Below are positions 1-64,000 of a DNA stretch of 64,000 nt, one piece after another. Below the pieces are notes generated by a model. The model saw only the letters and a program-made list of their open reading frames with translations. It searched no databases and was not told the origin of the DNA. The DNA comes from Haloferax sulfurifontis ATCC BAA-897 (GTDB lineage: Archaea; Halobacteriota; Halobacteria; Halobacteriales; Haloferacaceae), in contig NZ_AOLM01000025.1 in the NCBI RefSeq assembly GCF_000337835.1, positions 62,001 through 126,000 of the forward strand. Reading direction: 5' to 3'. The stretch's first letter is position 1; every line of letters starts with the position of its first letter. The position numbers and the translations under genes are program-made.

Positions 1-2
1 GA

Positions 3-947
3 CTCGGACGGAGCGAGTCGACGGTTTACAACTGGGTCTCTCGCGACAGCGTTCCGGCATCGGTGTTCGTGGAGGTTCTCGGTGACGTCGAAACGGTCGT
101 CGACGTGCTTCCGCGTGAGCTATCTCTCGGTGTCCGTCGCGATACCGCGACCGTTTCGAGAGTGCTCGATATCGACGAATCATTCGGAACTGTACTGGGG
201 TACTACGCCGCAGAAGGATTCACGAGGGCATCGCACGGAAACCTCTACCAGACGACAATCTGTATCCCGGACGAACTCGCCCGTAAACGTATCCTCGATA
301 CCGTTAGCGAAGCACTCGGCGTCGACGCGTTCGAGGAGAACGAGTGGAAGGTCACGGTTTCGAGTCGGCTCGTCCAGTCGCTGTTTGCGGACGTCATCGG
401 ATGCGGGTCGCGTGCCGAGGACAAACGCGTCCCGGACTCGGTACTCACCGGCCCCGAGCCGGTGCTTCGGTCCTTCCTGTCGGCGTACTTCTCCGGCGAC
501 GGAAGCGCGTCTTCGGACCGCGTGGAGATTCGCGCGCACACCGTGAGCGACGACCTCAAACGCGACCTCGTTGCCGCACTCAAACGCTTCGGCATCGCCT
601 CGAAGACCTACTCCGAGCGCCGAACGCCACAGACGGGTGCGGTGGCGGAGTTCTACGACGGAGACGAGGTCCCGACGTTCGACTCGTGGGTCCTCAAACT
701 CACGTCGGAGAACGCGGTCCGATTCGCCGAGGAGGTCGGATTCCACCCCCCCCGAAAGAGCGAGGCGCTGGCGAGCGCGCTCGACGACACGGGCGTCCGA
801 AGCCAGCGTCTCTTCTCGGACGGCGGGGACACGTGGCTCGACGAAGTCGTCTCGGTCGAATACCTCGAAAGCGACATCGACCACACCTACTCGTTGACCG
901 TCGAAGACACCAACTCGCTCGTCGCCAACGACCTCCACGTCGCGCAG
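3..947 (+). other. Intein (C-terminal part with LAGLIDADG endonuclease) in PolC
   Basis: Protein-splicing element inside polC. Two LAGLIDADG-type helices are visible: [10 protein letters not shown] (near base 200) and [13 protein letters not shown] (near base 480), so a two-motif homing endonuclease is present. The C-terminal splicing block is [19 protein letters not shown] followed by VAQ. The splice junction falls after CAG (945-947), with Cys (948-950) as the +1 nucleophile. The last residue is Gln rather than the usual Asn, and the usual penultimate His is Ala. This is a known variant class. The N-terminal splicing domain lies outside the window. Confidence 0.9.
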
Positions 948-1700
948 TGCGACGGTGACGAAGACTGCGTCATGCTCCTCATGGACGGTCTTCTCAACTT
1001 CTCGAAAGAATATCTCCCCGACAAGCGCGGCGGACAGATGGACGCGCCGCTCGTCATGTCCTCGCGCATCGACCCCTCGGAAATCGACGACGAGGCGCAC
1101 AACATGGACATCGTGCGGCAGTACCCCCGCGAGTTCTACGAGGCGACCCTGCGGATGGAAGACCCCGACGACTGGGAAGACGAGGTCACCATCGCTGAGG
1201 AGTATCTCGGGACCGACCGCGAGTACACCGGCTTCGACCACACCCACGACACGACGGACATCGCCGCCGGCCCGGACCTCTCGGCGTACAAGACCCTCGG
1301 GTCGATGATGGACAAGATGGACGCCCAGCTGTTCCTCGCGCGGAAGCTCCGGGCGGTCGACGAGACGGACGTGGCCGAGCGCGTCATCGAGTACCACTTC
1401 CTACCGGACCTCATCGGCAACCTCCGCGCCTTCTCGCGGCAGGAGACGCGGTGTCTCGACTGCGGCGAGAAGTACCGGCGGATGCCGCTTTCGGGCGACT
1501 GCCGGGAGTGCGGCGGCCGGGTGAACCTGACGGTCCACCAGGGCTCCGTGAACAAGTACATGGACACCGCGATTCAGGTGGCAGAGGAGTTCGACTGCCG
1601 CGACTACACGAAACAGCGGCTCGAAGTGCTCGAAAAGAGCCTCGAATCGGTCTTCGAGAACGACAAAAACAAACAGTCGGGTATCGCGGACTTCATGTGA
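3..1700 (+). CDS. polC: DNA polymerase D large subunit (DP2), 3' part, intein-containing
   Basis: Catalytic large subunit of the archaeal replicative polymerase PolD. The frame is open from the left edge of the window, so the 5' part is missing. Bases 3-947 encode the end of an intein and 948-1700 the last 250 extein residues. The extein resumes at CDGDEDC, a conserved DP2 site. A C-terminal zinc finger follows ([10 protein letters not shown], then CRECGG). The protein ends QSGIADFM, which fits a PCNA-interacting box (Q-x-x-I-x-x-F-M) at the extreme C terminus. GTG at 63 is only an internal codon. Identity is certain; the PIP box is inferred. Confidence 0.95.
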
Positions 1701-1754
1701 ACTTCACTAACGAGTTAATTATAGTTGTTTGAAATTGAATGAATGAATTGAACG

Positions 1755-3761
1755 ATGTGTGACTTCGCATTCTACCCCTCTCTGTATCACAAGGATTGCT
1801 CTGCTCTTCAGTCTTGGAAGTGTCCCTACCCATCGTTACCAAATCGCTCTTACTGTGTATTTCATACTCTCCCTCCGGTTTTGGATCAGATCTTCCCAGA
1901 GGAAAGTCAGAAAAGAATCGCATATCTGTCAACAATAAACCAAGCCGGTGTCGCAGAACTTGTCTGCACTCACGTTGAGATCAGCCTTCGACTGGATAGT
2001 ATTCTACAGCTTATTGATGACGATTCACCGATCATTATCGCTGCGACGTATATCTCAGACTTGGATATCCGAAACACCAGTCTAGATCATGATCTTCAAA
2101 TAATCGGGTGCCGGATCTCAAAAATCCAGGGTAGTAACGCAGATCTCCACCAGGGACTCACTATACTAGATTCGTCTATTCCCCACCTGACGCTAGAAGA
2201 CTGCACTTTCAATGAGCAATGTAGGTTTACGGGTACTGAATTTGGTGTAGCTAATTTCACAGCGAGTACCTTCCGAAAGACTGCAAACTTCTCTGAACTC
2301 CCTCCAGAGGAAGTTAATATACGAGAAATACAACAAAATACTGCTGAAAACGCGGCAAGGTTCAAATCCTCTGCTATCTTCATGGGGACCTCTTTCGAAG
2401 AACTGGCTATCTTTACTGGAGTTGATTTTTTTGCGGGTGTCTCTTTCTTTGAGGCTGAATTCTTGAATGGGGGTTCGTTTGAACATGTATTTGCTAAAAT
2501 TGGCATACAATTTGATTCAGTAACGTTTGATGGTGGAGTGAGATTCCAATCATCAAATATCGGTGTTGCTGGCTTTCGTAGTGCGGAATTCAACGACCGA
2601 ACTGTTTTCAAATCGGTAACGTTTGGGCGGCGTGATTTTCTCACTCTCCGAGCTGACACCACTCATACTCATGCGGAGGGAATCAACTGTTCTGAGTTAG
2701 CAAAATACAATGAGTCACTTGAATTGGAACTGTTCAAAGAACTCCTTGATGCAGCAGAGGGCTTTGCTGCTGTCTTCACAGATTGCGAAGTTAACGGTCG
2801 GTTTGAAATCGTAGACTGTGTTGCGACTAACAATATTAATGCAATGGAGAGTCATTTCAACCACTTGGAATTAGAACTGGCCCCTTCATATAGAAATATC
2901 ACTTGCGTACTTGATGACTCTGTCATAGAAAAGGGACAATTCAATATTCGACAAAAATGCTACATACAACTATCTGAGTCAGTCTTAGGAAGAGTTGACT
3001 TACAATCAGAGAATGTTGATCACCCCATTGATTACCTGTTCATAGATAACACCACATTTGACGGGTTTGATTTCTCTAAGCACAGACATCTGTTCCGAGC
3101 TAACGACTGGGTTATCGAAGGTGGAATTCTTGATGGCCAACATATTCATTCACCTCATCTAGAGTCCACTTATTCAAAAGCAAAGGAGGGTGCTAAGAAA
3201 CAAGGGAGCGGCTTGGCGGCGACTGAGTTTTTCATCAAGGAATTACGATGTCGCCGAGATCAATACCTGAACGATATCCAATCACATAGCGATTGGCGTT
3301 CAAAACTCAAAGCCGGATATGGGATTGTTACAAATGACATCTTCTACATCACCAGTAGGTATGCTGAGAGTCCAAGTCTTGTTTTCATTTGGTCGGTACT
3401 GACCGTAATTGGATTCGCAGTTTGGTATGGCATGCATCCAGTGGACCTCTCATACCAGGAGACGCTGAATATCTCTTATCACCATATTGAGTTGGTGCTG
3501 TACCGGACTCAATTACCAAGAACTGATCTTGTTCCCGCTTCGCTATTTGTTCCCACTTACAAACTTACTGAGTCTGAAATCAGCATTGGAGGGATTGAAT
3601 ACCTCATTCTTAGCATCCAGTCTTTCACTGCCTTTCTGGTGACTGGAGGCATTGAAAAGTCTGATTCGACCGTTCGATTAGTTTCTTCCATTCAAAGCTT
3701 CTTGGGAACATTCTGGATCGGATTGTTTGTGTCTACTATGGTTCGGAGCTTCCAAAAATAG
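1755..3761 (+). CDS. Pentapeptide-repeat membrane protein with a channel-like C terminus
   Basis: 668 residues, function unknown. The N terminus has a Cys/His cluster (C2, C15, C23, C34, H37, ending CVFH) of a kind often found in front of pentapeptide repeats. Residues about 80-300 contain many F-x-x-x-x/A-x-F repeats, such as FTGTEF, FTASTF and FFEAEF, suggesting a right-handed quadrilateral beta-helix. The C terminus has a transmembrane helix (LVFIWSVLTVIGFAVW), then a second pair separated by IQSFTAFLVTGG. This recalls the pore loop and inner helix of two-TM ion channels, but the GYG selectivity filter is missing. The gene is AT-rich, unlike polC before it, which suggests recent transfer. 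A TATA-like TTAATTATAG lies about 40 bp upstream of the ATG. Confidence 0.6.
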   Translation: MCDFAFYPSLYHKDCSALQSWKCPYPSLPNRSYCVFHTLPPVLDQIFPEESQKRIAYLSTINQAGVAELVCTHVEISLRLDSILQLIDDDSPIIIAATYISDLDIRNTSLDHDLQIIGCRISKIQGSNADLHQGLTILDSSIPHLTLEDCTFNEQCRFTGTEFGVANFTASTFRKTANFSELPPEEVNIREIQQNTAENAARFKSSAIFMGTSFEELAIFTGVDFFAGVSFFEAEFLNGGSFEHVFAKIGIQFDSVTFDGGVRFQSSNIGVAGFRSAEFNDRTVFKSVTFGRRDFLTLRADTTHTHAEGINCSELAKYNESLELELFKELLDAAEGFAAVFTDCEVNGRFEIVDCVATNNINAMESHFNHLELELAPSYRNITCVLDDSVIEKGQFNIRQKCYIQLSESVLGRVDLQSENVDHPIDYLFIDNTTFDGFDFSKHRHLFRANDWVIEGGILDGQHIHSPHLESTYSKAKEGAKKQGSGLAATEFFIKELRCRRDQYLNDIQSHSDWRSKLKAGYGIVTNDIFYITSRYAESPSLVFIWSVLTVIGFAVWYGMHPVDLSYQETLNISYHHIELVLYRTQLPRTDLVPASLFVPTYKLTESEISIGGIEYLILSIQSFTAFLVTGGIEKSDSTVRLVSSIQSFLGTFWIGLFVSTMVRSFQK

Positions 3762-4045
3762 CCTCACAGATTCTATCTGTTGGCCTGGGGATGTGTTCCT
3801 CCACAAAATGTGTCAAAACCCTGTTTCGGCCCGCACAGCTGGGTGTGATGAGAATCACCGTTTGCTCTCGGAATCGTACACCACTAGCCGATTCTGTTCT
3901 GTAGCGACCATATATTGCTTCTCGTGCGCGCGAGGACAGGCAAAGCGCGCCGGCCGTTTCGCGCTCCAAGCAGTCGGCGGAATCGCCGGGTCCCGAACGC
4001 GGGCTGTGTCCATTCAATCGTATCGACTCGAGACGCGTTTGTCGC
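3762..4045. other. Gene-poor spacer left of the transposon
   Basis: No convincing gene. Reading frames of about 100 codons exist on both strands, but neither has a recognisable domain or a clear start signal. Base composition is intermediate between the AT-rich gene to the left and the host. The transposon target site follows directly. Confidence 0.5.
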
Positions 4046-4051
4046 ACTCTC
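4046..4051. repeat. Target-site duplication, left copy
   Basis: ACTCTC lies directly outside the left inverted end of the element. The same six bases follow the right end at 8870-8875. Confidence 0.8.
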
Positions 4052-4085
4052 CACCTATTCGAGATTGGGGGCTGATAACCGTTAG
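4052..4085 (-). repeat. Terminal inverted repeat, left
   Basis: Reads CACCTATTCGAGATTG, seven bases, then ATAACCGTTAG. It is the complement of 8836-8869 at all 27 non-spacer positions, with the same spacer length. Confidence 0.88.
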
Positions 4086-4174
4086 ACCATCACGGTTCTA
4101 CACGTCCGAATTTCGGACAATATTGTCAATCGCCTCTGCTAAGTAACGATGAACCCGGCTGAATTACCAGAATT

Positions 4175-4642
4175 CTAGAAGGAAGTGAGGTCTGTCTGGC
4201 CCTCGTCCACGCCAGTGACGCTTTGCCGTCGCACCCCGCCCGGCCGGACGATCTCCCCGGCCTCCAGGGAGTCCGTGAGCCACGCCGCCCGCTTCCCGAC
4301 GTCTTCGAGGACGTCGTACGGGAAGCACACCTCGGGGTCAAACCGCTGGAAGACGACTCGGAGGGACCGCCGGAACGCGTTCCGAGTCTCGATGTCCAGC
4401 AGCGCGGGCTCTACGAGGATGTACATCTCGTCGTCCTCGTTCCAGTCGCGGCCGCGCGTGGACGTGTAGACGGCGTTCGCCAGTTCCGTCGGCGTCAGGT
4501 CGCCAATCTCCCCATCAGGCTCTTCATCGAGGCTGCCGGGCGTGAGGTAGAGCAGCTGGTCGCAGAGGTCAGCCGCGAAGCGGCGCTCACGGGAATGGAG
4601 TGTCGAACCGTCTGGCGGGCTGAGAACGGCGTACGTCGTCAC
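4175..4642 (-). CDS. Hypothetical protein, transposon cargo
   Basis: 155 residues, soluble and acidic, not recognised. It has no signal peptide or membrane segment. Its middle part (EDDEMYILVEPALLD, then FRRSLRVVFQRFDPE) looks like an alternating alpha/beta domain. It lies close to the left end of the transposon and reads toward that end. It could be an accessory or cargo protein of the element. GC content is host-like, so the element has probably been in haloarchaea for long. Confidence 0.6.
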   Translation of the reverse strand: MTTYAVLSPPDGSTLHSRERRFAADLCDQLLYLTPGSLDEEPDGEIGDLTPTELANAVYTSTRGRDWNEDDEMYILVEPALLDIETRNAFRRSLRVVFQRFDPEVCFPYDVLEDVGKRAAWLTDSLEAGEIVRPGGVRRQSVTGVDEGQTDLTSF

Positions 4643-4698
4643 AGGTCTGCATGAGCTACCCGTCTCGTCTTATTAGTCGCTTGGAAAACGGTCCGGCC

Positions 4699-5367
4699 CT
4701 ACGAAGGGACGTTCCGTGCCGTCCAGGCCAGCACAGCTCCGACAGTAACTCCGACGAGAGAAACCCCGACCAGCGGGGCTATCGATTGGAGAACTACGAG
4801 ACCGCCCAGAACGACCAGCAGCCCGATTAGAACGACCCCACCCAGCGACGTTACCGCGAACACGGGCAGACCCGCGGTGAACCGTTGAGTGACTGTACCG
4901 CCGATGTACGCGCCGCCTGCGAGAAGAACAGCGAGGACGATAATCAACGCTACACCTGGCTGTGCTTCAGAAATGACGAATGCCAAAAGCCCCGCCGCGA
5001 GGTATCCTGTGAGGAGCGCTCCACTGTTCTGAATGAGGTACTTGAACCGGGTCGTGTAGTTCATGGCCTCAACCATCATCACTCCCCCGAGCGCGGTCAA
5101 CAGGATCGGGACGACCCGCAGACTTCGCAGTGTCGGAATCTGAGTGATCAGGTCTACCTGGGTGAACGCAGAACTGAGCCCGCCTAACTGGAGGCCAGAA
5201 ATAGAAACGAAATGGGCACTGAGGAACACCCAGAGTGTCACCTTCCACCGTGGAAACTCTGTCAGGAGGTCAGAAGGCGTGAGAACGTACGTAATCAACC
5301 AACCGACTAAGAACGTAGCTAAACCGAAGACTGTTCCGTACAGGAGCTGTCGCTGGCGAACCCGCAT
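4699..5367 (-). CDS. Polytopic membrane protein, transposon cargo
   Basis: 222 residues with six or seven predicted membrane helices: LLYGTVFGLATFLVGWLIT at the N terminus, then hydrophobic stretches near residues 45, 90, 115, 140, 170 and 198. There are no large soluble domains. It resembles uncharacterised haloarchaeal integral membrane proteins; no transport motif is visible. It lies between the hypothetical gene and the winged-helix gene on the same strand, 65 bp after the latter, so the two may be co-transcribed. Confidence 0.65.
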   Translation of the reverse strand: MRVRQRQLLYGTVFGLATFLVGWLITYVLTPSDLLTEFPRWKVTLWVFLSAHFVSISGLQLGGLSSAFTQVDLITQIPTLRSLRVVPILLTALGGVMMVEAMNYTTRFKYLIQNSGALLTGYLAAGLLAFVISEAQPGVALIIVLAVLLAGGAYIGGTVTQRFTAGLPVFAVTSLGGVVLIGLLVVLGGLVVLQSIAPLVGVSLVGVTVGAVLAWTARNVPS

Positions 5368-5432
5368 TTGTATGTCGCAACGACAGACTACAGTATTATA
5401 ACAGTTCCCGGTAAGGGTTCAGAAGAGATTAG

Positions 5433-5669
5433 CTACTGGTCTTTTGAATCCTGACCCAACCCGTTAGGCAGTTCTTCCAGCTCATAGAGACCGTGCCCGA
5501 GGTTGTTCACGTACTCGGCTGCAACGAGTAGCTGGAGGCGCTGGTGGACATACTGCCGGGAGTAATCCAGTTGTTCAGCCAGCCAACTCGGATTCCGGAC
5601 ACCGTTCTCAAGGGCGCGCAGGATACGCTTGTCCGCGCGGTTCAACTCGTGTGGCACTGTGATAGACAC
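5433..5669 (-). CDS. Small winged-helix DNA-binding protein
   Basis: 78 residues that are almost entirely one winged HTH: helix DKRILRALENG, recognition helix region PSWLAEQLDYSRQYVHQRL, and a wing ending in GLYEL. This is the PhiH1/MarR-like type common in haloarchaeal viruses and mobile elements. It probably acts as a local transcription regulator. It is divergent from the HNH gene, with about 110 bp between the start codons, so it could control both that gene and its own unit. Confidence 0.75.
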   Translation of the reverse strand: MSITVPHELNRADKRILRALENGVRNPSWLAEQLDYSRQYVHQRLQLLVAAEYVNNLGHGLYELEELPNGLGQDSKDQ

Positions 5670-5781
5670 GTCTCTGTCCTCTATGTTGATGTTGTCCTTT
5701 ACGCTTGTATTCTTAACGGTGTAATTGACATCGGACTTTACAACATATAGATTTATAGCGATGGGAACGATTGTGTGGATT

Positions 5782-6234
5782 ATGGCGACGGCCTCAACTA
5801 AATCGATGATTGAACGCCCATTCCCGAAAGTGAAGGATCGCCCTACATCTGATGTCCCAGCAATCGCCAGAGACGGTGAATCTGGAATGTATGAGGTTAT
5901 TGAGTGTCCTGAGTGCGGCTCAGAGGCCTTTGCCTATCTGCAGTTGCGGTATGCTTGCCGCGAGTGCAAAGTTGGCTCAAGAATCCTTCAAAAGGAGGTT
6001 AATTACGGTGGGCGATGGGAGCGCGTTCGAGAATGGATTCTGGAGCGAGATAACGACCAGTGCCAGAGATGTGGGGATTCCTCCGTTGGATTACAAGTAC
6101 ATCACAAAGAGAAACTTGTATGGTTTGAATCAATACAGGAAGCAAACACCCCTGAAAACCTCATCTCGCTGTGTGAAGATTGTCACGGGGAAGTTGAAGA
6201 ACAGCCAGAGATGGCCTGTCTTCCGGTAATGTGA
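5782..6234 (+). CDS. HNH endonuclease, transposon cargo
   Basis: About 150 residues. An N-terminal zinc ribbon (CPECGSEAF, then CRECK) is followed by a canonical HNH domain: WILERDNDQCQRCG, LQVHHKEKLVWF, then NTPENLISLCEDCHGEVE. All metal and catalytic residues are present: both CxxC pairs, the HH pair, the N and the final H. The frame is open further upstream (TTG 5725, ATG 5761). I prefer ATG 5782 because an ATTTATAG TATA box lies about 27 bp before it, the usual leaderless geometry. It could be a homing, restriction or anti-phage nuclease; the sequence does not decide. Confidence 0.8.
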   Translation: MATASTKSMIERPFPKVKDRPTSDVPAIARDGESGMYEVIECPECGSEAFAYLQLRYACRECKVGSRILQKEVNYGGRWERVREWILERDNDQCQRCGDSSVGLQVHHKEKLVWFESIQEANTPENLISLCEDCHGEVEEQPEMACLPVM

Positions 6235-6291
6235 GTATAATGACGTCCGAACACACGCCGAGTTAGAAAGCTCAACCAATTTTAACAAACC

Positions 6292-6462
6292 ATGGTGGAT
6301 CGGAAAATACTCAAAAGAGCGTTAGAAGCAGAGGAAACGGAACAGACGGAGTGTCCTTTTTGTGGTGAGGTAATTCCAGCGTTTGAACTGAAGACTGACC
6401 ATGCGCACCCAAGAGAGCAATCCGAATTAATCTTGACCCTTCTGAAGGAGACAGAGGAATGA
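6292..6462 (+). CDS. Tiny CxxC zinc protein, HNH-like fragment
   Basis: 56 codons starting at ATG 6292. The sequence contains TECPFCGEVIPAFELKTD followed by HAHP. A CxxC knuckle followed about 12 residues later by DHxHP is the front half of many HNH/restriction nuclease folds, but the second CxxC/H half is absent. It could be a functional small zinc protein or the remnant of a second HNH gene. It follows the HNH gene by 57 bp on the same strand, and its codon use is AT-richer than the host. Confidence 0.55.
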   Translation: MVDRKILKRALEAEETEQTECPFCGEVIPAFELKTDHAHPREQSELILTLLKETEE

Positions 6463-6480
6463 TATTCTGGGGCAGGAGAC

Positions 6481-6487
6481 TTATATA
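6481..6487 (+). promoter_or_regulatory. TATA box of the transposase gene
   Basis: TTATATA centred about 30 bp before GTG 6514. This is the spacing for a leaderless haloarchaeal transcript and supports the GTG as the transposase start. Confidence 0.55.
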
Positions 6488-6513
6488 CTAACTTGAACTA
6501 AAGCCGGCCAGAC

Positions 6514-8679
6514 GTGGTCCAACGAACGCTGTCCTCCTATCAATCGCCCTCCCAATCCTCTTCCTGCGGTCCATCCCCTCCCTCACCTCAGGGTCCGACT
6601 CACTATTTCTCACCGGGCCGTGAACTGACTGAGAAAGACGAATTCCGGCACTTAGTGTATCAGACGTACAAAGAGACCTATCAAGACGAAGGACATCATC
6701 CCCACCCAATTTTCACGAAGCTTCGGATCAACCGTCCGAAGCACGTGGCAATGCAGATCTACGCCGGGTTGATGAACGGTCACTCTCTCACCGAGTGCGT
6801 CGCCACTGCTGGTATCGATCTCGCCCGATTCGAAGACAGGAAATGGAGTGACCACCCCCGGATTCACAGCTTCGAGGCCCTCGTACGCTCGTATATCTGG
6901 GGGATGCTCCGCGGCATCGAGTACCGGAGTCACATTGTCTCCGAGCTCTCCGACCGGCCGAACACCCGTCGGGAACTCGGCTACGGAACCTTCAACGGGA
7001 CGCGTCGGTGTCCACACCAGACGAACTTTAACGAGGCATGGAACGACCGCTTTGGTCCCGATCTCCGCGCATTCGTCACCGAAGTCGTGGCGTACGTACG
7101 CGAATGGGCCTACGACAACAACCGCCTCATCGAGACAACCGAGCTCCTGGTGCCCGACGAGCGCGACGAGACGCAGGAACTCACGAAGGACCAGATCCGG
7201 CGCATCGTCAACGAGATGGTCGGCTACATCACGCCGAACTACTCGTTCAACCGGGAAGGCGGCGTTTCGCACGACAAGAACGTCTTCTTCAAACTCCTCG
7301 CCCACTGCGCGCTCACCAGCTCCAGCGTCCACGGGGGAGGAGACACCTTCGAATGGCAGCAAATCGATGACGACGATCCGCCACACGGTCGGACTGTCCT
7401 CGACCTCGTGAAGAGCCTGTCCGCCGGTGAGATGCTCTCCATGTACGCCGACGCTATCGACGGTGTCGTGGAGGCCCTGGACAAGCAGGTCGGTCTCTAC
7501 GACTCGCCTGTCCCGCTCGCTATCGACACGACGACCATCGAATCCGATGCGAAGTGGAAGCGCGTCACGATCCCTTCCATCGCTGATCCCGAGTACCACG
7601 GGTGGAGCGACCGAAAGAAGAAGGACACGTACGCGTACATCGAAGAAGAAGGAATCGAGTGTCTTGTCGGCGAAGACCCCGAGAAGATCCGAAAGGCCAG
7701 ATTCCACGACGACGAGAAGCGGGAGGCGGCCGAACGAATCAACGACGTGGTTCGGTACGTCCACGGGACGAAGAGCGGTGACGAGTTCAAGTACGCGTGG
7801 GAGTTCGGTGCCGCCGCTATCGCGCACCCTTCGTGCCCGCTGATCTACGCGATGGAGCCGCTCGAACGAAAGGACGAGCTGGAGGATCACGTCGAACGCT
7901 TCATCGAGCGCGGGCAGGAACTCGTCACTGTCTCGGAAGTCTACATGGACTCGGCGTACTCGCAGGTCGCCGTCCAGCAACTCTTCCACTACGGGAACGC
8001 CTTCCGCACGGAAGACCAGTTCAACATCCCGTACGTGATGAACATCCGCGAAGAGGACAGCGTCAAGAAGGCGGTCCTCCAGGAGAAGCCCGGTCGCGGG
8101 GACATCACCACGCGGATGGACGAGAGTGAAGGCGACATCTCGGTGGTGAAGAACTACCGCCAGCACAGTCAGGAACACGGCTACGGCGCGACTACGCTGG
8201 TCGGCCTCCCGAAGCGGGACTACGAGAACGGCGGAGTCGTGGACGTCAAGGACCCGGTGACCGACCGAGTCGCCTTTTCGACGAGTCGGACGGACATCGA
8301 TGCCGAGAACGCCATTGAGTTGCTCCGTGGACCCGATTCCGAGTCGTTTAGCGACCCGGTTCGGAGGCGGAAGGCGAAGCACGAGCGCGGCTACACGAAT
8401 CGGTGGCTGATTGAGATCGGCTTCGAGAAGACGAAGGACTTCCTCGCGTTCACGAAGAGCGGTCACGGCGGTGTGCGGCTGTTCTACGTCCTCTACGCGT
8501 CCCTTCTGTTCGACGTGTGGATGACTGTGGACCGCGCCATCAAACACGAGGAGTACGAGCTGGGCTTCGATGTTGAGACCTACGACGAGGATGACTCGGT
8601 CGTGTACGCGACCTCGCCGAGAATCTCGGCTGATGTTCTCTCCACGATTGTGGCGAACTACCTGCGGCCGGTGACCTAA
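6514..8679 (+). CDS. DDE transposase, IS4 superfamily
   Basis: 721 residues. The DDE triad is visible: D338 in PLAIDTTTIES, D479 in VYMDSAYSQ and E634 in RWLIEIGFEK. Around the Glu, Y627, R630, E634 and K641 match the Y-(2)-R-(3)-E-(6)-K signature that defines the IS4 superfamily. It is longer than typical haloarchaeal IS4 enzymes (about 400 residues). The extra length is an N-terminal domain of some 300 residues plus an insertion between the two Asp residues. It starts at GTG; the first 30 residues are low-complexity Ser/Pro and may be untranslated. The stop is 156 bp from the right inverted end. The gene appears intact. Confidence 0.88.
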   Translation: MVQRTLSSYQSPSQSSSCGPSPPSPQGPTHYFSPGRELTEKDEFRHLVYQTYKETYQDEGHHPHPIFTKLRINRPKHVAMQIYAGLMNGHSLTECVATAGIDLARFEDRKWSDHPRIHSFEALVRSYIWGMLRGIEYRSHIVSELSDRPNTRRELGYGTFNGTRRCPHQTNFNEAWNDRFGPDLRAFVTEVVAYVREWAYDNNRLIETTELLVPDERDETQELTKDQIRRIVNEMVGYITPNYSFNREGGVSHDKNVFFKLLAHCALTSSSVHGGGDTFEWQQIDDDDPPHGRTVLDLVKSLSAGEMLSMYADAIDGVVEALDKQVGLYDSPVPLAIDTTTIESDAKWKRVTIPSIADPEYHGWSDRKKKDTYAYIEEEGIECLVGEDPEKIRKARFHDDEKREAAERINDVVRYVHGTKSGDEFKYAWEFGAAAIAHPSCPLIYAMEPLERKDELEDHVERFIERGQELVTVSEVYMDSAYSQVAVQQLFHYGNAFRTEDQFNIPYVMNIREEDSVKKAVLQEKPGRGDITTRMDESEGDISVVKNYRQHSQEHGYGATTLVGLPKRDYENGGVVDVKDPVTDRVAFSTSRTDIDAENAIELLRGPDSESFSDPVRRRKAKHERGYTNRWLIEIGFEKTKDFLAFTKSGHGGVRLFYVLYASLLFDVWMTVDRAIKHEEYELGFDVETYDEDDSVVYATSPRISADVLSTIVANYLRPVT

Positions 8680-8835
8680 GCCGAAACGTAGCTCTCCCCC
8701 GTCCGCGACTACTGAGTGACATCTCTTTCTCTCGCTCGTTGTTTTCTTCGGAACGTCTAGTGCAACCATTGATTTCGTGAGAAGTCGATTTTCTGACCGA
8801 GTAGCATCGTTTATTTCACCACTTGATGCCGCTTT

Positions 8836-8869
8836 CTAACGGTTATATTTCGTCAATCTCGAATAGGTG
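8836..8869 (+). repeat. Terminal inverted repeat, right
   Basis: CTAACGGTTAT, seven bases, CAATCTCGAATAGGTG. It is the partner of 4052-4085. Confidence 0.88.
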
Positions 8870-8875
8870 ACTCTC
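8870..8875. repeat. Target-site duplication, right copy
   Basis: ACTCTC directly after the right inverted end, identical to 4046-4051. Removing the element and one copy restores a continuous sequence. Confidence 0.8.
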
Positions 8876-8998
8876 AATTCTATATCGCGCTATTTGATTT
8901 ATTACTTATACCGCGTCCGGAGTGGCCGCGTTTCTTGCGGACGCTCGATATCGATTCGGCCGTTCCATTTTATTCGCTCGCGCGACGAATAGTTGCAT

Positions 8999-9286
8999 AT
9001 GGCTGACGAGACAGAGCCGACGGTGGGAATGACGGTGTACGCCGAAGACGGAAGCAAACTCGGTAGCATCCGCGGGTTCGACGAGGACGGGTTCTACGTC
9101 ACGATTCGCGAGGGCCTCGCGGGGATGTCCATCGAACACGAGCGCGCCGGCCACGAGTTCGGCGAGGCCGAGTTGATGTGGCGGTGTAGCGACTGCGGCG
9201 AGATGGGCGACCTCGACGAACTGCCCGACACCTGTCCGAACTGCGGTGCCGAACGGGAGCAACTCTACTACTGGACCGAGGACTGA
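8999..9286 (+). CDS. PRC-barrel-like protein with C-terminal zinc ribbon
   Basis: 95 residues. The first half (VGMTVYAEDGSKLGSIRGF) looks like a small beta-barrel of the PRC type. The second half is a rubredoxin/rubrerythrin-like zinc ribbon (WRCSDCGEMG, then CPNCGAE). Haloarchaeal proteins of this layout are uncharacterised (DUF7130 type, number from memory). The start is ATG 8999; an ATG two codons earlier in the frame is less likely. It is the first host gene after the transposon and its promoter region begins about 120 bp from the insertion. Confidence 0.75.
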   Translation: MADETEPTVGMTVYAEDGSKLGSIRGFDEDGFYVTIREGLAGMSIEHERAGHEFGEAELMWRCSDCGEMGDLDELPDTCPNCGAEREQLYYWTED

Positions 9287-9422
9287 GCGGTCCGGTCGCC
9301 GTCTCCTTTTTTAGTGTCCGTGTTCGCCCATCGCCCCCGAGAGTGCCCGACACCGCCTCGAACGCGGATTCCCACATGGCGGGTGTCAATTAATGCGAAA
9401 ACCGAAGCGAGAGACTACTATC

Positions 9423-10691
9423 ATGGACATCCAGTCACTCGACGCCCTCGACGAGTCCGAGTTAGCGTCGGTTCTCGACAGAGACGCGGGAATCGACGAG
9501 ATACGGGCGGACGTTCGCGGTATCGTCGAGGAAGTTCGGGACCGCGGGGACGACGCGCTTCGAGAGTTCAGCGAGAAGTTCGACGGCGTCGAGGTCGACA
9601 CGCTCGACATCACGGCGCGGACGGAGCGGGCGGCGGAGGCGATAGAACCCGAGCTACGCGAGGCTATCGAGGCCGCAATCGACAACGTCCGCGCGTTTCA
9701 CGAACGGCAGGTCCGGACCGACTGGACGGACTCTTTCGGCGGCGCGAGACTCGGTCGGCAGTTCCGCCCGCTCCGGCGAATCGGTGCGTACGTCCCCGGC
9801 GGGAGCGCCACCTATCCGTCGACCTCGATTATGACGGTCGTTCCGGCGAAGGTCGCGGGCGTCGAAGAGGTCGTCGTCGTGACGCCCCCCGCGGAGGAAC
9901 TCAACCCGGTCACGCTCGCGGCCATCGGCCTCGCGGGTGCCGACGAGGTGTACAGCGTCGGCGGCGCACAGGCCATCGGCGCGCTCGCCTACGGCACCGA
10001 GACGATACCCCCGGTCGAGAAGGTCGTCGGCCCCGGGAACCGATGGGTCGCGGCCGCCAAAGCCGAAGTTCGCGGCGACGTCGCCATCGACATGATTGCC
10101 GGACCGACCGAGGTGCTGGTCGTCGCCGACGAGACCGCGTCTCCCCGGCTCGTCGCCGCCGAACTCGTCGGGCAGGCGGAACACGACCCGCACTCGTCGG
10201 TCGTCGCGGTCACCCCAGACGAATCGCTCGCGCGGGCGGTCGCCGACGAGGTCGAAGCCCAGGTTCCCGACCGCGCTCGCCCCGAGATAATCCGCGAGGC
10301 GCTGGCGAACGAGACCAGCGGCGTCTTCGTCGCGCCCTCGATGGACGAGGTGACGGCGTTCGCGGAGGCCTACGCGGTCGAACACCTCGTCGTGATGACC
10401 GCCGACGACGAGGCGACCGTCGACGCGATAGACAGCGCCGGAAGCGTCTTCGTCGGGGAGTACAGCCCCGTCGCCGCCGGTGACTACGCCAGCGGGACGA
10501 ACCACGTCCTCCCAACCGGCGCGGGCGCGAAGACCACCGGTGGCCTCTCCGTGGACAGTTTCGTCCGGTCGCGGACCGTCCAGCACCTCGACCGCGACTC
10601 GCTCGACTCGCTGTCCGACACCATCGTCACGCTGGCCGAACTCGAAGGGCTCGAAGCCCACGCCGAGAGCGTTCGGAAGCGATTCGAGTAA
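9423..10691 (+). CDS. hisD: Histidinol dehydrogenase
   Basis: 422 residues; performs the last two steps of histidine synthesis, L-histidinol to L-histidine with two NAD+. Family blocks are present: YVPGGSATYPSTSIM, VGGAQAIGALAYGT, VVGPGNRWVAAAK, IAGPTEVLVVAD, then GQAEHDPHS with the zinc-binding Gln and His, and the catalytic His pair near AYAVEHLVVM and SGTNHVLPT. The start is ATG 9423, since the 10 codons before it in frame are not conserved. It stands alone, not in a his operon, and has no copy of the cluster dyad upstream. Confidence 0.95.
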   Translation: MDIQSLDALDESELASVLDRDAGIDEIRADVRGIVEEVRDRGDDALREFSEKFDGVEVDTLDITARTERAAEAIEPELREAIEAAIDNVRAFHERQVRTDWTDSFGGARLGRQFRPLRRIGAYVPGGSATYPSTSIMTVVPAKVAGVEEVVVVTPPAEELNPVTLAAIGLAGADEVYSVGGAQAIGALAYGTETIPPVEKVVGPGNRWVAAAKAEVRGDVAIDMIAGPTEVLVVADETASPRLVAAELVGQAEHDPHSSVVAVTPDESLARAVADEVEAQVPDRARPEIIREALANETSGVFVAPSMDEVTAFAEAYAVEHLVVMTADDEATVDAIDSAGSVFVGEYSPVAAGDYASGTNHVLPTGAGAKTTGGLSVDSFVRSRTVQHLDRDSLDSLSDTIVTLAELEGLEAHAESVRKRFE

Positions 10692-10722
10692 GCAACGTCT
10701 CCCGACCCGACCCCCATTTGAC

Positions 10723-10736
10723 CCGCCATTCGGCGG
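10723..10736 (+). promoter_or_regulatory. Cluster dyad 1 (SDR gene)
   Basis: CCGCCATTCGGCGG, a perfect CCGCC/GGCGG dyad, ends 37 bp before ATG 10773. It differs from the consensus CCRCCATAYGGAGG at two positions. Confidence 0.7.
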
Positions 10737-10772
10737 CTACCGATTAGTGGTCTCTACCGCGGTACCGTGTGT

Positions 10773-11552
10773 ATGTCTGTCTTGGATGAGTTCACACTGC
10801 ACGGCAAAACCGCAATCGTAACCGGGTCGAGCAAGGGCATCGGCCGGGCGCTCGCCGTGGCGCTCGCGGAGGCCGGCGCCGACATCTGTCTGGTCAACCG
10901 GAGCGAACGCGAGGGACGACTGGCCGCCGAGGAAATCGCCGCCGAGACGGGGGTCGAGACGCTCGCCGTGCCCGCGGACGTCACCGACGAAGACGACGTG
11001 GAAGCGATGGTCGAAGCGACGCTCGACGCGTTCGGCTCCATCGACATCCTCGTCAACAACGCGGGTATCGCCCGGACGGCCCCGGCCCACGAGATGTCGC
11101 TGGAGACGTGGAACGAGGTGCTCCAGACGAACCTGACCGGCGTGTTCCTCTGTACGAAGCACGCGGGAAAGGCGATGATAGACGGCGGGGGCGGGACCAT
11201 CGTCAACATGGCCTCGATGTCCGCGTTCGTGGCGAACTACCCGCAGGAGGAGGTCGTCTATCACGCGTCGAAGGGAGGCGTCGTCTCGTTCACCCGCCAG
11301 TTGGCCTCCGAGTGGGCGAAGTACGACGTGCGGGCGAACGCGATGGCCCCGGGCTACATCCGCACCGAGATGGTCGACGAACTCCTCGCGGAGAACCCCG
11401 ACATGGAGTCGGCGTGGCTCTCGGAGATGCTCATGGAGGAGATGGCTCCCCCCGAGGACCTCGGCGGCACCGTGGTCTACCTCGCGTCCGACGCCTCCTC
11501 GTATATGACCGGCGAGACGGTCGTCATCGACGGCGGGTACACCGTCAGATAG
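10773..11552 (+). CDS. Short-chain dehydrogenase/reductase (SDR)
   Basis: 259 residues of the classical SDR family. NAD(P) binding motif TGSSKGIG (17-24), NNAG (96-99), active-site Ser near 148 and Y163-x-x-x-K167. The C-terminal block GETVVIDGGYTVR is typical of FabG/gluconate-5-dehydrogenase-like enzymes, which oxidise or reduce secondary alcohols. The start is ATG 10773 (GTG 10767 is also in frame). The dyad ends 37 bp upstream, which supports this start and places the gene in the cluster regulon. The exact substrate is unknown. Confidence 0.88.
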   Translation: MSVLDEFTLHGKTAIVTGSSKGIGRALAVALAEAGADICLVNRSEREGRLAAEEIAAETGVETLAVPADVTDEDDVEAMVEATLDAFGSIDILVNNAGIARTAPAHEMSLETWNEVLQTNLTGVFLCTKHAGKAMIDGGGGTIVNMASMSAFVANYPQEEVVYHASKGGVVSFTRQLASEWAKYDVRANAMAPGYIRTEMVDELLAENPDMESAWLSEMLMEEMAPPEDLGGTVVYLASDASSYMTGETVVIDGGYTVR

Positions 11553-11612
11553 CGCCGCGCTCCCGGCGTTCGCGGCGGCATCGAACCGGGAGCGCCGCGA
11601 CGTATATATCGC

Positions 11613-11626
11613 CCTCCGTATGGCTG
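11613..11626 (+). promoter_or_regulatory. Cluster dyad 2 (glycerol-dehydrogenase-like gene)
   Basis: CCTCCGTATGGCTG on the + strand; the complement CAGCCATACGGAGG has one mismatch to the consensus. It ends 37 bp before ATG 11663 of a 13-codon leader frame and 75 bp before GTG 11701. Its orientation is ambiguous because the better half faces away from the gene. Confidence 0.55.
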
Positions 11627-11662
11627 TAGTGCGTTGATGCGTTTCTCGGTGCGTGTTCACGC

Positions 11663-11704
11663 ATGAACAGCGACCCCACGACGGTAGTGAGGCACACCCC
11701 GTGA
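11663..11704 (+). CDS. Possible 13-residue leader peptide
   Basis: ATG 11663 opens a 13-codon frame (MNSDPTTVVRHTP). Its TGA stop overlaps the GTG start of the next gene as GTGA, so translation could be coupled. The distance from the dyad to this ATG (37 bp) equals the distance to the start codon in the other units, so the transcript probably begins here. Expression is not shown by sequence alone. Confidence 0.35.
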   Translation: MNSDPTTVVRHTP

Positions 11705-12799
11705 TTCGAACGTTCAACGCCCCGAGCGCCTACGTTCAGGGGTGTGGCGTGCTCGACTCCATCGGCTCCTACGTCGACGCCGACGGCACCAGCGCGGTCG
11801 TCCTCGCCGACGAGACCGTCTTCGACCTCGTCGGCGAGTCGCTTTCGACCGGCCTCGAAGCCAGCGGGTTCACCGTCGACCGAATCGAGTTCGGCGGCGC
11901 GTGTACGCACGCGGAGGTCGCTCGAATCGCCGAGCGGGCGGGCGACGCGGACGTCGTCGTCGGTGTCGGCGGCGGGCGGGCGCTCGACACGGCGAAGGCG
12001 GTCCGAGCCGAGGCCGGCTCGCGGCTGGTGACCGTGCCGACGATTGCCTCGACCGACGCGCCGACGAGCAGTATCTCGGTCCTCTACACCGAGGCCGACG
12101 AGTTCGACGAGTTCCAGTTCCACGGCGCGAACCCCGACCTCGTGGTGGTCGATACCGCCGTCGTCGCGGGCGCGCCGACTCGGCACTTCCGGTCCGGCAT
12201 GGCCGACGCGATGGCGACGTGGTTCGAAGCCGACACCGCCGTTCGGGCGCACGCGACGAACGTCTTCGAGGGCCACTCGACGCGCACCGCGCACGCGATT
12301 GCGCGGACGTGCTACGAGACCGTCCGCGAACACGGACGGAGCGCGGTCGCCGCCGTCGAGCGCGACGCGGTCACCGAGAGCGTCGAAGCCGTCGTCGAAG
12401 CCAACACGCTCATGAGCGGCATCGGCTTCGAAAGCGGGGGGCTGGCGGCCGCCCACTCGGTCCACGACGGACTCACGCAGGTGGCCGAGACCCATGGCGC
12501 GACCCACGGCGAGAAGGTCAATCTGGGGACGCTCACCCAGTTCGTCCTCGAAGGCCGCGAGACCGACGAACTCGTCGACCTGATAGACTTCTCGCTCGAC
12601 GTCGGTCTCCCGGTGACGCTCGCGGACGTCCGCCTCGGCGACCGTCCGGAGGTGCGCCTCCGTCGGGTCGTCGAGGCCGACGTGCGAACCCTACGAGACG
12701 ATTCACAACGAGCCGTTCGAGGTGACGCCGCGGGCGGTCAGAGACGCCCTCGTCACGGCGGACGAACTCGCACGCGAGCGAGTCGCCGAGCGTCGCTGA
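11701..12799 (+). pseudogene. Glycerol dehydrogenase-like gene with a frameshift
   Basis: Iron/zinc alcohol dehydrogenase family, GldA type. NAD-binding GVGGGRALDTAK, PTIASTDAPTSSISVLY, and metal-site regions GMADAMATWFEAD, HSVHDGL and HGEKV are intact. After VVEAD the frame breaks at about base 12682. The expected C terminus continues one frame over as CEPYETIHNEPFEVTPRAV and stops at 12799. One extra base or two missing bases explains it. In the original frame the protein would run to 12885 with an unrelated Arg-rich tail. This is either a real mutation or a sequencing error. GTG 11701 (MIRTFNAPSAYVQG) matches family starts. The enzyme would oxidise glycerol or a related polyol. Confidence 0.75.
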
Positions 12800-12862
12800 C
12801 TTCGCGCTTCGGCTATCGGTTTTTCAAAAGAACTGCACCGGAGCGGGACCGTCGCCGTCTAC

Positions 12863-14044
12863 TTACGCCTGCATCATCTCGTTGACTCTGCTCTCCCACG
12901 CGGCTTGGTGCTCTATCAGCAGGTCCAGCGGGACCGTAATCATCTGGTTGAACTGCTCTTCGCTCGTGGGGAACGCGACGGAGTCTCGCATCCAGTCCGG
13001 AATCGTCGCGTCGGCGTGGAGCGGCGCGACGCCGAGCTCCGTCGACCACGGGCCGAGGTTCTCCGCGTTCGCGGCGGTGTCGATGAACTTCTGTCCCCAG
13101 TAGACGTACCGTTCGTCCTGGTTCGTCGGCGTCCACATCGTGTCTCTCCCCGCGCGAGCGCCCTCCTCGGGAATCGTGTAGTCGACGGGCGCGCCGTCGT
13201 CCTGCGCGTTGATGATGTTCGCCGGGAGCATCACCGACATCGCGACTTCTCCCTGCCGAAGGTTCTGCGTGAGGTGCGAGTCGTCGCCGATCGTTCCGAC
13301 GTTCGGCTTGAGCGCGGTGTACTCGTCCCAGACGGGCGTCATCTCTTCGACCGGCCCGAGTTCGGTCCCGGTCATCTTGGCGATGAGCGGCGTTATCCCG
13401 TGACCGCCGGGGTACAGCCCGATGGAGTTCTCCCACTCGTCGTCCCACCAGACGCTCCACGACGTCGGTTCGCTCGAGACGAGGTCGGTGTTGTACGTCA
13501 GGGCGTACGTGTACGAGTAGAGGTTGACGAACGGCCACTCCGCGTCCTCTACCTCCGGCTTGCTCGCGCCGAGCAGTCCTTCGAGGTTCGGAGCCACCTC
13601 GGTGTCGAGCGGTTCCATCAGGCCCATCTGGTAGGACCGGTAGCTCGTCTTCGACAGCGACCAGTTGACGTTGACCGGCGGGGTTCGGTCCTGCGTAATC
13701 GCGGTGCGAATCTTCCCCTGCATCTCCTCTTCGGTCGAGTTGTCGTACTCGACTTCGATGCCGGTCTCGTCGGTGAACGCCTGCGCGATGTGCTTGTCGA
13801 GGTTCTCCTGCCACGCGCCGCCCCACGCCCGCACCGTGATGCTGTCCGGCTTCGGCGGCGTCGTGTCCTCGGTTCCGGTCGTGGTCCCCGACGAGGCGTC
13901 CCCGCCCGAGTCGCCGTCGGAACCGCCTCCCCCGGTACAGCCCGCGAGTCCAGCGAGCGCCGTCGCGCCCGCGGCCGAGATGAACCGGCGACGAGACCGT
14001 CCCGTGGCTCGCGCCGACGGTTGTGAATTGGTGTGCTTTCTCAT
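12863..14044 (-). CDS. ABC transporter substrate-binding lipoprotein, PotD-like
   Basis: Extracellular binding protein of a spermidine/putrescine-type importer. The N terminus is a Tat signal with lipobox (RSRRRFISAAG, then LAGC; Cys36 would carry the lipid), followed by a Gly/Ser/Thr/Asp-rich linker as in haloarchaeal lipoproteins. The mature part has ITVRAWGGAWQENLDKHIA and EVEYDNSTEEE, typical of PotD/PotF relatives. I start it at ATG 14044 rather than 14059. This gives 42 bp from the dyad, close to the other units, and avoids translating over the promoter. The ligand is not predictable and need not be a polyamine. Its partners are the ATPase at 15154 and the permeases at 24230-25995. Confidence 0.88.
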   Translation of the reverse strand: MRKHTNSQPSARATGRSRRRFISAAGATALAGLAGCTGGGGSDGDSGGDASSGTTTGTEDTTPPKPDSITVRAWGGAWQENLDKHIAQAFTDETGIEVEYDNSTEEEMQGKIRTAITQDRTPPVNVNWSLSKTSYRSYQMGLMEPLDTEVAPNLEGLLGASKPEVEDAEWPFVNLYSYTYALTYNTDLVSSEPTSWSVWWDDEWENSIGLYPGGHGITPLIAKMTGTELGPVEEMTPVWDEYTALKPNVGTIGDDSHLTQNLRQGEVAMSVMLPANIINAQDDGAPVDYTIPEEGARAGRDTMWTPTNQDERYVYWGQKFIDTAANAENLGPWSTELGVAPLHADATIPDWMRDSVAFPTSEEQFNQMITVPLDLLIEHQAAWESRVNEMMQA

Positions 14045-14085
14045 GCGTAGGTATTCCATGTGGGGTGACGGTCATACATGGCCAC

Positions 14086-14099
14086 CCTCCATATGTGGA
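14086..14099 (-). promoter_or_regulatory. Cluster dyad 3 (binding-protein gene)
   Basis: On the coding strand TCCACATATGGAGG; a TATA-like TATGACC follows about 9 bp downstream. Identical to the copy at 17366. A weaker dyad-like CCCCACATGGAA sits 25 bp further in. Confidence 0.7.
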
Positions 14100-14370
14100 G
14101 AGCTTTAACAGGAAATCGACACGAACAGTTCGTGTAGTGAGTTGTACCCGAATTATGTGGCTGTTTGTAGTGTATTAGGCACTTCATAGTGTATGTCTAC
14201 AACTATGTCGAATACGAGCACAACAACTCGGTCGGCTCTGGAATGAAACATGCGGTGAAATCGGTTTCTGTGAGCCTTCAGCTCTGGTTCTGTCGATTCG
14301 ATGAGCGAGGATACGCGCGGCCGTTTATGTCTTTTCAATGAACATTTCCGAAATCGTGGTGGTGGACAAA

Positions 14371-14384
14371 TGTGCAAATGGAGG
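14371..14384 (+). promoter_or_regulatory. Half dyad and TATA box before the regulator gene
   Basis: TGTGCAAATGGAGG keeps only the right half (ATGGAGG) of the consensus and ends 48 bp before ATG 14432, ten bases more than the usual 38. A clear TATA box (CTATAAATA) follows at 14388-14396. This could allow weak autoregulation. Confidence 0.45.
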
Positions 14385-14431
14385 TGCCTATAAATAGTAT
14401 AACGGGTAACAAACTGCCGAATAGGTAGCTA

Positions 14432-15082
14432 ATGTACGAAGCAACTCTCCGAATAGACCACCAAAGCCCGTACGCGGATGTGACGCTCGGAAAAGACGTG
14501 CACGTCGAGATGTGGTGCAACCAGTACTGCGACCTCGTCTACGTGAGCGGGTCCGACATCGAGACGCCGGTCGAGACGTTCGACGACACGGTCGGCATTC
14601 AGGAAATCGTCTACAAGGACGAAGAAGCGGTGCTCATCACGGACTCGTGTCTTCTCGACTACCGAGACAACCTGTTAGAGGGGTACTTACAGCCGCACCA
14701 GTGTCTCTCGTTGCCGCCGTTGACGTACAGCGACGTGGCGCTTTTCGCCCGCGTGCTCGCCCTCACCGAAGAACAGCTTTCGGGCGTTTACCACAGCATC
14801 AGCGACAGCCACCGGGTGACCGTCGAGGCCAAACGCGAGATTCGCTCGATCGCGCCCGACATCCCGATACTCATGCTCGACTCCGCGCTCCCGACGCTGT
14901 CCGACGGCCAACAGCGCGCGCTCTCGCTCGCGGTCGAGATGGGGTACTACGAGATTCCCCGCGGCTCGACGACGGGCGAAATCGCCGACGAGATGGGCGT
15001 CTCCCGGCGCACGTTCGAAGAACACCTCCGGCGCGCGGAGAACAAGATAATCAAGAACCTCCTGCGGTACTTCCTCACATGA
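14432..15082 (+). CDS. Bat-type HTH_10 transcription regulator
   Basis: 216 residues. The C-terminal 60 residues are the haloarchaeal HTH_10 domain of bacterio-opsin activator type: LSDGQQRALSLAVEMGYYE, GSTTGEIADEMGVSRRTF, EEHLRRAENKIIKNLLRYF. The N-terminal 150 residues form a domain of beta-rich character common in this family, with C29 and C33 in MWCNQYCDLVY as possible redox or metal ligands. It is the only transcription regulator in the 10.7-26.1 kb cluster, lies in its middle, and is divergent from the binding-protein gene. Together with dyads just upstream of TATA boxes, the usual activator position in archaea, this makes it the best candidate for the cluster activator (inference). Confidence 0.85.
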   Translation: MYEATLRIDHQSPYADVTLGKDVHVEMWCNQYCDLVYVSGSDIETPVETFDDTVGIQEIVYKDEEAVLITDSCLLDYRDNLLEGYLQPHQCLSLPPLTYSDVALFARVLALTEEQLSGVYHSISDSHRVTVEAKREIRSIAPDIPILMLDSALPTLSDGQQRALSLAVEMGYYEIPRGSTTGEIADEMGVSRRTFEEHLRRAENKIIKNLLRYFLT

Positions 15083-15093
15083 CTATAACGACA

Positions 15094-15107
15094 CCACCGT
15101 GTGGAGG
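15094..15107 (+). promoter_or_regulatory. Cluster dyad 4 (ABC ATPase gene)
   Basis: CCACCGTGTGGAGG ends 47 bp before ATG 15154. The extra ten bases compared with other units equal about one helical turn. A T-rich TATA-like TCTTTTG begins about 5 bp after it. Confidence 0.7.
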
Positions 15108-15153
15108 GTCGTCTTTTGTCCCGTCGGGAACGCAGAGGTACGGACAGTAGACG

Positions 15154-16272
15154 ATGGCCACCCAGCAATTCGACTCCACAGTGACCGATTCGAGCGAGAC
15201 TGTCGTTCGTATCGACGGCGTAACGAAAGAGTACGGCACGCTCCGCGCCGTCGACGACGTGACGATTCCCATCACCGACGGGGAGTTCATCACGATACTC
15301 GGCCCCAGCGGCGCGGGGAAGACGACGCTCCTGCACATGATTGCGGGATTCCAGAAGCCGACGTCCGGCGAGATTTACATCGACGGCCGACCGGTGTCGG
15401 ACGAACCGCCGTACGAGCGGGACATCGGGCTCGTGTTCCAGAGCCACGCGCTGTTCCCGCACATGACGGTCAAGGAGAACATCGCGTTCCCCCTCAAGAT
15501 GCGGCGCGAGCACACAGACGACATCGACCGGAAGGTCGAAGACGTGCTCGAGCTCGTCCGACTCCCGGTCGACTACGCGGACAAGCCGGTCGACGAGCTC
15601 TCGGGCGGCCAACAACAGCGCGTCGCGTTCGCCCGCGCCATCGTCTACGAACCGACGTTGCTCCTGTTGGACGAGCCGCTTTCCTCGCTCGACAAGAAAC
15701 TCCGCGAGGAGATGCGCGCCGAACTGACGCGCATCCACGAGGAGACGGAGCTCACCATCGTCCACGTCACGCACAACCAGACCGAGGCGCTCTCGATGGC
15801 CGACCGCATCGCGGTCATCAACGGCGGCGGACTGGAGCAACTCGACTCCGCACAGGACATCTACGCCTCGCCGAACACGCCGTTCGTCGCCGACTTCATC
15901 GGCAACACGACGCTCCTGTCGGGGTCCGTGGCTGGGGTCGACGGCGACGTGGCGACGGTTTCCGTGGCCGACGGGACGGTTCGCGTTCCCGCGGCGACCG
16001 TCGACGGCCTCTCGGACGTCGTCGTCGCCATCCGCGCTGAACAGGTCGCGCTCGACGCCGACTGCGACAACACGTACCCGGCGACCGTCGAACAGGTGTC
16101 GTTCGAGGGCGACCGGACGCAGTACCACGTCTTCGTCCCCGCCTTCGGCGAGACGGTTCGCCTCATCGACCAGTCCGCGGACGCCCGCGTCGTCCACGAC
16201 CGAGGCGACAGCGTCACCGTCGGCTGGAACGTCGGCGACGGATTCGTCTACCCCGACGAAGACGACGAATAA
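15154..16272 (+). CDS. ABC transporter ATP-binding protein, PotA-like
   Basis: 372 residues. Walker A GPSGAGKTT (50-58), Q-loop VFQSHALFPHMTV, signature LSGGQQQR (149-156), Walker B LLLLDEP (169-175) and the H-loop in IVHVTHNQTEA. The C-terminal third is a TOBE domain, as in PotA/MalK importers. Length and domains fit PotA. It energises the importer whose permeases lie 8 kb downstream on the other strand; both carry the same promoter dyad. Confidence 0.92.
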   Translation: MATQQFDSTVTDSSETVVRIDGVTKEYGTLRAVDDVTIPITDGEFITILGPSGAGKTTLLHMIAGFQKPTSGEIYIDGRPVSDEPPYERDIGLVFQSHALFPHMTVKENIAFPLKMRREHTDDIDRKVEDVLELVRLPVDYADKPVDELSGGQQQRVAFARAIVYEPTLLLLDEPLSSLDKKLREEMRAELTRIHEETELTIVHVTHNQTEALSMADRIAVINGGGLEQLDSAQDIYASPNTPFVADFIGNTTLLSGSVAGVDGDVATVSVADGTVRVPAATVDGLSDVVVAIRAEQVALDADCDNTYPATVEQVSFEGDRTQYHVFVPAFGETVRLIDQSADARVVHDRGDSVTVGWNVGDGFVYPDEDDE

Positions 16273-16344
16273 GCGCGGTTCCGACGCGAGACGGTCCCGC
16301 GACCCCGCCGCGTATCGCGTTTTTGAGACGTCTTCCGCCGACGT

Positions 16345-17328
16345 TTACCGGTCGAGCGCCTCGGGATTGACGAGTCCCTCGACGGCGTCTCCCCGGTAGG
16401 CCGCGACCGCGGTCTCCGTGCCGAGGCGTCGCAGTTTCTCCGCGGTTCGCGTCGAGTACCACGCCGCGTGGGGCGTCACGATGACGTCCTCGCGGTCGAG
16501 AAGCGGGTTCTCGGGGTTCGGTGGCTCCGCTCTGAGCACGTCGAGTCCCGCCCCGCGGAGCCTGTCGCCCCGGAGCGCATCGAGGAGCGCGCCCTCGTCG
16601 ACGACGCGGCCGCGCCCGGTGTTCACGACAATCGCGTCGTCGTCGAGCGCGTCGATGGCGTCGGCGTCTATCATGTCCGCCGTCTCGTCCGTCAGCGGCG
16701 CGTGAATCGAGAGCACGTCCGCCTCCGCGAGGAGCGCCTCGAAGCCCACGGGCCGGACGCCCGCGGCCTCGATGTCGCCGTCGTCGACGTAGGGGTCGTA
16801 CGCGCAGACGTCGAAGCCGAGCGCGAGCGCCTTCTCCCCGGCCGACCGGCCCTTGTTCCCGAACGCGAGGAGACCGAACGTGAGCTCGGAGACCGCCCGA
16901 ATCGGCATCGCGTCCGCCCAGTGCCAGCGCCCGTCGGCGGCCGCGGCGTCGTACGTCGGAAGCCCTCGAACGAGCGCGAGCGCGAGCGAGACGGCGTGCA
17001 TCCCGACCTCGTCGTTGCAGTAGGTCGGCACGCGGGTCACCCGGACGCCGCGGTCGGTCGCCGCCTCGACGTCGATGCCGTCGATACCGGTCGCGTACCG
17101 CGAGACGACCGAACAGCCCGTGGCGTCCATGCTCTCCGCCGACACGCCGGTGTCGTGTGAGAGCAGGAGGTCCGCCGCGCCGACCGCGTCGGGTATCTCC
17201 GCGTCGGTACAGTCGACCGCGTCCACGACGACGGACGACCCGAGCAACCGCTCGAAGTGGGCGCGCTCGGACTCGACGTCGCCGAACCAGTCGGGGTCGA
17301 GCATGACAGCGCGTACCGTCTCAGTCAT
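16345..17328 (-). CDS. D-isomer-specific 2-hydroxyacid dehydrogenase
   Basis: 327 residues, NAD-dependent interconversion of a 2-hydroxyacid and a 2-oxoacid. The catalytic Arg is in VVNTGRGRVVDE, the Glu in VLRAEPPNPENP and the His in VIVTPHAAWYS. The order and layout resemble CtBP/phosphoglycerate dehydrogenase relatives. The Rossmann glycine motif is altered (LLAFGNKGRSAGEKA instead of GxGxIG), keeping two glycines, so cofactor binding may differ. It has its own dyad 38 bp upstream and follows the aminotransferase gene by 67 bp. Confidence 0.88.
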   Translation of the reverse strand: MTETVRAVMLDPDWFGDVESERAHFERLLGSSVVVDAVDCTDAEIPDAVGAADLLLSHDTGVSAESMDATGCSVVSRYATGIDGIDVEAATDRGVRVTRVPTYCNDEVGMHAVSLALALVRGLPTYDAAAADGRWHWADAMPIRAVSELTFGLLAFGNKGRSAGEKALALGFDVCAYDPYVDDGDIEAAGVRPVGFEALLAEADVLSIHAPLTDETADMIDADAIDALDDDAIVVNTGRGRVVDEGALLDALRGDRLRGAGLDVLRAEPPNPENPLLDREDVIVTPHAAWYSTRTAEKLRRLGTETAVAAYRGDAVEGLVNPEALDR

Positions 17329-17365
17329 GGTCGAGTGAACCCGAGACGGGCGAATATACCCACAA

Positions 17366-17379
17366 CCTCCATATGTGGA
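17366..17379 (-). promoter_or_regulatory. Cluster dyad 5 (2-hydroxyacid dehydrogenase gene)
   Basis: Coding strand TCCACATATGGAGG, then seven bases, then TATATT. The dyad ends 38 bp before the ATG at 17328. Confidence 0.75.
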
Positions 17380-17395
17380 CCGCGGGCTCGCCCGC

Positions 17396-18547
17396 TCAGA
17401 GCGCGCGTTCCAGTCGGTCCATCGCGGTCGTCAGCGTCTCGACGTCCGCGGCGTACGAAAAGCGCACGTACCCCTCCCCGGCCGCGCCGAAGACCGCACC
17501 CGGGACGGAGGCGACGCCGGCCTCCGACATGAGGCGCTCGACGAACGCCCGGCTGTCCGTCGTGTGGGCCGAGACGTCGGCGAACACGTAGAACGCGCCG
17601 CGCGGCGTCCCCGGGTCGATGCCGTCGATGGCGGCCAGTCGGTCGAGCACGAGTCGCCGCCGCTCGGCGAACGCCTCGCGGAGTTCGCCGACGACGTACC
17701 GGTTCGCCAACGCCGCGCTCGCGGCGACCTGCGCCGGCTCGGGGACCGACGAGACGGTGTGTTCCTGCAGGACGCGCATCGCGTCGATGACGCGCTCGGG
17801 GGCGCTCGCGTATCCGATTCGCCACCCGGTCATCGCGTACGACTTCGAGAAGCTGTGAACCGTTACGATTCGGTCGAACCGATCGCCGTCGCTCGCCAGC
17901 GAGTGGTGCGTCGCGCCGTCGTACACGAGGTCTTCGTACGTCTCGTCCGCGATGACCCACAGGCCGTGTTCGGCCGCGACGTCGTCGAGCGCCCGGAGCC
18001 GGTCGGGCGGGATGACGGCCCCGGTCGGGTTCCCCGGCGAGTTCAGGAGTATCGCCGTCGTGTCGTCGCTCACCGCCGCCTCGACGGCGTCCGGCGTGGG
18101 GACGAACGCCTCGTCGGTCGAAACCGGGGCGAGCCGGGCGTTCGCGCTGGCGACGTGGCCGTGGTAGTTCGGCCAGTACGGCTCGGGGACGAGCACTTCG
18201 TCGCCGGGGTCACAGAGCACGTTGACCGCGGCGAACAGCGCGCCCATCGCGCCCGGCGTGACGATAATCTCCGACTCGGGGGCGGCGTCGATGCCGTTTT
18301 CGACGGCGAGCTTCTCCGCGAGCGCGGCGCGTAACTCCGGCCGCCCCACCGTTTCGGTGTAACTGCTCGCGCCGGTGCCGACCGCCTCGGAGACGGCGGC
18401 GGCTATCGGCTCGGGCGTCGCGAAATCGGGCTCGCCGATACTCAGGTCGGCGAGGTCGTCGTACGACTGCGCCGCGTCGAACACCTCGCGGATTCCCGAC
18501 TGCGGCATTCTCGTCGAGAGCCCCGAGAGTCCGGGTCGCTTCATCAT
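17396..18547 (-). CDS. Pyridoxal-phosphate aminotransferase, class I
   Basis: 383 residues, AspC/AAT-I fold. The PLP lysine lies in VHSFSKSYAMTGWRIGYA. Also present are LNSPGNPTGAVIP (Asn and substrate loop), WVIADETYEDLVYDG (Asp and Tyr for PLP) and a C-terminal Arg in YVRFSYA. It transfers the amino group of an amino acid to a 2-oxoacid. Having RidA next to it fits an enzyme that can release reactive enamines. Its dyad lies exactly 38 bp before the ATG. The amino acid specificity is unknown. Confidence 0.9.
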   Translation of the reverse strand: MMKRPGLSGLSTRMPQSGIREVFDAAQSYDDLADLSIGEPDFATPEPIAAAVSEAVGTGASSYTETVGRPELRAALAEKLAVENGIDAAPESEIIVTPGAMGALFAAVNVLCDPGDEVLVPEPYWPNYHGHVASANARLAPVSTDEAFVPTPDAVEAAVSDDTTAILLNSPGNPTGAVIPPDRLRALDDVAAEHGLWVIADETYEDLVYDGATHHSLASDGDRFDRIVTVHSFSKSYAMTGWRIGYASAPERVIDAMRVLQEHTVSSVPEPAQVAASAALANRYVVGELREAFAERRRLVLDRLAAIDGIDPGTPRGAFYVFADVSAHTTDSRAFVERLMSEAGVASVPGAVFGAAGEGYVRFSYAADVETLTTAMDRLERAL

Positions 18548-18584
18548 ACACTCGGGTGCGCGTCCGGGACAGTAAACCGACTCA

Positions 18585-18598
18585 CCTCCGTATGGCGG
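18585..18598 (-). promoter_or_regulatory. Cluster dyad 6 (aminotransferase gene)
   Basis: Coding strand CCGCCATACGGAGG, a full match to the consensus, followed after eight bases by TTTACT. It ends 38 bp before the ATG at 18547 and lies within the short gap after the RidA gene stop side. Confidence 0.78.
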
Positions 18599-18601
18599 CG
18601 C

Positions 18602-19045
18602 TCAGAGCTCGCGGACCACGTCGCCGTCGGGCTCGATGGCGTCGACGTCGGCCTCCGTGAGCGGGAGTTCGACCTCGACTTCGACGAGGTAGTCCTCGTT
18701 GGCCAACTGGTCGTGTCCGAGGACGGTGTGGCACGGATACGGCTCTTCGAACGTCTCCAGGTACACCTCTTTGTAGCCGTCGTAGTAGTGTTCCTTCGCG
18801 TCGACGATGTGGGTCGTGACCTTGGCGACGTCGGCGTACGTCATGCCGATGGCGTCGAGCAGAATCCCGACGTTCTCGTACGCCTTCCGCGCCTGCGTCT
18901 CGATGTCGTCGCCGACGACGTTCGAGTCGGCGTCCATCGCGACCTGCCCGGCCATGTAGAACTGCTGGCTGTCGATTATGGCGTGATTGTAGCCGATACT
19001 GCGCGCGTCCTTGAGCTCCGGCGGGTTGATAGCGTAACGTGTCAC
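18602..19045 (-). CDS. RidA family enamine/imine deaminase
   Basis: 147 residues, YjgF/YER057c/UK114 fold. MAGQVAMDADSNVVG, ETQARKAYENVGILLDAIG and ADVAKVTTHIVDAKEHY are typical blocks. The Arg near the C terminus that binds carboxylates in true RidA (usually R-x-x-V-E-V) is replaced by EDYLVEVEVELPL, so it may belong to a non-deaminase or divergent subgroup. It probably protects against, or processes, imines from the neighbouring PLP enzyme. Start at ATG 19045. Confidence 0.85.
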   Translation of the reverse strand: MTRYAINPPELKDARSIGYNHAIIDSQQFYMAGQVAMDADSNVVGDDIETQARKAYENVGILLDAIGMTYADVAKVTTHIVDAKEHYYDGYKEVYLETFEEPYPCHTVLGHDQLANEDYLVEVEVELPLTEADVDAIEPDGDVVREL

Positions 19046-19081
19046 GGTCGAACTTCCGAGAACGAGTTAAAAAAACGCCAC

Positions 19082-19095
19082 CCTCCGGATGGTGG
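19082..19095 (-). promoter_or_regulatory. Cluster dyad 7 (RidA gene)
   Basis: Coding strand CCACCATCCGGAGG, then six bases, then a run of seven T followed by AAC as TATA box. It ends 37 bp before the start at 19045. Confidence 0.75.
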
Positions 19096-19106
19096 TGTCG
19101 CCGGGC

Positions 19107-20354
19107 TCAGTCCGACGCCAGCGAGCGGACCGTCTCGGCGAGGACGCCCGTCGCAGTCGCGCAGTCGTCCCAGTCGGTCCACTCCCGCGGGGAGTGGGAG
19201 ACGCCGTCCCGCGAGGGGGCAAACAGGAGCCCCGCGTCCGTGACCGCCGCGAGGTTCGCCGTGTCGTGCATCGCCGCCGAGTGCAGGCGGAGCGCGTCGA
19301 CCGACCTCGTCGCCGCCGCGGCGTCCGCCGCCGCGAGACACCGGTCCGCCATCCGACTCGGCGGGCTGTCCCGGTACCGCGACATCGACGTCTCGACGCC
19401 CCTGTTGCGTTCGAGTCGCGCGAGGCTGGTCCGACAGCGCTCGACGAGGCGGTCCATCGTCTCGTGTTCCACGTCTCGGATGTCGAGTTGGAGTCGGACC
19501 TCGGCCGGGACGATGTTCCGGGCGTTCGGTTCGATGGTTCCCTTTCCGGCCGTCCCGACGGCGGCCTCGCTCGTCGTCGCCAGCTCCTCCGCCGCGCGTT
19601 CGAGGTCGAGGACGAACTCGGACGCGGCCGCGAGCGCGTCGGACCGCTCGTACATCGGCGTCGACCCGGCGTGGTCGGCCTCGCCGGTCACCGCCACCTC
19701 GCAGTTGGTGATGCCCGTGATGGAGTCGACGACGCCGACGCCGGCGTTCGCCCCGGTCAGGCGCGTCCCCTGCTCGATGTGGAGTTCCATCCACGCGTCC
19801 CACTCGGCGGGGTCGACCGCGTCGCTCCCGGCGAAGCCGACTCGGTCGAGGTGGTCGCGTAGCGTGACGCCGTCGTCGTCTTCGAGCGCGAGCGCCTCGT
19901 CGACGCCCATTTTCCCCGTCGCCACCGACGACCCGAGCGTCCCGACGCCGAACCGACCGCCCTCCTCCTCGGTGAACGAGACGACTTCGACCGGGCGGGC
20001 GGGGGCGACGTCCGCTTCCTGCATCGCCCGGACGCCTTCGAGCGCGCCGTACGTTCCGAGCGGGCCGTCGAAGATACCGCCGCGAGGGACGGAGTCGAGG
20101 TGGCTCCCGAACGCGACGGGGGCCGCCGACGGGTCGCACGAAGGCGGCGTCCAGCGACCGAAGATGTTCCCGACGGCGTCGACCCGAACGTCGAGGCCGG
20201 CCGCTTCGAGGCGCTCGACGAAGCGCTCTCGCACGCCCCGGTCCGCCTCGCTCCCGGTGAGGACGGTTCGCCCGACGCCCCCGTCGGCGTCGACGTCCCC
20301 GAACGCGGCGTTCTCCTGTAGGTCGCGTCGGAGTCTGTCCGTGTCGATGTTCAT
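19107..20354 (-). CDS. M20-family amidohydrolase (N-carbamoyl-amino acid hydrolase type)
   Basis: 415 residues. Bimetal ligands are in GSHLDSVPRGGIFDGPLG (His and Asp), SFTEEEGGRFG (Glu pair), LHIEQGTRL (His) and MHDTANLA (His). The block order matches the HyuC/AllC group: N-carbamoyl-L-amino acid hydrolases, allantoate amidohydrolases and beta-ureidopropionases. It should release CO2/NH3 or an acyl group from an N-substituted amino acid or ureido compound. This reaction would feed the adjacent aminotransferase. It is divergent from the lut genes, with back-to-back dyads between them. Confidence 0.88.
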   Translation of the reverse strand: MNIDTDRLRRDLQENAAFGDVDADGGVGRTVLTGSEADRGVRERFVERLEAAGLDVRVDAVGNIFGRWTPPSCDPSAAPVAFGSHLDSVPRGGIFDGPLGTYGALEGVRAMQEADVAPARPVEVVSFTEEEGGRFGVGTLGSSVATGKMGVDEALALEDDDGVTLRDHLDRVGFAGSDAVDPAEWDAWMELHIEQGTRLTGANAGVGVVDSITGITNCEVAVTGEADHAGSTPMYERSDALAAASEFVLDLERAAEELATTSEAAVGTAGKGTIEPNARNIVPAEVRLQLDIRDVEHETMDRLVERCRTSLARLERNRGVETSMSRYRDSPPSRMADRCLAAADAAAATRSVDALRLHSAAMHDTANLAAVTDAGLLFAPSRDGVSHSPREWTDWDDCATATGVLAETVRSLASD

Positions 20355-20391
20355 ACCCGGGACCTGAACGGCCGTGCGGATAAACCCGAAT

Positions 20392-20405
20392 CCCCCATGT
20401 GGCGG
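20392..20405 (-). promoter_or_regulatory. Cluster dyad 8 (M20 hydrolase gene)
   Basis: Coding strand CCGCCACATGGGGG, then seven bases, then TTTATC. It ends 38 bp before ATG 20354. Confidence 0.73.
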
Positions 20406-20417
20406 CGAGGCCGGCGA

Positions 20418-20431
20418 CCGCCATACGGAGC
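20418..20431 (+). promoter_or_regulatory. Cluster dyad 9 (lutC operon)
   Basis: CCGCCATACGGAGC, one mismatch to consensus, ends 38 bp before ATG 20469. It lies 12 bp from dyad 8, which faces the other way, so two regulator dimers could sit side by side. Confidence 0.75.
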
Positions 20432-20468
20432 GGGTAGCTCTTAGTGTGTCTCCGAGAACTGGTGGTCA

Positions 20469-20975
20469 ATGAGTGATACTGACACACAACTGTTCGCGTC
20501 CTCGCTCGCGGCCATCGACGTTCCGCTGACGCGGACCGACACGGCGGGGTTCGCCTCGACTATCGACTCGCTCGTGACGGAGCCCGCGGTCGGCGTCCCC
20601 CTCCACCTCGAGGGCGTCTCGCTCGACGACACCGTCGTCCAGACGCCGCCCACGCCTCGCCTGCTTCGGGAAGCCGAGACGGGCGTGACGGGCGTCGGCC
20701 ACGCCATCGCCGAACACGGGACGCTCGTCATCGACAGCGACGACGCGGGCACCGAACCCGTCAGCCTCTATCCGCCGACGCACCTCGCCGTCGTCCGCGA
20801 GAGCGACATCCTCCCCGACGTCGCGTCCGCGACCGCCTCCGTCGGCGAGCGCTTCGCCGCCGGCGGCTCCGCGGTGTTCGCCACGGGCGTGAGTTCGACC
20901 GGCGACATGGGCGCGCTCGTCGAGGGCGTCCACGGCCCCAAACACGTCGAAGTCGTCGTTCTCACAGACCAATGA
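20469..20975 (+). CDS. LUD-domain protein LutC-like
   Basis: 168 residues, LUD (LutC/YkgG) domain. The conserved C-terminal block appears as ATGVSSTGDMGALVEGVHGPK. LutC is a subunit of the L-lactate utilisation complex LutABC, which oxidises lactate to pyruvate through iron-sulfur proteins. The stop overlaps the start of the next gene by four bases (ATGA), so the two form an operon. In this setting the natural substrate may be another 2-hydroxyacid. Confidence 0.85.
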   Translation: MSDTDTQLFASSLAAIDVPLTRTDTAGFASTIDSLVTEPAVGVPLHLEGVSLDDTVVQTPPTPRLLREAETGVTGVGHAIAEHGTLVIDSDDAGTEPVSLYPPTHLAVVRESDILPDVASATASVGERFAAGGSAVFATGVSSTGDMGALVEGVHGPKHVEVVVLTDQ

Positions 20976-23182
20976 GCGCGCAATCCGAGCGCCGACGGAA
21001 GGCGCGAAAACTCCGCGAACTCCTCGACGCCGAGGGCGACGCCGTCTACGAGAACGTCACGCACCTGAATCAGGGCCGATACGACGCCATCGAGCGGTTC
21101 GACGAGTTCGAGACGCTCCGAACCGAGGCCCGGAGCATCAAGGAGGCCGCCATCGAGAACCTCCCGTCGCTCATCGAGACGCTCCGCGAGAGCGTCGAGG
21201 CCAACGGCGGGTCGGTGTACGTCGCTGACGACGCCGCCGACGCGAACCGCTACATTCGCGACGTGGCCGAGGCGAACGAGGCGGAGACGCTCGTGAAGTC
21301 GAAATCCATGACGACCGAGGAAATCGAGCTCAACGAGTCGCTCGAAGCCGCCGGCGTGGACGTCTGGGAGACCGACCTCGGCGAGTTCGTCCTCCAGGTC
21401 GCCGACGAGAGCCCGTCTCACATCGTCGGTCCCTCGCTTCACAAGTCCCGCGAGGAGGTCGCGGCCCTGTTCAACGACGTGTTCGACCCCGAGGTCCCCT
21501 TCGAGACGGCGGAAGAACTCACCGAGTTCGCGCGGGACTACCTCGGCGACCGGATACGAGAGGCGGACGTCGGGATGACGGGCGCGAACTTCGTCCTCGC
21601 GGACTCGGGGACCATCACCATCGTGACGAACGAGGGCAACGCCCGGAAGTCGGCGGTGACGCCCGACACCCACGTCGCGGTCACGGGCGTCGAGAAAATC
21701 CTCCCGAGCGCCGCCGAACTCGAACCGTTCGTCAACCTCATCTCGCGCGCCGCGACGGGACAGGACATCTCGCAGTACGTCTCGATGCTCACGCCGCCGG
21801 TCGAGACCCCGACGATAGACTTCGAGAACCCCGACGAACCGCTCGGGAGCGGCGACGCAGAGCGGGAGTTCCACCTCGTGCTCATCGACAACGGCCGGCT
21901 CGCCATGCGCGACGACGACCACCTGCGCGAGACGCTCTACTGCATTCGGTGCGGTGCGTGTGCGAACTCCTGCGGCAACTTCCAGCACGTCGGCGGCCAC
22001 GCCTTCGGCGGCGAGACGTACACGGGGGGAATCGCCACCGGCTGGGAGGCCGGCGTCGAGGGCCTCGACAGCGCCGCGGAGTTCAACGACCTCTGTACCG
22101 GCTGTTCGCGGTGCGTGAACGCCTGTCCCGTCAAAATCGACATCCCGTGGATAAACACGGTCGTCCGCGACCGACTCAACGGAGAGGCGACGCCGTCCGA
22201 CCTCGAATTCCTCGTCGAGGGGCTGACGCCGGACGCCGAGGGGACCGTCACGCCGCAAAAGCGCCTCTTCGGTAACTTCGGGACGCTCGCGCGACTCGGG
22301 AGCGCCACCGCACCGCTGTCGAACTGGGTGGCGGACCTCGGTCCCGTCCGGTCGCTGATGGACCGGTATCTCGGCGTCGCGCCGGACCGGGAGCTCCCGA
22401 CGTTCCAGCGCGAGACGCTGGTCGACTGGTTCCAGTCCCGGCGACCGCGCGCGCCGAACGCGACCGCGACCCGCAAGGTGGTGCTCTATCCCGACGCCTA
22501 CACGAACTACGTCCTCGTCGACCGCGGGAAAGCGGCCGTCAGAACGCTCGAAGCACTCGGCGCGCACGTGGAACTCGCAACCCCGATAGAGAGTGGCCGC
22601 GCGCCGCTCTCGCAGGGGATGGTCGCCACGGCGACCCGGCAGGCCGAGGCCGTCGCGAGCGACCTCGCGCCGTATCTCGACTCGTCGTTCGACGTCGTCG
22701 TCGTCGAACCGTCCGACCTCGCGATGATGCGCCGGGAGTACGGCAAGCTCCTCGACGACGAGACCCACGCCCGGCTCTCGGAACACAGCTACGACGTCAT
22801 GGAGTACGTGTTCGGCCTGCTGTCGAACGGCGCGGACCCGGCGGCCCTCGCGGCCCCCGACGCGCCGGTCGCCTACCACAGTCACTGCCAACAGCGGACG
22901 CTCGGCGTCGAGACGTACACCGAGGCGGTGCTCGACGACCTCGGATTCGACGTCGTCACCTCGGACGTGGAGTGCTGTGGGATGGCCGGGAGCTTCGGCT
23001 ACAAGTCGGAGTACTACGAGCTTTCGATGGACGTGGGCGCGGAGCTCGCCGACCAGTTCGCCGACGCGGGCGACCGCGTGGTCGTCGCCAGCGGCACCTC
23101 GTGTACCGAGCAACTGACCGACCTCCTCGCCCGCGACGTGACCCACCCGGTCGAACTCGTCGCGCCCGACGAGGCCCCCTGA
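20972..23182 (+). CDS. LutB-LutA fusion: LUD, 2x[4Fe-4S], CCG domain
   Basis: 736 residues. Residues about 60-300 are a LUD domain. Two ferredoxin-type clusters follow: C324, C327, C330, C334 and C375, C378, C381, C385 (the last in VNACPVKIDIP). The C-terminal 290 residues are a LutA/GlpC-like CCG region. The second CCG motif is complete (VECCGMAGSFGYKS, with YHSHCQQRT before it). The first is degenerate: ESGRAPLSQGM stands where CCGR is expected, and VEPSDLAMM has Asp for Cys. LutB and LutA are usually separate proteins, so this is a fusion. It probably acts at the cytoplasmic membrane face, passing electrons to quinone. Confidence 0.88.
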   Translation: MSAQSERRRKARKLRELLDAEGDAVYENVTHLNQGRYDAIERFDEFETLRTEARSIKEAAIENLPSLIETLRESVEANGGSVYVADDAADANRYIRDVAEANEAETLVKSKSMTTEEIELNESLEAAGVDVWETDLGEFVLQVADESPSHIVGPSLHKSREEVAALFNDVFDPEVPFETAEELTEFARDYLGDRIREADVGMTGANFVLADSGTITIVTNEGNARKSAVTPDTHVAVTGVEKILPSAAELEPFVNLISRAATGQDISQYVSMLTPPVETPTIDFENPDEPLGSGDAEREFHLVLIDNGRLAMRDDDHLRETLYCIRCGACANSCGNFQHVGGHAFGGETYTGGIATGWEAGVEGLDSAAEFNDLCTGCSRCVNACPVKIDIPWINTVVRDRLNGEATPSDLEFLVEGLTPDAEGTVTPQKRLFGNFGTLARLGSATAPLSNWVADLGPVRSLMDRYLGVAPDRELPTFQRETLVDWFQSRRPRAPNATATRKVVLYPDAYTNYVLVDRGKAAVRTLEALGAHVELATPIESGRAPLSQGMVATATRQAEAVASDLAPYLDSSFDVVVVEPSDLAMMRREYGKLLDDETHARLSEHSYDVMEYVFGLLSNGADPAALAAPDAPVAYHSHCQQRTLGVETYTEAVLDDLGFDVVTSDVECCGMAGSFGYKSEYYELSMDVGAELADQFADAGDRVVVASGTSCTEQLTDLLARDVTHPVELVAPDEAP

Positions 23183-23284
23183 ACGGCGACCGGCCGTCGT
23201 CGCCCGGCGTTCACAGACGGCAGGACTCTCATTCATGTGTGACCCCTCACCGACTCGCTCGCGCCCGCCGGCGGTGTCCCGACG

Positions 23285-24187
23285 ATGGCCGACGTGCTCG
23301 TCTTGGGCGACGCCATCGTCGACGCCGTCTTCGCCGGTCTCGACCGCTACCCCGACCGCGGGGAGGAACTCGTCGCGCCGTCGTTCGAACTGCGGCCGGG
23401 CGGCTCCGCGGGCTACGCGTCGCTCGGCCTCGCGGCGCTGGGGAGTCGCCCGGCGGCGGTCACCTACGTCGGCGACGACGTGCTCTCTACGCACTGGCGC
23501 ACGTTTCTCGACGCCCGCGGCGTCGACACGAGCCGCGTGGTCGAACAGCCGGACGCGACGGTGAGCGTCGCCGCCGGCTTCCTGTTCGAGTCCGACCGCT
23601 CGTTCGTCACCCACCGGGGTGCGATGACCGACGGCGCGATTCCCGCCGTCACACCCGACGGGTTCGACGCGCTGTTCGTCGCCGGGCTATCACAGGCCCC
23701 GTACCTCTGGGGCGACGACGCCGTCGCCATCGCCCGCGAGTTCTCCGCCCGCGGTCGCCCGGTGTTTCTCGACACGAACTGGTCGCCCGGCGACTGGCTC
23801 TCGACGGCCGAAGCGCTCCTCCCGCACGTCGACACCCTGTTCGCGAACGACGCGGAAGCGCGTCGCCTCTCCGGGTGTGACGACCTCGTCGCCGCCGCGG
23901 AGACGCTCGTCGCCGACGGAGCCGACGCCTGCGTCGTGAAAGCCGGCGACCGCGGCTGTCTCGTCGCCGACGGGCAGTCGGAGGCGACGTGGGTCGAGAC
24001 GGAACCGGCCGCGTCGGTCGACGCCTGCGGGGCGGGCGACTTCTTCGACGCCGGCTTCATTCACGCGCGGTTCGCTGGAGCCGACAGACCGGCGGCCGCG
24101 GCCGTTGCCAACCGCTGTGCGCGGGCGGCAATCACGAACTTCGAACTTCGGGCGAAACTCGACGCGATAGCTGACCTGTCCGAGTAA
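23285..24187 (+). CDS. PfkB-family carbohydrate kinase
   Basis: 300 residues, ribokinase fold. The N-terminal signature is PGGSAGYASLGLAALG and the C-terminal catalytic motif is DACGAGDFFDAGF (246-258, with D252 as base). It phosphorylates a sugar, nucleoside or sugar acid; specificity is not clear. Start ATG 23285. It follows lutBA by about 100 bp on the same strand without a dyad of its own, so it could be read through from the lut promoter. Confidence 0.87.
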   Translation: MADVLVLGDAIVDAVFAGLDRYPDRGEELVAPSFELRPGGSAGYASLGLAALGSRPAAVTYVGDDVLSTHWRTFLDARGVDTSRVVEQPDATVSVAAGFLFESDRSFVTHRGAMTDGAIPAVTPDGFDALFVAGLSQAPYLWGDDAVAIAREFSARGRPVFLDTNWSPGDWLSTAEALLPHVDTLFANDAEARRLSGCDDLVAAAETLVADGADACVVKAGDRGCLVADGQSEATWVETEPAASVDACGAGDFFDAGFIHARFAGADRPAAAAVANRCARAAITNFELRAKLDAIADLSE

Positions 24188-24229
24188 CTGCCCGCGATCG
24201 GCGTCCCCCGGGAAAAAAGCGTTCCGCCG

Positions 24230-25039
24230 TTAGCTGTGGAGGAACCGCTCGAGGCCGACGACGCGGTCCGCGACGACGATGGCGACGATGGCGATGATGA
24301 CGTAGATGCTCGCCACGGCCGCGATTTGGGGGCTGATGTTCCCCCGAATCGCGCCGTAAATCGCGACGGGAAGCGTTTCGGTCGCCGTCGTCGTGATGAT
24401 GAGGCTCACGATGAACTCGTTCAACGCGAGCATGAACATCAGGAACGACCCCGAGATGACGCCGGGCATCAGCGCCGGGAGCGTCACGTATCTGAACGTC
24501 TGTATCTCCTCCGCGCCGAGGCTCTGTGCGGCGTCTTCGAGCGTGGAGTCGAACGCGTTGACGCTCGACGAGACGCTCCATATCATGAAGGGGATGTTGA
24601 TGATGGTCAGCGCCAGCCCGACGGCCCATAGCTCGGCGATCCACCCCAACCGGCCGAAGATGATGAGCAGGATGAACCCCGACACGACCAGCGGGACGGT
24701 AAACGGCAACAGGAGGTAAATCTGGATTCCGTGTTCGAATCTGACGTCGTATCGGTTCAGGCCGAGCGCCGTCATCACGCCGATGGGAATCGCGAGGGCC
24801 GTACAGAAGACGGCGACCATGACGCTGTTGAAGAACGGTTCGAGATACCCCGGTTCCTGAATCAGCGACGCGTACCACCTGAGGCTCAGTTCGGTCGGCG
24901 GGAACGAGATAATCTGGTTCGCTCCCAGCGAGACGACGAGGATGATGACCGACGGGAGAATCAGGAAGACGAACTCGAAGAGCGTGAACGCCGCCAGGTA
25001 CGGGTGGTCGGTGCCGAACCGACGGAGGAGTCCGCTCAT
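24230..25039 (-). CDS. ABC transporter permease, PotC-like
   Basis: 269 residues with six membrane helices. The inner-membrane permease motif (EAA loop) is LEDAAQSLGAEEIQTFRYV. It begins at ATG 25039, overlapping the stop of the upstream permease by four bases. The frame is open for another 250 codons upstream, but that part lies over the first permease gene. It pairs with the preceding permease as the PotB/PotC heterodimer. Confidence 0.9.
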   Translation of the reverse strand: MSGLLRRFGTDHPYLAAFTLFEFVFLILPSVIILVVSLGANQIISFPPTELSLRWYASLIQEPGYLEPFFNSVMVAVFCTALAIPIGVMTALGLNRYDVRFEHGIQIYLLLPFTVPLVVSGFILLIIFGRLGWIAELWAVGLALTIINIPFMIWSVSSSVNAFDSTLEDAAQSLGAEEIQTFRYVTLPALMPGVISGSFLMFMLALNEFIVSLIITTTATETLPVAIYGAIRGNISPQIAAVASIYVIIAIVAIVVADRVVGLERFLHS

Positions 25040-25995
25040 TGTTCGCCCGCCTCCACGCCGAGGGTCCCGGTTCCGTACAGTTTGAACACGGCGAACACGA
25101 ACACCGACGCCACGAGGACGAGGATGATACACAGCACCGCCGCGAACGGGTAGTTCATCATGTCGAACACCTTGCTGTAGATGAAGTTCGCGACGAAGCT
25201 GTTCGTCCCGCCACCGAGCAGATTGGGGATGGCGTAGTTCGCCATCGACAGCGTGAACACGACGATCGTCGCCGCGGTGATTCCGGGCCGCGAGAGGGGT
25301 AACACGACGTGTCTGAACGTCTCCCAGTTGTTCGCCCCGCAGTTCTGCGCCGCGCGTTCGAGGTCGCTGTCGATGCTTGCTATCGCGGGCGTCAACATCA
25401 GCACCGCGAACGGCATCAGATACTGCAGGAGCCCCACGACGATGGCGGCGGGGGTTCCGATGATGCTCACCGTCTCGATTCCGAGCGCGTTCAGTCCCCA
25501 GTTCAGCAGGCCGTTTTTCCCGAGGACGATGAGCCAGCCGTACGCTCGGATGATGACTCCCGTGAAGAACGGCACGAACAGGCCGAACAGCAGGACGTAC
25601 CGGAACACCGGCCGCCTCGTGCGAACGACGAGATACGCGTACGGAACCGCGAGCCCGACGCTTCCGACCGTGACGAGCGCCGAGTACAGCAGGGTCCTGA
25701 AGAACACGGTGTGGAACGCCCCCGTCTCGACGAGGCGCATCCAGTTGTCCAGCGTGAGTTCGTAGACGAATATCTCGATGGTGTCGTACGTGAGCACACT
25801 GTACCACGCGAGCATGACCATCCCGACGGCGAGGAAACTAACCAACAGGATGCTCGGCGCGATGAGCACGTATCCGAACCGGTCCGCGACCGACGACGTA
25901 TCGAGGGGCAGGCGGTTCTTTGCCGCGATAAGCCCGTCCATCACTTTCCACTTCGCGCGCAGTCGCTGATGTTGGAACTCGTCTCGAATGCTCAC
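25036..25995 (-). CDS. ABC transporter permease, PotB-like
   Basis: 319 residues. A soluble N terminus of about 45 residues is followed by six membrane helices and the EAA loop LERAAQNCGANNWETFRHVV. It is first of the two permease genes. The start is GTG 25995, overlapping the stop of a 29-codon upstream frame (GTGA). The regulon dyad lies 127 bp upstream, farther than in any other unit, which leaves room for that leader. Confidence 0.9.
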   Translation of the reverse strand: MSIRDEFQHQRLRAKWKVMDGLIAAKNRLPLDTSSVADRFGYVLIAPSILLVSFLAVGMVMLAWYSVLTYDTIEIFVYELTLDNWMRLVETGAFHTVFFRTLLYSALVTVGSVGLAVPYAYLVVRTRRPVFRYVLLFGLFVPFFTGVIIRAYGWLIVLGKNGLLNWGLNALGIETVSIIGTPAAIVVGLLQYLMPFAVLMLTPAIASIDSDLERAAQNCGANNWETFRHVVLPLSRPGITAATIVVFTLSMANYAIPNLLGGGTNSFVANFIYSKVFDMMNYPFAAVLCIILVLVASVFVFAVFKLYGTGTLGVEAGEQ

Positions 25996-26081
25996 GGCGC
26001 TCTCCCCCTCGGGCCGGCCGCCGGGAATCGGCGCGTCGCCACCGCGCCGACGAGCGATACGCAGTTACTCGATGCGTTCAT
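25992..26081 (-). CDS. Possible 29-residue leader peptide
   Basis: ATG 26081 begins a 29-codon frame (MNASSNCVSLVGAVATRRF and on) that ends in TGA overlapping the GTG of the permease gene. Its ATG is 41 bp from the dyad, close to the standard spacing, so the transcript likely starts here. The same arrangement is seen before the glycerol-dehydrogenase-like gene. Confidence 0.35.
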   Translation of the reverse strand: MNASSNCVSLVGAVATRRFPAAGPRGRAP

Positions 26082-26121
26082 GTTACTCGGGCTATGGACA
26101 GAGACGTTCTTACGTAGGTGT

Positions 26122-26135
26122 CCACCATATGGCGT
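26122..26135 (-). promoter_or_regulatory. Cluster dyad 10 (permease operon)
   Basis: Coding strand ACGCCATATGGTGG. The centre CCATATGG is a perfect palindrome. It lies 41 bp before leader ATG 26081 and 127 bp before GTG 25995, and marks the right edge of the regulon. Confidence 0.68.
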
Positions 26136-26283
26136 GTGATTTTTAACACGCGGGCGTTCGACTGGCAAATATAGCACGAAACTGGAGCCAATCAGGAAAA
26201 TAAGCCTCGTTTGTTCTCTCGGCCAGTTCGTCTCTCACACCGCGAAACTCGCCATTTTTGTCGTCCGCCGAGAACGGGTAGCC

Positions 26284-27180
26284 ATGCGTATCCTCGTCTT
26301 CGGCGCGGGCAGTCTGGGCACGCTCGTCGGCGGCCTCCTCGCGCCGGTCCACGACGTAACGCTCGTCGCGCGCGACCCGCACGCCGCGCGGGTGTCGTCG
26401 GCCGGTCTCGATATCGTCGGTGCCGAGTCGGCGCACGTCTCGCCGGCCGCGACGACGACCGAGACGGGCCACGACGCGGACCTCGCGCTCGTCACGGTCA
26501 AGTCGTTCGACACCGCGGCGGCCGCCGACGCGCTCGCCGACTGCGACGTGGGCGCGGTGCTGTCGCTCCAGAACGGACTCACCGAGGAGACGCTCGCCTC
26601 TCGCCTCGACGCGCCCGTCCTCGCGGGCACGGCGACCTACGGAGCGCGGCTCGTCGAACCGGGTCGCATCGAATGCACCGGCGTCGGCCGAATCGTCTTG
26701 GGCGCGCTCGACGGCGGCCCCGACCCCCTCGCCGAGCGCGTCGGCAAGGCGTTCCGCGACGCGGGGCTCAACGCACTTGTCGCGACCGACATGCCGCGGC
26801 GGCGCTGGGAGAAACTCGCCGTCAACGCCGGCATCAACGCCGTCACCGCGCTCTCGCGGGTCGAAAACGGCGCGCTCGCGGGCGACGACGCCAGCGAACT
26901 CGCACACCGAGCCGCCCGCGAGACGGCCCGAGTCGCCCGATTAGAGCGCGTGTCGCTCCCGAACCGCGTCGCCCGCGAGGCGCTTGACCGCGTGGTCGAG
27001 AAAACCGCCGCGAACCGCTCGTCGATGCTACAGGACGTGGCGGCGGAAAAGCGGACCGAGGTGGACGCCATCAACGGCGCGGTGGTCGATATCGCCGCCG
27101 AACACGGCTTCGAGGTGCCGACGAACCGGACGCTCGCGGCGCTTCTCCGGGCGTGGGAGCGGGGAGCAGGGCTCCGGTAG
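26284..27180 (+). CDS. Ketopantoate reductase family protein (PanE/ApbA)
   Basis: 298 residues. The N-terminal Rossmann motif is VFGAGSLGTLVGGLLA. LVTVKSFDTAAA and LSLQNGLTEE are typical of PanE, as is RRRWEKLAVNAGINAVTAL with the catalytic Lys and Asn. It reduces 2-dehydropantoate (coenzyme A synthesis) or a related 2-oxoacid with NADPH. It lacks the cluster dyad, so it may belong to CoA synthesis rather than to the adjacent catabolic genes. Confidence 0.87.
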   Translation: MRILVFGAGSLGTLVGGLLAPVHDVTLVARDPHAARVSSAGLDIVGAESAHVSPAATTTETGHDADLALVTVKSFDTAAAADALADCDVGAVLSLQNGLTEETLASRLDAPVLAGTATYGARLVEPGRIECTGVGRIVLGALDGGPDPLAERVGKAFRDAGLNALVATDMPRRRWEKLAVNAGINAVTALSRVENGALAGDDASELAHRAARETARVARLERVSLPNRVAREALDRVVEKTAANRSSMLQDVAAEKRTEVDAINGAVVDIAAEHGFEVPTNRTLAALLRAWERGAGLR

Positions 27181-27219
27181 TCGGTAGTCGGGTCGGACCC
27201 GAGACGCGCCGCGGGCGGG

Positions 27220-28761
27220 CTATTCGAGGTAGCCGAGGTCGCGCAGTCGGTCCTGTGCCTCGTCGTCCATCTGGTCAACGGAGTCGTCCGAGACGTCGGT
27301 GTCGAGCGCGTCGGTCCACGCCCCGCCGATGGCGGCTTCGAACTCGGTGAGGGCGGCTTCCGTCTCCGCGATGGCCTCGTCGTCCGAATCGACGACGTTC
27401 TCGGACTCCTCGGGGTCGGCGTCGATGCGGTAGGCCTCGTCGGGGATGCGGTCGATTCGGACGTACTTGGCGTCGGTCCGGCGTGCCGCCCGCATCCGGG
27501 AGTAGAACCGCGAGTCCTCGGGGAGCGTGATGCCGGCGCTCGACGCCTTCTCCTCTAACTGCTTGAGTTCGACCACGGGGCGGGAGTACTCGACGAAGGC
27601 GTACTCGCCGTCTCGGCGCTGGCCGGGGTCGTCGTTCGATGCTTGCGCGAACTCCCGGTAGTCGGCCGACAGGAGCGAGCGGGTGCGGTCGAGACCGACC
27701 GCGTCGTCGCCGGGGTTCGCGGGCTCGCCGCCCTCGACGTCGAGCGAGTCGAGCACCGTGTGGTAGAGGTCGACCAGTTCGACCTGGTCGTCGCGGCGGT
27801 CCGCGTCGAGGCCGGGGTGTTTGACCATGAGCGGGACGTTGATGAGCGGGTCGTACAGGCAGAACTCGTGGCCGTAGAGGCCGTGTTCGCCGTGGAGTTC
27901 GCCGTGGTCGGCGCAGACGACGACCATCGTGTCGTCCCAGCGGTCGGTCTCTTTCAGGTGGTCGAAAAGCCGGGTGAGCTGGTCGTCGATGTGGGCGATT
28001 TCGGCGTCGTAGAGGCCGCGGATGTCCTCCCACTCGTCGTCGCCAATCTCGTGGGCACCGGCGTTGTACTCCTTTGAGTTCTGGCAGACCTCGGTCGAAT
28101 CGACGCCGGGCGCGAAGCGCTCTTTGTACTCCTCGGGCGGGTGGTACGGCAGGTGCGCGTCCATGAGGTTGACGAACGCGAAGAACTCCTCGGAGCCGTC
28201 GACGAAGTCGATGGTCTGGTCGATGACGGCGGGCGTCTTCGAGTCCGCGCCCTCGCCGCCGGCGAGGTACTCGTGGGCGGTGTTGCCGAGGCTGACGAGC
28301 TTGTCGGCGAGCGTCCGAAGCGCGTCGCTGTCGTTCATCGTCTTCCACGCCTTCGCCAGCGGCCCCGACAGGAACTCGCCGGGCATGACCTCGAAGAAGT
28401 TGTCCTGCTCGGCGAAGCCGTCGGTCAGGTGCGTGTACGGCGTTATCCACGCGTTCGAGGAGTAACAGGCGGTGTCGTAGCCGGCCGCCGAGAGCGTCTC
28501 GGCGAGGGTCGTCGCGCCTTCGAGGTAGGGGTTCTCCTGGTCGGCCCCGTGCTGGCTGGGGTACATGCCGGTGAAAAGCGAGGCGTGGACCGGGAGCGTC
28601 CACGGCGCGGGCGCGACGGCCTGCTCGAAGACGGTCGCCTCGTCGGCGAAGCGGTCGAGGCCCGGCGTCGTCGGGCGGTCGTGGCCGTACGGCGTGAGGT
28701 GGTCCTTTCGGACCGTGTCCATGACGACGAAGAGGACGTTCTCGGGCGACTCGGCAGTCAT
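27220..28761 (-). CDS. Sulfatase-family hydrolase with Thr at the nucleophile site
   Basis: 513 residues, alkaline phosphatase/sulfatase fold. Metal-binding LFVVMDTVRKDHL at the N terminus, VVVCADHGELHGEHG in the middle and LMVKHPG later are family blocks. The active-site motif, normally C/S-x-P-S-R, reads T55-L-P-V-H59 in PWTLPVHASLFTG. So there is no Cys or Ser for formylglycine; Thr would be the nucleophile, as in LTA-synthase and phosphoethanolamine-transferase relatives. It may be a phosphodiesterase or phosphotransferase acting on glycans or lipids. There is no signal peptide, so it is probably cytoplasmic. Confidence 0.82.
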   Translation of the reverse strand: MTAESPENVLFVVMDTVRKDHLTPYGHDRPTTPGLDRFADEATVFEQAVAPAPWTLPVHASLFTGMYPSQHGADQENPYLEGATTLAETLSAAGYDTACYSSNAWITPYTHLTDGFAEQDNFFEVMPGEFLSGPLAKAWKTMNDSDALRTLADKLVSLGNTAHEYLAGGEGADSKTPAVIDQTIDFVDGSEEFFAFVNLMDAHLPYHPPEEYKERFAPGVDSTEVCQNSKEYNAGAHEIGDDEWEDIRGLYDAEIAHIDDQLTRLFDHLKETDRWDDTMVVVCADHGELHGEHGLYGHEFCLYDPLINVPLMVKHPGLDADRRDDQVELVDLYHTVLDSLDVEGGEPANPGDDAVGLDRTRSLLSADYREFAQASNDDPGQRRDGEYAFVEYSRPVVELKQLEEKASSAGITLPEDSRFYSRMRAARRTDAKYVRIDRIPDEAYRIDADPEESENVVDSDDEAIAETEAALTEFEAAIGGAWTDALDTDVSDDSVDQMDDEAQDRLRDLGYLE

Positions 28762-28838
28762 ACCCGAGGGTGGGGAGTAGTCGCCGATAAAACTCCTGTT
28801 CTCGGCCGCCGCCGGACGAAAACGTCCGAACCGTCGAG

Positions 28839-29216
28839 TTAGAACGGAGCCTGCGGGCCCTGGTCGTCCTCGATATCAGTCGTGTCGTCGCTGGTGTCGC
28901 CGGGGAACGACGGACTGCCGCCGCGGCTGTCGCCGCCCATGCCGCCGTCGCCGCCCATGCCGGTGTCGGCGTGGACTTCGTTGATCTCGGGAATCTCCTT
29001 GACCATGCGGGTCTTGATAGCCTGGATGGTCATCGGGGAGATACCGCACCCAGAGCAAGCGCCGCCGAGGAGAACGGTGACCTCACCGGTCTCGCGGTCG
29101 AGGTCGCGGATGGCCGCGCTACCGCCGTGCATCTGGATCTGCGGGAAGTTCCGACGGAGGAAGTTCACGACACGCTCTTTGAGGTCGTCCTCGCCGTCCT
29201 GCGTCTCCGTGCTCAT
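28839..29216 (-). CDS. NifU C-terminal-domain (Nfu-type) Fe-S protein
   Basis: 125 residues. The Nfu domain has MHGGSAAIRDLDRETGEV and the cluster-binding CSGCG in LLGGACSGCGISPMTIQ, followed by a Gly/Asp-rich tail (GMGGDGGMGGDSRGG). Nfu proteins carry and deliver [4Fe-4S] clusters. It stands alone; sufU and sufS lie 34 kb away in this window. Confidence 0.9.
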   Translation of the reverse strand: MSTETQDGEDDLKERVVNFLRRNFPQIQMHGGSAAIRDLDRETGEVTVLLGGACSGCGISPMTIQAIKTRMVKEIPEINEVHADTGMGGDGGMGGDSRGGSPSFPGDTSDDTTDIEDDQGPQAPF

Positions 29217-29260
29217 GCACGCGGCTTCGAGGTGAACGTGCTTAGGCCTTTGGTTCGGGG

Positions 29261-29578
29261 TTACGCCTCGACGCCGAAGACCCGCCGGAGCTCGCCTTCT
29301 ATCTCGTCGACGTAGCGGTCGAGGACGGCTTCCAGCTCGTCGTCGTCGATTTCGACCGCCGTCAGTCGCTCGGCGGGGTTCTCGGGGAGCCGTACGGAGA
29401 AGTCGCCGTCCTCGTAGAACGGCTCCGACTCGTTGAGAATCTGCTGGTCGACCCCGTGGATGAGCGACGAGTCGAACTCGTCGTTCATCGTCTCGAAGGC
29501 GTTCTTGTACGCGCGCTGGAGTTCGGGGAAGTAGTTGGCGTACTTGTCCTCGAACTTCTCGGGGTCGAAGTCGGTCAT
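29261..29578 (-). CDS. Conserved haloarchaeal protein (DUF5783 type)
   Basis: 105 residues from ATG 29578 (MTDFDPEKFEDKYANYFPE). It is strongly acidic, soluble and mostly helical. I recognise it as the haloarchaeal DUF5783 type (number from memory); function unknown. The 24 codons before this ATG in frame lack conservation and include the promoter. Confidence 0.7.
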   Translation of the reverse strand: MTDFDPEKFEDKYANYFPELQRAYKNAFETMNDEFDSSLIHGVDQQILNESEPFYEDGDFSVRLPENPAERLTAVEIDDDELEAVLDRYVDEIEGELRRVFGVEA

Positions 29579-29735
29579 ACCCGGAGCTTTCGCGCTCCCG
29601 GCAAAAAATCGGACGGTTGGTTCGTCGGGATTGGAGATTCTGTATAGCAACGTAGCATTTATCGACTGCTCGCCCCCGAACGGCGATTCAACTCTCAGGG
29701 CGCCTCAAATACGGAAAATCGAGCGACGCGGGGCG

Positions 29736-29957
29736 TCACTCGATGAGCGGGCTGTCCACGCGCGCGGCGGAGAGTTCGCTCGCCGCGAAGATGGACGCGA
29801 GCTCGGTTATCAGTTCGTCGTACGACTCGTCGTCCTCGCGCAGCGCGTCGAGTCGCTCGACGGTTCGACGGTCCAGTTCGACCGTCTCTGTTTGTACCTC
29901 CGGTTCGTAGCCGACCGGGTAGTCGTATTCGGCCTCGTTCGAGTTGGCAGTCGCCAT
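29736..29957 (-). CDS. Small acidic protein, antitoxin-like (DUF7557 type)
   Basis: 73 residues. The core VELDRRTVERLDALREDD followed by ESYDELITEL resembles short haloarchaeal VapB/RHH-like proteins (V-x-L-x-x-x-T-x-x-R-L-x-x-L), though no toxin gene is adjacent. It could be a solitary DNA-binding or antitoxin-like protein. Confidence 0.6.
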   Translation of the reverse strand: MATANSNEAEYDYPVGYEPEVQTETVELDRRTVERLDALREDDESYDELITELASIFAASELSAARVDSPLIE

Positions 29958-29970
29958 CGTTCACCCCACT

Positions 29971-29986
29971 CCGGCATGCGTGCCGG
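29971..29986. promoter_or_regulatory. Perfect hairpin upstream of the antitoxin-like gene
   Basis: CCGGCATGCGTGCCGG: a 6-bp perfect stem with a TGCG loop, 13 bp before the start of the minus-strand gene. It may be an operator for self-control or an mRNA hairpin. Confidence 0.4.
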
Positions 29987-30363
29987 TGCCATGACATACA
30001 CAACCATCCGATATGAGGATTTCGCGGATTTCGAGCCGCAGACGGAACGCGAGCGCAGTCGACACTCGGTCGGGCCCTCTCCCATTACCGGCCATGATAA
30101 ATCACATTCCGCTATATCGAATTGTACCCGACCCCGAATCGGGGAGTCATAGCCAGAATATTGGGTTGTTTAAGGGTGAACGATTTTATGCTTGGTGGGT
30201 TTTCGAATACTGACTACATGATCGAATATGCACTCGAACACGAGTCAAATTCATATAGTACTGGAAATATCCGTATTCCTTTGCCGTCAAACACCCCGGT
30301 TTCCCGCGATTGCGGGCCGCACGAACCCGACCGGTCGCGCTCTCCCGAGGTGTCCGCACCCCC
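29987..30363. other. AT-rich spacer without a gene
   Basis: 377 bp with long A/T runs, between divergent units. No convincing frame, tRNA or repeat seen. It should hold the promoters of both neighbours. Confidence 0.5.
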
Positions 30364-31119
30364 GTGAACGACCGCCGCATCCTCATCGACGCGCTGGCGC
30401 ACCGGCCGTTGCTCCGGCGAATGGTCTGACCGCTCGTCGCCGTCGCGGCGTTCGTCGTCGCCGGCGTCGGCGGATTCAGCGTCCTCGGTGGCGCGGGCCT
30501 CGTCGACGCGGCGTTCTGGCTACTCGACCCGACCAGCATCGAACTCCACTACCAGACCCACGAGGGGCCGGCGACGCTCGTCAAGGCGTACGCTATCGTG
30601 ATTCTCACCGGCCTCATCGGAACCGGGCCGTGGGCCTGCGAGACGTTCGTCTCCGCGGCCTTCGGCGGGCAGATACGCGAGGAACTCGACCAGATGAAAC
30701 TCCACCGAGAGATAGCGGAACTCGAATCGCACGTAGTCGTCTGCGGCTACGGGACCTTCGGCAAGACGGTGGCGGCGCGGCTCCGCGAGATGGGTCGCGA
30801 CGTGGTCGTCGTCGAGAGCAAGGAGGCGGGGTACCAGCGCGCGCTCGACGCGGACCTGCTCGCGGTCGAAGGCGACGCCCGACGCGAGGACCGACTCGCC
30901 GACGCGGGCGTCGAGCGCGCCGCGACGGTCGTCGGCGCGATAGACGACTCCAAGGTGAACATCCAAATCGCCATCGCGGCGAGTCGGCTGTCCCCCGACG
31001 CCAAACTCGTCGTCCGCGCCGGCGACCAGATGGACGAGGCGCTCGCGCGTCGCGCCGGAGCCGACGAGGTCGTCGTCCCGGAAATCGTGAGCGGCGAGCA
31101 GGTCTGTTCGGGCCTCTGA
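30364..31119 (+). pseudogene. TrkA-type K+ channel gene with an in-frame TGA
   Basis: From GTG 30364 the frame encodes MNDRRILIDALAHRPLLRRM, then Val and a TGA at 30427-30429. It continues as PLVAVAAFVVAGVGGFSVLGG (membrane segment), a second membrane segment at KAYAIVILTGLIGTGPW and a TrkA-N domain: VVVCGYGTFGKTVAARLREMG, VVVVESK and VVGAIDDSKVNIQIAIAAS. Without the stop this is a small NAD-gated channel or regulator. A single C-to-T change in a CGA Arg codon, or G-to-A in TGG, would create it. Translation might restart at an internal codon near 30598 (ATT/ATC region), giving only the soluble domain. Possibly a recent mutation. Confidence 0.7.
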
Positions 31120-31190
31120 GTCGCCGCGCCGCCCCCGCTCTCGTCCCTGTCCCCCGTCTGTTATTTGTTCACAGCGCACTCAGTTCGCCT

Positions 31191-32021
31191 ATGTCCACTG
31201 ACAACCCTCGCTACAACGACGAGGGCGTCCTGAAGAAGAAACAGTACAAACGCGAGTTGAACCGCCTCCAAGAGGAACTGGTGAAACTCCAGTACTGGAT
31301 AAAGGAACACGACCTGCGGGTTTGTGTCGTCTTCGAGGGGCGCGACGCCGCGGGGAAAGGCGGCGTCATCAAGCGCATCACCCGCCGGCTCAACCCGCGG
31401 GTGGCGCGGGTCGTCGCGCTCGGCAAGCCCACGGAGCGCGAACGGGGGCAGTGGTACTTCCAGCGGTACGTCGAACAGCTTCCGACCGAGGGCGAGATGG
31501 TGCTTTTCGACCGGAGTTGGTACAACCGCGCGGGCGTCGAGCGGGTGATGGGATTCTGCACCGACGAGGAGTACGAGGAGTTCTTACGGACCTGCCCCGA
31601 GTTCGAGCGGATGCTCGTCCGCTCGGGCATCGTCCTCGTCAAGTACTGGTTCTCCATCAGCGACGAGGAGCAGGAACGGCGCTTCCAGAAGCGAAACGAG
31701 GACCCCAAGCGCCGCTGGAAGCTCAGCCCGATGGACCTCGAAGCGCGCTCGCGGTGGGCCGACTACTCGGAGGCCAAAGACGCGATGTTCGAACACACCG
31801 ACATCGACGAGGCCCCGTGGCACGTCGTCAACGCCGACGTGAAGCGCCACGCGCGACTCAACTGCATCTCGCACCTGCTGGACCAAATCGACTACGAGGA
31901 CCTCACGCCGGACCCGATCGAACTGCCGTCCCGACAGGACGACTCCGGGTACGAGCGCCCGCCAATCGACAGCCAAAACTGGGTTCCCGCGCGGTTCGGG
32001 TCGAACCCGGTCGACGATTAA
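31191..32021 (+). CDS. ppk2: Polyphosphate kinase 2
   Basis: 276 residues, P-loop kinase fold. Walker A is EGRDAAGKGGV (G50-G58), Walker B/lid start is VLFDRSWYNRAGVE (106-113 core) and the lid arginines are in QKRNEDPKRRWKLSP. Single-domain PPK2 enzymes transfer phosphate between polyphosphate and nucleoside mono- or diphosphates. The start is ATG 31191. Its stop overlaps the stop of the opposing gene within TTAA. Confidence 0.92.
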   Translation: MSTDNPRYNDEGVLKKKQYKRELNRLQEELVKLQYWIKEHDLRVCVVFEGRDAAGKGGVIKRITRRLNPRVARVVALGKPTERERGQWYFQRYVEQLPTEGEMVLFDRSWYNRAGVERVMGFCTDEEYEEFLRTCPEFERMLVRSGIVLVKYWFSISDEEQERRFQKRNEDPKRRWKLSPMDLEARSRWADYSEAKDAMFEHTDIDEAPWHVVNADVKRHARLNCISHLLDQIDYEDLTPDPIELPSRQDDSGYERPPIDSQNWVPARFGSNPVDD

Positions 32022-33448
32022 TCCGGGTTCTTCGCTAACTGCTCGCCGACGATGCGGTCCGCCTCGGCGATGAACGCCTCGACCTCGCCCTTCGGAATCG
32101 TCGCGCCCGCGGCGACGTCGTGGCCGCCGCCGTCGCCGCCGACCGCCCGCGACGCCTCGCGCATGACCGCCGAGAGGTCCAACCCGTCTCGGACCATCAC
32201 GTACGACCCGCGCGAGGAGACTTTCACCTCGCCCCCTTCCGTGTCGGCGAACGCGAGGACCGGAATCCCGCTTCGGGTCGCGTCGGTGCCGACGGCCATC
32301 CCGGCGACGATGCCGACGATGGTCTCGCGTATCTCGTCGCCTGCGTCGAACCACTGGAGGTTGTCCTCGACGCGGACGCCGTGTTCTTTCACCCACTGAA
32401 GGCCGTTCGAGAGGTTCTTGCGGTGGTTCCGCAGGAGCCGGCGCGCCCGGTCGAGCGCCGCGTCGCGCTCGCCGAGACAGACCGCCAGCCCCACGTCGGC
32501 GCGGTCGTAGCGGGCGGTCGCGTTCAGGAGCGTCGAGAACTCGCTCACGTCGCGGAGTTCGGTCCCCTCTCGCTCCCGAGAGAGCACGTAGGTCGTCCCC
32601 ACGAGGTCGTCGATGCGGGAGGCGGGCACGCCGCTGGCGATGGCGCGGCGCATCAGGGCGCTGGCGAGCGTCTGGCGCTCGTCGCCGGTGAGGTCGACCC
32701 ACCGCTTCCACTCGCCGTCGTCGTCGCGGCAGGGCACGTCGAGTTCGGTGAGGAATTCGATGGCCCCGGCCTCGTTGTTCGAGATGCCGGGGATGCGAAC
32801 GTCGGTCGCGTACTGGAGGAGCTTCGGGAGCGCGCGGGTCTGGCGGCCGTAGATGCGGAGGTCGGTTCCCTCCTCGACGACGCCGGCTTCGACGCCCTCG
32901 TCGACGATGCCCGCGTTGGCCCCGCGGAGTTCGCCGTTCGTGTCCTGCATGTCGCCGACCGCGCCGACGACGGCGAGGGCGGCGAGGTCGCGGTTATCTC
33001 TCCCCTCGGGTTCGAGCGCCCGCGCGAGGACGTAGCTCGCGCCCGCGCCGGAGAGTTCGCTCGCGCCGTTGAGGCCGAACCGAAGCGGGTTGAGGTGGTG
33101 GTCGGTCTCGACGCCCTCGGCGGGCTGGTGGTGGTCGGCGATGACGGGGTGGAAGTCGCCCGCCGCCTCGTGGTCGGCGATGATGTCGAGTTGGCCGCTC
33201 CCGAAGTCCGTGAACAGCACGGTGTCGTAGTCGGTCGCCGCGATGTCGGCCACGGCGGCCGCGTCGAGTTGGCGGCAGAACACCGTCTCGAAGGGGATTT
33301 CGGCGCGTTCGAGCGCGGTCGAGGCGATGCCGGCGCTCGTCAACCCGTCGGCGTCGATGTGCGAGGCGAGGAGCACCCGGTCGGCGTCGCGGAGGCGGGC
33401 CGCGCAGGCCGCCGCGTGCTCTGTGAGTTCGGGGACGGGTCCGTCCAT
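32018..33448 (-). CDS. RecJ-like DHH-family exonuclease/phosphoesterase
   Basis: 476 residues. Motif I is SHIDADGLTSAG (H30, D32, D34), motif II is VLFTDFGSGQ and motif III is VIADHHQPAEG (D105, H106, H107). The C-terminal DHHA1 domain ends in GGDGGGHDVAAGATIP. The layout is that of archaeal RecJ/GAN-type single-strand nucleases. I start at ATG 33448 because the 23 codons before it have no conserved features. It probably takes part in replication or repair, or in nucleotide turnover. Confidence 0.85.
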   Translation of the reverse strand: MDGPVPELTEHAAACAARLRDADRVLLASHIDADGLTSAGIASTALERAEIPFETVFCRQLDAAAVADIAATDYDTVLFTDFGSGQLDIIADHEAAGDFHPVIADHHQPAEGVETDHHLNPLRFGLNGASELSGAGASYVLARALEPEGRDNRDLAALAVVGAVGDMQDTNGELRGANAGIVDEGVEAGVVEEGTDLRIYGRQTRALPKLLQYATDVRIPGISNNEAGAIEFLTELDVPCRDDDGEWKRWVDLTGDERQTLASALMRRAIASGVPASRIDDLVGTTYVLSREREGTELRDVSEFSTLLNATARYDRADVGLAVCLGERDAALDRARRLLRNHRKNLSNGLQWVKEHGVRVEDNLQWFDAGDEIRETIVGIVAGMAVGTDATRSGIPVLAFADTEGGEVKVSSRGSYVMVRDGLDLSAVMREASRAVGGDGGGHDVAAGATIPKGEVEAFIAEADRIVGEQLAKNPD

Positions 33449-33610
33449 TGGTGTGGTACTCACGCCCTCTCCGGCATAAACGCTGGCAGTTCGGGCACGG
33501 AACCCCTTCGTTTCCACTCCAGTTCGACGGCGGACATGTGTCGTCGTTGCCGCGGTTCGGTATAAGAAGGCTCGCCCGCGGCCGCGGACCTGACCGAGCG
33601 CGACCGCCGG

Positions 33611-34804
33611 TCAGATTCGCCGCCTGACGACGAACAGGAGAACGGTCGCGAGCACCGTCGAGCCGGCGACGAGCGCCCAGCCGGCCCCGTAGCCCGTCGA
33701 CTCCACGACGAAGCCGAAAAGCGGTGGGGCGACGAGGCCGCCGACGTTGAGCGCGGTCTGGCCGCCGGCGGTCGCCGCGCCGATGTCGCCGTCGTCGACG
33801 ACGCCGCTCAGACAGGAGTAGAAGACGCCGGTCGAGCCGTGGATGGTGAGCCCGAGCGCGACGAAGACGGCGATGGTGAGCGCGAACGAGCCGCCGGCTC
33901 CGACGAGGAGGGAAAAGAGCGCGACCGACCCCGCCAGTTGGACGAGCGCGACGGTGGCCGCGCCGCGGGGGCCGCCGAGGCGGTCGGCGAGGCTCCCCGC
34001 GCCGATGCGGCCGACGCTTCCGGTCACCTGCGTCGCCGCGAGGACGCCGCCGGCGAGGGCGGGGCCGGTCCCGACCACGTCCTGCACGTAGAGGACGGTG
34101 TAGCCGAGCATCGAGAAGATGGACGCGCCGATGAACAGCGCGGCGGCGACGAGCGCGACGTAGGCGCGGTTGCCGCCGAGGCCGGCGAGCCGGGGGCGTT
34201 CGAGCCGGCCGGTCCCCGGGTTCCCGCGGTAGCGCGTCGCGAAGAGGAGCGCGTAGCCGGCGGCGAAGACGGCGATGGCCCAGAAGCCGACCTGCCACGC
34301 CGCGACGACGGCGACGCCGGTGACGACGAGCGACGACGCCCCGCTCCCGACGGTGACGCCGACCTGCTTCAGCCCCATGGCGAGGTTTTTGCTCCCGGCG
34401 GGCGCGGCCGCGACGATGCCGCGGTTCGACGCCGGCATCGCGGTCGAGTAGGCCGCCCCGAGGAGCGCCACCGTCACGAGCAACAGCGCGTACGACGGCG
34501 GCGCGAACGTGACGCCGACGAGCGCGACCGACAGCGCCAGCAGGCCGACGACCATCACGGGCTTTTCGCCGTAGCCGTCGACGGCCGCGCCGCTCGGGAA
34601 CAGAAACACCGTGTAGCCGAGCAGACCGGCGGTCAGGAACAGCCCGACCAGCGACTCGGAGACCGAAAACGCGTCGCGGACGAAGCCGGTCGCCGCGAAG
34701 ATGGCGTAGTAACAGAGGCTCGCGGCGGTCTGCCAGCCGGCGACCGAACCGACCGCGCGCCACGAGCCGTCTCTCGTCCCGTCTTCCGCCTCGCTTCCCG
34801 TCAC
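33611..34804 (-). CDS. MFS transporter
   Basis: 397 residues, 12 predicted helices in two halves. The MFS loop motif after helix 2 appears as GAAVDGYGEKPVMVVG, and the repeat in the second half as GAGSLADRLGGPRGAA. Substrate unknown. It follows hemD with one base between stop and start, so it is the last gene of the hemC operon and could export a tetrapyrrole-related compound (inference). Confidence 0.85.
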   Translation of the reverse strand: MTGSEAEDGTRDGSWRAVGSVAGWQTAASLCYYAIFAATGFVRDAFSVSESLVGLFLTAGLLGYTVFLFPSGAAVDGYGEKPVMVVGLLALSVALVGVTFAPPSYALLLVTVALLGAAYSTAMPASNRGIVAAAPAGSKNLAMGLKQVGVTVGSGASSLVVTGVAVVAAWQVGFWAIAVFAAGYALLFATRYRGNPGTGRLERPRLAGLGGNRAYVALVAAALFIGASIFSMLGYTVLYVQDVVGTGPALAGGVLAATQVTGSVGRIGAGSLADRLGGPRGAATVALVQLAGSVALFSLLVGAGGSFALTIAVFVALGLTIHGSTGVFYSCLSGVVDDGDIGAATAGGQTALNVGGLVAPPLFGFVVESTGYGAGWALVAGSTVLATVLLFVVRRRI

Positions 34805-34805
34805 G

Positions 34806-35549
34806 TCACTCGTGATACGTCGGCGCGGCGGTCTCGACCGCGGCGACCGCGAGCGCTTCGAACGTCGCCTCGTCGGGGACGACGGTCACGTCGATGCCGT
34901 GGGATTCCGCGGTGTCGCGGGTCGGCGGCCCGATTGCGCCGACGACCGCGTCGTTCAGGCCGGCGATTGCCTCCTCGCGGACGCCCCGCTCCGCGGCGGC
35001 GTCGAGGAAGTGCTCGACCGTGAGCGACGAGGTGAAGAGGGCGGCTTCGAGGTCGCCGGCGGCGGCCAGCTCGGCCGACTTCCCGGCTCCCTCGGGGCGG
35101 ACGAGTCGGTACAGCACGGTCTCGTGAACGTCCGCGCCCGCGTCGCGTAGGCCATCTGTGAGGACGGCACTGCCGTGGTCGCTCCGGGCGACTTCGACCG
35201 TCGCGCCGTCGACGTCGGACGCGAGGTGGTCGACCAGTCCCGCCGAGGTGTACTCGTCGGGGACGCGGTCGACCGTCCAGCCGGCCTCGCGGGCGGCGTC
35301 GGCGGTCGCGGGGCCGATACAGCACAGCACCGCGTCGCCCGGTTCCCAGCCGGCCTCGTCGAGGAGTTCGACGCCGGTCTTGCTCGTCAGGACGACGAAC
35401 TCGCCGGCTTCGGGCGTCGCGCCCGTCGGCTCGATTGCGAGCATCGGGTCGGGGACCGGGGTCGCGCCGAGCGAGTCGAGGAGTTCGACGGCGCGCTCGA
35501 TGCGGTCGTCGTCGGGGCGGAAGACGGCCGCGCGGACCTGCTGGCTCAT
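34806..35549 (-). CDS. hemD: Uroporphyrinogen-III synthase
   Basis: 247 residues, two-domain HemD fold: FRPDDDRIERAVELLDSLG, ATPEAGEFVVLTSKTGVE, then SAVLTDGLRDAGADVHETVLYR and VVGAIGPPTRDTAESHGIDVTVVP. It cyclises hydroxymethylbilane with inversion of ring D. The sequence is poorly conserved across the family, so the call rests also on its place after hemC and cobA. Its start overlaps the cobA stop by four bases. Confidence 0.9.
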   Translation of the reverse strand: MSQQVRAAVFRPDDDRIERAVELLDSLGATPVPDPMLAIEPTGATPEAGEFVVLTSKTGVELLDEAGWEPGDAVLCCIGPATADAAREAGWTVDRVPDEYTSAGLVDHLASDVDGATVEVARSDHGSAVLTDGLRDAGADVHETVLYRLVRPEGAGKSAELAAAGDLEAALFTSSLTVEHFLDAAAERGVREEAIAGLNDAVVGAIGPPTRDTAESHGIDVTVVPDEATFEALAVAAVETAAPTYHE

Positions 35550-36400
35550 TCGTCGCCTCCCGAACCTCCGGCGGTCGCGTCGGCCTCGGCGACGGCGTCC
35601 GCGCCGCCGCCCTGTAGGAACTGCTTCACGCGGTCGCGGGTTGCGGCGACCTCACCGATGACGGTGATTGCGGGCGGCTCGATGTCGGCCTCGTCGCGCA
35701 CGTCGACGATGGTGTCGAGCGTGCCGGTGGCGACGCGCATGTCGGGCCACGTCGCCCGCTCGATGAGGGCGACGGGCGTGTCGCCGTCCACGCCCGCCTC
35801 GCGGAGTTCGGCGGTGTACAGCGGAAGCTTGCCGACGCCCATGAGGACGACGAGCGTCCCGCCGGTCGCGGCGAGCGCGTCCCAGTCCACCGCGGACTCG
35901 TCTTTCGTCGGGTCCTCGTGGCCGGTGACGAACGACACCGACGAGACGTGGTCGCGGTGGGTGACGGGGATGCCCGCCGAACCGGGGCCGGCGACCGCCG
36001 AGGTGATACCCGGCACGACCTCGAAGGGAATCCCGTTGTCGGCGAGGTGTTCCATCTCCTCGCCGCCGCGGCCGAAGACGAACGGGTCGCCGCCCTTCAG
36101 GCGCACCACGTCCTTGCCCTCGCGGGCGAGTTCGACCAGTCGGTTGTTCGTGTACTCCTGTGGGGTCCACTCGCCGCCGGCGCGCTTGCCCACGTCCTCG
36201 CGCTTTTCGGCCGGAATCATCCCGAGAATCTCCGGGCCGGGGAGCTTGTCGTGGAGCACCACGTCCGCCTCGTCGATGAGGCGGGCGGCCTTCATCGTCA
36301 GCAGTTCCGGGTCGCCCGGGCCGCTCCCGACGAGGTGGACCGTGCCGACGCCCTCCGCGGACTCCCCCGAGTCCCCGTTCGAGCGGTCGTCTCCCGTCAT
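35546..36400 (-). CDS. cobA: Uroporphyrinogen-III C-methyltransferase (SUMT)
   Basis: 284 residues. SAM-dependent double methylation of uroporphyrinogen III to precorrin-2. Hallmarks: VHLVGSGPGDPELLTMKA at the N terminus, VVLHDKLPGPEI, VRLKGGDPFVFGRGGEEME, and GITSAVAGPGSAGIPVTHR. A 25-residue acidic N terminus precedes the domain. Its place between hemC and hemD fits the archaeal route in which siroheme serves as heme precursor. Confidence 0.94.
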   Translation of the reverse strand: MTGDDRSNGDSGESAEGVGTVHLVGSGPGDPELLTMKAARLIDEADVVLHDKLPGPEILGMIPAEKREDVGKRAGGEWTPQEYTNNRLVELAREGKDVVRLKGGDPFVFGRGGEEMEHLADNGIPFEVVPGITSAVAGPGSAGIPVTHRDHVSSVSFVTGHEDPTKDESAVDWDALAATGGTLVVLMGVGKLPLYTAELREAGVDGDTPVALIERATWPDMRVATGTLDTIVDVRDEADIEPPAITVIGEVAATRDRVKQFLQGGGADAVAEADATAGGSGGDE

Positions 36401-36401
36401 C

Positions 36402-37493
36402 TCACTCCTCGGCCTCCTCGCGGGCGGCCTCGACTAACTGACCCGCACCGCGGTCGCGGAGCGCCGCCGCGAACTCGCGGGCGGCGTGGGCGTGGTTGCC
36501 GACGGGGAGGTCCCGCGAGGTCTTGATGGACTCCGAGCCGTCGGTCGAAAGCACCTGCACGTCGACGTGGACGTGTTCGCCCTGCAGGAGGGCGTGGACG
36601 CCGACCGGGGCGATACAGCCGCCGCCGAGTTCGGCGAGGATGGTCCGCTCGACGGTCGTCTCGACGCGGGTCCGCGGGTGGTCGAGTTTGTCGCGGATGA
36701 GGTCGATGACCTCGGCGTCCGCGGCGGTCACGGCGATGGCTCCCTGTCCGGGCGCGGGGACGAACGTCGTCCGCGGCAGGCGCTCGTAGTTCACTTTCTC
36801 GGTGAGCCCGCTTCGCTTGAGCCCCGCCTCGGCGAGGACGATGGCGTCGTACTCGGTTTCGACCTTCCGGCCGAGCGCCTGCCGTTCGAGCTCGGTGAGG
36901 CCCTCGAACCACTCGTCGGCGGTCTCGTCGAACGCCTCGTCGTGGTCGGTCTTGCCCTTCTTTTCCTGCCGCTCTTTGTCGTTTTCGACGCGGGCCTCGT
37001 GTTCGCGCTGGAGGTGCGTCGCCAGGAGTTTCTCGATGCGGGTGTCGACGTTGCCGCGGAGCGGTTCGACTTCGAGGTCCTCGCGGTAGTTCAGCAGTTG
37101 GGCCTGTCGGCGGAGCGACGACGTGCCGACGACGGCCCCCTCCGGGAGGTCGTCGATGTCGTGGCCCTCGGCCGTCACGAGCACGTCGCCGGCCGGCGCG
37201 CGCTCGGGCACGCCGGCGACGACGAGGTCGGCGGGCTTCTCGGTCGGCATGTCCTTCATCGAGTGGACCGCGGCGTCGACCTCGCCGTCGAGGACGCGCT
37301 CGTCGAGCGCGCGGACGAACGCGCCGGTCTTGCCCAGTCGGTGGATGAGCTCGTCCTGAATCCGGTCGCCCGTGGTCTCGACTTCGACGAGTTCGACGTC
37401 GAGTCGGCGGCTCGCGAGCGCCCCCTGCACGCTCGCGGCCTGTGCGCGAGCGAGCGCCGACCCTCGCGTCGCCAAGCGAAGTGTTGTAGTCAT
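36402..37493 (-). CDS. hemC: Porphobilinogen deaminase (hydroxymethylbilane synthase)
   Basis: 363 residues, about 50 more than bacterial HemC. The N-terminal LRLATRGSALARAQAASV, VDAAVHSMKDMPTE, VGTSSLRRQAQLL and RGNVDTRIEKLL are diagnostic. The dipyrromethane cofactor Cys is in LAELGGGCIAPVGVHALL. The extra length is a charged insertion between TRIEKLL and YDAIVLAEAGLKR, rich in Glu and Lys. First gene of hemC-cobA-hemD-MFS. Confidence 0.95.
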   Translation of the reverse strand: MTTTLRLATRGSALARAQAASVQGALASRRLDVELVEVETTGDRIQDELIHRLGKTGAFVRALDERVLDGEVDAAVHSMKDMPTEKPADLVVAGVPERAPAGDVLVTAEGHDIDDLPEGAVVGTSSLRRQAQLLNYREDLEVEPLRGNVDTRIEKLLATHLQREHEARVENDKERQEKKGKTDHDEAFDETADEWFEGLTELERQALGRKVETEYDAIVLAEAGLKRSGLTEKVNYERLPRTTFVPAPGQGAIAVTAADAEVIDLIRDKLDHPRTRVETTVERTILAELGGGCIAPVGVHALLQGEHVHVDVQVLSTDGSESIKTSRDLPVGNHAHAAREFAAALRDRGAGQLVEAAREEAEE

Positions 37494-37599
37494 ACGGGTC
37501 AGTCCGGCCCCCGCGTTGAAAAGCCCACCAGTTCGCTCCCGCGCGCCGGGTCGAACCCGAACGGAAGACCGATACGGTCCCCGCGCGACGACCCGGACG

Positions 37600-37989
37600 A
37601 TGCCCGCCTTCGATTCGGCCGTCCGGCAGGTCGGCGACCTCGTCGTCGTCGCGCTCCTCCTGTTCGGCCTGACCTCGGTCGTCGCGCCCCTCGACGTGTT
37701 CCTCTCGTCGGTCGGCGTCGAACCACCGTGGTTCGCCGGCCTCGCCGCGGCGGCACTCGTCGGTCTCGTTCTCCTCCTCGCGCGCCCGCTTCGCCTCCGC
37801 CTCGTCGCCCGCGTCTGGGGCGTCGGCCTCGTCGTGACCGCCCTCTGGATTCCGCTGTTGATTCTCCTCGAACTCCGCGGGAACCCGGTCGGCGTCCTCG
37901 TCTCGTGGGCGGTCTGTCTCGGCGTCGGCGTCGCCCTGACCTACCCGCCGCTGTGGCGGGCGGCCGAGGCGCGACTCCGGGTCGAGTGA
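37600..37989 (+). CDS. Small integral membrane protein
   Basis: 129 residues with four hydrophobic helices (near residues 12-30, 43-60, 70-90 and 98-115). Uncharacterised. ATG 37600 is chosen because the protein is hydrophobic from there; the open frame upstream overlaps the hemC start. It is divergent from hemC, with about 105 bp between the starts. Confidence 0.6.
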   Translation: MPAFDSAVRQVGDLVVVALLLFGLTSVVAPLDVFLSSVGVEPPWFAGLAAAALVGLVLLLARPLRLRLVARVWGVGLVVTALWIPLLILLELRGNPVGVLVSWAVCLGVGVALTYPPLWRAAEARLRVE

Positions 37990-38124
37990 GCCGGGTCCGC
38001 GTCGGGGTCGCGTCGGGGTCGCATCGGCTTGCATTTGCGCGAGCGAACGCCGGTCGCGCGGGCCGGCTCGCCCCGTCGCTCGGCGTGCCGAACGGTTTTC
38101 GGTCTCCGCGGCGACGACTCGAAC

Positions 38125-38310
38125 GTGAACAGGTCCCTCCACCCCGCGCTCGTCTTCGGCGTCGCGTTCGTCGTCGCGCTCCCGCTCGGATTCATCTTCG
38201 CGCCGGACCCGACCGGCGTCGCCCCGCTTTTCCTCACCGCCGGACTGACCGTCGTCATCGGACTCCCGGCGTACCTCGGACTCTCTCGGGCGACCGGACC
38301 GGAGTCGTGA
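38125..38310 (+). CDS. Two-helix small membrane protein
   Basis: 61 residues from GTG 38125. Two membrane helices: FGVAFVVALPLGFIFA and LFLTAGLTVVIGLPAYLGL. No known family. It follows the previous membrane protein by 135 bp on the same strand. Confidence 0.55.
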   Translation: MNRSLHPALVFGVAFVVALPLGFIFAPDPTGVAPLFLTAGLTVVIGLPAYLGLSRATGPES

Positions 38311-38344
38311 AAAAAGCGCGCGGCCGGTGAATCGTCGATTCGGG

Positions 38345-39682
38345 TTATAGCGCCGCTTTGTACGCTTCCAGCGTCTCCTCGATGTCCTCGTCGGTGTGGG
38401 CGTAGGAGACGAACTGCGACTCGAACTGGTTCGCCGTGAGGAACACGCCGTGGTCTTTCATCTCCTGCCAGAAGACGCGCTCCCAGCGGTCGGTCTCGGC
38501 GTTCGACACGTCCGCGCCGGTCTTCGGACAGGCGTCGTAATTGGGACACGACTCGACCTGCGCACAGCCGTCGGCGCAGGCGTCGGCGCGCTCGGCCGCG
38601 CCGTGGCGCGTGAACACCGTCTTGAACATCGAGTCCGTGCCGACGACGGTGTACTCGGGGGCCTGGTCTTCGAGGATGTCGGTGATGCCCGCCCGAAGCT
38701 TCTCGCCGAGGCGGTTGACGTGCCCGTACACGTCGTTTTCGGCGGCGTACTTCAGGTACTCGTGGCCCGCGGCCATCGTGACCGGGTGGCCCGAGAAGGT
38801 GCCCGACTGGAACACGTCGCCGCCGGGGGTGAACTGCTCGACGAGCTCGGCCTTCCCGCCGACCGCGCCGACGGGGAAGCCGCCGCCGATAATCTTCCCG
38901 AACGTCGTGAGGTCGGGCGTGACGCCGAACTTGCCCTGCGCGCACTGGAGGCCGCCGACGCGGAAGCCGGTGATGACCTCGTCGAAGATGAGGAGCGCGC
39001 CGTGGTCCTCGGTCACGTCGCGGAGGGCTTCGAGGTAGCCGTCGACCGGGTGGACGATGCCCGTGTTCGCCAGAATCGGCTCGGTCAGCACCGCCGCGAT
39101 GTCCTCGCCGTGTTCCTCGAACACCTCGCGGACCGTCTCCTCGTCGTTGAAGGGGACGGGGATGGTGTGGTCGGCGAACGACGAGGGGATGCCGGGCGTC
39201 GAGGGCTTCGCGCCGCCGGGGCCGCCCTCGACGAGCGTGGACTCCTGTGCGCCGTGGTAGCCGCCCTGCATGACGACGATTTTGTCGCGGCCGGTGACGC
39301 CGCGGGCGAGGCGGACCGCCGAGACGGTCGCCTCCGTGCCGGAGTTGACGAACCGGAGCATCTCGACGGAGGGGACGTGCCGCTCGACGAACTCGGCGTG
39401 TTCGACCTCGATTTCGGTCGGCGCGCCGTACATCGGCCCGGCGGCGGCGTGCTTCTGGACAGCCGACTGGACGGGCTCTGGCGCGTCGTGGCCGTAGAGG
39501 AGCGGCCCGTAGCCCATCACGTAGTCGACGTAGCGGTTCCCGTCGGCGTCGATGACGTGCGCGCCGTCGCCGCGCTCGACGAAGAACGGGTACGGTTGCG
39601 TCGCCCGGACCGAGGAGTTCACGCCGCCCGCGAGCACGGACAGCGCGCGGTCGTACAGCGCCCTTGACTCGTCGTGGTTCAT
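38345..39682 (-). CDS. hemL: Glutamate-1-semialdehyde 2,1-aminomutase
   Basis: 445 residues, PLP-dependent; makes 5-aminolevulinate in the C5 route. [11 protein letters not shown] at the N terminus, MVNSGTEA-like [33 protein letters not shown] and PLP Lys in [14 protein letters not shown] are diagnostic. Residues about 360-385 hold an insertion with five Cys ([19 protein letters not shown]), absent from bacterial HemL. It could bind a metal or cluster. ATG 39682 agrees with family starts. Confidence 0.95.
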
Positions 39683-39820
39683 GCGCGGCGGTTCGGCCGC
39701 TCGCGGGAAAGACCTTACTGGGCCGGCCGCACCTGCCACCGGCGAACCACCGGACGGGGAGACGCCCGCTCGACTGGAACTCGGGACCGTGGCGACCTCT
39801 CGGCTCGCTCCGGCGGCGAC

Positions 39821-40528
39821 CTATCGGGCCGTCCCGTCGGCGGCGGCGTCAGCGCCCTCGGCGTCGCCGGCGTCCTCGACCGACCCGGCCAACAGCAGAC
39901 CGACCGCGTCGTTGAGCGCGTGGATGCAGACGAGCGCCACCACGTCGCGCACGAGGAGGTACATGACCGTCGTCAGGAGCGCGGGGACGGCGATTCTGGC
40001 GACCGCGCCGCGCTCCCAGCCGACGGCGTGGCTCGCGGTGAACGCGGCGAACGAGACGCCGCCCGCGAGGAGCGGGCTACCGGTGAGTTCGAGCAGGCGC
40101 TCGATAGCGTAGCCGTGGAACAGCACCTCCTCCGTAATCCCGGCGGTCCCGGCCACGAACAGCCGGTGTCTGACCGACAGCGAGGCCAGTCCGGCCATCC
40201 CCTCGTCGAGACCGCCCACGCCGAGTCGGTCGAAGACGGGCGTCGTCACCGCGTTCGCGACGAAGAGGACGAAGACGCCGCCGCCGACCACCGCCACGAA
40301 CGCGAGGGGGGCAAGCGAGCGGCCGGTCATCGACGACAGCGGCCGCCCCTCGACGACGAGGACGTAACCGCACAGGAGGGCGAAGACGGCCCACTTGTTC
40401 GCGTCGCTGACGAGGAGGTCGGCGCGGAGGCCGTCGGGTTCGGCGAGGTACCGGTCGGCGAGCAGGCCGACGGCGGCCATCCCGAACAGCGCGACGGCGA
40501 GTCCGCCGAGGACCGCGACAGTCACCAC
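39821..40528 (-). CDS. CPBP-family intramembrane metalloprotease
   Basis: 235 residues, about seven membrane helices. The Abi/CAAX motifs are GITEEVLFHGYAIERL (Glu-Glu), FAAFTASHAVGW (His) and ALVCIHALNDAVG (His, Asn). The usual R of EExxxR is replaced by H. Such proteins process prenylated or small membrane proteins, or bacteriocin-like peptides. Target unknown. Confidence 0.8.
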   Translation of the reverse strand: MVTVAVLGGLAVALFGMAAVGLLADRYLAEPDGLRADLLVSDANKWAVFALLCGYVLVVEGRPLSSMTGRSLAPLAFVAVVGGGVFVLFVANAVTTPVFDRLGVGGLDEGMAGLASLSVRHRLFVAGTAGITEEVLFHGYAIERLLELTGSPLLAGGVSFAAFTASHAVGWERGAVARIAVPALLTTVMYLLVRDVVALVCIHALNDAVGLLLAGSVEDAGDAEGADAAADGTAR

Positions 40529-40682
40529 GTGGAGCCACCGCTCATCGTCACGACGCTCGGTGCGGAGCGGAAAAACGGTTTCGCGTGGGGTCGGCGCTCG
40601 GCCCGCGAGGGGCCGCGGGTATCTTCGACCGAGGGAGGACGCCCGTCGACCGCGACCGACGACGAGAGAACGGCCGCGAGAT

Positions 40683-41054
40683 TCAGACGGCGTCGCGTCC
40701 GGTCTTGCCGGTGCGGACCTGAACCGCGCTCTCGACGGGGAGGGTGAACACCTTCCCGTCGCCTTTCTCGCCCGTCTGGGCGGCGTCGGCGATGGCCTCG
40801 ACCACGTCGTCGGCGGGGATGTCGGCGACGACGCACTCGATTTTGACCTTCTGGTGGAGGTCGACGGTGTACTCCTCGCCGCGCCACTGGCTCTTTTTCG
40901 CGGGCTGGGAGCCGCGGCCGGAGACGTTGGTAACGGTGAGCGACGGCGCGCCGATTTCGGCGAGCGAGGTCTTCACGTCGGAGAGCTTGTCGGGGCGGAT
41001 GACGGCCATCACCATCTTGATGTCACCGTCGTTCGGCAGGTCGGAATCACTCAT
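40683..41054 (-). CDS. glnK1: P-II nitrogen regulatory protein GlnK (copy 1)
   Basis: 123 residues. The P-II fold with T-loop [19 protein letters not shown] and the C-terminal [19 protein letters not shown] (ATP/2-oxoglutarate site). It binds to the ammonium channel and blocks it when nitrogen is plentiful. It lies directly behind amt1 (three bases between). It has a short acidic N-terminal extension typical of halophiles. Confidence 0.94.
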
Positions 41055-41057
41055 GGG

Positions 41058-42428
41058 TTAGTCCTCCCGGCCCGTCGTCATGAATCCATCCCCGCTCGGG
41101 ACGCCGGAGCCGTCGGTGCGGATGCCGGTGTCGGCGTCGGGCGAACCGAACTCGGGGTAGGTGTCGACGCCGTGTTCGGCGGTGTCGAGGCCCTCGCGCT
41201 CGTGGTCGGAGGAGACGCGGACCTGTCCGACGGCGCGGAAGCCGCCGAAGACGACCGCGGTCGCGACGAACGTCCAGATGGCGATGACGCCGACGCCGAT
41301 GACCTGCGGGACGGCGAGCGAGACGAACGACGCGCCGTCGTGCCACAGCGGGACGGCGAACACCGGGTAGAGGAGCGTGCCGAGGACGCCCGCGGAGCCG
41401 TGGACGGGGAAGACCGCACAGACGTCGTCGATTTGGAGGCGCTTTTCGACGAACTCGAAGACGACCGGGAGCTGTGCGCCGGCGAGGAGGCCGACGACCA
41501 GCGCGCCCGGCCAGACGATGTCGTTCGCGATGGCGGTAATGCCGACGAGGCCGGCGAGGACGCCGTTGGCGACGTAGAGCGTGTCGACCTTGCCGGTCTT
41601 GTACATGGCGACGCCGCCCGCGCCGATTGCGCCGGCGGCCATGCCGAGGGTCGTCACGAGGGCGACGCGGCCGACGTAGGCGAAGGAGCCGAGCGAGACC
41701 CCGCCGTCGGCGTACGCCAGCGGCGCGGCGGCGGTGCCGACGTTGAAGCCGTACCAGCCGAACGCGAGGATGAGCGTGCCGAGGACAGCGAACGTGATGG
41801 AGTGGCCGGGGATGACGTTCGCGGTGCCGTCGGGCTTGAAGCGGTCCATGCGCGGGCCGATAATCCACGCCGCGGTGAGGCCGGCGATGCCGCCCATGCC
41901 GTGGACGATCATGCCGCCGGCGAAGTCGTGGAAGCCGAGGGCGGAGAGGAAGCCGCCGCCCCACGTGAAGCCGACGACGACGGGGTAGATGACGCCCGCG
42001 ATGAGGATGGTGTACGTGAGGTACGCGCGGAGTCGGGCGCGGCCCGCCACGGCACCGGAGACGATGGTGGCGGCGGTCATGGCGAAGACGGCTCCGAACA
42101 GCCAGTCGACCCACGCCGTCGTCGCCGACGCCTCGGGCGCGTAGAGGCTCATGAACGCCCCGGAAATCGTCGTCGCGGGGCCGCCGGTGAAGGCGGCGAC
42201 GATGGACGACACGGCCGCGCCGAGCAGGAAGAACACGATGACGCCGATACTCCACGTCAGCAGGTTCTTGGTCAGTTGGTTGGCGACGTTCTTCGCGCGG
42301 ACCTGCCCGGCTTCGAGCATGGCGAAGCCGGCGTGCATGAAGAAGATGAGGAACGTGACCGTGAGGACCCACACGAGGTTTACGCCCTCGACGACCGAGG
42401 CGAGGTCGGTCTGCAGGGGTGTCAACAT
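41058..42428 (-). CDS. amt1: Ammonium transporter Amt (copy 1)
   Basis: 456 residues, 11 helices. [19 protein letters not shown] at the N terminus is the Amt signature. The twin pore histidines lie in MIVHGMGGIAGLT and VHGSAGVLGTLLY. The C-terminal cytosolic tail (HEREGLDTAEHGVDTYPEF) is the GlnK-contact region. It imports ammonium under nitrogen limitation. Confidence 0.95.
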   Translation of the reverse strand: MLTPLQTDLASVVEGVNLVWVLTVTFLIFFMHAGFAMLEAGQVRAKNVANQLTKNLLTWSIGVIVFFLLGAAVSSIVAAFTGGPATTISGAFMSLYAPEASATTAWVDWLFGAVFAMTAATIVSGAVAGRARLRAYLTYTILIAGVIYPVVVGFTWGGGFLSALGFHDFAGGMIVHGMGGIAGLTAAWIIGPRMDRFKPDGTANVIPGHSITFAVLGTLILAFGWYGFNVGTAAAPLAYADGGVSLGSFAYVGRVALVTTLGMAAGAIGAGGVAMYKTGKVDTLYVANGVLAGLVGITAIANDIVWPGALVVGLLAGAQLPVVFEFVEKRLQIDDVCAVFPVHGSAGVLGTLLYPVFAVPLWHDGASFVSLAVPQVIGVGVIAIWTFVATAVVFGGFRAVGQVRVSSDHEREGLDTAEHGVDTYPEFGSPDADTGIRTDGSGVPSGDGFMTTGRED

Positions 42429-42807
42429 ACGATGCCTCCGGCGAGCGGTTCGAGCTGGGAAGTTGGACAGTCGTTCATATTGGTGCTCGATTCGCGACCG
42501 AATGTCTCGCGAACCATGAGAGATGCTATCTACATACGTTCATATAACGGTTCGCGTTGACAAACGTCTACAAAAAGGCCCTCTGAGAGACGTATGTCCG
42601 ATATAAGATGGAGTATGTCTTGTATAAGGACGTAAGGTTGGCACTCTGTGGACAAATGTTGCCACGCAATCCTACGAACGTAGTGTCGGAAAAGTAATTA
42701 AAACGACGCGGGGCGTTCGTCGAACCCCGGTCGAGTGCGCACTCGCGCGGACCGCGGCGAGAGCGGCGAAAGGAGACTTCGAGTCGGTTTCGGCCGAGGG
42801 TGCGCGC
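42429..42807 (-). promoter_or_regulatory. Upstream region of amt1-glnK1
   Basis: 379 bp without a gene, AT-rich compared with its flanks, with several TATA-like runs. GGCAACATTT (coding strand; 42654-42663) is repeated 236 bp before amt2, here 226 bp before amt1. No riboswitch or obvious terminator is seen after glnK2. Confidence 0.5.
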
Positions 42808-43173
42808 TCAGACCGCCGGCTTGCCCTCCTTGCCGGTGCGGACTTGGACCGCGCTCTCGACGGGGAGGACGAATATCTTCCCGTCGCCTTTCTCGCCCGT
42901 GTGGGCGGCGTCGGCGATGGCCTCGACCACGTCGTCGGCGGGGATGTCGGCGACGACGCACTCGACTTTGACCTTCTGGTGGAGGTCGACGGTGTACTCC
43001 TCGCCGCGCCACTGGCCCTTCTTGGCGGGCTGGGAGCCGCGGCCGGAGACGTTAGTGACGGTGAGCGACGGCGCGCCCGCCTCGGCGAGCGAGGTCTTCA
43101 CGTCCGAGAGCTTGTCGGGGCGGATGATGGCCATCACCATCTTGATGCCCTGTTCGTCGGCCTCGTCGCTCAT
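42808..43173 (-). CDS. glnK2: P-II nitrogen regulatory protein GlnK (copy 2)
   Basis: 121 residues, nearly identical to glnK1 apart from the N terminus and a few positions (T-loop [19 protein letters not shown]). The DNA is also nearly identical, with runs of more than 60 identical bases. Its start overlaps the amt2 stop by four bases, so it is translationally coupled. Confidence 0.94.
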
Positions 43174-44588
43174 TGGCTGTCACCTCCGTTGGCTTCGACG
43201 GTCTCGTCTTTCACGACGCCACCGTCGGTGCGCACGTCGCTCCCGCCGTCGGTCGCCGTGGGCGAGCCGAGCGCGCCGTCGGGACCGGCGTCGCCGACGA
43301 ATTCGGGGTAGACCGAGACGCCGTGTTCGCCGGCGTCGAGGCCCTCTTCTTCCTCTTCTTCCGAGACGCGGAGGCCGAAGACGGCGTCCGCGATGGCGAA
43401 GACGATGGCCGAGGCGATGATGGTCCACGCGGCGATGACGACCACGCCGACGACCTGCATCACGAGCTGGGTGCCGGAGAAGCCGCTAACCGCGAAGACC
43501 GGGATGAGCGCCGTGCCGACCGCGCCCGCGACGCCGTGGACGGCGAAGACGCCACACACGTCGTCGATCTTGAGCGAGTCGACGGTCCAGCGGTACGCCG
43601 GCAGGACGATTGCGCCGCCGAGCGCGCCGAGGATGAGGCCGCCCCACCACGTGACGTGGGGGACCGCGCCGGTGACTGCGACGAGGCCGGCGAGCAGGCC
43701 GTTCGCCATCCAGAGGGGGTCGGGCTTGCCCTGGTAGCTCGTCGAGACGATCATCGCGGCGACCGCGCCGGCGCCCATGCCGAGGGTCGTCACGAGGGCG
43801 ACGCGACCGAGCGCGGCACCCATGAACTCCAGACCGCCGCTTTCGGTGGTCGCGAGGACGGTCGCCTGCGTGCCGACGTTGAAGCCGTACCAGCCGAACG
43901 CGAGGATGAGCGTGCCGAGGACGGCGAGCAACATCGAGTGGCCCGGGATGGGCTGGCTGTTGCCGTTCGCGTCGAAGCGGCCCTTACGCGGGCCGACCAT
44001 CTTCGCGCCGACGAGACCGGCGACGCCGCCGCACATGTGGACGACGGTCGCACCGGCGAAGTCAAGGTAGCCGACGCCGAGGGCGGCACCGATGTAGCCG
44101 CCACTCGAGAGGAGGCCGCCGGACCACGTTATGCCCTGCACGACGGGGTAGATGAACCCCGTGATGGTCGCCGCGAAGACGATGTACGCGCGGAAGTCCA
44201 TGCGCTCTGCGACCGCGCCCGAGACGATGGTGGCGGCGGTCATGGCGAAGACGGCCCCGAAGAGCCAGTCAATCCACGCGCCGGAGTCGCCGATGTACGA
44301 GAACGCGGCGGCGACGTCGAAGCCGCCGGACGACGTGAGGCCGCCGACGATTGTCGCGACCCCCGCGCCGACGAGGAAGTAGACGAGCACGCCGAGCGCC
44401 CAGTCGGTCATGTTCTTCATCAGCACGTTGCCCACGTTCTTCGCGCGTACCTGCCCTGCCTCTAAGAGCGCGAAGCCCGGTTGCATGAAGAAGATGAGGA
44501 ACGAGACGACGAGGATCCAGACGTAGTTGACCCCCTGCGCAATAACGCCCGGGTCGACCTGGAGCGGTATCACGACTGACCACCCCAT
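43170..44588 (-). CDS. amt2: Ammonium transporter Amt (copy 2)
   Basis: 472 residues. Same signature ([19 protein letters not shown]) and pore histidines ([13 protein letters not shown] and [13 protein letters not shown]). It differs widely from amt1, unlike the paired glnK genes. The C-terminal tail is longer and acidic, ending after [19 protein letters not shown]. Confidence 0.95.
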
Positions 44589-44954
44589 GCGGTCTCCGGT
44601 GACCGTTCAGTTACTTTTTCTCCGTATCCGTGTGGATTCTGGTGCTTCATCACGGTTCGGCTTCATGGTGAGTCAGTACATAAAGTGTGGGGTTGGTTTT
44701 GTCAAATTTAGCAAGGCGTAATACCACAACTGCACAAAATAGGCTAGAATATTACGCATATAAGGTTGTATATCGTCCAAGGATTTTGAGATTCTCCGGA
44801 GTTCGGTGGACGAACGTTCAGGAAAATGTTGCCTAACAAGTGTGTTTTGGCCGTGCGCGCCCTGGTATCGTTTCCCGTGGTTCGGCCCTCGAACCGCGTC
44901 GTTCCGCGGGTCGAGCGGCCGTCCGAGAGCCGGCCGGCTCACCCGCCCGCCGTC
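44589..44954 (-). promoter_or_regulatory. Upstream region of amt2-glnK2
   Basis: 366 bp without a gene, AT-rich next to amt2. It holds the same GGCAACATTT (coding strand; 44824-44833) as the amt1 region. The right end merges with the 3' side of hemB. Confidence 0.5.
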
Positions 44955-45938
44955 TCAGTCGAGTTGCCGCGCGACGCGCTCTGCGAAGTACGTGATGATG
45001 AGGTCTGCGCCCGCTCGCTTCATCGACAGAAGCGACTCGCGGGCGACCGCGTCGAGGTCCAGCCAGCCCTTCTCGGCGGCGGCGTGGAGCATCGCGTACT
45101 CGCCGGAGACGTTGTAGGCGGCGACCGGGTGGTCGTAGCCCTCGCGGATGGCGCGGACGATATCGAGATACGGCAGGCCCGGCTTGACCATCAGCACGTC
45201 CGCGCCCTGTTCCACGTCGAGTGCGACTTCGCGAAGCGCCTCGCGGGCGTTCGCCGGGTCCATCTGGTAGTGTCGTCGGTCGCCGAACGCCGGCGCGCCG
45301 TCGGCCGCGTCGCGGAAGGGACCGTAGAAGGCGCTCTCGTACTTCGCGGCGTAGGACATGATTGGTATCTCGTCGTGGCCGGCGTCGTCGAGCGCGGCGC
45401 GAATCGCGCCGACCATCCCGTCCATCGAGGCCGAGGGTGCGACCATGTCCGCGCCCGCCTCGGCGTGGGAGACGGCCGTCTCCGCGAGCAGGTCGAGCGT
45501 CGGCCCGTTTTCGACCGTCAGCGTCGGGTCGTCCTCGGCGTGGTCCTCCAGCACGCCGCAGTGGCCGTGGTCGGTGTACTCGCAGAGACACACGTCGGTG
45601 ATGACGTAGGCGTCCGTCTCGGCGGTGATGGCGCGGACGGCCTCCTGTACGACCCCGTTTCGCGCGTACGCGCGAGACCCCTCGGGGTCCTTCGACTCGG
45701 GGATGCCGAAGACGATGACGGCCTCGACGCCGGCCTCGCGCACCTCGGCGACGCGGTCGGCCGCCTCGGCGACGGGCACGCGCTCGTGGCCCGGCATGGA
45801 CTCGATGGGGACGCGCTCGTCGGTCGTCGCGTCGACGAAGACGGGCGCGACGAGGTCGGTCGCGTCGAGCGTCGTCTCCGAGACGAGCGGGCGAATCCCG
45901 TCGGTTCGAAGCCTGCGGGGGCGGTCGGTGAACTCCAT
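44955..45938 (-). CDS. hemB: 5-aminolevulinate dehydratase (porphobilinogen synthase)
   Basis: 327 residues. The zinc-site Cys cluster is DVCLCEYTDHGHCGVL. The Schiff-base lysines are in MSYAAKYESAFYGPFRDAA and VLMVKPGLPYLDI. It condenses two 5-aminolevulinates. It is transcribed alone, 5.3 kb from hemL. Confidence 0.95.
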   Translation of the reverse strand: MEFTDRPRRLRTDGIRPLVSETTLDATDLVAPVFVDATTDERVPIESMPGHERVPVAEAADRVAEVREAGVEAVIVFGIPESKDPEGSRAYARNGVVQEAVRAITAETDAYVITDVCLCEYTDHGHCGVLEDHAEDDPTLTVENGPTLDLLAETAVSHAEAGADMVAPSASMDGMVGAIRAALDDAGHDEIPIMSYAAKYESAFYGPFRDAADGAPAFGDRRHYQMDPANAREALREVALDVEQGADVLMVKPGLPYLDIVRAIREGYDHPVAAYNVSGEYAMLHAAAEKGWLDLDAVARESLLSMKRAGADLIITYFAERVARQLD

Positions 45939-46041
45939 ACGCGGGGTTCGGTCGGCGGCGGCAAAATGCCGTCGCTCCCGTCGGTTCGCGCCGCGTTATC
46001 CAAACCATAATGAACACGATGCCGCTCGAAACACACAGGAC

Positions 46042-46554
46042 ATGAGTGCCTTCACCGCCCAACTCCCCCACTTCCTCCGGGACCTCCTCGCGTCGGACCT
46101 CGCCCTCGTCGCCCTCTTTTTCGTGTTCGTACTGGAGGGCGCGATGCTCCTCTACGTCGCGCCGAGCGAACTCCTCGTACCCGGGGCGCTGGCGCTGGTC
46201 GGCGACCGACTGTTGCTCCCGATTCTCGGCGTCGCCGTGCTCGGCGCGACCGTCGGTCAGGTCGGGCTGTTCCTCGTCGCCAAGCGGGGCGGCCGCGAGT
46301 ACCTCCTGTCGCGGTCGTGGTTCCGCGTGAGCGAAGACTCACTCGACCGGTTCGACGGCTGGTTCGACCGCTGGGGACCCGTCGTCGTTCCGCTGAGCAA
46401 CGCGATGCTGTTCACGCGCGGGATGCTCACCGTGCCGGCCGGGCTGTCCGGGATGTCGGCGAAGCGGTTCCTCGCGCTCTCGGCGCTCGGGACCGTCGCG
46501 TTCGAGAGCGCGCTCGCGGCGCTGTACGTGTTCGGTGGTCAGGTACTCGCGTGA
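46042..46554 (+). CDS. DedA-family membrane protein
   Basis: 170 residues, SNARE-associated/DedA fold. FVLEGAMLLYVAPSELLVPG at the N terminus matches the family Glu and Pro motif (E-x-x-x-x-x-P-x-P-x-E). VVPLSNAMLFTRGMLTVPAGLSGM has the second conserved Arg-x-x-x-x-x-P-A-G motif. Probably a lipid scramblase or transporter. ATG 46042. Confidence 0.85.
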   Translation: MSAFTAQLPHFLRDLLASDLALVALFFVFVLEGAMLLYVAPSELLVPGALALVGDRLLLPILGVAVLGATVGQVGLFLVAKRGGREYLLSRSWFRVSEDSLDRFDGWFDRWGPVVVPLSNAMLFTRGMLTVPAGLSGMSAKRFLALSALGTVAFESALAALYVFGGQVLA

Positions 46555-46634
46555 GCGGACGCGGGGCCGCGCGAGGCGACCCGGCGCGGCGACGGTAGGC
46601 AGGCGCTAGTGGAGGGACTGCCGTGGAGCGGCCG

Positions 46635-46799
46635 TCACTTTGTTCGGTTAATATCGAGTTTTTCCTTCAGGGCGGCGAGTTCCTCGGATTCGGCGAGTTC
46701 CTCGACCCGCTTGCGGAAGTGTCGCTCGCAGAGGCCGACCTTAATGTGGTCTTTCTCGGCGGCGTATGCGGCCTCACGGTCGCAGTAGTGACACTGCAT
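46635..46799 (-). CDS. Small zinc protein (DUF6757 type)
   Basis: 54 residues from ATG 46799: MQCHYCDREAAYAAEKD and on, with C3, C6, C24 and H27 forming a zinc site, then an acidic/basic helix of about 25 residues. I recognise it as a haloarchaeal family (DUF6757, number from memory); function unknown. It lies tail to tail with the DedA gene. Confidence 0.75.
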   Translation of the reverse strand: MQCHYCDREAAYAAEKDHIKVGLCERHFRKRVEELAESEELAALKEKLDINRTK

Positions 46800-46874
46800 A
46801 CCGCCCCTTCAGTTCCGATAGGATTTAACTCTACGCCCCACGGCACGTTCCGAGTTATTCACGGACTAACACGG

Positions 46875-47669
46875 TTAGAGACCGTCTACCGCCGCGGCGA
46901 ACCGGGCGAAGTCGGTCTCCGGCGGCCCGGCGCGACCGAGCGTCTCGTCGTGGGCGTCGCTCCCGCCCGTGGCGAGCAGGCCGTAGCGCTCGATGGCCTC
47001 CTCGACGAGGTCGCAGTCGACGTCGAACCCGTAGGGGTAGTAGCGCTCGACGGCGTCGAGGTCGGCACAGAGTTCGAGCGCGCCGGCGGGGTCGCGGTAG
47101 CGAAACGGGTGTGCGAGGCCGACCACGTCGCAGGCGTCTCGGAGGGCCGAAACGCCGTCGTCGAACGTCGGGAGTTCGCGCGCGACGTAGCAGGGGCCGT
47201 CCGCGCCGATGAGTTCGTCGAACGCGCCCTGGTAGTCGTACGGAGCCTCGCTGGCGTCGACGGCGCGGGCGACGTGGGGTCGGCCGACCCCGTCGTGGAT
47301 GTCGATGTCGAGGTCGACCCCGGTTTCCGCTTCGACCGCCGCGACGATTTCGCGCGCCCGCTCGACGCGGTTGCGCTGGAGTCGTTCGACCACCTCGACG
47401 AGGGCGGGTCGCTCCCTGAGGCCGTAGCCGAGGAGGTCGACCCGGCGGTCGCCGGCGTCGACGCGCAGTTCGATGCCGCGGACGACTGTCACGCCGTCGC
47501 GTTCGACCACCGGCGCGTCGAGGTCCGGGTGATAGCGGTCGTGGTCCGTCACGGCCACCACGTCCACCCCGCCCGCGCGGGCCGCGTCGGGGAGCGCGTC
47601 GATGGTGAGCCGGCCGTCCGAGGCGGTCGTGTGGAGATGGAGGTCCGCGACCGGCGGGCTGTCGTCCAT
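46875..47669 (-). CDS. PHP-domain metal-dependent phosphoesterase
   Basis: 264 residues. PHP motifs: ADLHLHTTASDG (HxH), VAVTDHDRYHPDLD, RGIELRVD (Glu), VVGLAHPFRYRD (His) and LLATGGSDAHDE. This is the YciV/TrpH group that cleaves nucleotide 2-5 or 3',5'-phosphates. ATG 47669; the frame is open 26 codons further up. Confidence 0.87.
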   Translation of the reverse strand: MDDSPPVADLHLHTTASDGRLTIDALPDAARAGGVDVVAVTDHDRYHPDLDAPVVERDGVTVVRGIELRVDAGDRRVDLLGYGLRERPALVEVVERLQRNRVERAREIVAAVEAETGVDLDIDIHDGVGRPHVARAVDASEAPYDYQGAFDELIGADGPCYVARELPTFDDGVSALRDACDVVGLAHPFRYRDPAGALELCADLDAVERYYPYGFDVDCDLVEEAIERYGLLATGGSDAHDETLGRAGPPETDFARFAAAVDGL

Positions 47670-47717
47670 GCATCGTGGTCGGAGCGAGGGGGAGACAAAC
47701 GTTGCGCCCCGAACGTC

Positions 47718-47777
47718 ATTAAGGACAATTAAGGACTCCAATGCCACTAATCAAATACATGGAAAATCATTAAGGAT
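47718..47777. repeat. Three ATTAAGGA copies between divergent genes
   Basis: ATTAAGGAC at 47718-47726 and 47728-47736 (10-bp period), and ATTAAGGAT at 47769-47777. The spacing of one helical turn for the first two suggests a binding site. Confidence 0.4.
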
Positions 47778-47801
47778 GGTGAGAGTTCATGTGTGGGTGT
47801 A

Positions 47802-48086
47802 ATGCGCCTGAACGGACTCGGCGACGCCATCGATCGCCACGAATACCCGATTAGCTCGACCGACTTCGCCCAGCGGTACGGCGACAAAGTAATCGAGCTA
47901 CAGAACGGCCAGGAGACCGTCGCACAGATTCTGGCCCGTCTCGGCGACGAGACGTACACGTGCCCGCAGGACGTGCGGGACGCCCTCTTCACCGGCGTCG
48001 GCCACGAGGCAATCGGTCGTCGGTACTACAGCGACCGCGACCCCTCCCCGCTCGGTGAGAACGGACCAGAGATGGTCTCGTTCTGA
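47802..48086 (+). CDS. Conserved haloarchaeal protein (DUF5789 type)
   Basis: 94 residues from ATG 47802 (MRLNGLGDAIDRHEYPIS). Short and soluble, with helical blocks such as GQETVAQILARLGDETY. I recognise a haloarchaeal family of unknown function. The start follows the three ATTAAGGA copies by 24 bp. Confidence 0.7.
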   Translation: MRLNGLGDAIDRHEYPISSTDFAQRYGDKVIELQNGQETVAQILARLGDETYTCPQDVRDALFTGVGHEAIGRRYYSDRDPSPLGENGPEMVSF

Positions 48087-48231
48087 GGTCGGCCCCGTCT
48101 CACTCCGATTTTTCTTTCTGACCGTGACTCCCGAGCCGTCGGCTCGCCGTTTCGCTCGTTAGTTCGTTGATTCGACCGCACTCCCGTCGCTCGTTGGCGG
48201 AGGCGGACGACAGCCGAATAGAGCGACCCCG

Positions 48232-49239
48232 TCAGTCAGAGAGCCACGGCAGGTCCACCGGAACGGACCCCTTCGAGTAGCCTTCGACCTCGCCCGACGG
48301 CCGGAGGCGGAAGACGACGGCCGGTCGGTGCCGAACGTCGGGCCGTTCGCCCATGATGGCGGCCCAGTCGTCGTCGGGGAACGACGAGCAGTCGACGAAC
48401 AGCGTCACGCCGCCGCCGTGTTCGGCGAGTTGGCCCTCGCCGTTGGTCTTGGTCTGCGCCGTGTCGCGGATGGCGGCGATGGGGTTGCTCACGGAGCGTC
48501 GGTTCGGCGGGAGCGGGCGCGTCACCTCGATGAGCGCGCCGCCCGCGGGGGTGTTCTCCGCGCGGAAGTCGATGGAGTGGCCGGTCGTCACGGCGATTTC
48601 GGGCGTGATGTCGTACCCCGCCTCGTCGAGGAGGTACGCCACGTCGAACTCGCCCATCGCCGCGGCCATCCGTATCGGGTCGAAGTACTCCGAGGTGCCG
48701 AGCTTTCCGGCCATGACCTCGCGGTACTCGTCGAGGACGCCCGTGGCGAAGAACGACTCGTAGAACGCAAGCGCCTCCTCGCGGGTCGCGTCGGGGAAGC
48801 CCGCGGCGTGGTCGCGGAAGAACTCGCGGGTCGTCTCGCGGCCGTCCTTCGAGAGGAACACGGGGAGGAAGAACCACGAGAGATGCGGATAGGGCTTCAG
48901 CCACGGCGACTGGTCGAACAGCTCGGCGATGAGTTCGCGCTGGGCCCACCGGGAGACCTCGAAGGGAGCCTCGGCGAAGCCCTCCTTGTCGGTCCGCCAC
49001 AGCGAACTCGGCGTCTCCGTGTTGCCTATCCAGTAGGCGTGGTCGTCGGACCACGCGAACAGCGCGGTGTCGCCGTTGTCCATGTCGAACCGTCGGGCCT
49101 CGTAGCCGTCGGGCGGTGCGTACCACGGCGCACCCATCTCGGCACCGAGGTTGGCGTCGAGCGGCTGGAAGACGTCGCGGGTGATGCGCGACTCGTCCCA
49201 ACGTCCGGGGGCGTAACGAAAGCGAAGCGGGCGTGCCAC
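48232..49239 (-). CDS. Conserved haloarchaeal protein (DUF5784 type)
   Basis: 335 residues from GTG 49239 (MARPLRFRYAPGRWDE). Soluble, no signal peptide. It contains FDMDNGDTALFAWSDD and LFVDCSSFPDDDWAAIMG. Uncharacterised and conserved in haloarchaea (family number from memory). The longer open frame upstream has no conserved features. Confidence 0.72.
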   Translation of the reverse strand: MARPLRFRYAPGRWDESRITRDVFQPLDANLGAEMGAPWYAPPDGYEARRFDMDNGDTALFAWSDDHAYWIGNTETPSSLWRTDKEGFAEAPFEVSRWAQRELIAELFDQSPWLKPYPHLSWFFLPVFLSKDGRETTREFFRDHAAGFPDATREEALAFYESFFATGVLDEYREVMAGKLGTSEYFDPIRMAAAMGEFDVAYLLDEAGYDITPEIAVTTGHSIDFRAENTPAGGALIEVTRPLPPNRRSVSNPIAAIRDTAQTKTNGEGQLAEHGGGVTLFVDCSSFPDDDWAAIMGERPDVRHRPAVVFRLRPSGEVEGYSKGSVPVDLPWLSD

Positions 49240-49412
49240 ACACGGTGTAGTTCGGCGATTGCTTTTACCCTTTCCCGCCGCGGCTCCAGATTTCGGTCCC
49301 ATCCCCCCCGTCTCCGGGTTCGGGTCGCCCGGACCGCCACGAACATCACGGTTGTGAATGTCTCCGATAGCTATATGTGCTACAGCCACACATGGTAAGT
49401 CGAACCATGTCA

Positions 49413-49583
49413 ATGGGGGCATACGACGAAGCCGAACACGAACGCCGCGAGCGGATGACGAGTCAGGTCGAACCCGGGACCGACGACGACCGGAAGACCT
49501 ACCGCGGCAGTGTCGAGTACGACTCCGGCGACTCGACCGACGCGCTACTCGAACAGTTCAAGCGGATGAAGTCCCACGACTGA
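49413..49583 (+). CDS. Small acidic protein (DUF5786 type)
   Basis: 56 residues from ATG 49413 (MGAYDEAEHERRERMTS), or 58 from ATG 49407. It ends with SVEYDSGDSTDALLEQFKR, a conserved haloarchaeal pattern. No structural motif. Divergent from the previous gene. Confidence 0.7.
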   Translation: MGAYDEAEHERRERMTSQVEPGTDDDRKTYRGSVEYDSGDSTDALLEQFKRMKSHD

Positions 49584-49613
49584 CCCGTTCCTCACGTCCT
49601 GTTCCTGCGTCCC

Positions 49614-50309
49614 TCACGTCCTCGTCAGCGCCGCCGCCGTCACCGAGACGACGGTCACGGCGACGACGTGTCCGCCGACCGCGAGCAACAGCACCGGCTG
49701 GTCCGCGACGAACGGGAGCAACAGCACCTGCGCGACCGCGAACCCGACGTTTAGCAGGTTCACTCGCCTGACCGTCTTCGCGGTCGGACCGTCGAACCGA
49801 TAGCGGACGGCTCCCCAGAGGCCGACGACCGCCGCCCACCACGACGTGCCGATTCGGTAACAGAGGTCCCAGAGGACGAGCAGTGTCAGGTAGACCACCA
49901 CGACCGGCGGCTCGGGGCCGAACAGCGTCGTCATGAGCGGCGTTCCCGGTTGCCGGGGGTCGAAGACGAACAGGTGCGTCACGAGCGCGACGAACGCGAG
50001 CACGCCGAGCACGACTTCGATGCTCGACCCGAAAAGCAGGCGTCGATAGGGCGCGGGCACTCTCGCGGCGCGGGTCCACTCGCCCATGCGGAGCATCACG
50101 ACGCTCCCCGCGGCCGCGACGACGATGGCCGCGGTGCCCGCGACCGCCGCGGCCCACAGGTCGTACACCCACGCGAACACGAGCACCGCGACCTCGAAGA
50201 CGGCGATTTGGAGGGCGATAGCGCCCGCCTCGCCGATGTTCACGCCCGGGAGCGCGCCGACGATGCTCTCGTACACCCACGTCTCGCCGTACTCCGGGGC
50301 GTCGTTCAT
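49614..50309 (-). CDS. Polytopic membrane protein
   Basis: 231 residues, about seven helices, no recognised transport motif. VVVVYLTLLVLWDLCYRIGTS and WDLCYRIGTSWWAAVVGLW are typical of an uncharacterised haloarchaeal family (possibly DUF7530, from memory). Confidence 0.65.
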   Translation of the reverse strand: MNDAPEYGETWVYESIVGALPGVNIGEAGAIALQIAVFEVAVLVFAWVYDLWAAAVAGTAAIVVAAAGSVVMLRMGEWTRAARVPAPYRRLLFGSSIEVVLGVLAFVALVTHLFVFDPRQPGTPLMTTLFGPEPPVVVVYLTLLVLWDLCYRIGTSWWAAVVGLWGAVRYRFDGPTAKTVRRVNLLNVGFAVAQVLLLPFVADQPVLLLAVGGHVVAVTVVSVTAAALTRT

Positions 50310-50394
50310 ATCCCGCTCCTACGGCCCCGCGGTATATCAATCGCCGCCGCGCTGGAGGCGTTCGGGACGCGCGGGCGGGCGGTTCGCGTCCCGC

Positions 50395-51333
50395 TCACGT
50401 CGGGGTCGTCGGTTCCGGCTCCGGTTCCGCGGCGTTCTCTCGGGTTCCGCGCTCCTCGCGGAGCGCCCGCTCGACGGCGGCGTCGAACGGCGTCTCCTCT
50501 ACCTCGACGATGTCGCGGATGCGGTCGTCGCCGACGACGACGGGGTTTTTCAGCCCCTCGATGAGCGGCCGGGCCACGCCCGTGTCCACGTCGGTCACGA
50601 GCCCAATCCAGTACGACGAGAGCCGCGGCGTCAACACGGGCACGGGGACGATTCGGGGCGCGTGACCCAACTGCGCGCCGACGCGCTGGAGCATCTCCCG
50701 GTAGGTGAACACGTCCGGGCCGCCGATTTCGTAGGTCTCGCCCGCCGTCTCGGGGTGGTCGAGGACGCCCGCGAGGTAGGCGACCACGTCCGCGATGGCG
50801 ATGGGCTGACACCGCGTCTCGACCCACTGCGGCGTCACCATGACCGGGAGGCGCGTGGCGAGCTGGCGGACCATCTCGAAGCTCGCGCTCCCCGCGCCGA
50901 CGATGATGGCCGCCCGGAGCGTCGTGAGCGCGGGCGCGCCCGACGCGAGGATGTGTTCGACCTCGCGGCGCGACCGCAGGTGCGCCGAGAGCCGATCGCG
51001 GTCCTCGCCGAGGCCGCCGAGGTAGACGATTCGCCCGACGCCGGCGGACTCGGCCGCGTCGACGAAGTTGCGGGCGGCGAGTCGGTCGCGCGCCTCGAAG
51101 TCGCCGCCGGCGTGCATCGAGTGGATGAGGTAGTACGCCGCGTCGACGCCCGCCATCGCGGGGTCGAGCGTCGCCGGCTCGAAGATGTCGCCTTCGACCA
51201 CGTCCGCGCCGGGCGGACCGTCGTAGCGCGCCGCGTCGCGGACGAAGACGACCACGTCGTGGCCGGCGTCGAGGAGGAGGGGAACGAGGTGCCGGCCGAC
51301 GAACCCGGTCGCCCCGGTCACGAGAACTCTCAT
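50395..51333 (-). CDS. NAD(P)-binding atypical extended SDR/epimerase-like protein
   Basis: 312 residues. The N-terminal Rossmann motif is VTGATGFVGRHLVPLLL. YLIHSMHAGGDFE replaces the Y-x-x-x-K catalytic pair with YYLIHS, as in the NDUFA9/YwnB-like atypical group. Probably binds NAD(P)H without dehydrogenase activity, or acts on quinone or lipid. Single gene. Confidence 0.8.
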   Translation of the reverse strand: MRVLVTGATGFVGRHLVPLLLDAGHDVVVFVRDAARYDGPPGADVVEGDIFEPATLDPAMAGVDAAYYLIHSMHAGGDFEARDRLAARNFVDAAESAGVGRIVYLGGLGEDRDRLSAHLRSRREVEHILASGAPALTTLRAAIIVGAGSASFEMVRQLATRLPVMVTPQWVETRCQPIAIADVVAYLAGVLDHPETAGETYEIGGPDVFTYREMLQRVGAQLGHAPRIVPVPVLTPRLSSYWIGLVTDVDTGVARPLIEGLKNPVVVGDDRIRDIVEVEETPFDAAVERALREERGTRENAAEPEPEPTTPT

Positions 51334-51444
51334 GATACACGGTAGCGTCGCTCACGATGTTAACGTATCGCCCGTCAGACCCGCCGGCAACTGCCCGGTC
51401 CCTGCCGGTCACCCGCCGCCTCCTCTCCCCCCGTCACCCGCGGC

Positions 51445-52329
51445 TTAGTCGCCGCCGCGAACCGCGTCCCACCCGGGCGTCTCCGGCGCGCCGCGAGCGA
51501 CTTCGACCTCGTCGGGGTCGGGCGCGTCGGCGGCCGCGCTCCCGAGGCGACCGGCGACCGCGTTCCACGCGGCGACGGTCTCGCCCGCCCACGACTCGCT
51601 TTCGAGCGTCTTCGCACGCGCCCGCGAGGCGCGTTCCTCGTCCACCTCGGTCGAACCGGGGTGCGACCCGACCGCGACGCCGACGAACTCCGCGCGGTCC
51701 TCCGGAGTCAGGTCGCGGGTTTCGAGGTGTTCGATAGTTCCCGCCAACCGCTCGGGCTCGGGGTGGACGAACAGTTTCGCGCCGAGGGCGTGGGGACCGA
51801 GGAGCAGGCCGTGGAGGTCGTCCGGGGCCGCGTCGTCCAGCAGGCGCTCGCCGCCGTGGTGTCGCTCGACGCGCTCGCACTCGGTCTCCTGTTCGAGGAC
51901 GAGGTTGTGACCGGGGTACTCGGCGCACTCGTCGGGGTAGAACTCGGTGTCGTGGATGCGGCACTGGAGGGTCTCGGGGTCGAGAAACGCGCAGGCGCGG
52001 AGCCACGTCCGCTCCAGTCCGAACGGCGCGACGGGTTTCGGCGGCTTCCGCATCCCGACGAAGAACGCGGGATTTCCGTCGATGGCCGCGAGTTCGACGC
52101 CGTCGATTTCGACGCCCTCGCCCGGTGGGGCTTCCCACAGCCGCGGGGTGAGGGAGTCGCCGAGTCCCGCCGCCACGAAGTCACGAATCTCGTCGCGGGT
52201 CAGCGGGACGAGGTTGTACGTGTCGTCGAGCGGCGCGCGCGGCCCGCGGCGCTCGTGGTCGAGCGCGACCGGCGCGACCGGCCGCCAGTCGATACAACAC
52301 CCCGCACAGCCTTCGCAGTCGACGCGCAT
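51445..52329 (-). CDS. YkgJ-type cysteine-cluster protein
   Basis: 294 residues from ATG 52329. The cluster MRVDCEGCAGCCIDWRP, with later C(AFLDPETLQ)C and the CAEYPG block, forms the CxxCxxCC...C signature of a family that likely binds zinc or an Fe-S cluster. Function unknown. The 145 codons before this ATG in frame overlap the opposite gene and are not used. Confidence 0.8.
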   Translation of the reverse strand: MRVDCEGCAGCCIDWRPVAPVALDHERRGPRAPLDDTYNLVPLTRDEIRDFVAAGLGDSLTPRLWEAPPGEGVEIDGVELAAIDGNPAFFVGMRKPPKPVAPFGLERTWLRACAFLDPETLQCRIHDTEFYPDECAEYPGHNLVLEQETECERVERHHGGERLLDDAAPDDLHGLLLGPHALGAKLFVHPEPERLAGTIEHLETRDLTPEDRAEFVGVAVGSHPGSTEVDEERASRARAKTLESESWAGETVAAWNAVAGRLGSAAADAPDPDEVEVARGAPETPGWDAVRGGD

Positions 52330-52446
52330 GCCGCGAAAGTTATACGCCAGCCGACAAGAAGCTCCCGGCGGCACGGCGACGCCGGTCGATTCCGGCCCCG
52401 ACGACGCGGCGGGGCGCTTTTGCCGCCTCGGGCCTTCGGTTCTCTC

Positions 52447-52650
52447 ATGACCTCCGAACCGTGCGACGCCTGCGGGAAGGGCGTCCGCATCGCCGGCGGC
52501 ATCGGCGACCTCTGGAACTTCCCCACGTCCTCGTCCGGCGGGATGACGCTGGAACTCGTCGACGGCTCCGAGCACTTCCTCTGTTTCGACTGCATGGAGC
52601 GACTGCCGGGCGACCGCGAACCGACGGCCGAAGACGTGGCGGCGCTCTAA
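52447..52650 (+). CDS. Small zinc-finger protein (DUF7561 type)
   Basis: 67 residues: MTSEPCDACGKGVRIAGGIG at the N terminus and FLCFDCMERLPGD later. Two CxxC pairs make one zinc ribbon. Conserved in haloarchaea; function unknown. Divergent from the Cys-cluster gene, 117 bp apart. Confidence 0.72.
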   Translation: MTSEPCDACGKGVRIAGGIGDLWNFPTSSSGGMTLELVDGSEHFLCFDCMERLPGDREPTAEDVAAL

Positions 52651-52830
52651 CGCTCGCTTCCGTCGCCCGCTTCGACTGCGACACGAGACAGAGGCGTCCG
52701 AACCGAAAGCGGTCGTCGAGTTTCGTCTACCACGATGTGATAAAGTATAACCCACAATCACGATTACTACCGTTTAAGCCGTAACCGAGAGGTTGCGGCG
52801 TCAAGACCCACCGCCGGACGAAGTTGGACG
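52651..52830. other. Spacer before the MITE-like element
   Basis: 180 bp, no gene. It becomes AT-rich toward the element; TATA-like AAAGTATAA at about 52743. Confidence 0.4.
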
Positions 52831-52855
52831 GACTCTCCCGTTAATCCTTAATCCA
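52831..52855 (+). repeat. Inverted end, left (MITE-like)
   Basis: GACTCTCCCGTTAATCC followed by TTAATCCA; complement of 53199-53223. Confidence 0.85.
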
Positions 52856-52878
52856 GTTAACGTTGGGAGCCCGCTCTG

Positions 52879-53085
52879 GTGGACTCTGAGCCGTGGGCAG
52901 ACTACGCGAAAATGTCCACAGAAAGTGGAGGAGGTATCCTCCGTCGGCGGTGGGCTACGCTGAGCAAGAAGTTCAGTTCCCTTTCAACGTGGGAGAAACT
53001 GAGCAGGGCACGCGAGGTCCTGAAGACGGCCTACTGGCTGTTGAAAGTCCTCATCGCCCTCAGTACCCTCGTGGTACTCCTGTAG
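52879..53085 (+). CDS. Small membrane protein inside the MITE-like element
   Basis: 68 residues from GTG 52879, or 57 from ATG 52912. A basic middle (ILRRRWATLSKKFSS) and a C-terminal membrane helix (AYWLLKVLIALSTLVVLL). The frame is the only long one in the element and lies wholly between its ends. It is not similar to a family I know. Confidence 0.4.
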   Translation: MDSEPWADYAKMSTESGGGILRRRWATLSKKFSSLSTWEKLSRAREVLKTAYWLLKVLIALSTLVVLL

Positions 53086-53198
53086 AGGCGTAGTCCACTA
53101 CGAAGAATCGGCTCCAGAATATAAGGGGAACATTCCCTTTCGTCCCGATACCTCTCTGGAACCGTTACAATTATATTCGAAACTGGCGTAGCTGTACT

Positions 53199-53223
53199 TG
53201 GATTAAGGATTAACGGGAGAGTC
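53199..53223 (-). repeat. Inverted end, right (MITE-like)
   Basis: Exact complement of 52831-52855. Confidence 0.85.
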
Positions 53224-53418
53224 TGAGTAGCCGTTTATTGGACTCTTCCACCTCAACGCTTCTGAGCCGCGGCTTCACTCGCCAACGCGTACCTGTGGTC
53301 AATCCTCGGAGGCCTTCGTCCGCTCGAACAGCTTGGGCTGTACCGTTCTTCCAGCACCCGTCATACCGCTTCTGGAGGGGAGCGGTGGATTTAGGCCCGT
53401 CCGAGGACTCCATCGACC

Positions 53419-55329
53419 GTGGACCCGTCGCGCATCATCGACTCGTTTCCGGCCCCCAGTTTCCGCGGCGCGCAGGAGCGGGCCCTGCGTGACATCCGCG
53501 ACGCCTTCGCCGACGGCAACGACGTGGTCTTGGTCCGCGCGCCGACCGGGAGCGGCAAGTCGCTTCTCGCCCGCGCCATCGCGGGGTCGGCGGCGACCGT
53601 CGACGAGACCTCGCCCGCGCAGGCGACCGACGCCTACTACACGACCCCGCAGGTGTCGCAACTGGACGACGTGGCCGAGGACGACCTGCTTTCGGACCTC
53701 AAGATAATCCGCGGCAAGTCGAACTACAACTGCATCGTCTGCGGGGAGGAAGACACCCCCGTCGACCGCGCTCCCTGCGCCCGCAAGCGCGGCTTCGACT
53801 GCTCGGTCCGGCACCGCTGTCCGTACTTCTCCGACCGCGCCATCGCGTCGAACCGCCAAATCGCGGCGATGACGCTCGCGTACTTCATGCAGACCGCCGG
53901 CTCCGACGTGTTCCGAAAGCGCGACGTGGTCGTCGTCGACGAGGCCCACGGTCTGGCCGAGTGGGCCGAGATGTACGCGACGATCGACCTGAAGCCCCGG
54001 ACCGTGCCGGTGTGGGACGACATCGGCGTCCCCGACGTGGCGGCCGCGGGCGACCCCGTCGAGCGCGCCTCGCGCTTCGCGGAGGCGCTCGTCGGCGTCT
54101 GCAAGCGCGAGAAAGACGAGTTGCTGACGAAGTCCGAACTGACGCCCGAGGAGGCCGCCCGCCGCGACCGCCTGCAGGAACTCATCGGCGAACTGCAGTG
54201 GTTCGTCGAGGACTACCGCGACCCCCAGAGCCCGACGACGTGGGTCGTCGACCAGCACGACGGCGAGGGGTCGCCCATCGCCATCAAGCCGCTCGACCCC
54301 GCGAAGTACCTCAAACACACCGTCTGGGACCGCGGGAACAAGTTCGCGCTCCTGTCGGCGACCATCCTCAACAAGGCGGCGTTCTGCCGCTCTGTCGGCC
54401 TCGACCCCTCGAAGGTCGCGCTCGTGGACGTCGAACACACCTTCCCCGTCGAGAACCGGCCGCTGTACGACGTGACACAGGGGAAGATGACCTACGAGCA
54501 CCGCGACGAGACGCTCCCCAAAATCGCCCGGCTCGCCGTTCGCCTGATGGCGAAACACCCCGACGAGAAGGGGCTGATTCACTGTCACTCCTATGCGATT
54601 CAGGCTGAGCTTCGCCGCCGGCTCGCCGAGATGGGTCTCGGCAACCGCGTTCGCGGCCACGACCGCGACGACCGGAACGTCGAACTGGAGACGTGGAAGG
54701 CGACCGACCGCCCGAAGGTGTTCCTCTCGGTGAAGATGGAGGAGGCGCTGGACCTGAAAGGCGACCTCTGTCGCTGGCAGGTGCTCTGCAAAGCGCCGTA
54801 TCTCAACACGAACGACTCCAGAGTCGCCCGCCGGCTCGAAGACGGCCAGTGGGCGTGGTACCGCCGCGCCGCCCTCCGAACCGTGATTCAGGCCTGCGGC
54901 CGGGTCGTGCGCGCGCCCGACGACTACGGCGACACCTACGTCGCCGACAGCAGTCTGCTCCAACTGTTCGACAAGACGCGGACCGACATGCCCGACTGGT
55001 TCGCGGCGCAGGTCGACCGGATGTCGGAACCGGACCTCCCCGAGTTCGACCCCGTCGCGGCCGGCGGCCGCGGGGGGAACGCGGGCGACGCGGTCGGCGG
55101 GACCGCGAACCTCGGCGGCTCGACGAGCCGGTCGTCCGGAGCGTCGGGTGCGGGCTCCGGCTCGCGGCGCGACTCGACTCGCGGTTCGGGTTCTTCGGGA
55201 AGTCGTGCGGGCGGCTCCGGTGGCGCGTCGGCCGGCGGTTCCGGTGGTCGCAAAAGCGGCGGCTCGGCCGATGGCTCGGACGACGGCGGCCGGAGCAACC
55301 ACCCGCTTTCCGACGTGTGGGGCGAGTGA
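53419..55329 (+). CDS. DEAH-box ATP-dependent DNA helicase, XPD/Rad3-like
   Basis: 636 residues. Walker A APTGSGKS (41-48) and DEAH box VVVVDEAHG (174-177). Between them C105, C108, C120, C128 and C134 suggest the [4Fe-4S] of XPD/DinG helicases. The C-terminal helicase domain has GLIHCHSYAIQ, LCRWQVLCKAPY and QACGRVVRAPDDYGDTYV (motif VI). The last 90 residues are a Gly/Ser/Arg/Asp-rich disordered tail ending HPLSDVWGE. GTG start at 53419. It probably unwinds DNA in repair or recombination. Confidence 0.87.
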   Translation: MDPSRIIDSFPAPSFRGAQERALRDIRDAFADGNDVVLVRAPTGSGKSLLARAIAGSAATVDETSPAQATDAYYTTPQVSQLDDVAEDDLLSDLKIIRGKSNYNCIVCGEEDTPVDRAPCARKRGFDCSVRHRCPYFSDRAIASNRQIAAMTLAYFMQTAGSDVFRKRDVVVVDEAHGLAEWAEMYATIDLKPRTVPVWDDIGVPDVAAAGDPVERASRFAEALVGVCKREKDELLTKSELTPEEAARRDRLQELIGELQWFVEDYRDPQSPTTWVVDQHDGEGSPIAIKPLDPAKYLKHTVWDRGNKFALLSATILNKAAFCRSVGLDPSKVALVDVEHTFPVENRPLYDVTQGKMTYEHRDETLPKIARLAVRLMAKHPDEKGLIHCHSYAIQAELRRRLAEMGLGNRVRGHDRDDRNVELETWKATDRPKVFLSVKMEEALDLKGDLCRWQVLCKAPYLNTNDSRVARRLEDGQWAWYRRAALRTVIQACGRVVRAPDDYGDTYVADSSLLQLFDKTRTDMPDWFAAQVDRMSEPDLPEFDPVAAGGRGGNAGDAVGGTANLGGSTSRSSGASGAGSGSRRDSTRGSGSSGSRAGGSGGASAGGSGGRKSGGSADGSDDGGRSNHPLSDVWGE

Positions 55330-55416
55330 CTACAGGAAGAGGGTGGCCCCAGAGAACAGCGCCGACCCAATCATGAGCGCGACGAGCGTCAGCGCGAGGA
55401 ACTGCTGTCTGTCCAT
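55330..55416 (-). CDS. 28-residue membrane peptide
   Basis: ATG 55416 encodes MDRQQFLALTLVALMIGSAL, then FSGATLFL and stop. One transmembrane helix with a short charged N terminus. It lies directly tail to tail with the helicase gene. Similar single-helix peptides occur in haloarchaea, but function is unknown. Confidence 0.45.
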   Translation of the reverse strand: MDRQQFLALTLVALMIGSALFSGATLFL

Positions 55417-55735
55417 GGGCGTGCGACGGTCGGTCGGTAATTAACGTTTCTGAACCGGTTTCCACGAGTGATAACCGCGTCCCGCCGAGCAAAACCCGCC
55501 CTCCCGGTGTCATGCCATCTCGTCCCGTTCGAGAGGCAAAAATCGCCACAGTGTCCAAGAGAGCCGCCGCCTCCGATACATTTTCTCAATGATTGTTAAT
55601 GCTCTTAGTCGTTTACCGAACGAGTCTCGGATATTTGGTGACGTATGTAAAGCTATAGTTCACCTAACTTTGTCTTTGACACGCTTTCTCACGAAATAGT
55701 TAACACCAATGCCCCTGAATGGTGGAGTATCGGCC
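55417..55735. other. Spacer, no gene seen
   Basis: About 320 bp, AT-rich from 55580 on, probably holding the promoter of the next gene. No RNA gene or repeat recognised. Confidence 0.45.
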
Positions 55736-55930
55736 ATGCACACCAACGCACTCGCCACGGCGATGACACTGTATCGTAGTGGGGCACTCACACTCTCGCA
55801 GGCGGCCGCTCGCTCCGGCTACTCCGAAGACGACCTGCTTCTCGCCCTCCAGCGCCACGGCGTGCCCGTCCACGAAGACGACGCTCCGGCCGCGTCCCTC
55901 TCGGCGGACCGGCCGGCCAGCGCCGACTGA
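55736..55930 (+). CDS. Small HTH-like protein (DUF7317 type)
   Basis: 64 residues from ATG 55736; an in-frame ATG at 55709 would add nine. LATAMTLYRSGALTLSQAA then ARSGYSEDDLLLALQRHG looks like an HTH of the UPF0175/DUF7317 type seen with small regulators. Function unknown. Confidence 0.6.
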   Translation: MHTNALATAMTLYRSGALTLSQAAARSGYSEDDLLLALQRHGVPVHEDDAPAASLSADRPASAD

Positions 55931-56066
55931 TTCTGCTCCGTCGTTCGATTGTCGCCCGTTTCCCAGCGACCGCGCTCTCGGTTTTGTCGCCGATTCGGAC
56001 CGCGAGCCGTAAAAAGCGCACACGCCGTCGTCGCCGCGTTCCGCCTCTCTCCTGGTTGTTCTCCGC

Positions 56067-57197
56067 TTATTCTTCGTCTTCGTCGTCGACGACTTCCTCG
56101 GGGAGGATGTGCAGTCCCGACCGGCTCTTGAGGACCGGCACCATCGCCGCGTCGGGGTCGAAGTAGTCCGGCCGCGGGATGGTCTTCGCCTCGTACGTCT
56201 CGGGGTCGAGCACCTGCACGGCGTGTTCGTCCTCGACGGTGACGACGGTGGTCTCCTCCGCGTCCTCGACGGAGCCGAGGTCCTCGGCCTCGGGGCGCTC
56301 GCCCTCCTCGAACTCCGACTCGTAGGGGTCGCCGGAGGTGAGGCGCGTCCCTTTGAGGCGGCCGCGGTTGCTCCGCACGAGGACCGGCCCGTCGCCGTCC
56401 TCGGGGTCGATGACGTCGCCGGCGGTGTACCGCGGCAGGCGGGCGACGAACGTGACTCGGTAGACCTCGTTGCCGTCGCCGTCCTCCGTGACGAGCGTCG
56501 GGTGCTCCTCGATGGTGCCGCCGAAGCGCTCGCGAATCTGCTTCGCGACGCCGCTTCCCATCTTGTTGGTCGAAATCTTGATGTTCGGGCCGTTGGGCGT
56601 CCGCTTGATACTCGAGATGAACGCGTCTCGGTCGCCTTTCTCCTCGCGTTCCGCGATGTAGGACTCGGCGATTTCGATTGCCGTCTCGGCCTCCTCCGTC
56701 GTCGGCGTCCGGTCGTCGGCGCGGACCTGCACGAGGCTGGCGAAGTAGCCGCCGGCGATGCGACCACAGCGCTGGCACGTCTCGCGGGCGATGCTCACCG
56801 GGACGACGATAGACTCCTCCAGCGGCGTGCCGCGGACGACGCCCGAGAAGTGACAGTGCATTCGGATGTTGTTCTCGTCGACCTGCTCGGGCTCGACGCC
56901 CCAGCGGACCTCCTCGGCGTTGAGGTGGACGCCGAGGGAGTTCGACACCTCCTCGATGGCGATGTCGGTGTAGTCGCGCGCGCCGACGTCGACCCACCGG
57001 TTGCCCCGGTGAATCGCGCCGCACTGCGCGCAGACGCGGACCTGCACCTCGTCGGGCGCGTCCACGAGGTCGAAGTCCTCGAAGTAACACGAGTCACAGA
57101 GCACGTCGTCTCGCTCGCGCGGCATCCCGGGGAGCGGTTCCGGCCGCTCCGGAACCGGGTCGCCGCACCGAGGGCAGAAGTCGCGGGATTCGCTCAT
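56067..57197 (-). CDS. NMD3-family protein
   Basis: 376 residues from ATG 57197. The N-terminal zinc fingers are FCPRCGDP, LCDSCYFED, VCAQCGAIH and TCQRCGRIAGG. Then come the RRM/SH3-like parts of NMD3 (GPNIKISTNKMGSGVAKQIR). In eukaryotes NMD3 exports 60S subunits; the archaeal protein likely acts in large-subunit assembly. Ends in an acidic tail (VVDDEDEE). Confidence 0.87.
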   Translation of the reverse strand: MSESRDFCPRCGDPVPERPEPLPGMPRERDDVLCDSCYFEDFDLVDAPDEVQVRVCAQCGAIHRGNRWVDVGARDYTDIAIEEVSNSLGVHLNAEEVRWGVEPEQVDENNIRMHCHFSGVVRGTPLEESIVVPVSIARETCQRCGRIAGGYFASLVQVRADDRTPTTEEAETAIEIAESYIAEREEKGDRDAFISSIKRTPNGPNIKISTNKMGSGVAKQIRERFGGTIEEHPTLVTEDGDGNEVYRVTFVARLPRYTAGDVIDPEDGDGPVLVRSNRGRLKGTRLTSGDPYESEFEEGERPEAEDLGSVEDAEETTVVTVEDEHAVQVLDPETYEAKTIPRPDYFDPDAAMVPVLKSRSGLHILPEEVVDDEDEE

Positions 57198-57301
57198 TGA
57201 CGGCTCTAGTCCGTTCGACCGCTTAAGTTCGGCGTCACGGCGCGACGGCGAGCGTCGGCCGTCGTCGCCCGAGCGCGACCTCCGGCCGCCGCCGACGCGT
57301 C

Positions 57302-57940
57302 TCAGTGCTCGCCCGCCCCGTCGCGCAGGTACGACGCGGCCTCCTCGTCGGACACCTGCGCGAAGTCGCGGTAGAACGCGCCGACGGCCCCGAACGCCTC
57401 CGGCGACTCGACCGCGACGACCGCGTCGCACTCGGCTTCGAGCTCCGAGAGCGTGTGCGGCGGCCCGACCGGGACCGCGAGGACGACGCGCTCTGCGTCC
57501 CCGGCGACGACCTGCCGCAGGCACGCCCGGGCGGTCGCGCCCGTGGCGACGCCGTCGTCGACGACGACCACGCGCTTTTCGGCCACGTCGGGAAGCGGGT
57601 CGCCGCCGCGGTACAGAGAGACCTTCTCTCTGGCCGCCTCGGCCTCGCGCTCGCGCTCGCGGTCGAGGTAGTCGTCGCCCACGTCGAGATACGAAAGCAG
57701 GTCCTCGTTCCACCACGCGCTCCCGTCGCCGGCGACCGCCCCCACGGCGAGTTCGGGGTTGTCCGGCGCGCCGACCTTGGACGCGACGACCACGTCCAGC
57801 GGCGCTCTGAGGCGGTCTGCGACCTCTCTGCCGACGGGGAGGCCGCCGCGCGGGATGGCCAACACGAGGTCCGCCGTCTCTTCTCGCTCGTCGAGCAGGT
57901 CCGCCAGCCGGCGGCCCGCGTCTTCCCTATCGGCGAACAT
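57302..57940 (-). CDS. Phosphoribosyltransferase family protein
   Basis: 212 residues from ATG 57940 (MFADREDAGRRLADLL). PRPP-binding loop RVVVVDDGVATGATARA and an N-terminal VLAIPRGGLPVGREVADRL match the group of hydrolase-linked PRTases. Specificity unknown; possibly nucleobase salvage or a regulatory role. Confidence 0.85.
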   Translation of the reverse strand: MFADREDAGRRLADLLDEREETADLVLAIPRGGLPVGREVADRLRAPLDVVVASKVGAPDNPELAVGAVAGDGSAWWNEDLLSYLDVGDDYLDREREREAEAAREKVSLYRGGDPLPDVAEKRVVVVDDGVATGATARACLRQVVAGDAERVVLAVPVGPPHTLSELEAECDAVVAVESPEAFGAVGAFYRDFAQVSDEEAASYLRDGAGEH

Positions 57941-58064
57941 GTCACCCCGAGCTACGCGCTCCCGCGGCAAAACGGTGTGTCCCGATTCTTCACGATTCGG
58001 ACGGTCGCGTGCGAGGGCTTCGCACTCCAACAGCGTTTATTAGCCGGATTACTAATCACGTGGT

Positions 58065-58946
58065 ATGAACTGGAAACCGGACTGGGGACTTCGCGGGCGG
58101 ATGGCGCTCACGATGTTCCTCCTGTTCGCCCTCTACATCGTCTTCGCGGGGGTGTTGTTCGCCTACTTCCAGAGCCTCGCCGTCATGGCCGGGTTCATGG
58201 GCGTCTTCCTCTTCGCGCAGTTCTTCTTCAGCGACAAAATCGCGCTGTACAGCATGGGCGCGTCCGTCGTCGACGAGGACGACGGCCCGCAGGCGCGGAA
58301 GCTCCACGCGATGGTCGGTCGGCTCTCTCAGCAGGCGGACCTCCCGAAGCCGAAGGTCGCCATCGCCGACACGCGCGTCCCGAACGCCTTCGCCACGGGT
58401 CGCTCCCAGAAGAGCTCGGCCGTCTGCGTCACGACCGGCCTGATGGACACCCTCGACGACGACGAGCTGGAGGGCGTCATCGCCCACGAGCTCGCGCACG
58501 TGAAGAACCGCGACGTGATGGTCATGACCATCGCGTCGTTCCTCTCCAGCATCGCCTTCCTCATCGTCCGCTGGGGCTGGTTCTTCGGCGGCGACCGCGA
58601 CAGACAGAACATGCCGGTCATCGTCGCCATCCTCGCGTCGCTCGTCGTCTGGATAATCTCGTATCTCCTGATTCGGGCGCTGTCGCGGTACCGCGAGTAC
58701 GCCGCCGACCGCGGGGCCGCCGTCATCACCGGCCGCCCCTCGGCGCTGGCGTCCGCGCTCCTCAAGATTTCGGGCCGGATGGACAACGTCCCGAAGCGCG
58801 ACATGCGCGACACCTCGGAGATGAACGCGTTCTTCATCATCCCCATCAAGTCCGACTTCATCGGCCGCCTGTTCAGCACCCACCCCTCCACCGAGAACCG
58901 CGTCGAGCGCCTCCGCGACATGGAGCGCGAGATGGAGACCGTCTAA
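58065..58946 (+). CDS. htpX: HtpX-like zinc metalloprotease
   Basis: 293 residues. Two N-terminal helices (residues 13-33 and 36-55), zinc motif HELAH (141-145), a third Glu ligand in YREYAADRGAAV, and two more hydrophobic segments near 150-200. Membrane protein quality control. It lies six bases before pspAB on the same strand, an arrangement common in archaea. Confidence 0.93.
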   Translation: MNWKPDWGLRGRMALTMFLLFALYIVFAGVLFAYFQSLAVMAGFMGVFLFAQFFFSDKIALYSMGASVVDEDDGPQARKLHAMVGRLSQQADLPKPKVAIADTRVPNAFATGRSQKSSAVCVTTGLMDTLDDDELEGVIAHELAHVKNRDVMVMTIASFLSSIAFLIVRWGWFFGGDRDRQNMPVIVAILASLVVWIISYLLIRALSRYREYAADRGAAVITGRPSALASALLKISGRMDNVPKRDMRDTSEMNAFFIIPIKSDFIGRLFSTHPSTENRVERLRDMEREMETV

Positions 58947-58952
58947 GCGCCG

Positions 58953-59558
58953 ATGGGGCTGTTCGATTCATTCCGCGCCATGCTCGGCATCAGCGCCGAG
59001 TCCGACGCGACCACCAAGGCGGACCCCGAGGACCTCTTCGGGATGAGCACGGCGTACCTCACGATGGAGGCCGACCTCCGATTCGACTCGGCCGACGAGG
59101 CGGCGCTGTGTTTCTCCTCCGTCGACAGCACCGACTTCGCCGACACCGTCGACGCCGTGGAGGACATCCTCACCGCCGGAAGCGAGGAGACGGGCACCGA
59201 GTTCCGCCGGCACACCGACGGCCACGGCTACAACTGGGTCGTCCTCGCCGACGACGACCCCGAGGACCTCGTGACGAGCGTCCACTTCGCGGCCGACGAG
59301 TTCATCGAGCGCGGCTACGGGTCGCGCCTGCTCGCCGCCCTGTTCGGCTTCGAGCGCGACGGCGACCGCGCCTACTGGATTTACTCGTTCCGCCGCGGGG
59401 CGTACTACCCCTTCGCCCCGCAGGGAACCTCGACGCGGAACCAGAGCCTGGAGTTCAAACTCGAATCCGTCCTCGACGGCGAACTCGAAATCGAAGACGA
59501 CGAGAGCTACTGGTACCCGCTGTGGCCGTCGACGCCGAACGGCCACCCGTGGGACTGA
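58953..59558 (+). CDS. pspAB: PspA-associated protein PspAB
   Basis: 201 residues: MGLFDSFRAMLGISAESDA at the N terminus; FGMSTAYLTMEADL and GYNWVVLADDDPEDLVTSVH are family blocks. It is thought to work with PspA-type membrane stress proteins and with HtpX. No PspA gene is seen in this window. Operon with htpX. Confidence 0.88.
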   Translation: MGLFDSFRAMLGISAESDATTKADPEDLFGMSTAYLTMEADLRFDSADEAALCFSSVDSTDFADTVDAVEDILTAGSEETGTEFRRHTDGHGYNWVVLADDDPEDLVTSVHFAADEFIERGYGSRLLAALFGFERDGDRAYWIYSFRRGAYYPFAPQGTSTRNQSLEFKLESVLDGELEIEDDESYWYPLWPSTPNGHPWD

Positions 59559-59796
59559 CCACGCTCGCCTGACTCGCTCGCGACCGACCTTTTCGATTCG
59601 GTTTTACTTTCACGCTAGCCCGCGCTCCCGGTCGGTTCGGCGCGTCCCCCGTTTCTGTTCCGCTCTGTCCGTTCCTTCGCGACATCGCCCTTGAACCTCC
59701 GCGATAGCCTGTCTCACAGCCCCGCCGCGTCTCTCGATTTCACTTTCACCTCGCTGTTAACGAGGGTTTATGAGGGTATAGGCGGAACGACTGGGT

Positions 59797-60828
59797 ATGG
59801 CAGAAGACGACCTCGAAAGTCTCCCCGGCGTCGGCCCGGCGACGGCCGACAAACTCACAGACACCGGCTACGACAGCTATCAGTCCATCGCGGTCGCCAG
59901 CCCCGGCGAACTGTCGAACAAGGCCGATATCGGCTCCAGCACGGCCTCCGACATCATCAACGCGGCCCGCGACGCCGCCGACGTCGGTGGCTTCGAGACC
60001 GGTTCGATGGTCCTCGAACGACGCCAGCAAATCGGCAAGCTGAGCTGGCAGATCGACGAAGTCGACGAACTCCTCGGCGGCGGCCTCGAAACGCAGTCCA
60101 TCACCGAGGTGTACGGTGAGTTCGGTGCCGGGAAGTCCCAGATTACGCACCAGCTCGCGGTCAACGTCCAGCTTCCGCCCGAGCAGGGCGGCCTCGGCGG
60201 CGGGTGTATCTTCATCGACTCCGAGGACACGTTCCGCCCGGAGCGTATCGACGACATGGTCCGCGGCCTCGAAGACGACGTGCTCGAAGCCACGCTCGAA
60301 GACCGCGGAATCGAAGGCTCGGTCGACGACGAAGAGACGATGCAGGCGCTCGTCGACGACGTCCTCGACAAGATTCACGTCGCCAAGGCGTTCAACTCCA
60401 ACCACCAGATTCTCCTCGCCGAGAAGGCCAAGGAACTCGCCGGCGAACACGAGGACACCGAGTGGCCGGTCCGTCTCCTCTGTGTGGACTCGCTCACCGC
60501 CCACTTCCGCGCCGAGTACGTCGGCCGCGGCGAGCTCGCGGAGCGCCAGCAGAAGCTCAACAAGCACCTCCACGACCTGATGCGCATCGGCGACCTGTTC
60601 AACACGGGCATCCTCGTGACGAATCAGGTCGCGTCGAACCCCGACTCCTACTTCGGCGACCCGACCCAGCCCATCGGTGGCAACATCCTCGGCCACACCT
60701 CGACGTTCCGCATCTACCTCCGCAAGTCCAAGGGTGACAAGCGTATCGTCCGCCTCGTGGACGCGCCGAACCTCGCCGACGGCGAGGCCATCATGCGCGT
60801 GCAGGACGCCGGTCTCAAGCCCGAGTAA
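59797..60828 (+). CDS. radA: DNA repair and recombination protein RadA
   Basis: 343 residues, the archaeal RecA/Rad51. N-terminal helix-hairpin-helix ([12 protein letters not shown]), Walker [10 protein letters not shown] (107-115) and Walker B in [13 protein letters not shown]2/DNA loop region [17 protein letters not shown]. No intein, in contrast to polC. TATA-like element at about 59770. Confidence 0.97.
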
Positions 60829-61019
60829 GCCGTCGCTCGGTCGGCCGGTTTCACACGACTCCACGGTCTCCGTTCCCCCACAGCCCCTCCGTCTCACCCC
60901 ACATTCTCCCCGTCGTCTCGTCTCCCCGAGCGGCCGCCCCGTCTCGCGGTTCTCACAATGTTGGAAACAGATTGCAATACTATCCCGTCGGCGGCCCATC
61001 GTTTAGGTAGGTGAACTCC

Positions 61020-62165
61020 ATGACGCATCGAATCGTAGTCGTTGGCGGTGGCACGGGTGGGACGGTCGTTTCGAACCGTCTCGCCGAGGAACTCGAATCG
61101 GAAATCGACGCCGGTGACGTGGAGGTGACGCTCGTCTCCGACGACACGAAACACGTCTACAAGCCGGTGTTCTTGTACGTCCCGTTCGGAGTCGCGGAGC
61201 CGGAGGACGGCGTCCGCGACCTGCGGGACCTCGTCGACGAGCGGGTGAATATCGTCACTAACCGCGTCCGCCGGGTCGAAACCGACGAAAAGCGCCTCTA
61301 CTGTCAGGACGGCGACGAGGTGCTCGACTACGACACGCTCGTCCTCGCGACCGGCGCGAAGCTCGACCCCGACGCAGTCCCCGGCTTCCGGGAGGGCGCA
61401 CACCACTTCTACAGCGCCGAGGGGGCAGAACGGCTCCGCGACGCGCTCGCGGAGTTCGACGGCGGTCGCCTCGTGTTGAGCGTCGTCGGGACGCCCCACA
61501 TGTGCCCGGCCGCGCCGCTCGAATTCACGTTCATCGTGGACGACTGGCTCCGGGAACAGGGTCTGCGCGAGGACACGGACCTCGTCTACACCTACCCGAT
61601 GGAGCGGAGCCACGGGAAGCCCGAGGTCGCCGAGTGGGCCGACCCGATTCTGGCCGAGCGCGGCGTCCGCGTCGAGACCGACTTCGTCGTCGACGCCATC
61701 GACCCGGACGAACGGGTCGTCTCAGCGAAAAGCGGCGCGGAAGTGGACTACGACCTGCTGGTCGGCATCCCGCCGCACCGCGGCGACGAGCTCATCGTCG
61801 ACTCCGGCCTCGGCGACGCCGGCTGGGTCGACGTCGACCAGCGGACCCTCCGCGCGACCGCCGCCGAGGACGTGTACGCCATCGGCGACACGGCGGCGCT
61901 CCCAATCCCGAAAGCCGGGAGCGCGGCGCACTTCCAGGCCTTCGCGGTCGCGGAGCGCATCGCCGCGGAAGTCCGCGGCCGCACGCCGACGAAGCGGTAC
62001 GACGGCAAGACCGTCTGCTTCGTCGAGACCGGCCTCGACGAGGCGTCGTTCGTCTCGTTCGACTACGAGACGCCCGCGACGATGCGCCAGCCGTCGAAGC
62101 CCATCCACTGGGCGAAACACGCGTACAACGAATCGTACTGGCTGACCGCCAGGGGGATGCTCTGA
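61020..62165 (+). CDS. FAD-dependent sulfide:quinone reductase-like oxidoreductase
   Basis: 381 residues from ATG 61020. FAD site VVVGGGTGGTVVSNRLA, second FAD region DVYAIGDTAALPIPKAGSA. A single Cys (C162) in TPHMCPAAPLEF sits at the place of an SQR active-site Cys. The next gene, a DUF1641 protein, is a frequent partner of SQR-like enzymes. It may oxidise sulfide or sulfane sulfur and reduce quinone. Confidence 0.83.
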   Translation: MTHRIVVVGGGTGGTVVSNRLAEELESEIDAGDVEVTLVSDDTKHVYKPVFLYVPFGVAEPEDGVRDLRDLVDERVNIVTNRVRRVETDEKRLYCQDGDEVLDYDTLVLATGAKLDPDAVPGFREGAHHFYSAEGAERLRDALAEFDGGRLVLSVVGTPHMCPAAPLEFTFIVDDWLREQGLREDTDLVYTYPMERSHGKPEVAEWADPILAERGVRVETDFVVDAIDPDERVVSAKSGAEVDYDLLVGIPPHRGDELIVDSGLGDAGWVDVDQRTLRATAAEDVYAIGDTAALPIPKAGSAAHFQAFAVAERIAAEVRGRTPTKRYDGKTVCFVETGLDEASFVSFDYETPATMRQPSKPIHWAKHAYNESYWLTARGML

Positions 62166-62175
62166 GGTGAGACCA

Positions 62176-62589
62176 ATGCAGGACCACGAATCTACCACGA
62201 CGACCGAACAGCAGGTGCCCGACGAACTCGTCCGGGCCATCGAGAACAACCCGGAAGAGGTCGCGCTCCTCGTCGAGCGGCTCGGCCTCGTCAACGACCT
62301 CATCGACGTGCTCGAACTCGGCGTCGGCGCGCTCGACGACGAGATGGTCCGGTCGCTCGCGCGGACCGGCACCTCGCTCGCGGAGGTCGCAGACGACGCT
62401 TCCGACCCGGACACTGTCGCCGGGATGAAGCGCCTGCTCCGCGCCGTCGGCGACGCGGAGGACGCGGAGGCGACGCCCGTGGGCGCGGTCGGCCTGCTTC
62501 GGGCCACCCGCGACCCCGAGGTCAAGGCGGGCCTCGGCTACCTCGTCGCGCTGGCGGCGGCGCTCGGCGCGGGAACGGACGCAGAATAG
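62176..62589 (+). CDS. DUF1641 protein, SQR partner
   Basis: 137 residues from ATG 62176; helical: AIENNPEEVALLVERLGLV and VGLLRATRDPEVKAGLGYL. DUF1641 proteins are found beside SQR and formate dehydrogenase genes. Ten bases after the SQR-like gene, so co-transcribed. Confidence 0.82.
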   Translation: MQDHESTTTTEQQVPDELVRAIENNPEEVALLVERLGLVNDLIDVLELGVGALDDEMVRSLARTGTSLAEVADDASDPDTVAGMKRLLRAVGDAEDAEATPVGAVGLLRATRDPEVKAGLGYLVALAAALGAGTDAE

Positions 62590-62635
62590 CTCGAATCGCG
62601 TTCGGCTCGCCGTGTCGCCGCCGGCCGAAGTCGGC

Positions 62636-63064
62636 TCAGTCGTCGCCGTCTTCGGTCTTCGTCTGCTCGATTTCTATCTCGCCGTCGTGAATCTTCGCGC
62701 CGTCCTGTGCGACCTGTCGCGCGAGCACGGCGCACTTGATGCGCATCGGCGAGATGTCGACGCCGAGCATCTCGGTGATGTCGTCGGTGTCCATCGCCTC
62801 CAGTTCCGAGAGCGTCGTGCCCGGCAGTCGCTGGGTGAGCATGCTCGCGGACGCCTGACTGATGGCACAGCCATCGCCGGAGAACGCGACGCGCTCTATG
62901 GTCTCGCCGTCGTCGGCGAGCTGCACGTCCATCGTAATCGTATCGCCGCAGGAGGGGTTCTCCCCGGTGTGGGTGAACGTCGGCGACTCCAGCCGACCGT
63001 GGTTCCGGGGGTTCTTGTAGTGGTCCATTATCTGCTGACGATACATGTCTGAGCCAATGCCCAT
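62636..63064 (-). CDS. sufU: Fe-S cluster scaffold SufU/IscU-like
   Basis: 142 residues. Scaffold ligands C39 (NPSCGD), C66 (SGDGCAIS) and C111 (MRIKCAVLA), plus D41. This matches the zinc-dependent SufU type which receives sulfur from SufS. The sufS gene begins to the right, with a channel gene between. Confidence 0.93.
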   Translation of the reverse strand: MGIGSDMYRQQIMDHYKNPRNHGRLESPTFTHTGENPSCGDTITMDVQLADDGETIERVAFSGDGCAISQASASMLTQRLPGTTLSELEAMDTDDITEMLGVDISPMRIKCAVLARQVAQDGAKIHDGEIEIEQTKTEDGDD

Positions 63065-63136
63065 TGGTGTTCGTCGGGGCTACGCCCGAGCGCCGTAAAA
63101 GGATTCCGGGGCCGGCGATTCGGCCGAATTCGTCGC

Positions 63137-63724
63137 TTACGTCGCGTCCGACGCCGACGCGTCTTCCGCCGCCGGCGCGTCGTACTTCGTCCACTTCTTT
63201 TCGACGTCGCGGTTGGCCACGACGACGGTGTCGCCCTCGTCGTTCTCGAAGCGCGTCTTTCGGAGTTCGATGGAGCTGACCGTCCCCGTCACCGGGTCGG
63301 CTTTCACCCGGTCGCCGGGGTTGAAGTCGGGGTCCCGAAGCAGGTAGACGCCCGCCACCGTGTCGGCTATCATGTTCGACAGCGCGTAGGAGACGCCCAG
63401 CGCGATGAAGCCGGTCGCGGTGCCGAGGCTCGCCGCGATTTCCGTCATGCCGACGATGTTCAACAGCGCGAGCGCCGCGCCGAACCAGAGGAACACGCCC
63501 GCGACGGCGACGCCGAGTTCGACCACGAGGTCCTGTTCTTCGGGGTACAGCCCGTCGAGCACGCCGCGGACGACGAACAGCAACGCCCTGATGCCGACGT
63601 AGGCGAGCGCGAGGAAGACGACCGCGGTGAGCACCTTCGGCGCGGCGTCCTGCACCGCGGCCCCGAACTCCGCGACGGTCTCCCGGAGCGTCTCGACGAG
63701 GAAGCCGGTCAGCGACTGGCGCAT
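63137..63724 (-). CDS. Small mechanosensitive ion channel (MscS type)
   Basis: 195 residues from ATG 63724. Three membrane helices; the pore helix and following beta domain are AASLGTATGFIALGVSYALS and FNPGDRVKADPVTGTVSSIELR. It lacks the C-terminal vestibule part of full MscS (about 280 residues). Osmotic release valve, or a minimal member. Confidence 0.85.
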   Translation of the reverse strand: MRQSLTGFLVETLRETVAEFGAAVQDAAPKVLTAVVFLALAYVGIRALLFVVRGVLDGLYPEEQDLVVELGVAVAGVFLWFGAALALLNIVGMTEIAASLGTATGFIALGVSYALSNMIADTVAGVYLLRDPDFNPGDRVKADPVTGTVSSIELRKTRFENDEGDTVVVANRDVEKKWTKYDAPAAEDASASDAT

Positions 63725-63798
63725 ACGCTCCGACGACGTGTCAGCGGGATAAAGGCATTGGGGCGACCTCGCCCCAGACACCGCGAAAAACGGACTAC

Positions 63799-64000
63799 TC
63801 AGGCGAACAGCTCGCGAGCCGCGTCGATACCGTCGACCAGCGCGTCGATTTCCGCTCTCGTGTTGTAGATGTAGAACGACGCCCGCGTCGAGGCCGCGAC
63901 GCCGAGTTTGTCGTGGAGCGGCTGGGTGCAGTGGTCGCCGGCGCGGATGGCGACGCCCTGTTCGTTGAGGATGCTGGAGAGGTCGTGGGCGTGGACGCTG
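63799..64000 (-). CDS. sufS: Cysteine desulfurase SufS, C-terminal end
   Basis: The last 66 residues are seen: SVHAHDLSSILNEQGVAIRA, then GDHCTQPLHDKLGV with the catalytic Cys, then ASTRASFYIYNTRAEIDALV. The gene continues past the right edge. It transfers sulfur from cysteine to SufU. Confidence 0.93.
   Translation of the reverse strand, partial: SVHAHDLSSILNEQGVAIRAGDHCTQPLHDKLGVAASTRASFYIYNTRAEIDALVDGIDAARELFA

Follow-up and report, generated by a model that had tools for sequence, protein, structure and literature searches.

A haloarchaeal family of cargo transposons with two core genes, a DDE transposase and a small protein with a PIP-box-like tail

The window analysed here, a stretch of 64,000 nucleotides of Haloferax sulfurifontis ATCC BAA-897 (contig NZ_AOLM01000025.1), carries a complete single transposon unit of 4,818 bp (window positions 4052-8869), which belongs to a previously unrecognised haloarchaeal transposon family with two core genes. 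Taken together, the observations are probably best read as a family of single-unit, two-core-gene haloarchaeal cargo transposons whose mechanism may include a PCNA step. We found no published account of haloarchaeal DDE transposons that carry both cargo and a conserved second gene, and a relative of the window transposase, present on a Natronococcus plasmid, carries the annotation 'hypothetical protein', so that current annotation overlooks the family. These elements offer genes a defined means of passing from one haloarchaeal family to another. If the PIP tail of the small protein works, the coupling of transposition to replication could be studied in Haloferax, an archaeon that is open to genetics and whose PCNA structure is solved.

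Results

Architecture and ends of the element

The features of the element are the following.

4046-4051, no strand: left copy of the target duplication, ACTCTC (from the sequence)
4052-4086, + strand: left terminal inverted repeat, CACCTATTCGAGATTG, 7-bp spacer, ATAACCGTTAGA (repeat finder and base-by-base comparison)
4175-4642, - strand: second core gene, 155 aa, degenerate DUF6884-like protein; reads outward, its stop codon lying 123 bp inside the left end
4178-4198, - strand: coding sequence of the C-terminal tail QTDLTSF, which resembles a PIP box (PCNA-binding motif)
4699-5367, - strand: cargo, 222-aa predicted membrane protein of no known family (hydrophobic make-up)
5331-6901, no strand: mosaic block, recently exchanged cargo (divergence comparison with G362)
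5433-5669, - strand: cargo, 78-aa winged-helix (MarR-like) regulator (Pfam MarR_2, E 4.9e-7)
5725-6234, + strand: cargo, zinc-ribbon and HNH endonuclease-like protein (Pfam HNH, E 3.3e-7; PHROG HNH, E 5.5e-17); first in-frame ATG at 5782
6292-6462, + strand: cargo, 56-aa protein with a CxxC pair (G362 copy 98% identical)
6514-8679, + strand: transposase, 721 aa; reads outward, its stop codon lying 190 bp inside the right end
8835-8869, - strand: right terminal inverted repeat (repeat finder and base-by-base comparison)
8870-8875, no strand: right copy of the target duplication, ACTCTC (relatives have 6-7 nt here, without the element)

The two 35-bp ends, delimited by the repeat finder and independently by the base-by-base comparison, consist, counted from outside, of 16 identical, 7 unlike and 12 identical positions, with a match at 28 of 28 non-spacer positions, and the same 16 + 7 + 12 layout, that of the window element's branch of the family, is common to the elements of G362, G408 and G428. 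The initial annotation had proposed a complete transposon with inverted ends and ACTCTC on both flanks, a proposal now borne out by the ends, the duplication, a second complete copy and empty sites; its 7-bp spacer also stands, whereas its counts (11 + 7 + 16, 27 of 27) do not. It had further suggested a search for the end sequence, of which the host genome has no solitary copy, the 16-bp end being present there only at the two termini of the element. Matches to this end with one mismatch occur in 5 of 196 genomes of relatives and were dropped, being no more than expected by chance. Chance cannot account for the ends themselves, given that they match at both termini and recur in the family.

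Other members of the family

A complete copy, 94.4% identical, is found in G362, the genome of a member of another family, where the whole unit, cargo included, lies intact at an unrelated site and is flanked by a 7-bp duplication. Seven further complete relatives were identified, with transposases about 38-54% identical to that of the window. All nine complete elements are flanked by exact duplications, of 6 bp in seven cases and 7 bp in two (ACTCTC, GGCGCAA, TTCTCC, GCGCCGG, GTCTGG, TCTTTA, TTGTTA, CGCTAT and ACCTCA), among which no target preference is visible; the ends of the eight elements other than that of the window were placed by end sequence and not by duplication. Across the family the ends are of the CACC, TACC or CAGC type. 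Empty-site alleles, which the initial annotation had named as a check in related strains, were found in relatives for both sites tested, that of the window and that of G362; at the former the relatives have 6-7 nt and no element.

A shared plan is observed in 9/9 elements: the right end is occupied by the transposase and the left end by the small gene, each pointing outward, and the cargo between them is unrelated. The transposase is broken in three of the nine (G408, G296a and G296b), and no complete transposase-only member of the family was found. The element shows hallmarks of a cargo-bearing (transporter) transposon, namely ends and duplication around a transposase and unrelated genes, and an empty allele in relatives.

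Cargo

The DNA between the two core genes is replaceable cargo, and its central block was exchanged later than the rest of the element, as the pattern of divergence shows: divergence from G362 is 1.5% inside 5331-6901 and 7.6% outside (log-likelihood gain 45.6, the best of 30 shuffles reaching 8.4). The 222-aa protein shows dN 0.025 and dS 0.30 relative to its G362 copy. PADLOC matches of the HNH protein are weak and confined to its HNH part, too weak for a defence system to be claimed. A provirus was also considered and rejected, as the ORFs of the element include no phage-type gene and give no phage matches; close relatives of the transposase or of the small protein were found neither in viral contigs nor in phage records.

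The transposase

The window transposase carries the catalytic residues D338, D479 and E634 and the motif Y627-x2-R630-x3-E634-x6-K641, in agreement with the 721-residue protein with full DDE and YREK first annotated. The Y(2)R(3)E(6)K motif is present in all six intact transposases of the family, in which D1 and D2 are 141-144 and D2 and E 130-155 residues apart; transposase size across the family is 670-775 aa. The C-terminus scores 41.1 bits with the NCBIfam ISH3 model, below its cut-off of 225, and the IS1634 model gave no match to the window transposase at E 0.5. The single-sequence structure models of the transposase (pLDDT 32) and of the small protein (pLDDT 33) are not interpretable. 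Between the window and G362, the transposase shows dN 0.012 and dS 0.276 and the small protein dN 0.042 and dS 0.208, and these low dN values relative to dS point to purifying selection on both core genes.

The small left-end protein

The initial annotation had counted five cargo genes; the five ORFs besides the transposase are there, but 4175-4642 is a core gene, with a homologue at the same place and in the same orientation in all nine elements. In 13 of the contexts read, the small gene adjoins the transposase or transposase remnants, and the small protein diverges in parallel with the transposase, its identity being 69% in G408 and about 36-38% in the distant branch.

Judging from its sequence, the 155-aa protein is a degenerate DUF6884 (YaaA-like) protein with a PIP-box-like tail. 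It scores no Pfam match of its own, and hhalign aligns it with four DUF6884 proteins (98.9%, E 3.9e-17). DUF6884 proteins are YaaA-like, associated with DNA damage, and carry CxxxK and LSAxxG motifs (PMC11701544); the small protein has no CxxxK and keeps LSAxxG only in part, and the motifs are absent or eroded in all homologues. DUF6884 proteins near distant transposases in G097 and G125 were judged unrelated (13 kb off, in a different orientation).

The C-terminal peptide is GVDEGQTDLTSF. Its residues Q149, L152, S154 and F155 are invariant, and Q-x-x-L-x-S-F forms the C-terminal end in 14 of 15 homologues and in none of about 360 unrelated proteins checked; one homologue, G034, ends in L. 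This tail agrees with a PIP motif of the QxxhxxaA type, but with one aromatic residue where the canonical box has two; the PIP box and the archaeal Fen1 peptide KTTQSTLDSFFK are defined in PMC4929162. Host Fen1 ends in a similarly reduced tail, QTGLDRWT, and the large subunit of host DNA polymerase D, encoded in the window, ends in QSGIADFM.

Discussion

Proposed mechanism and alternative explanations

We propose that the transposase would bind the two-part ends, cut and join by DDE chemistry with 6-7-bp staggered joining, and probably move the element by cut-and-paste, as other YREK transposases do. Transposases are known to bind sliding clamps, including PCNA in the case of an archaeal IS1634 (PMC4549789), and TnsE of Tn7 uses the beta clamp (PMC5371812). 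The small protein might use its YaaA-like fold to bind DNA and its C-terminal PIP box to bind PCNA, and might in this way recruit the transposition machinery to DNA that is being replicated or has just been repaired, in parallel to TnsE and the beta clamp; we give this proposal near-even chances. That a separate replication-targeting factor evolved here independently of Tn7, with a DNA-repair-type DUF6884/YaaA fold co-opted for steering a DDE transposase to PCNA-loaded DNA, is a tentative suggestion, with a probability somewhat below even.

The small protein could also regulate or inhibit the transposase, or help in DNA repair by sealing the insertion, with no part in target choice and a PCNA tail serving gap repair once insertion has taken place. 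This is a substantial possibility, if one that we lean away from: regulators adjoining the transposase are common in transposons, DUF6884 is tied to DNA damage (PMC11701544), PIP boxes, often C-terminal, are usual in DNA repair proteins (PMC4929162), and duplications with no target preference are what unguided insertion predicts. The lost CxxxK and LSAxxG motifs argue against a retained enzyme activity; nothing specific speaks against this explanation otherwise, and the observations do not tell repair help and target guidance apart.

It is unlikely that the element is simply an ISH3/IS4-type insertion sequence that has taken up neighbouring genes, with the left-end gene an old and widespread cargo. 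The presence of one transposase gene, whose DDE and YREK residues correspond to those of IS4, the match of distant haloarchaeal transposases of 530-620 aa to the ISH3 model, and the existence of IS231 elements with passenger genes (PMC2266710) would fit such an origin; the ends of these distant transposases were not delimitable by a crude scan for inverted repeats and duplications. Against it, the left-end gene is fixed while the intervening DNA differs, its product varies in step with the transposase, and transposase-only members were not encountered. A relic or assembly artefact, in which unrelated inverted repeats surround a gene island, might be suspected from the single copy in the host genome, within a very variable intergenic region, but is refuted by the second complete copy, which has a duplication of its own in G362; the exact duplications at all eight insertions besides that of the window, together with the empty sites, leave its probability negligible. 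Our preferred reading remains the two-core-gene cargo transposon.

Comparison with known systems

None of the IS4, ISH3 and IS1634 definitions is matched in full by the transposase. The definition of IS4 (PMC2266710) comprises a DDE triad spaced D(60-110)D(100-150)E, the signature Y(2)R(3)E(6)K and a target duplication spanning roughly one turn of the helix (7-13 bp). In the family the D1-D2 distance exceeds this spacing, and the duplications depart from the range, touching only the lower edge of ISPepr1. Of the IS4-superfamily assignment in the initial annotation, the catalytic motifs hold, whereas duplication length, D-D spacing and end sequence depart from the published definitions (PMC2266710). 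ISH3 is archaeal, like the element, and provides the best, though sub-threshold, model match for the transposase C-terminus; in contrast, ISH3 elements measure 1.2-1.5 kb and have CRGT ends, 4-5-bp duplications and a usually incomplete YREK (PMC2266710), unlike the CACC/TACC/CAGC ends and 6-7-bp duplications of the family.

Transporter elements of the IS231 type (IS4 family) resemble the element in having inverted ends and a single DDE/YREK transposase, with passenger genes lying between it and the left end, and reach 5.4 kb (PMC2266710). They differ in their 10-12-bp duplications and CAT ends, where the family has 6-7 bp and CAC, TAC or CAG, and they have no conserved second core gene; the family transposases are also distinct in length (670-775 aa) and D1-D2 spacing (141-144). 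IS1634 elements, common in archaea, have long spacers and 5-6-bp duplications, beside the 6-7 bp of the family. They mostly have no R in YREK, whereas the R is present in all intact family transposases. An archaeal IS1634 member carries a PCNA-binding motif within the transposase, whereas the family has its PIP box outside the transposase, on the small protein.

The domain of DUF6884/YaaA-like proteins aligns with the small protein, and larger haloarchaeal members share a QxxLxxF tail, also away from the family's transposase, so the tail may be inherited rather than an adaptation to transposition. Tn7 duplicates 5 bp of its target. No ORF for TnsA, TnsB, TnsC or TnsD is present in any family element, one DDE transposase being found instead, and the accessory small protein is unrelated to TnsE. 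Like the element, Tn7 is a cargo transposon that combines its cargo with an accessory protein bearing a sliding-clamp motif (PMC5371812).

Insertion of the element in the window

The cargo transposon proposed by the initial annotation was recovered at the same coordinates, its ends being found again with ACTCTC immediately on both flanks. The inverted ends consist of CACCTATTCGAGATTG, 7 unlike bases and ATAACCGTTAGA (16 + 7 + 12), and are identical at 28 of 28 non-spacer positions. The two-part ends with a 7-base spacer had been correctly recognised, and the 11 + 7 + 16 layout was a slight miscount of 12 + 7 + 16. The 16-bp end sequence has just two sites in the genome to which the window belongs, namely the two ends of the element, and the transposase ORF (6514-8679, 721 aa) occurs once there.

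Features of the window element
4052-4086, left inverted end
4175-4642, minus strand, 155-aa ORF with a homologue at the left of all nine complete elements
8835-8869, right inverted end

Among 392 genomes of the same order, the whole element was also found in G362, a member of another family, with 94.4% identity across 4,819 bp. This copy has two perfect ends, is flanked by a 7-bp duplication (GGCGCAA) that differs from the window's, and is thus a second, independent insertion of the element. Empty sites, which the initial annotation had suggested looking for in relatives, exist for the window site: its flanks, joined across a single ACTCTC, give an unbroken alignment to four relatives in the genus Haloferax (G007, G001, G002 and G293, the last assigned to the window genome's own species), in which 6-7 nt lie between TTGTCGC and AATTCTATATCGCG and the element is absent. 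For the G362 site, relatives in its genus (among them G322 and G284) match the left flank on past the junction, and the right-flank block comes ~120-130 bp on, versus 4.8 kb in G362.

Upstream of the insertion, the reading frame of the DNA polymerase D large subunit (63-1700) starts within an apparent intein, a homing-endonuclease-like N-terminal stretch ahead of the polymerase C-terminus. One or two further copies of the 3' end of this gene (1668-1698), which encodes an 11-residue tail with a PIP box (the PCNA-binding motif), follow downstream in most Haloferax-genus relatives (loci L085-L093 and L096), mostly at a spacing of ~80-170 bp; these repeats, absent from the window, might mark an integration hotspot with a duplicated attachment site. 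Between polymerase gene and transposon lies a gene for a 668-aa pentapeptide-repeat protein (1755-3761), and the same intergenic space holds different, unrelated DNA in the genus relatives.

A wider family with two core genes and variable cargo

Seven further complete elements, with transposases ~38-54% identical to that of the window, were found in G428, G408, G337, G410, G357 and, twice, in G296. Their ends were placed by end-sequence resemblance before the flanks were inspected, and all seven have an exact duplication (GCGCCGG, TTCTCC, GTCTGG, TCTTTA, TTGTTA, CGCTAT and ACCTCA). The elements range from 4.8 to 8.9 kb and are present in one or two copies per genome. The 16 + 7 + 12 layout is also seen in G408 and G428, and the ends of a more distant branch read CAGCTAATSGAGAWAC. 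The G408 transposase has an internal stop, both G296 transposases are truncated, and G345 and G400 have in common a 3.8-3.9-kb insertion with the duplication GAACGA and a gutted transposase, a deleted derivative.

Remnants were also observed. In G021, a 2.5-kb stretch (reverse complement of L151 9019-11525) still has its two ends, with the small core gene and two cargo genes (145 and 211 aa, toxin-antitoxin-like by eye) left inside; its flanking duplication has decayed. At L113 (G412, Natronococcus sp. CG52 plasmid; 8888-10338), an end-like sequence of a deleted copy immediately precedes the C-terminal half of the transposase; a matching duplication was sought there and none is present.

Every one of the nine complete elements has its transposase gene at the far right, with the stop ~190-205 bp from the right end, and a homologue of the 155-aa ORF at the far left, with the stop ~110-130 bp from the left end, both facing outward. 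The genes between them vary: an HNH protein, a winged-helix regulator and a membrane protein in the window and G362, an HNH protein and other genes in G408, an ABC transporter and Tat-signal proteins in G410, a trypsin-like protein in G296b, and other Tat-signal proteins in G337, G357 and G296a. Since the 155-aa gene is kept while the middle genes differ, it is core and the rest cargo. The distant-branch cargo loci (L115 of G410, 2036-5756; L114 of G337, 5613-7754; L116 of G357, reverse complement 3646-5845; L117-L118 of G296) hold many Tat-signal secreted proteins beside membrane proteins, an ABC exporter or a trypsin-like protein, a composition that might fit modules for antagonism or immunity.

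The copies in the window and in G362 diverge by 1.5% in block 5331-6901 and by 7.6% elsewhere, with a log-likelihood gain of 45.6, compared with a maximum of 8.4 among 30 shuffles. The winged-helix, HNH and 56-aa genes show a synonymous divergence of 0.02-0.06, and the small core, membrane-protein and transposase genes one of 0.21-0.30. The central cargo was thus swapped later, through recombination. In both core genes nonsynonymous change is far lower than synonymous, so both have been under selection for function.

Classification of the transposase

The window transposase has complete DDE and YREK motifs. The D1-D2 spacing (141-144) and the 6-7-bp duplications do not fit IS4 as defined; the ends, the duplication and the model score do not fit ISH3; and the R of YREK and the lack of a match to the model do not fit IS1634 (PMC2266710). 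On these grounds we file the element in none of the three, and describe it as working in the manner of an IS4-type element with cargo. The nearest wider group consists of distant haloarchaeal transposases, 530-620 aa long and frequent in the searched genomes, which match ISH3 better, still below the cut-off. We found no description of this element family in the open-access full-text literature.

The small core protein

The product of the 155-aa ORF, the small core protein, has no match in a Pfam search. Its profile retrieves larger haloarchaeal proteins bearing DUF6884 (PF21818), and profile-profile comparison with these gave 98.9% (E 3.9e-17); the four DUF6884 proteins compared had been retrieved with the same profile, so the comparison is only partly independent, but their DUF6884 assignment is independent. 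DUF6884 is described by Pfam's authors as YaaA-like and DNA-associated, with CxxxK and LSAxxG motifs (PMC11701544); in the small core protein CxxxK is lost and LSAxxG eroded.

A C-terminal Q-x-x-L-x-S-F, seven residues long, is present in 14 of 15 homologues; we read it as a candidate PIP box with a single aromatic residue at its end. The archaeal Fen1 peptide whose structure with PCNA has been solved reads KTTQSTLDSFFK (PMC4929162), the Fen1 of the window's genome ends in QTGLDRWT, and the polymerase D large subunit (window position 1700) in QSGIADFM. Of the 363 gene-like ORFs in the DNA retrieved, five end in the motif, and all five are the small core protein or its DUF6884 relatives. Haloarchaeal DUF6884 proteins of ~305 aa at L136, L137 and L138 have QxxLxxF tails or a near variant (DQAALDSF, GQSTLSSF and QLTFNDF), and are possibly unrecognised PCNA partners.

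Proposed mechanism

We regard the end structure, duplication length, two-gene core, replaceable cargo, between-family transfer and empty sites as established by sequence comparison. DDE/YREK transposases use three acidic residues to cleave the ends and join them; those of the window transposase would do the same for this element, with cut-and-paste as the likely mode. We infer that the small core protein may tie the transposition complex to PCNA, the replication clamp, on replicating or repaired DNA; possibly it instead helps repair or regulates the transposase. A clamp-tethering role would have precedents in TnsE of Tn7, a clamp-binding transposition protein (PMC5371812), and in IS1634 transposases, which bind clamps, one from Methanosarcina having a PCNA motif (PMC4549789), whereas here the candidate clamp motif is on a separate, unrelated protein.
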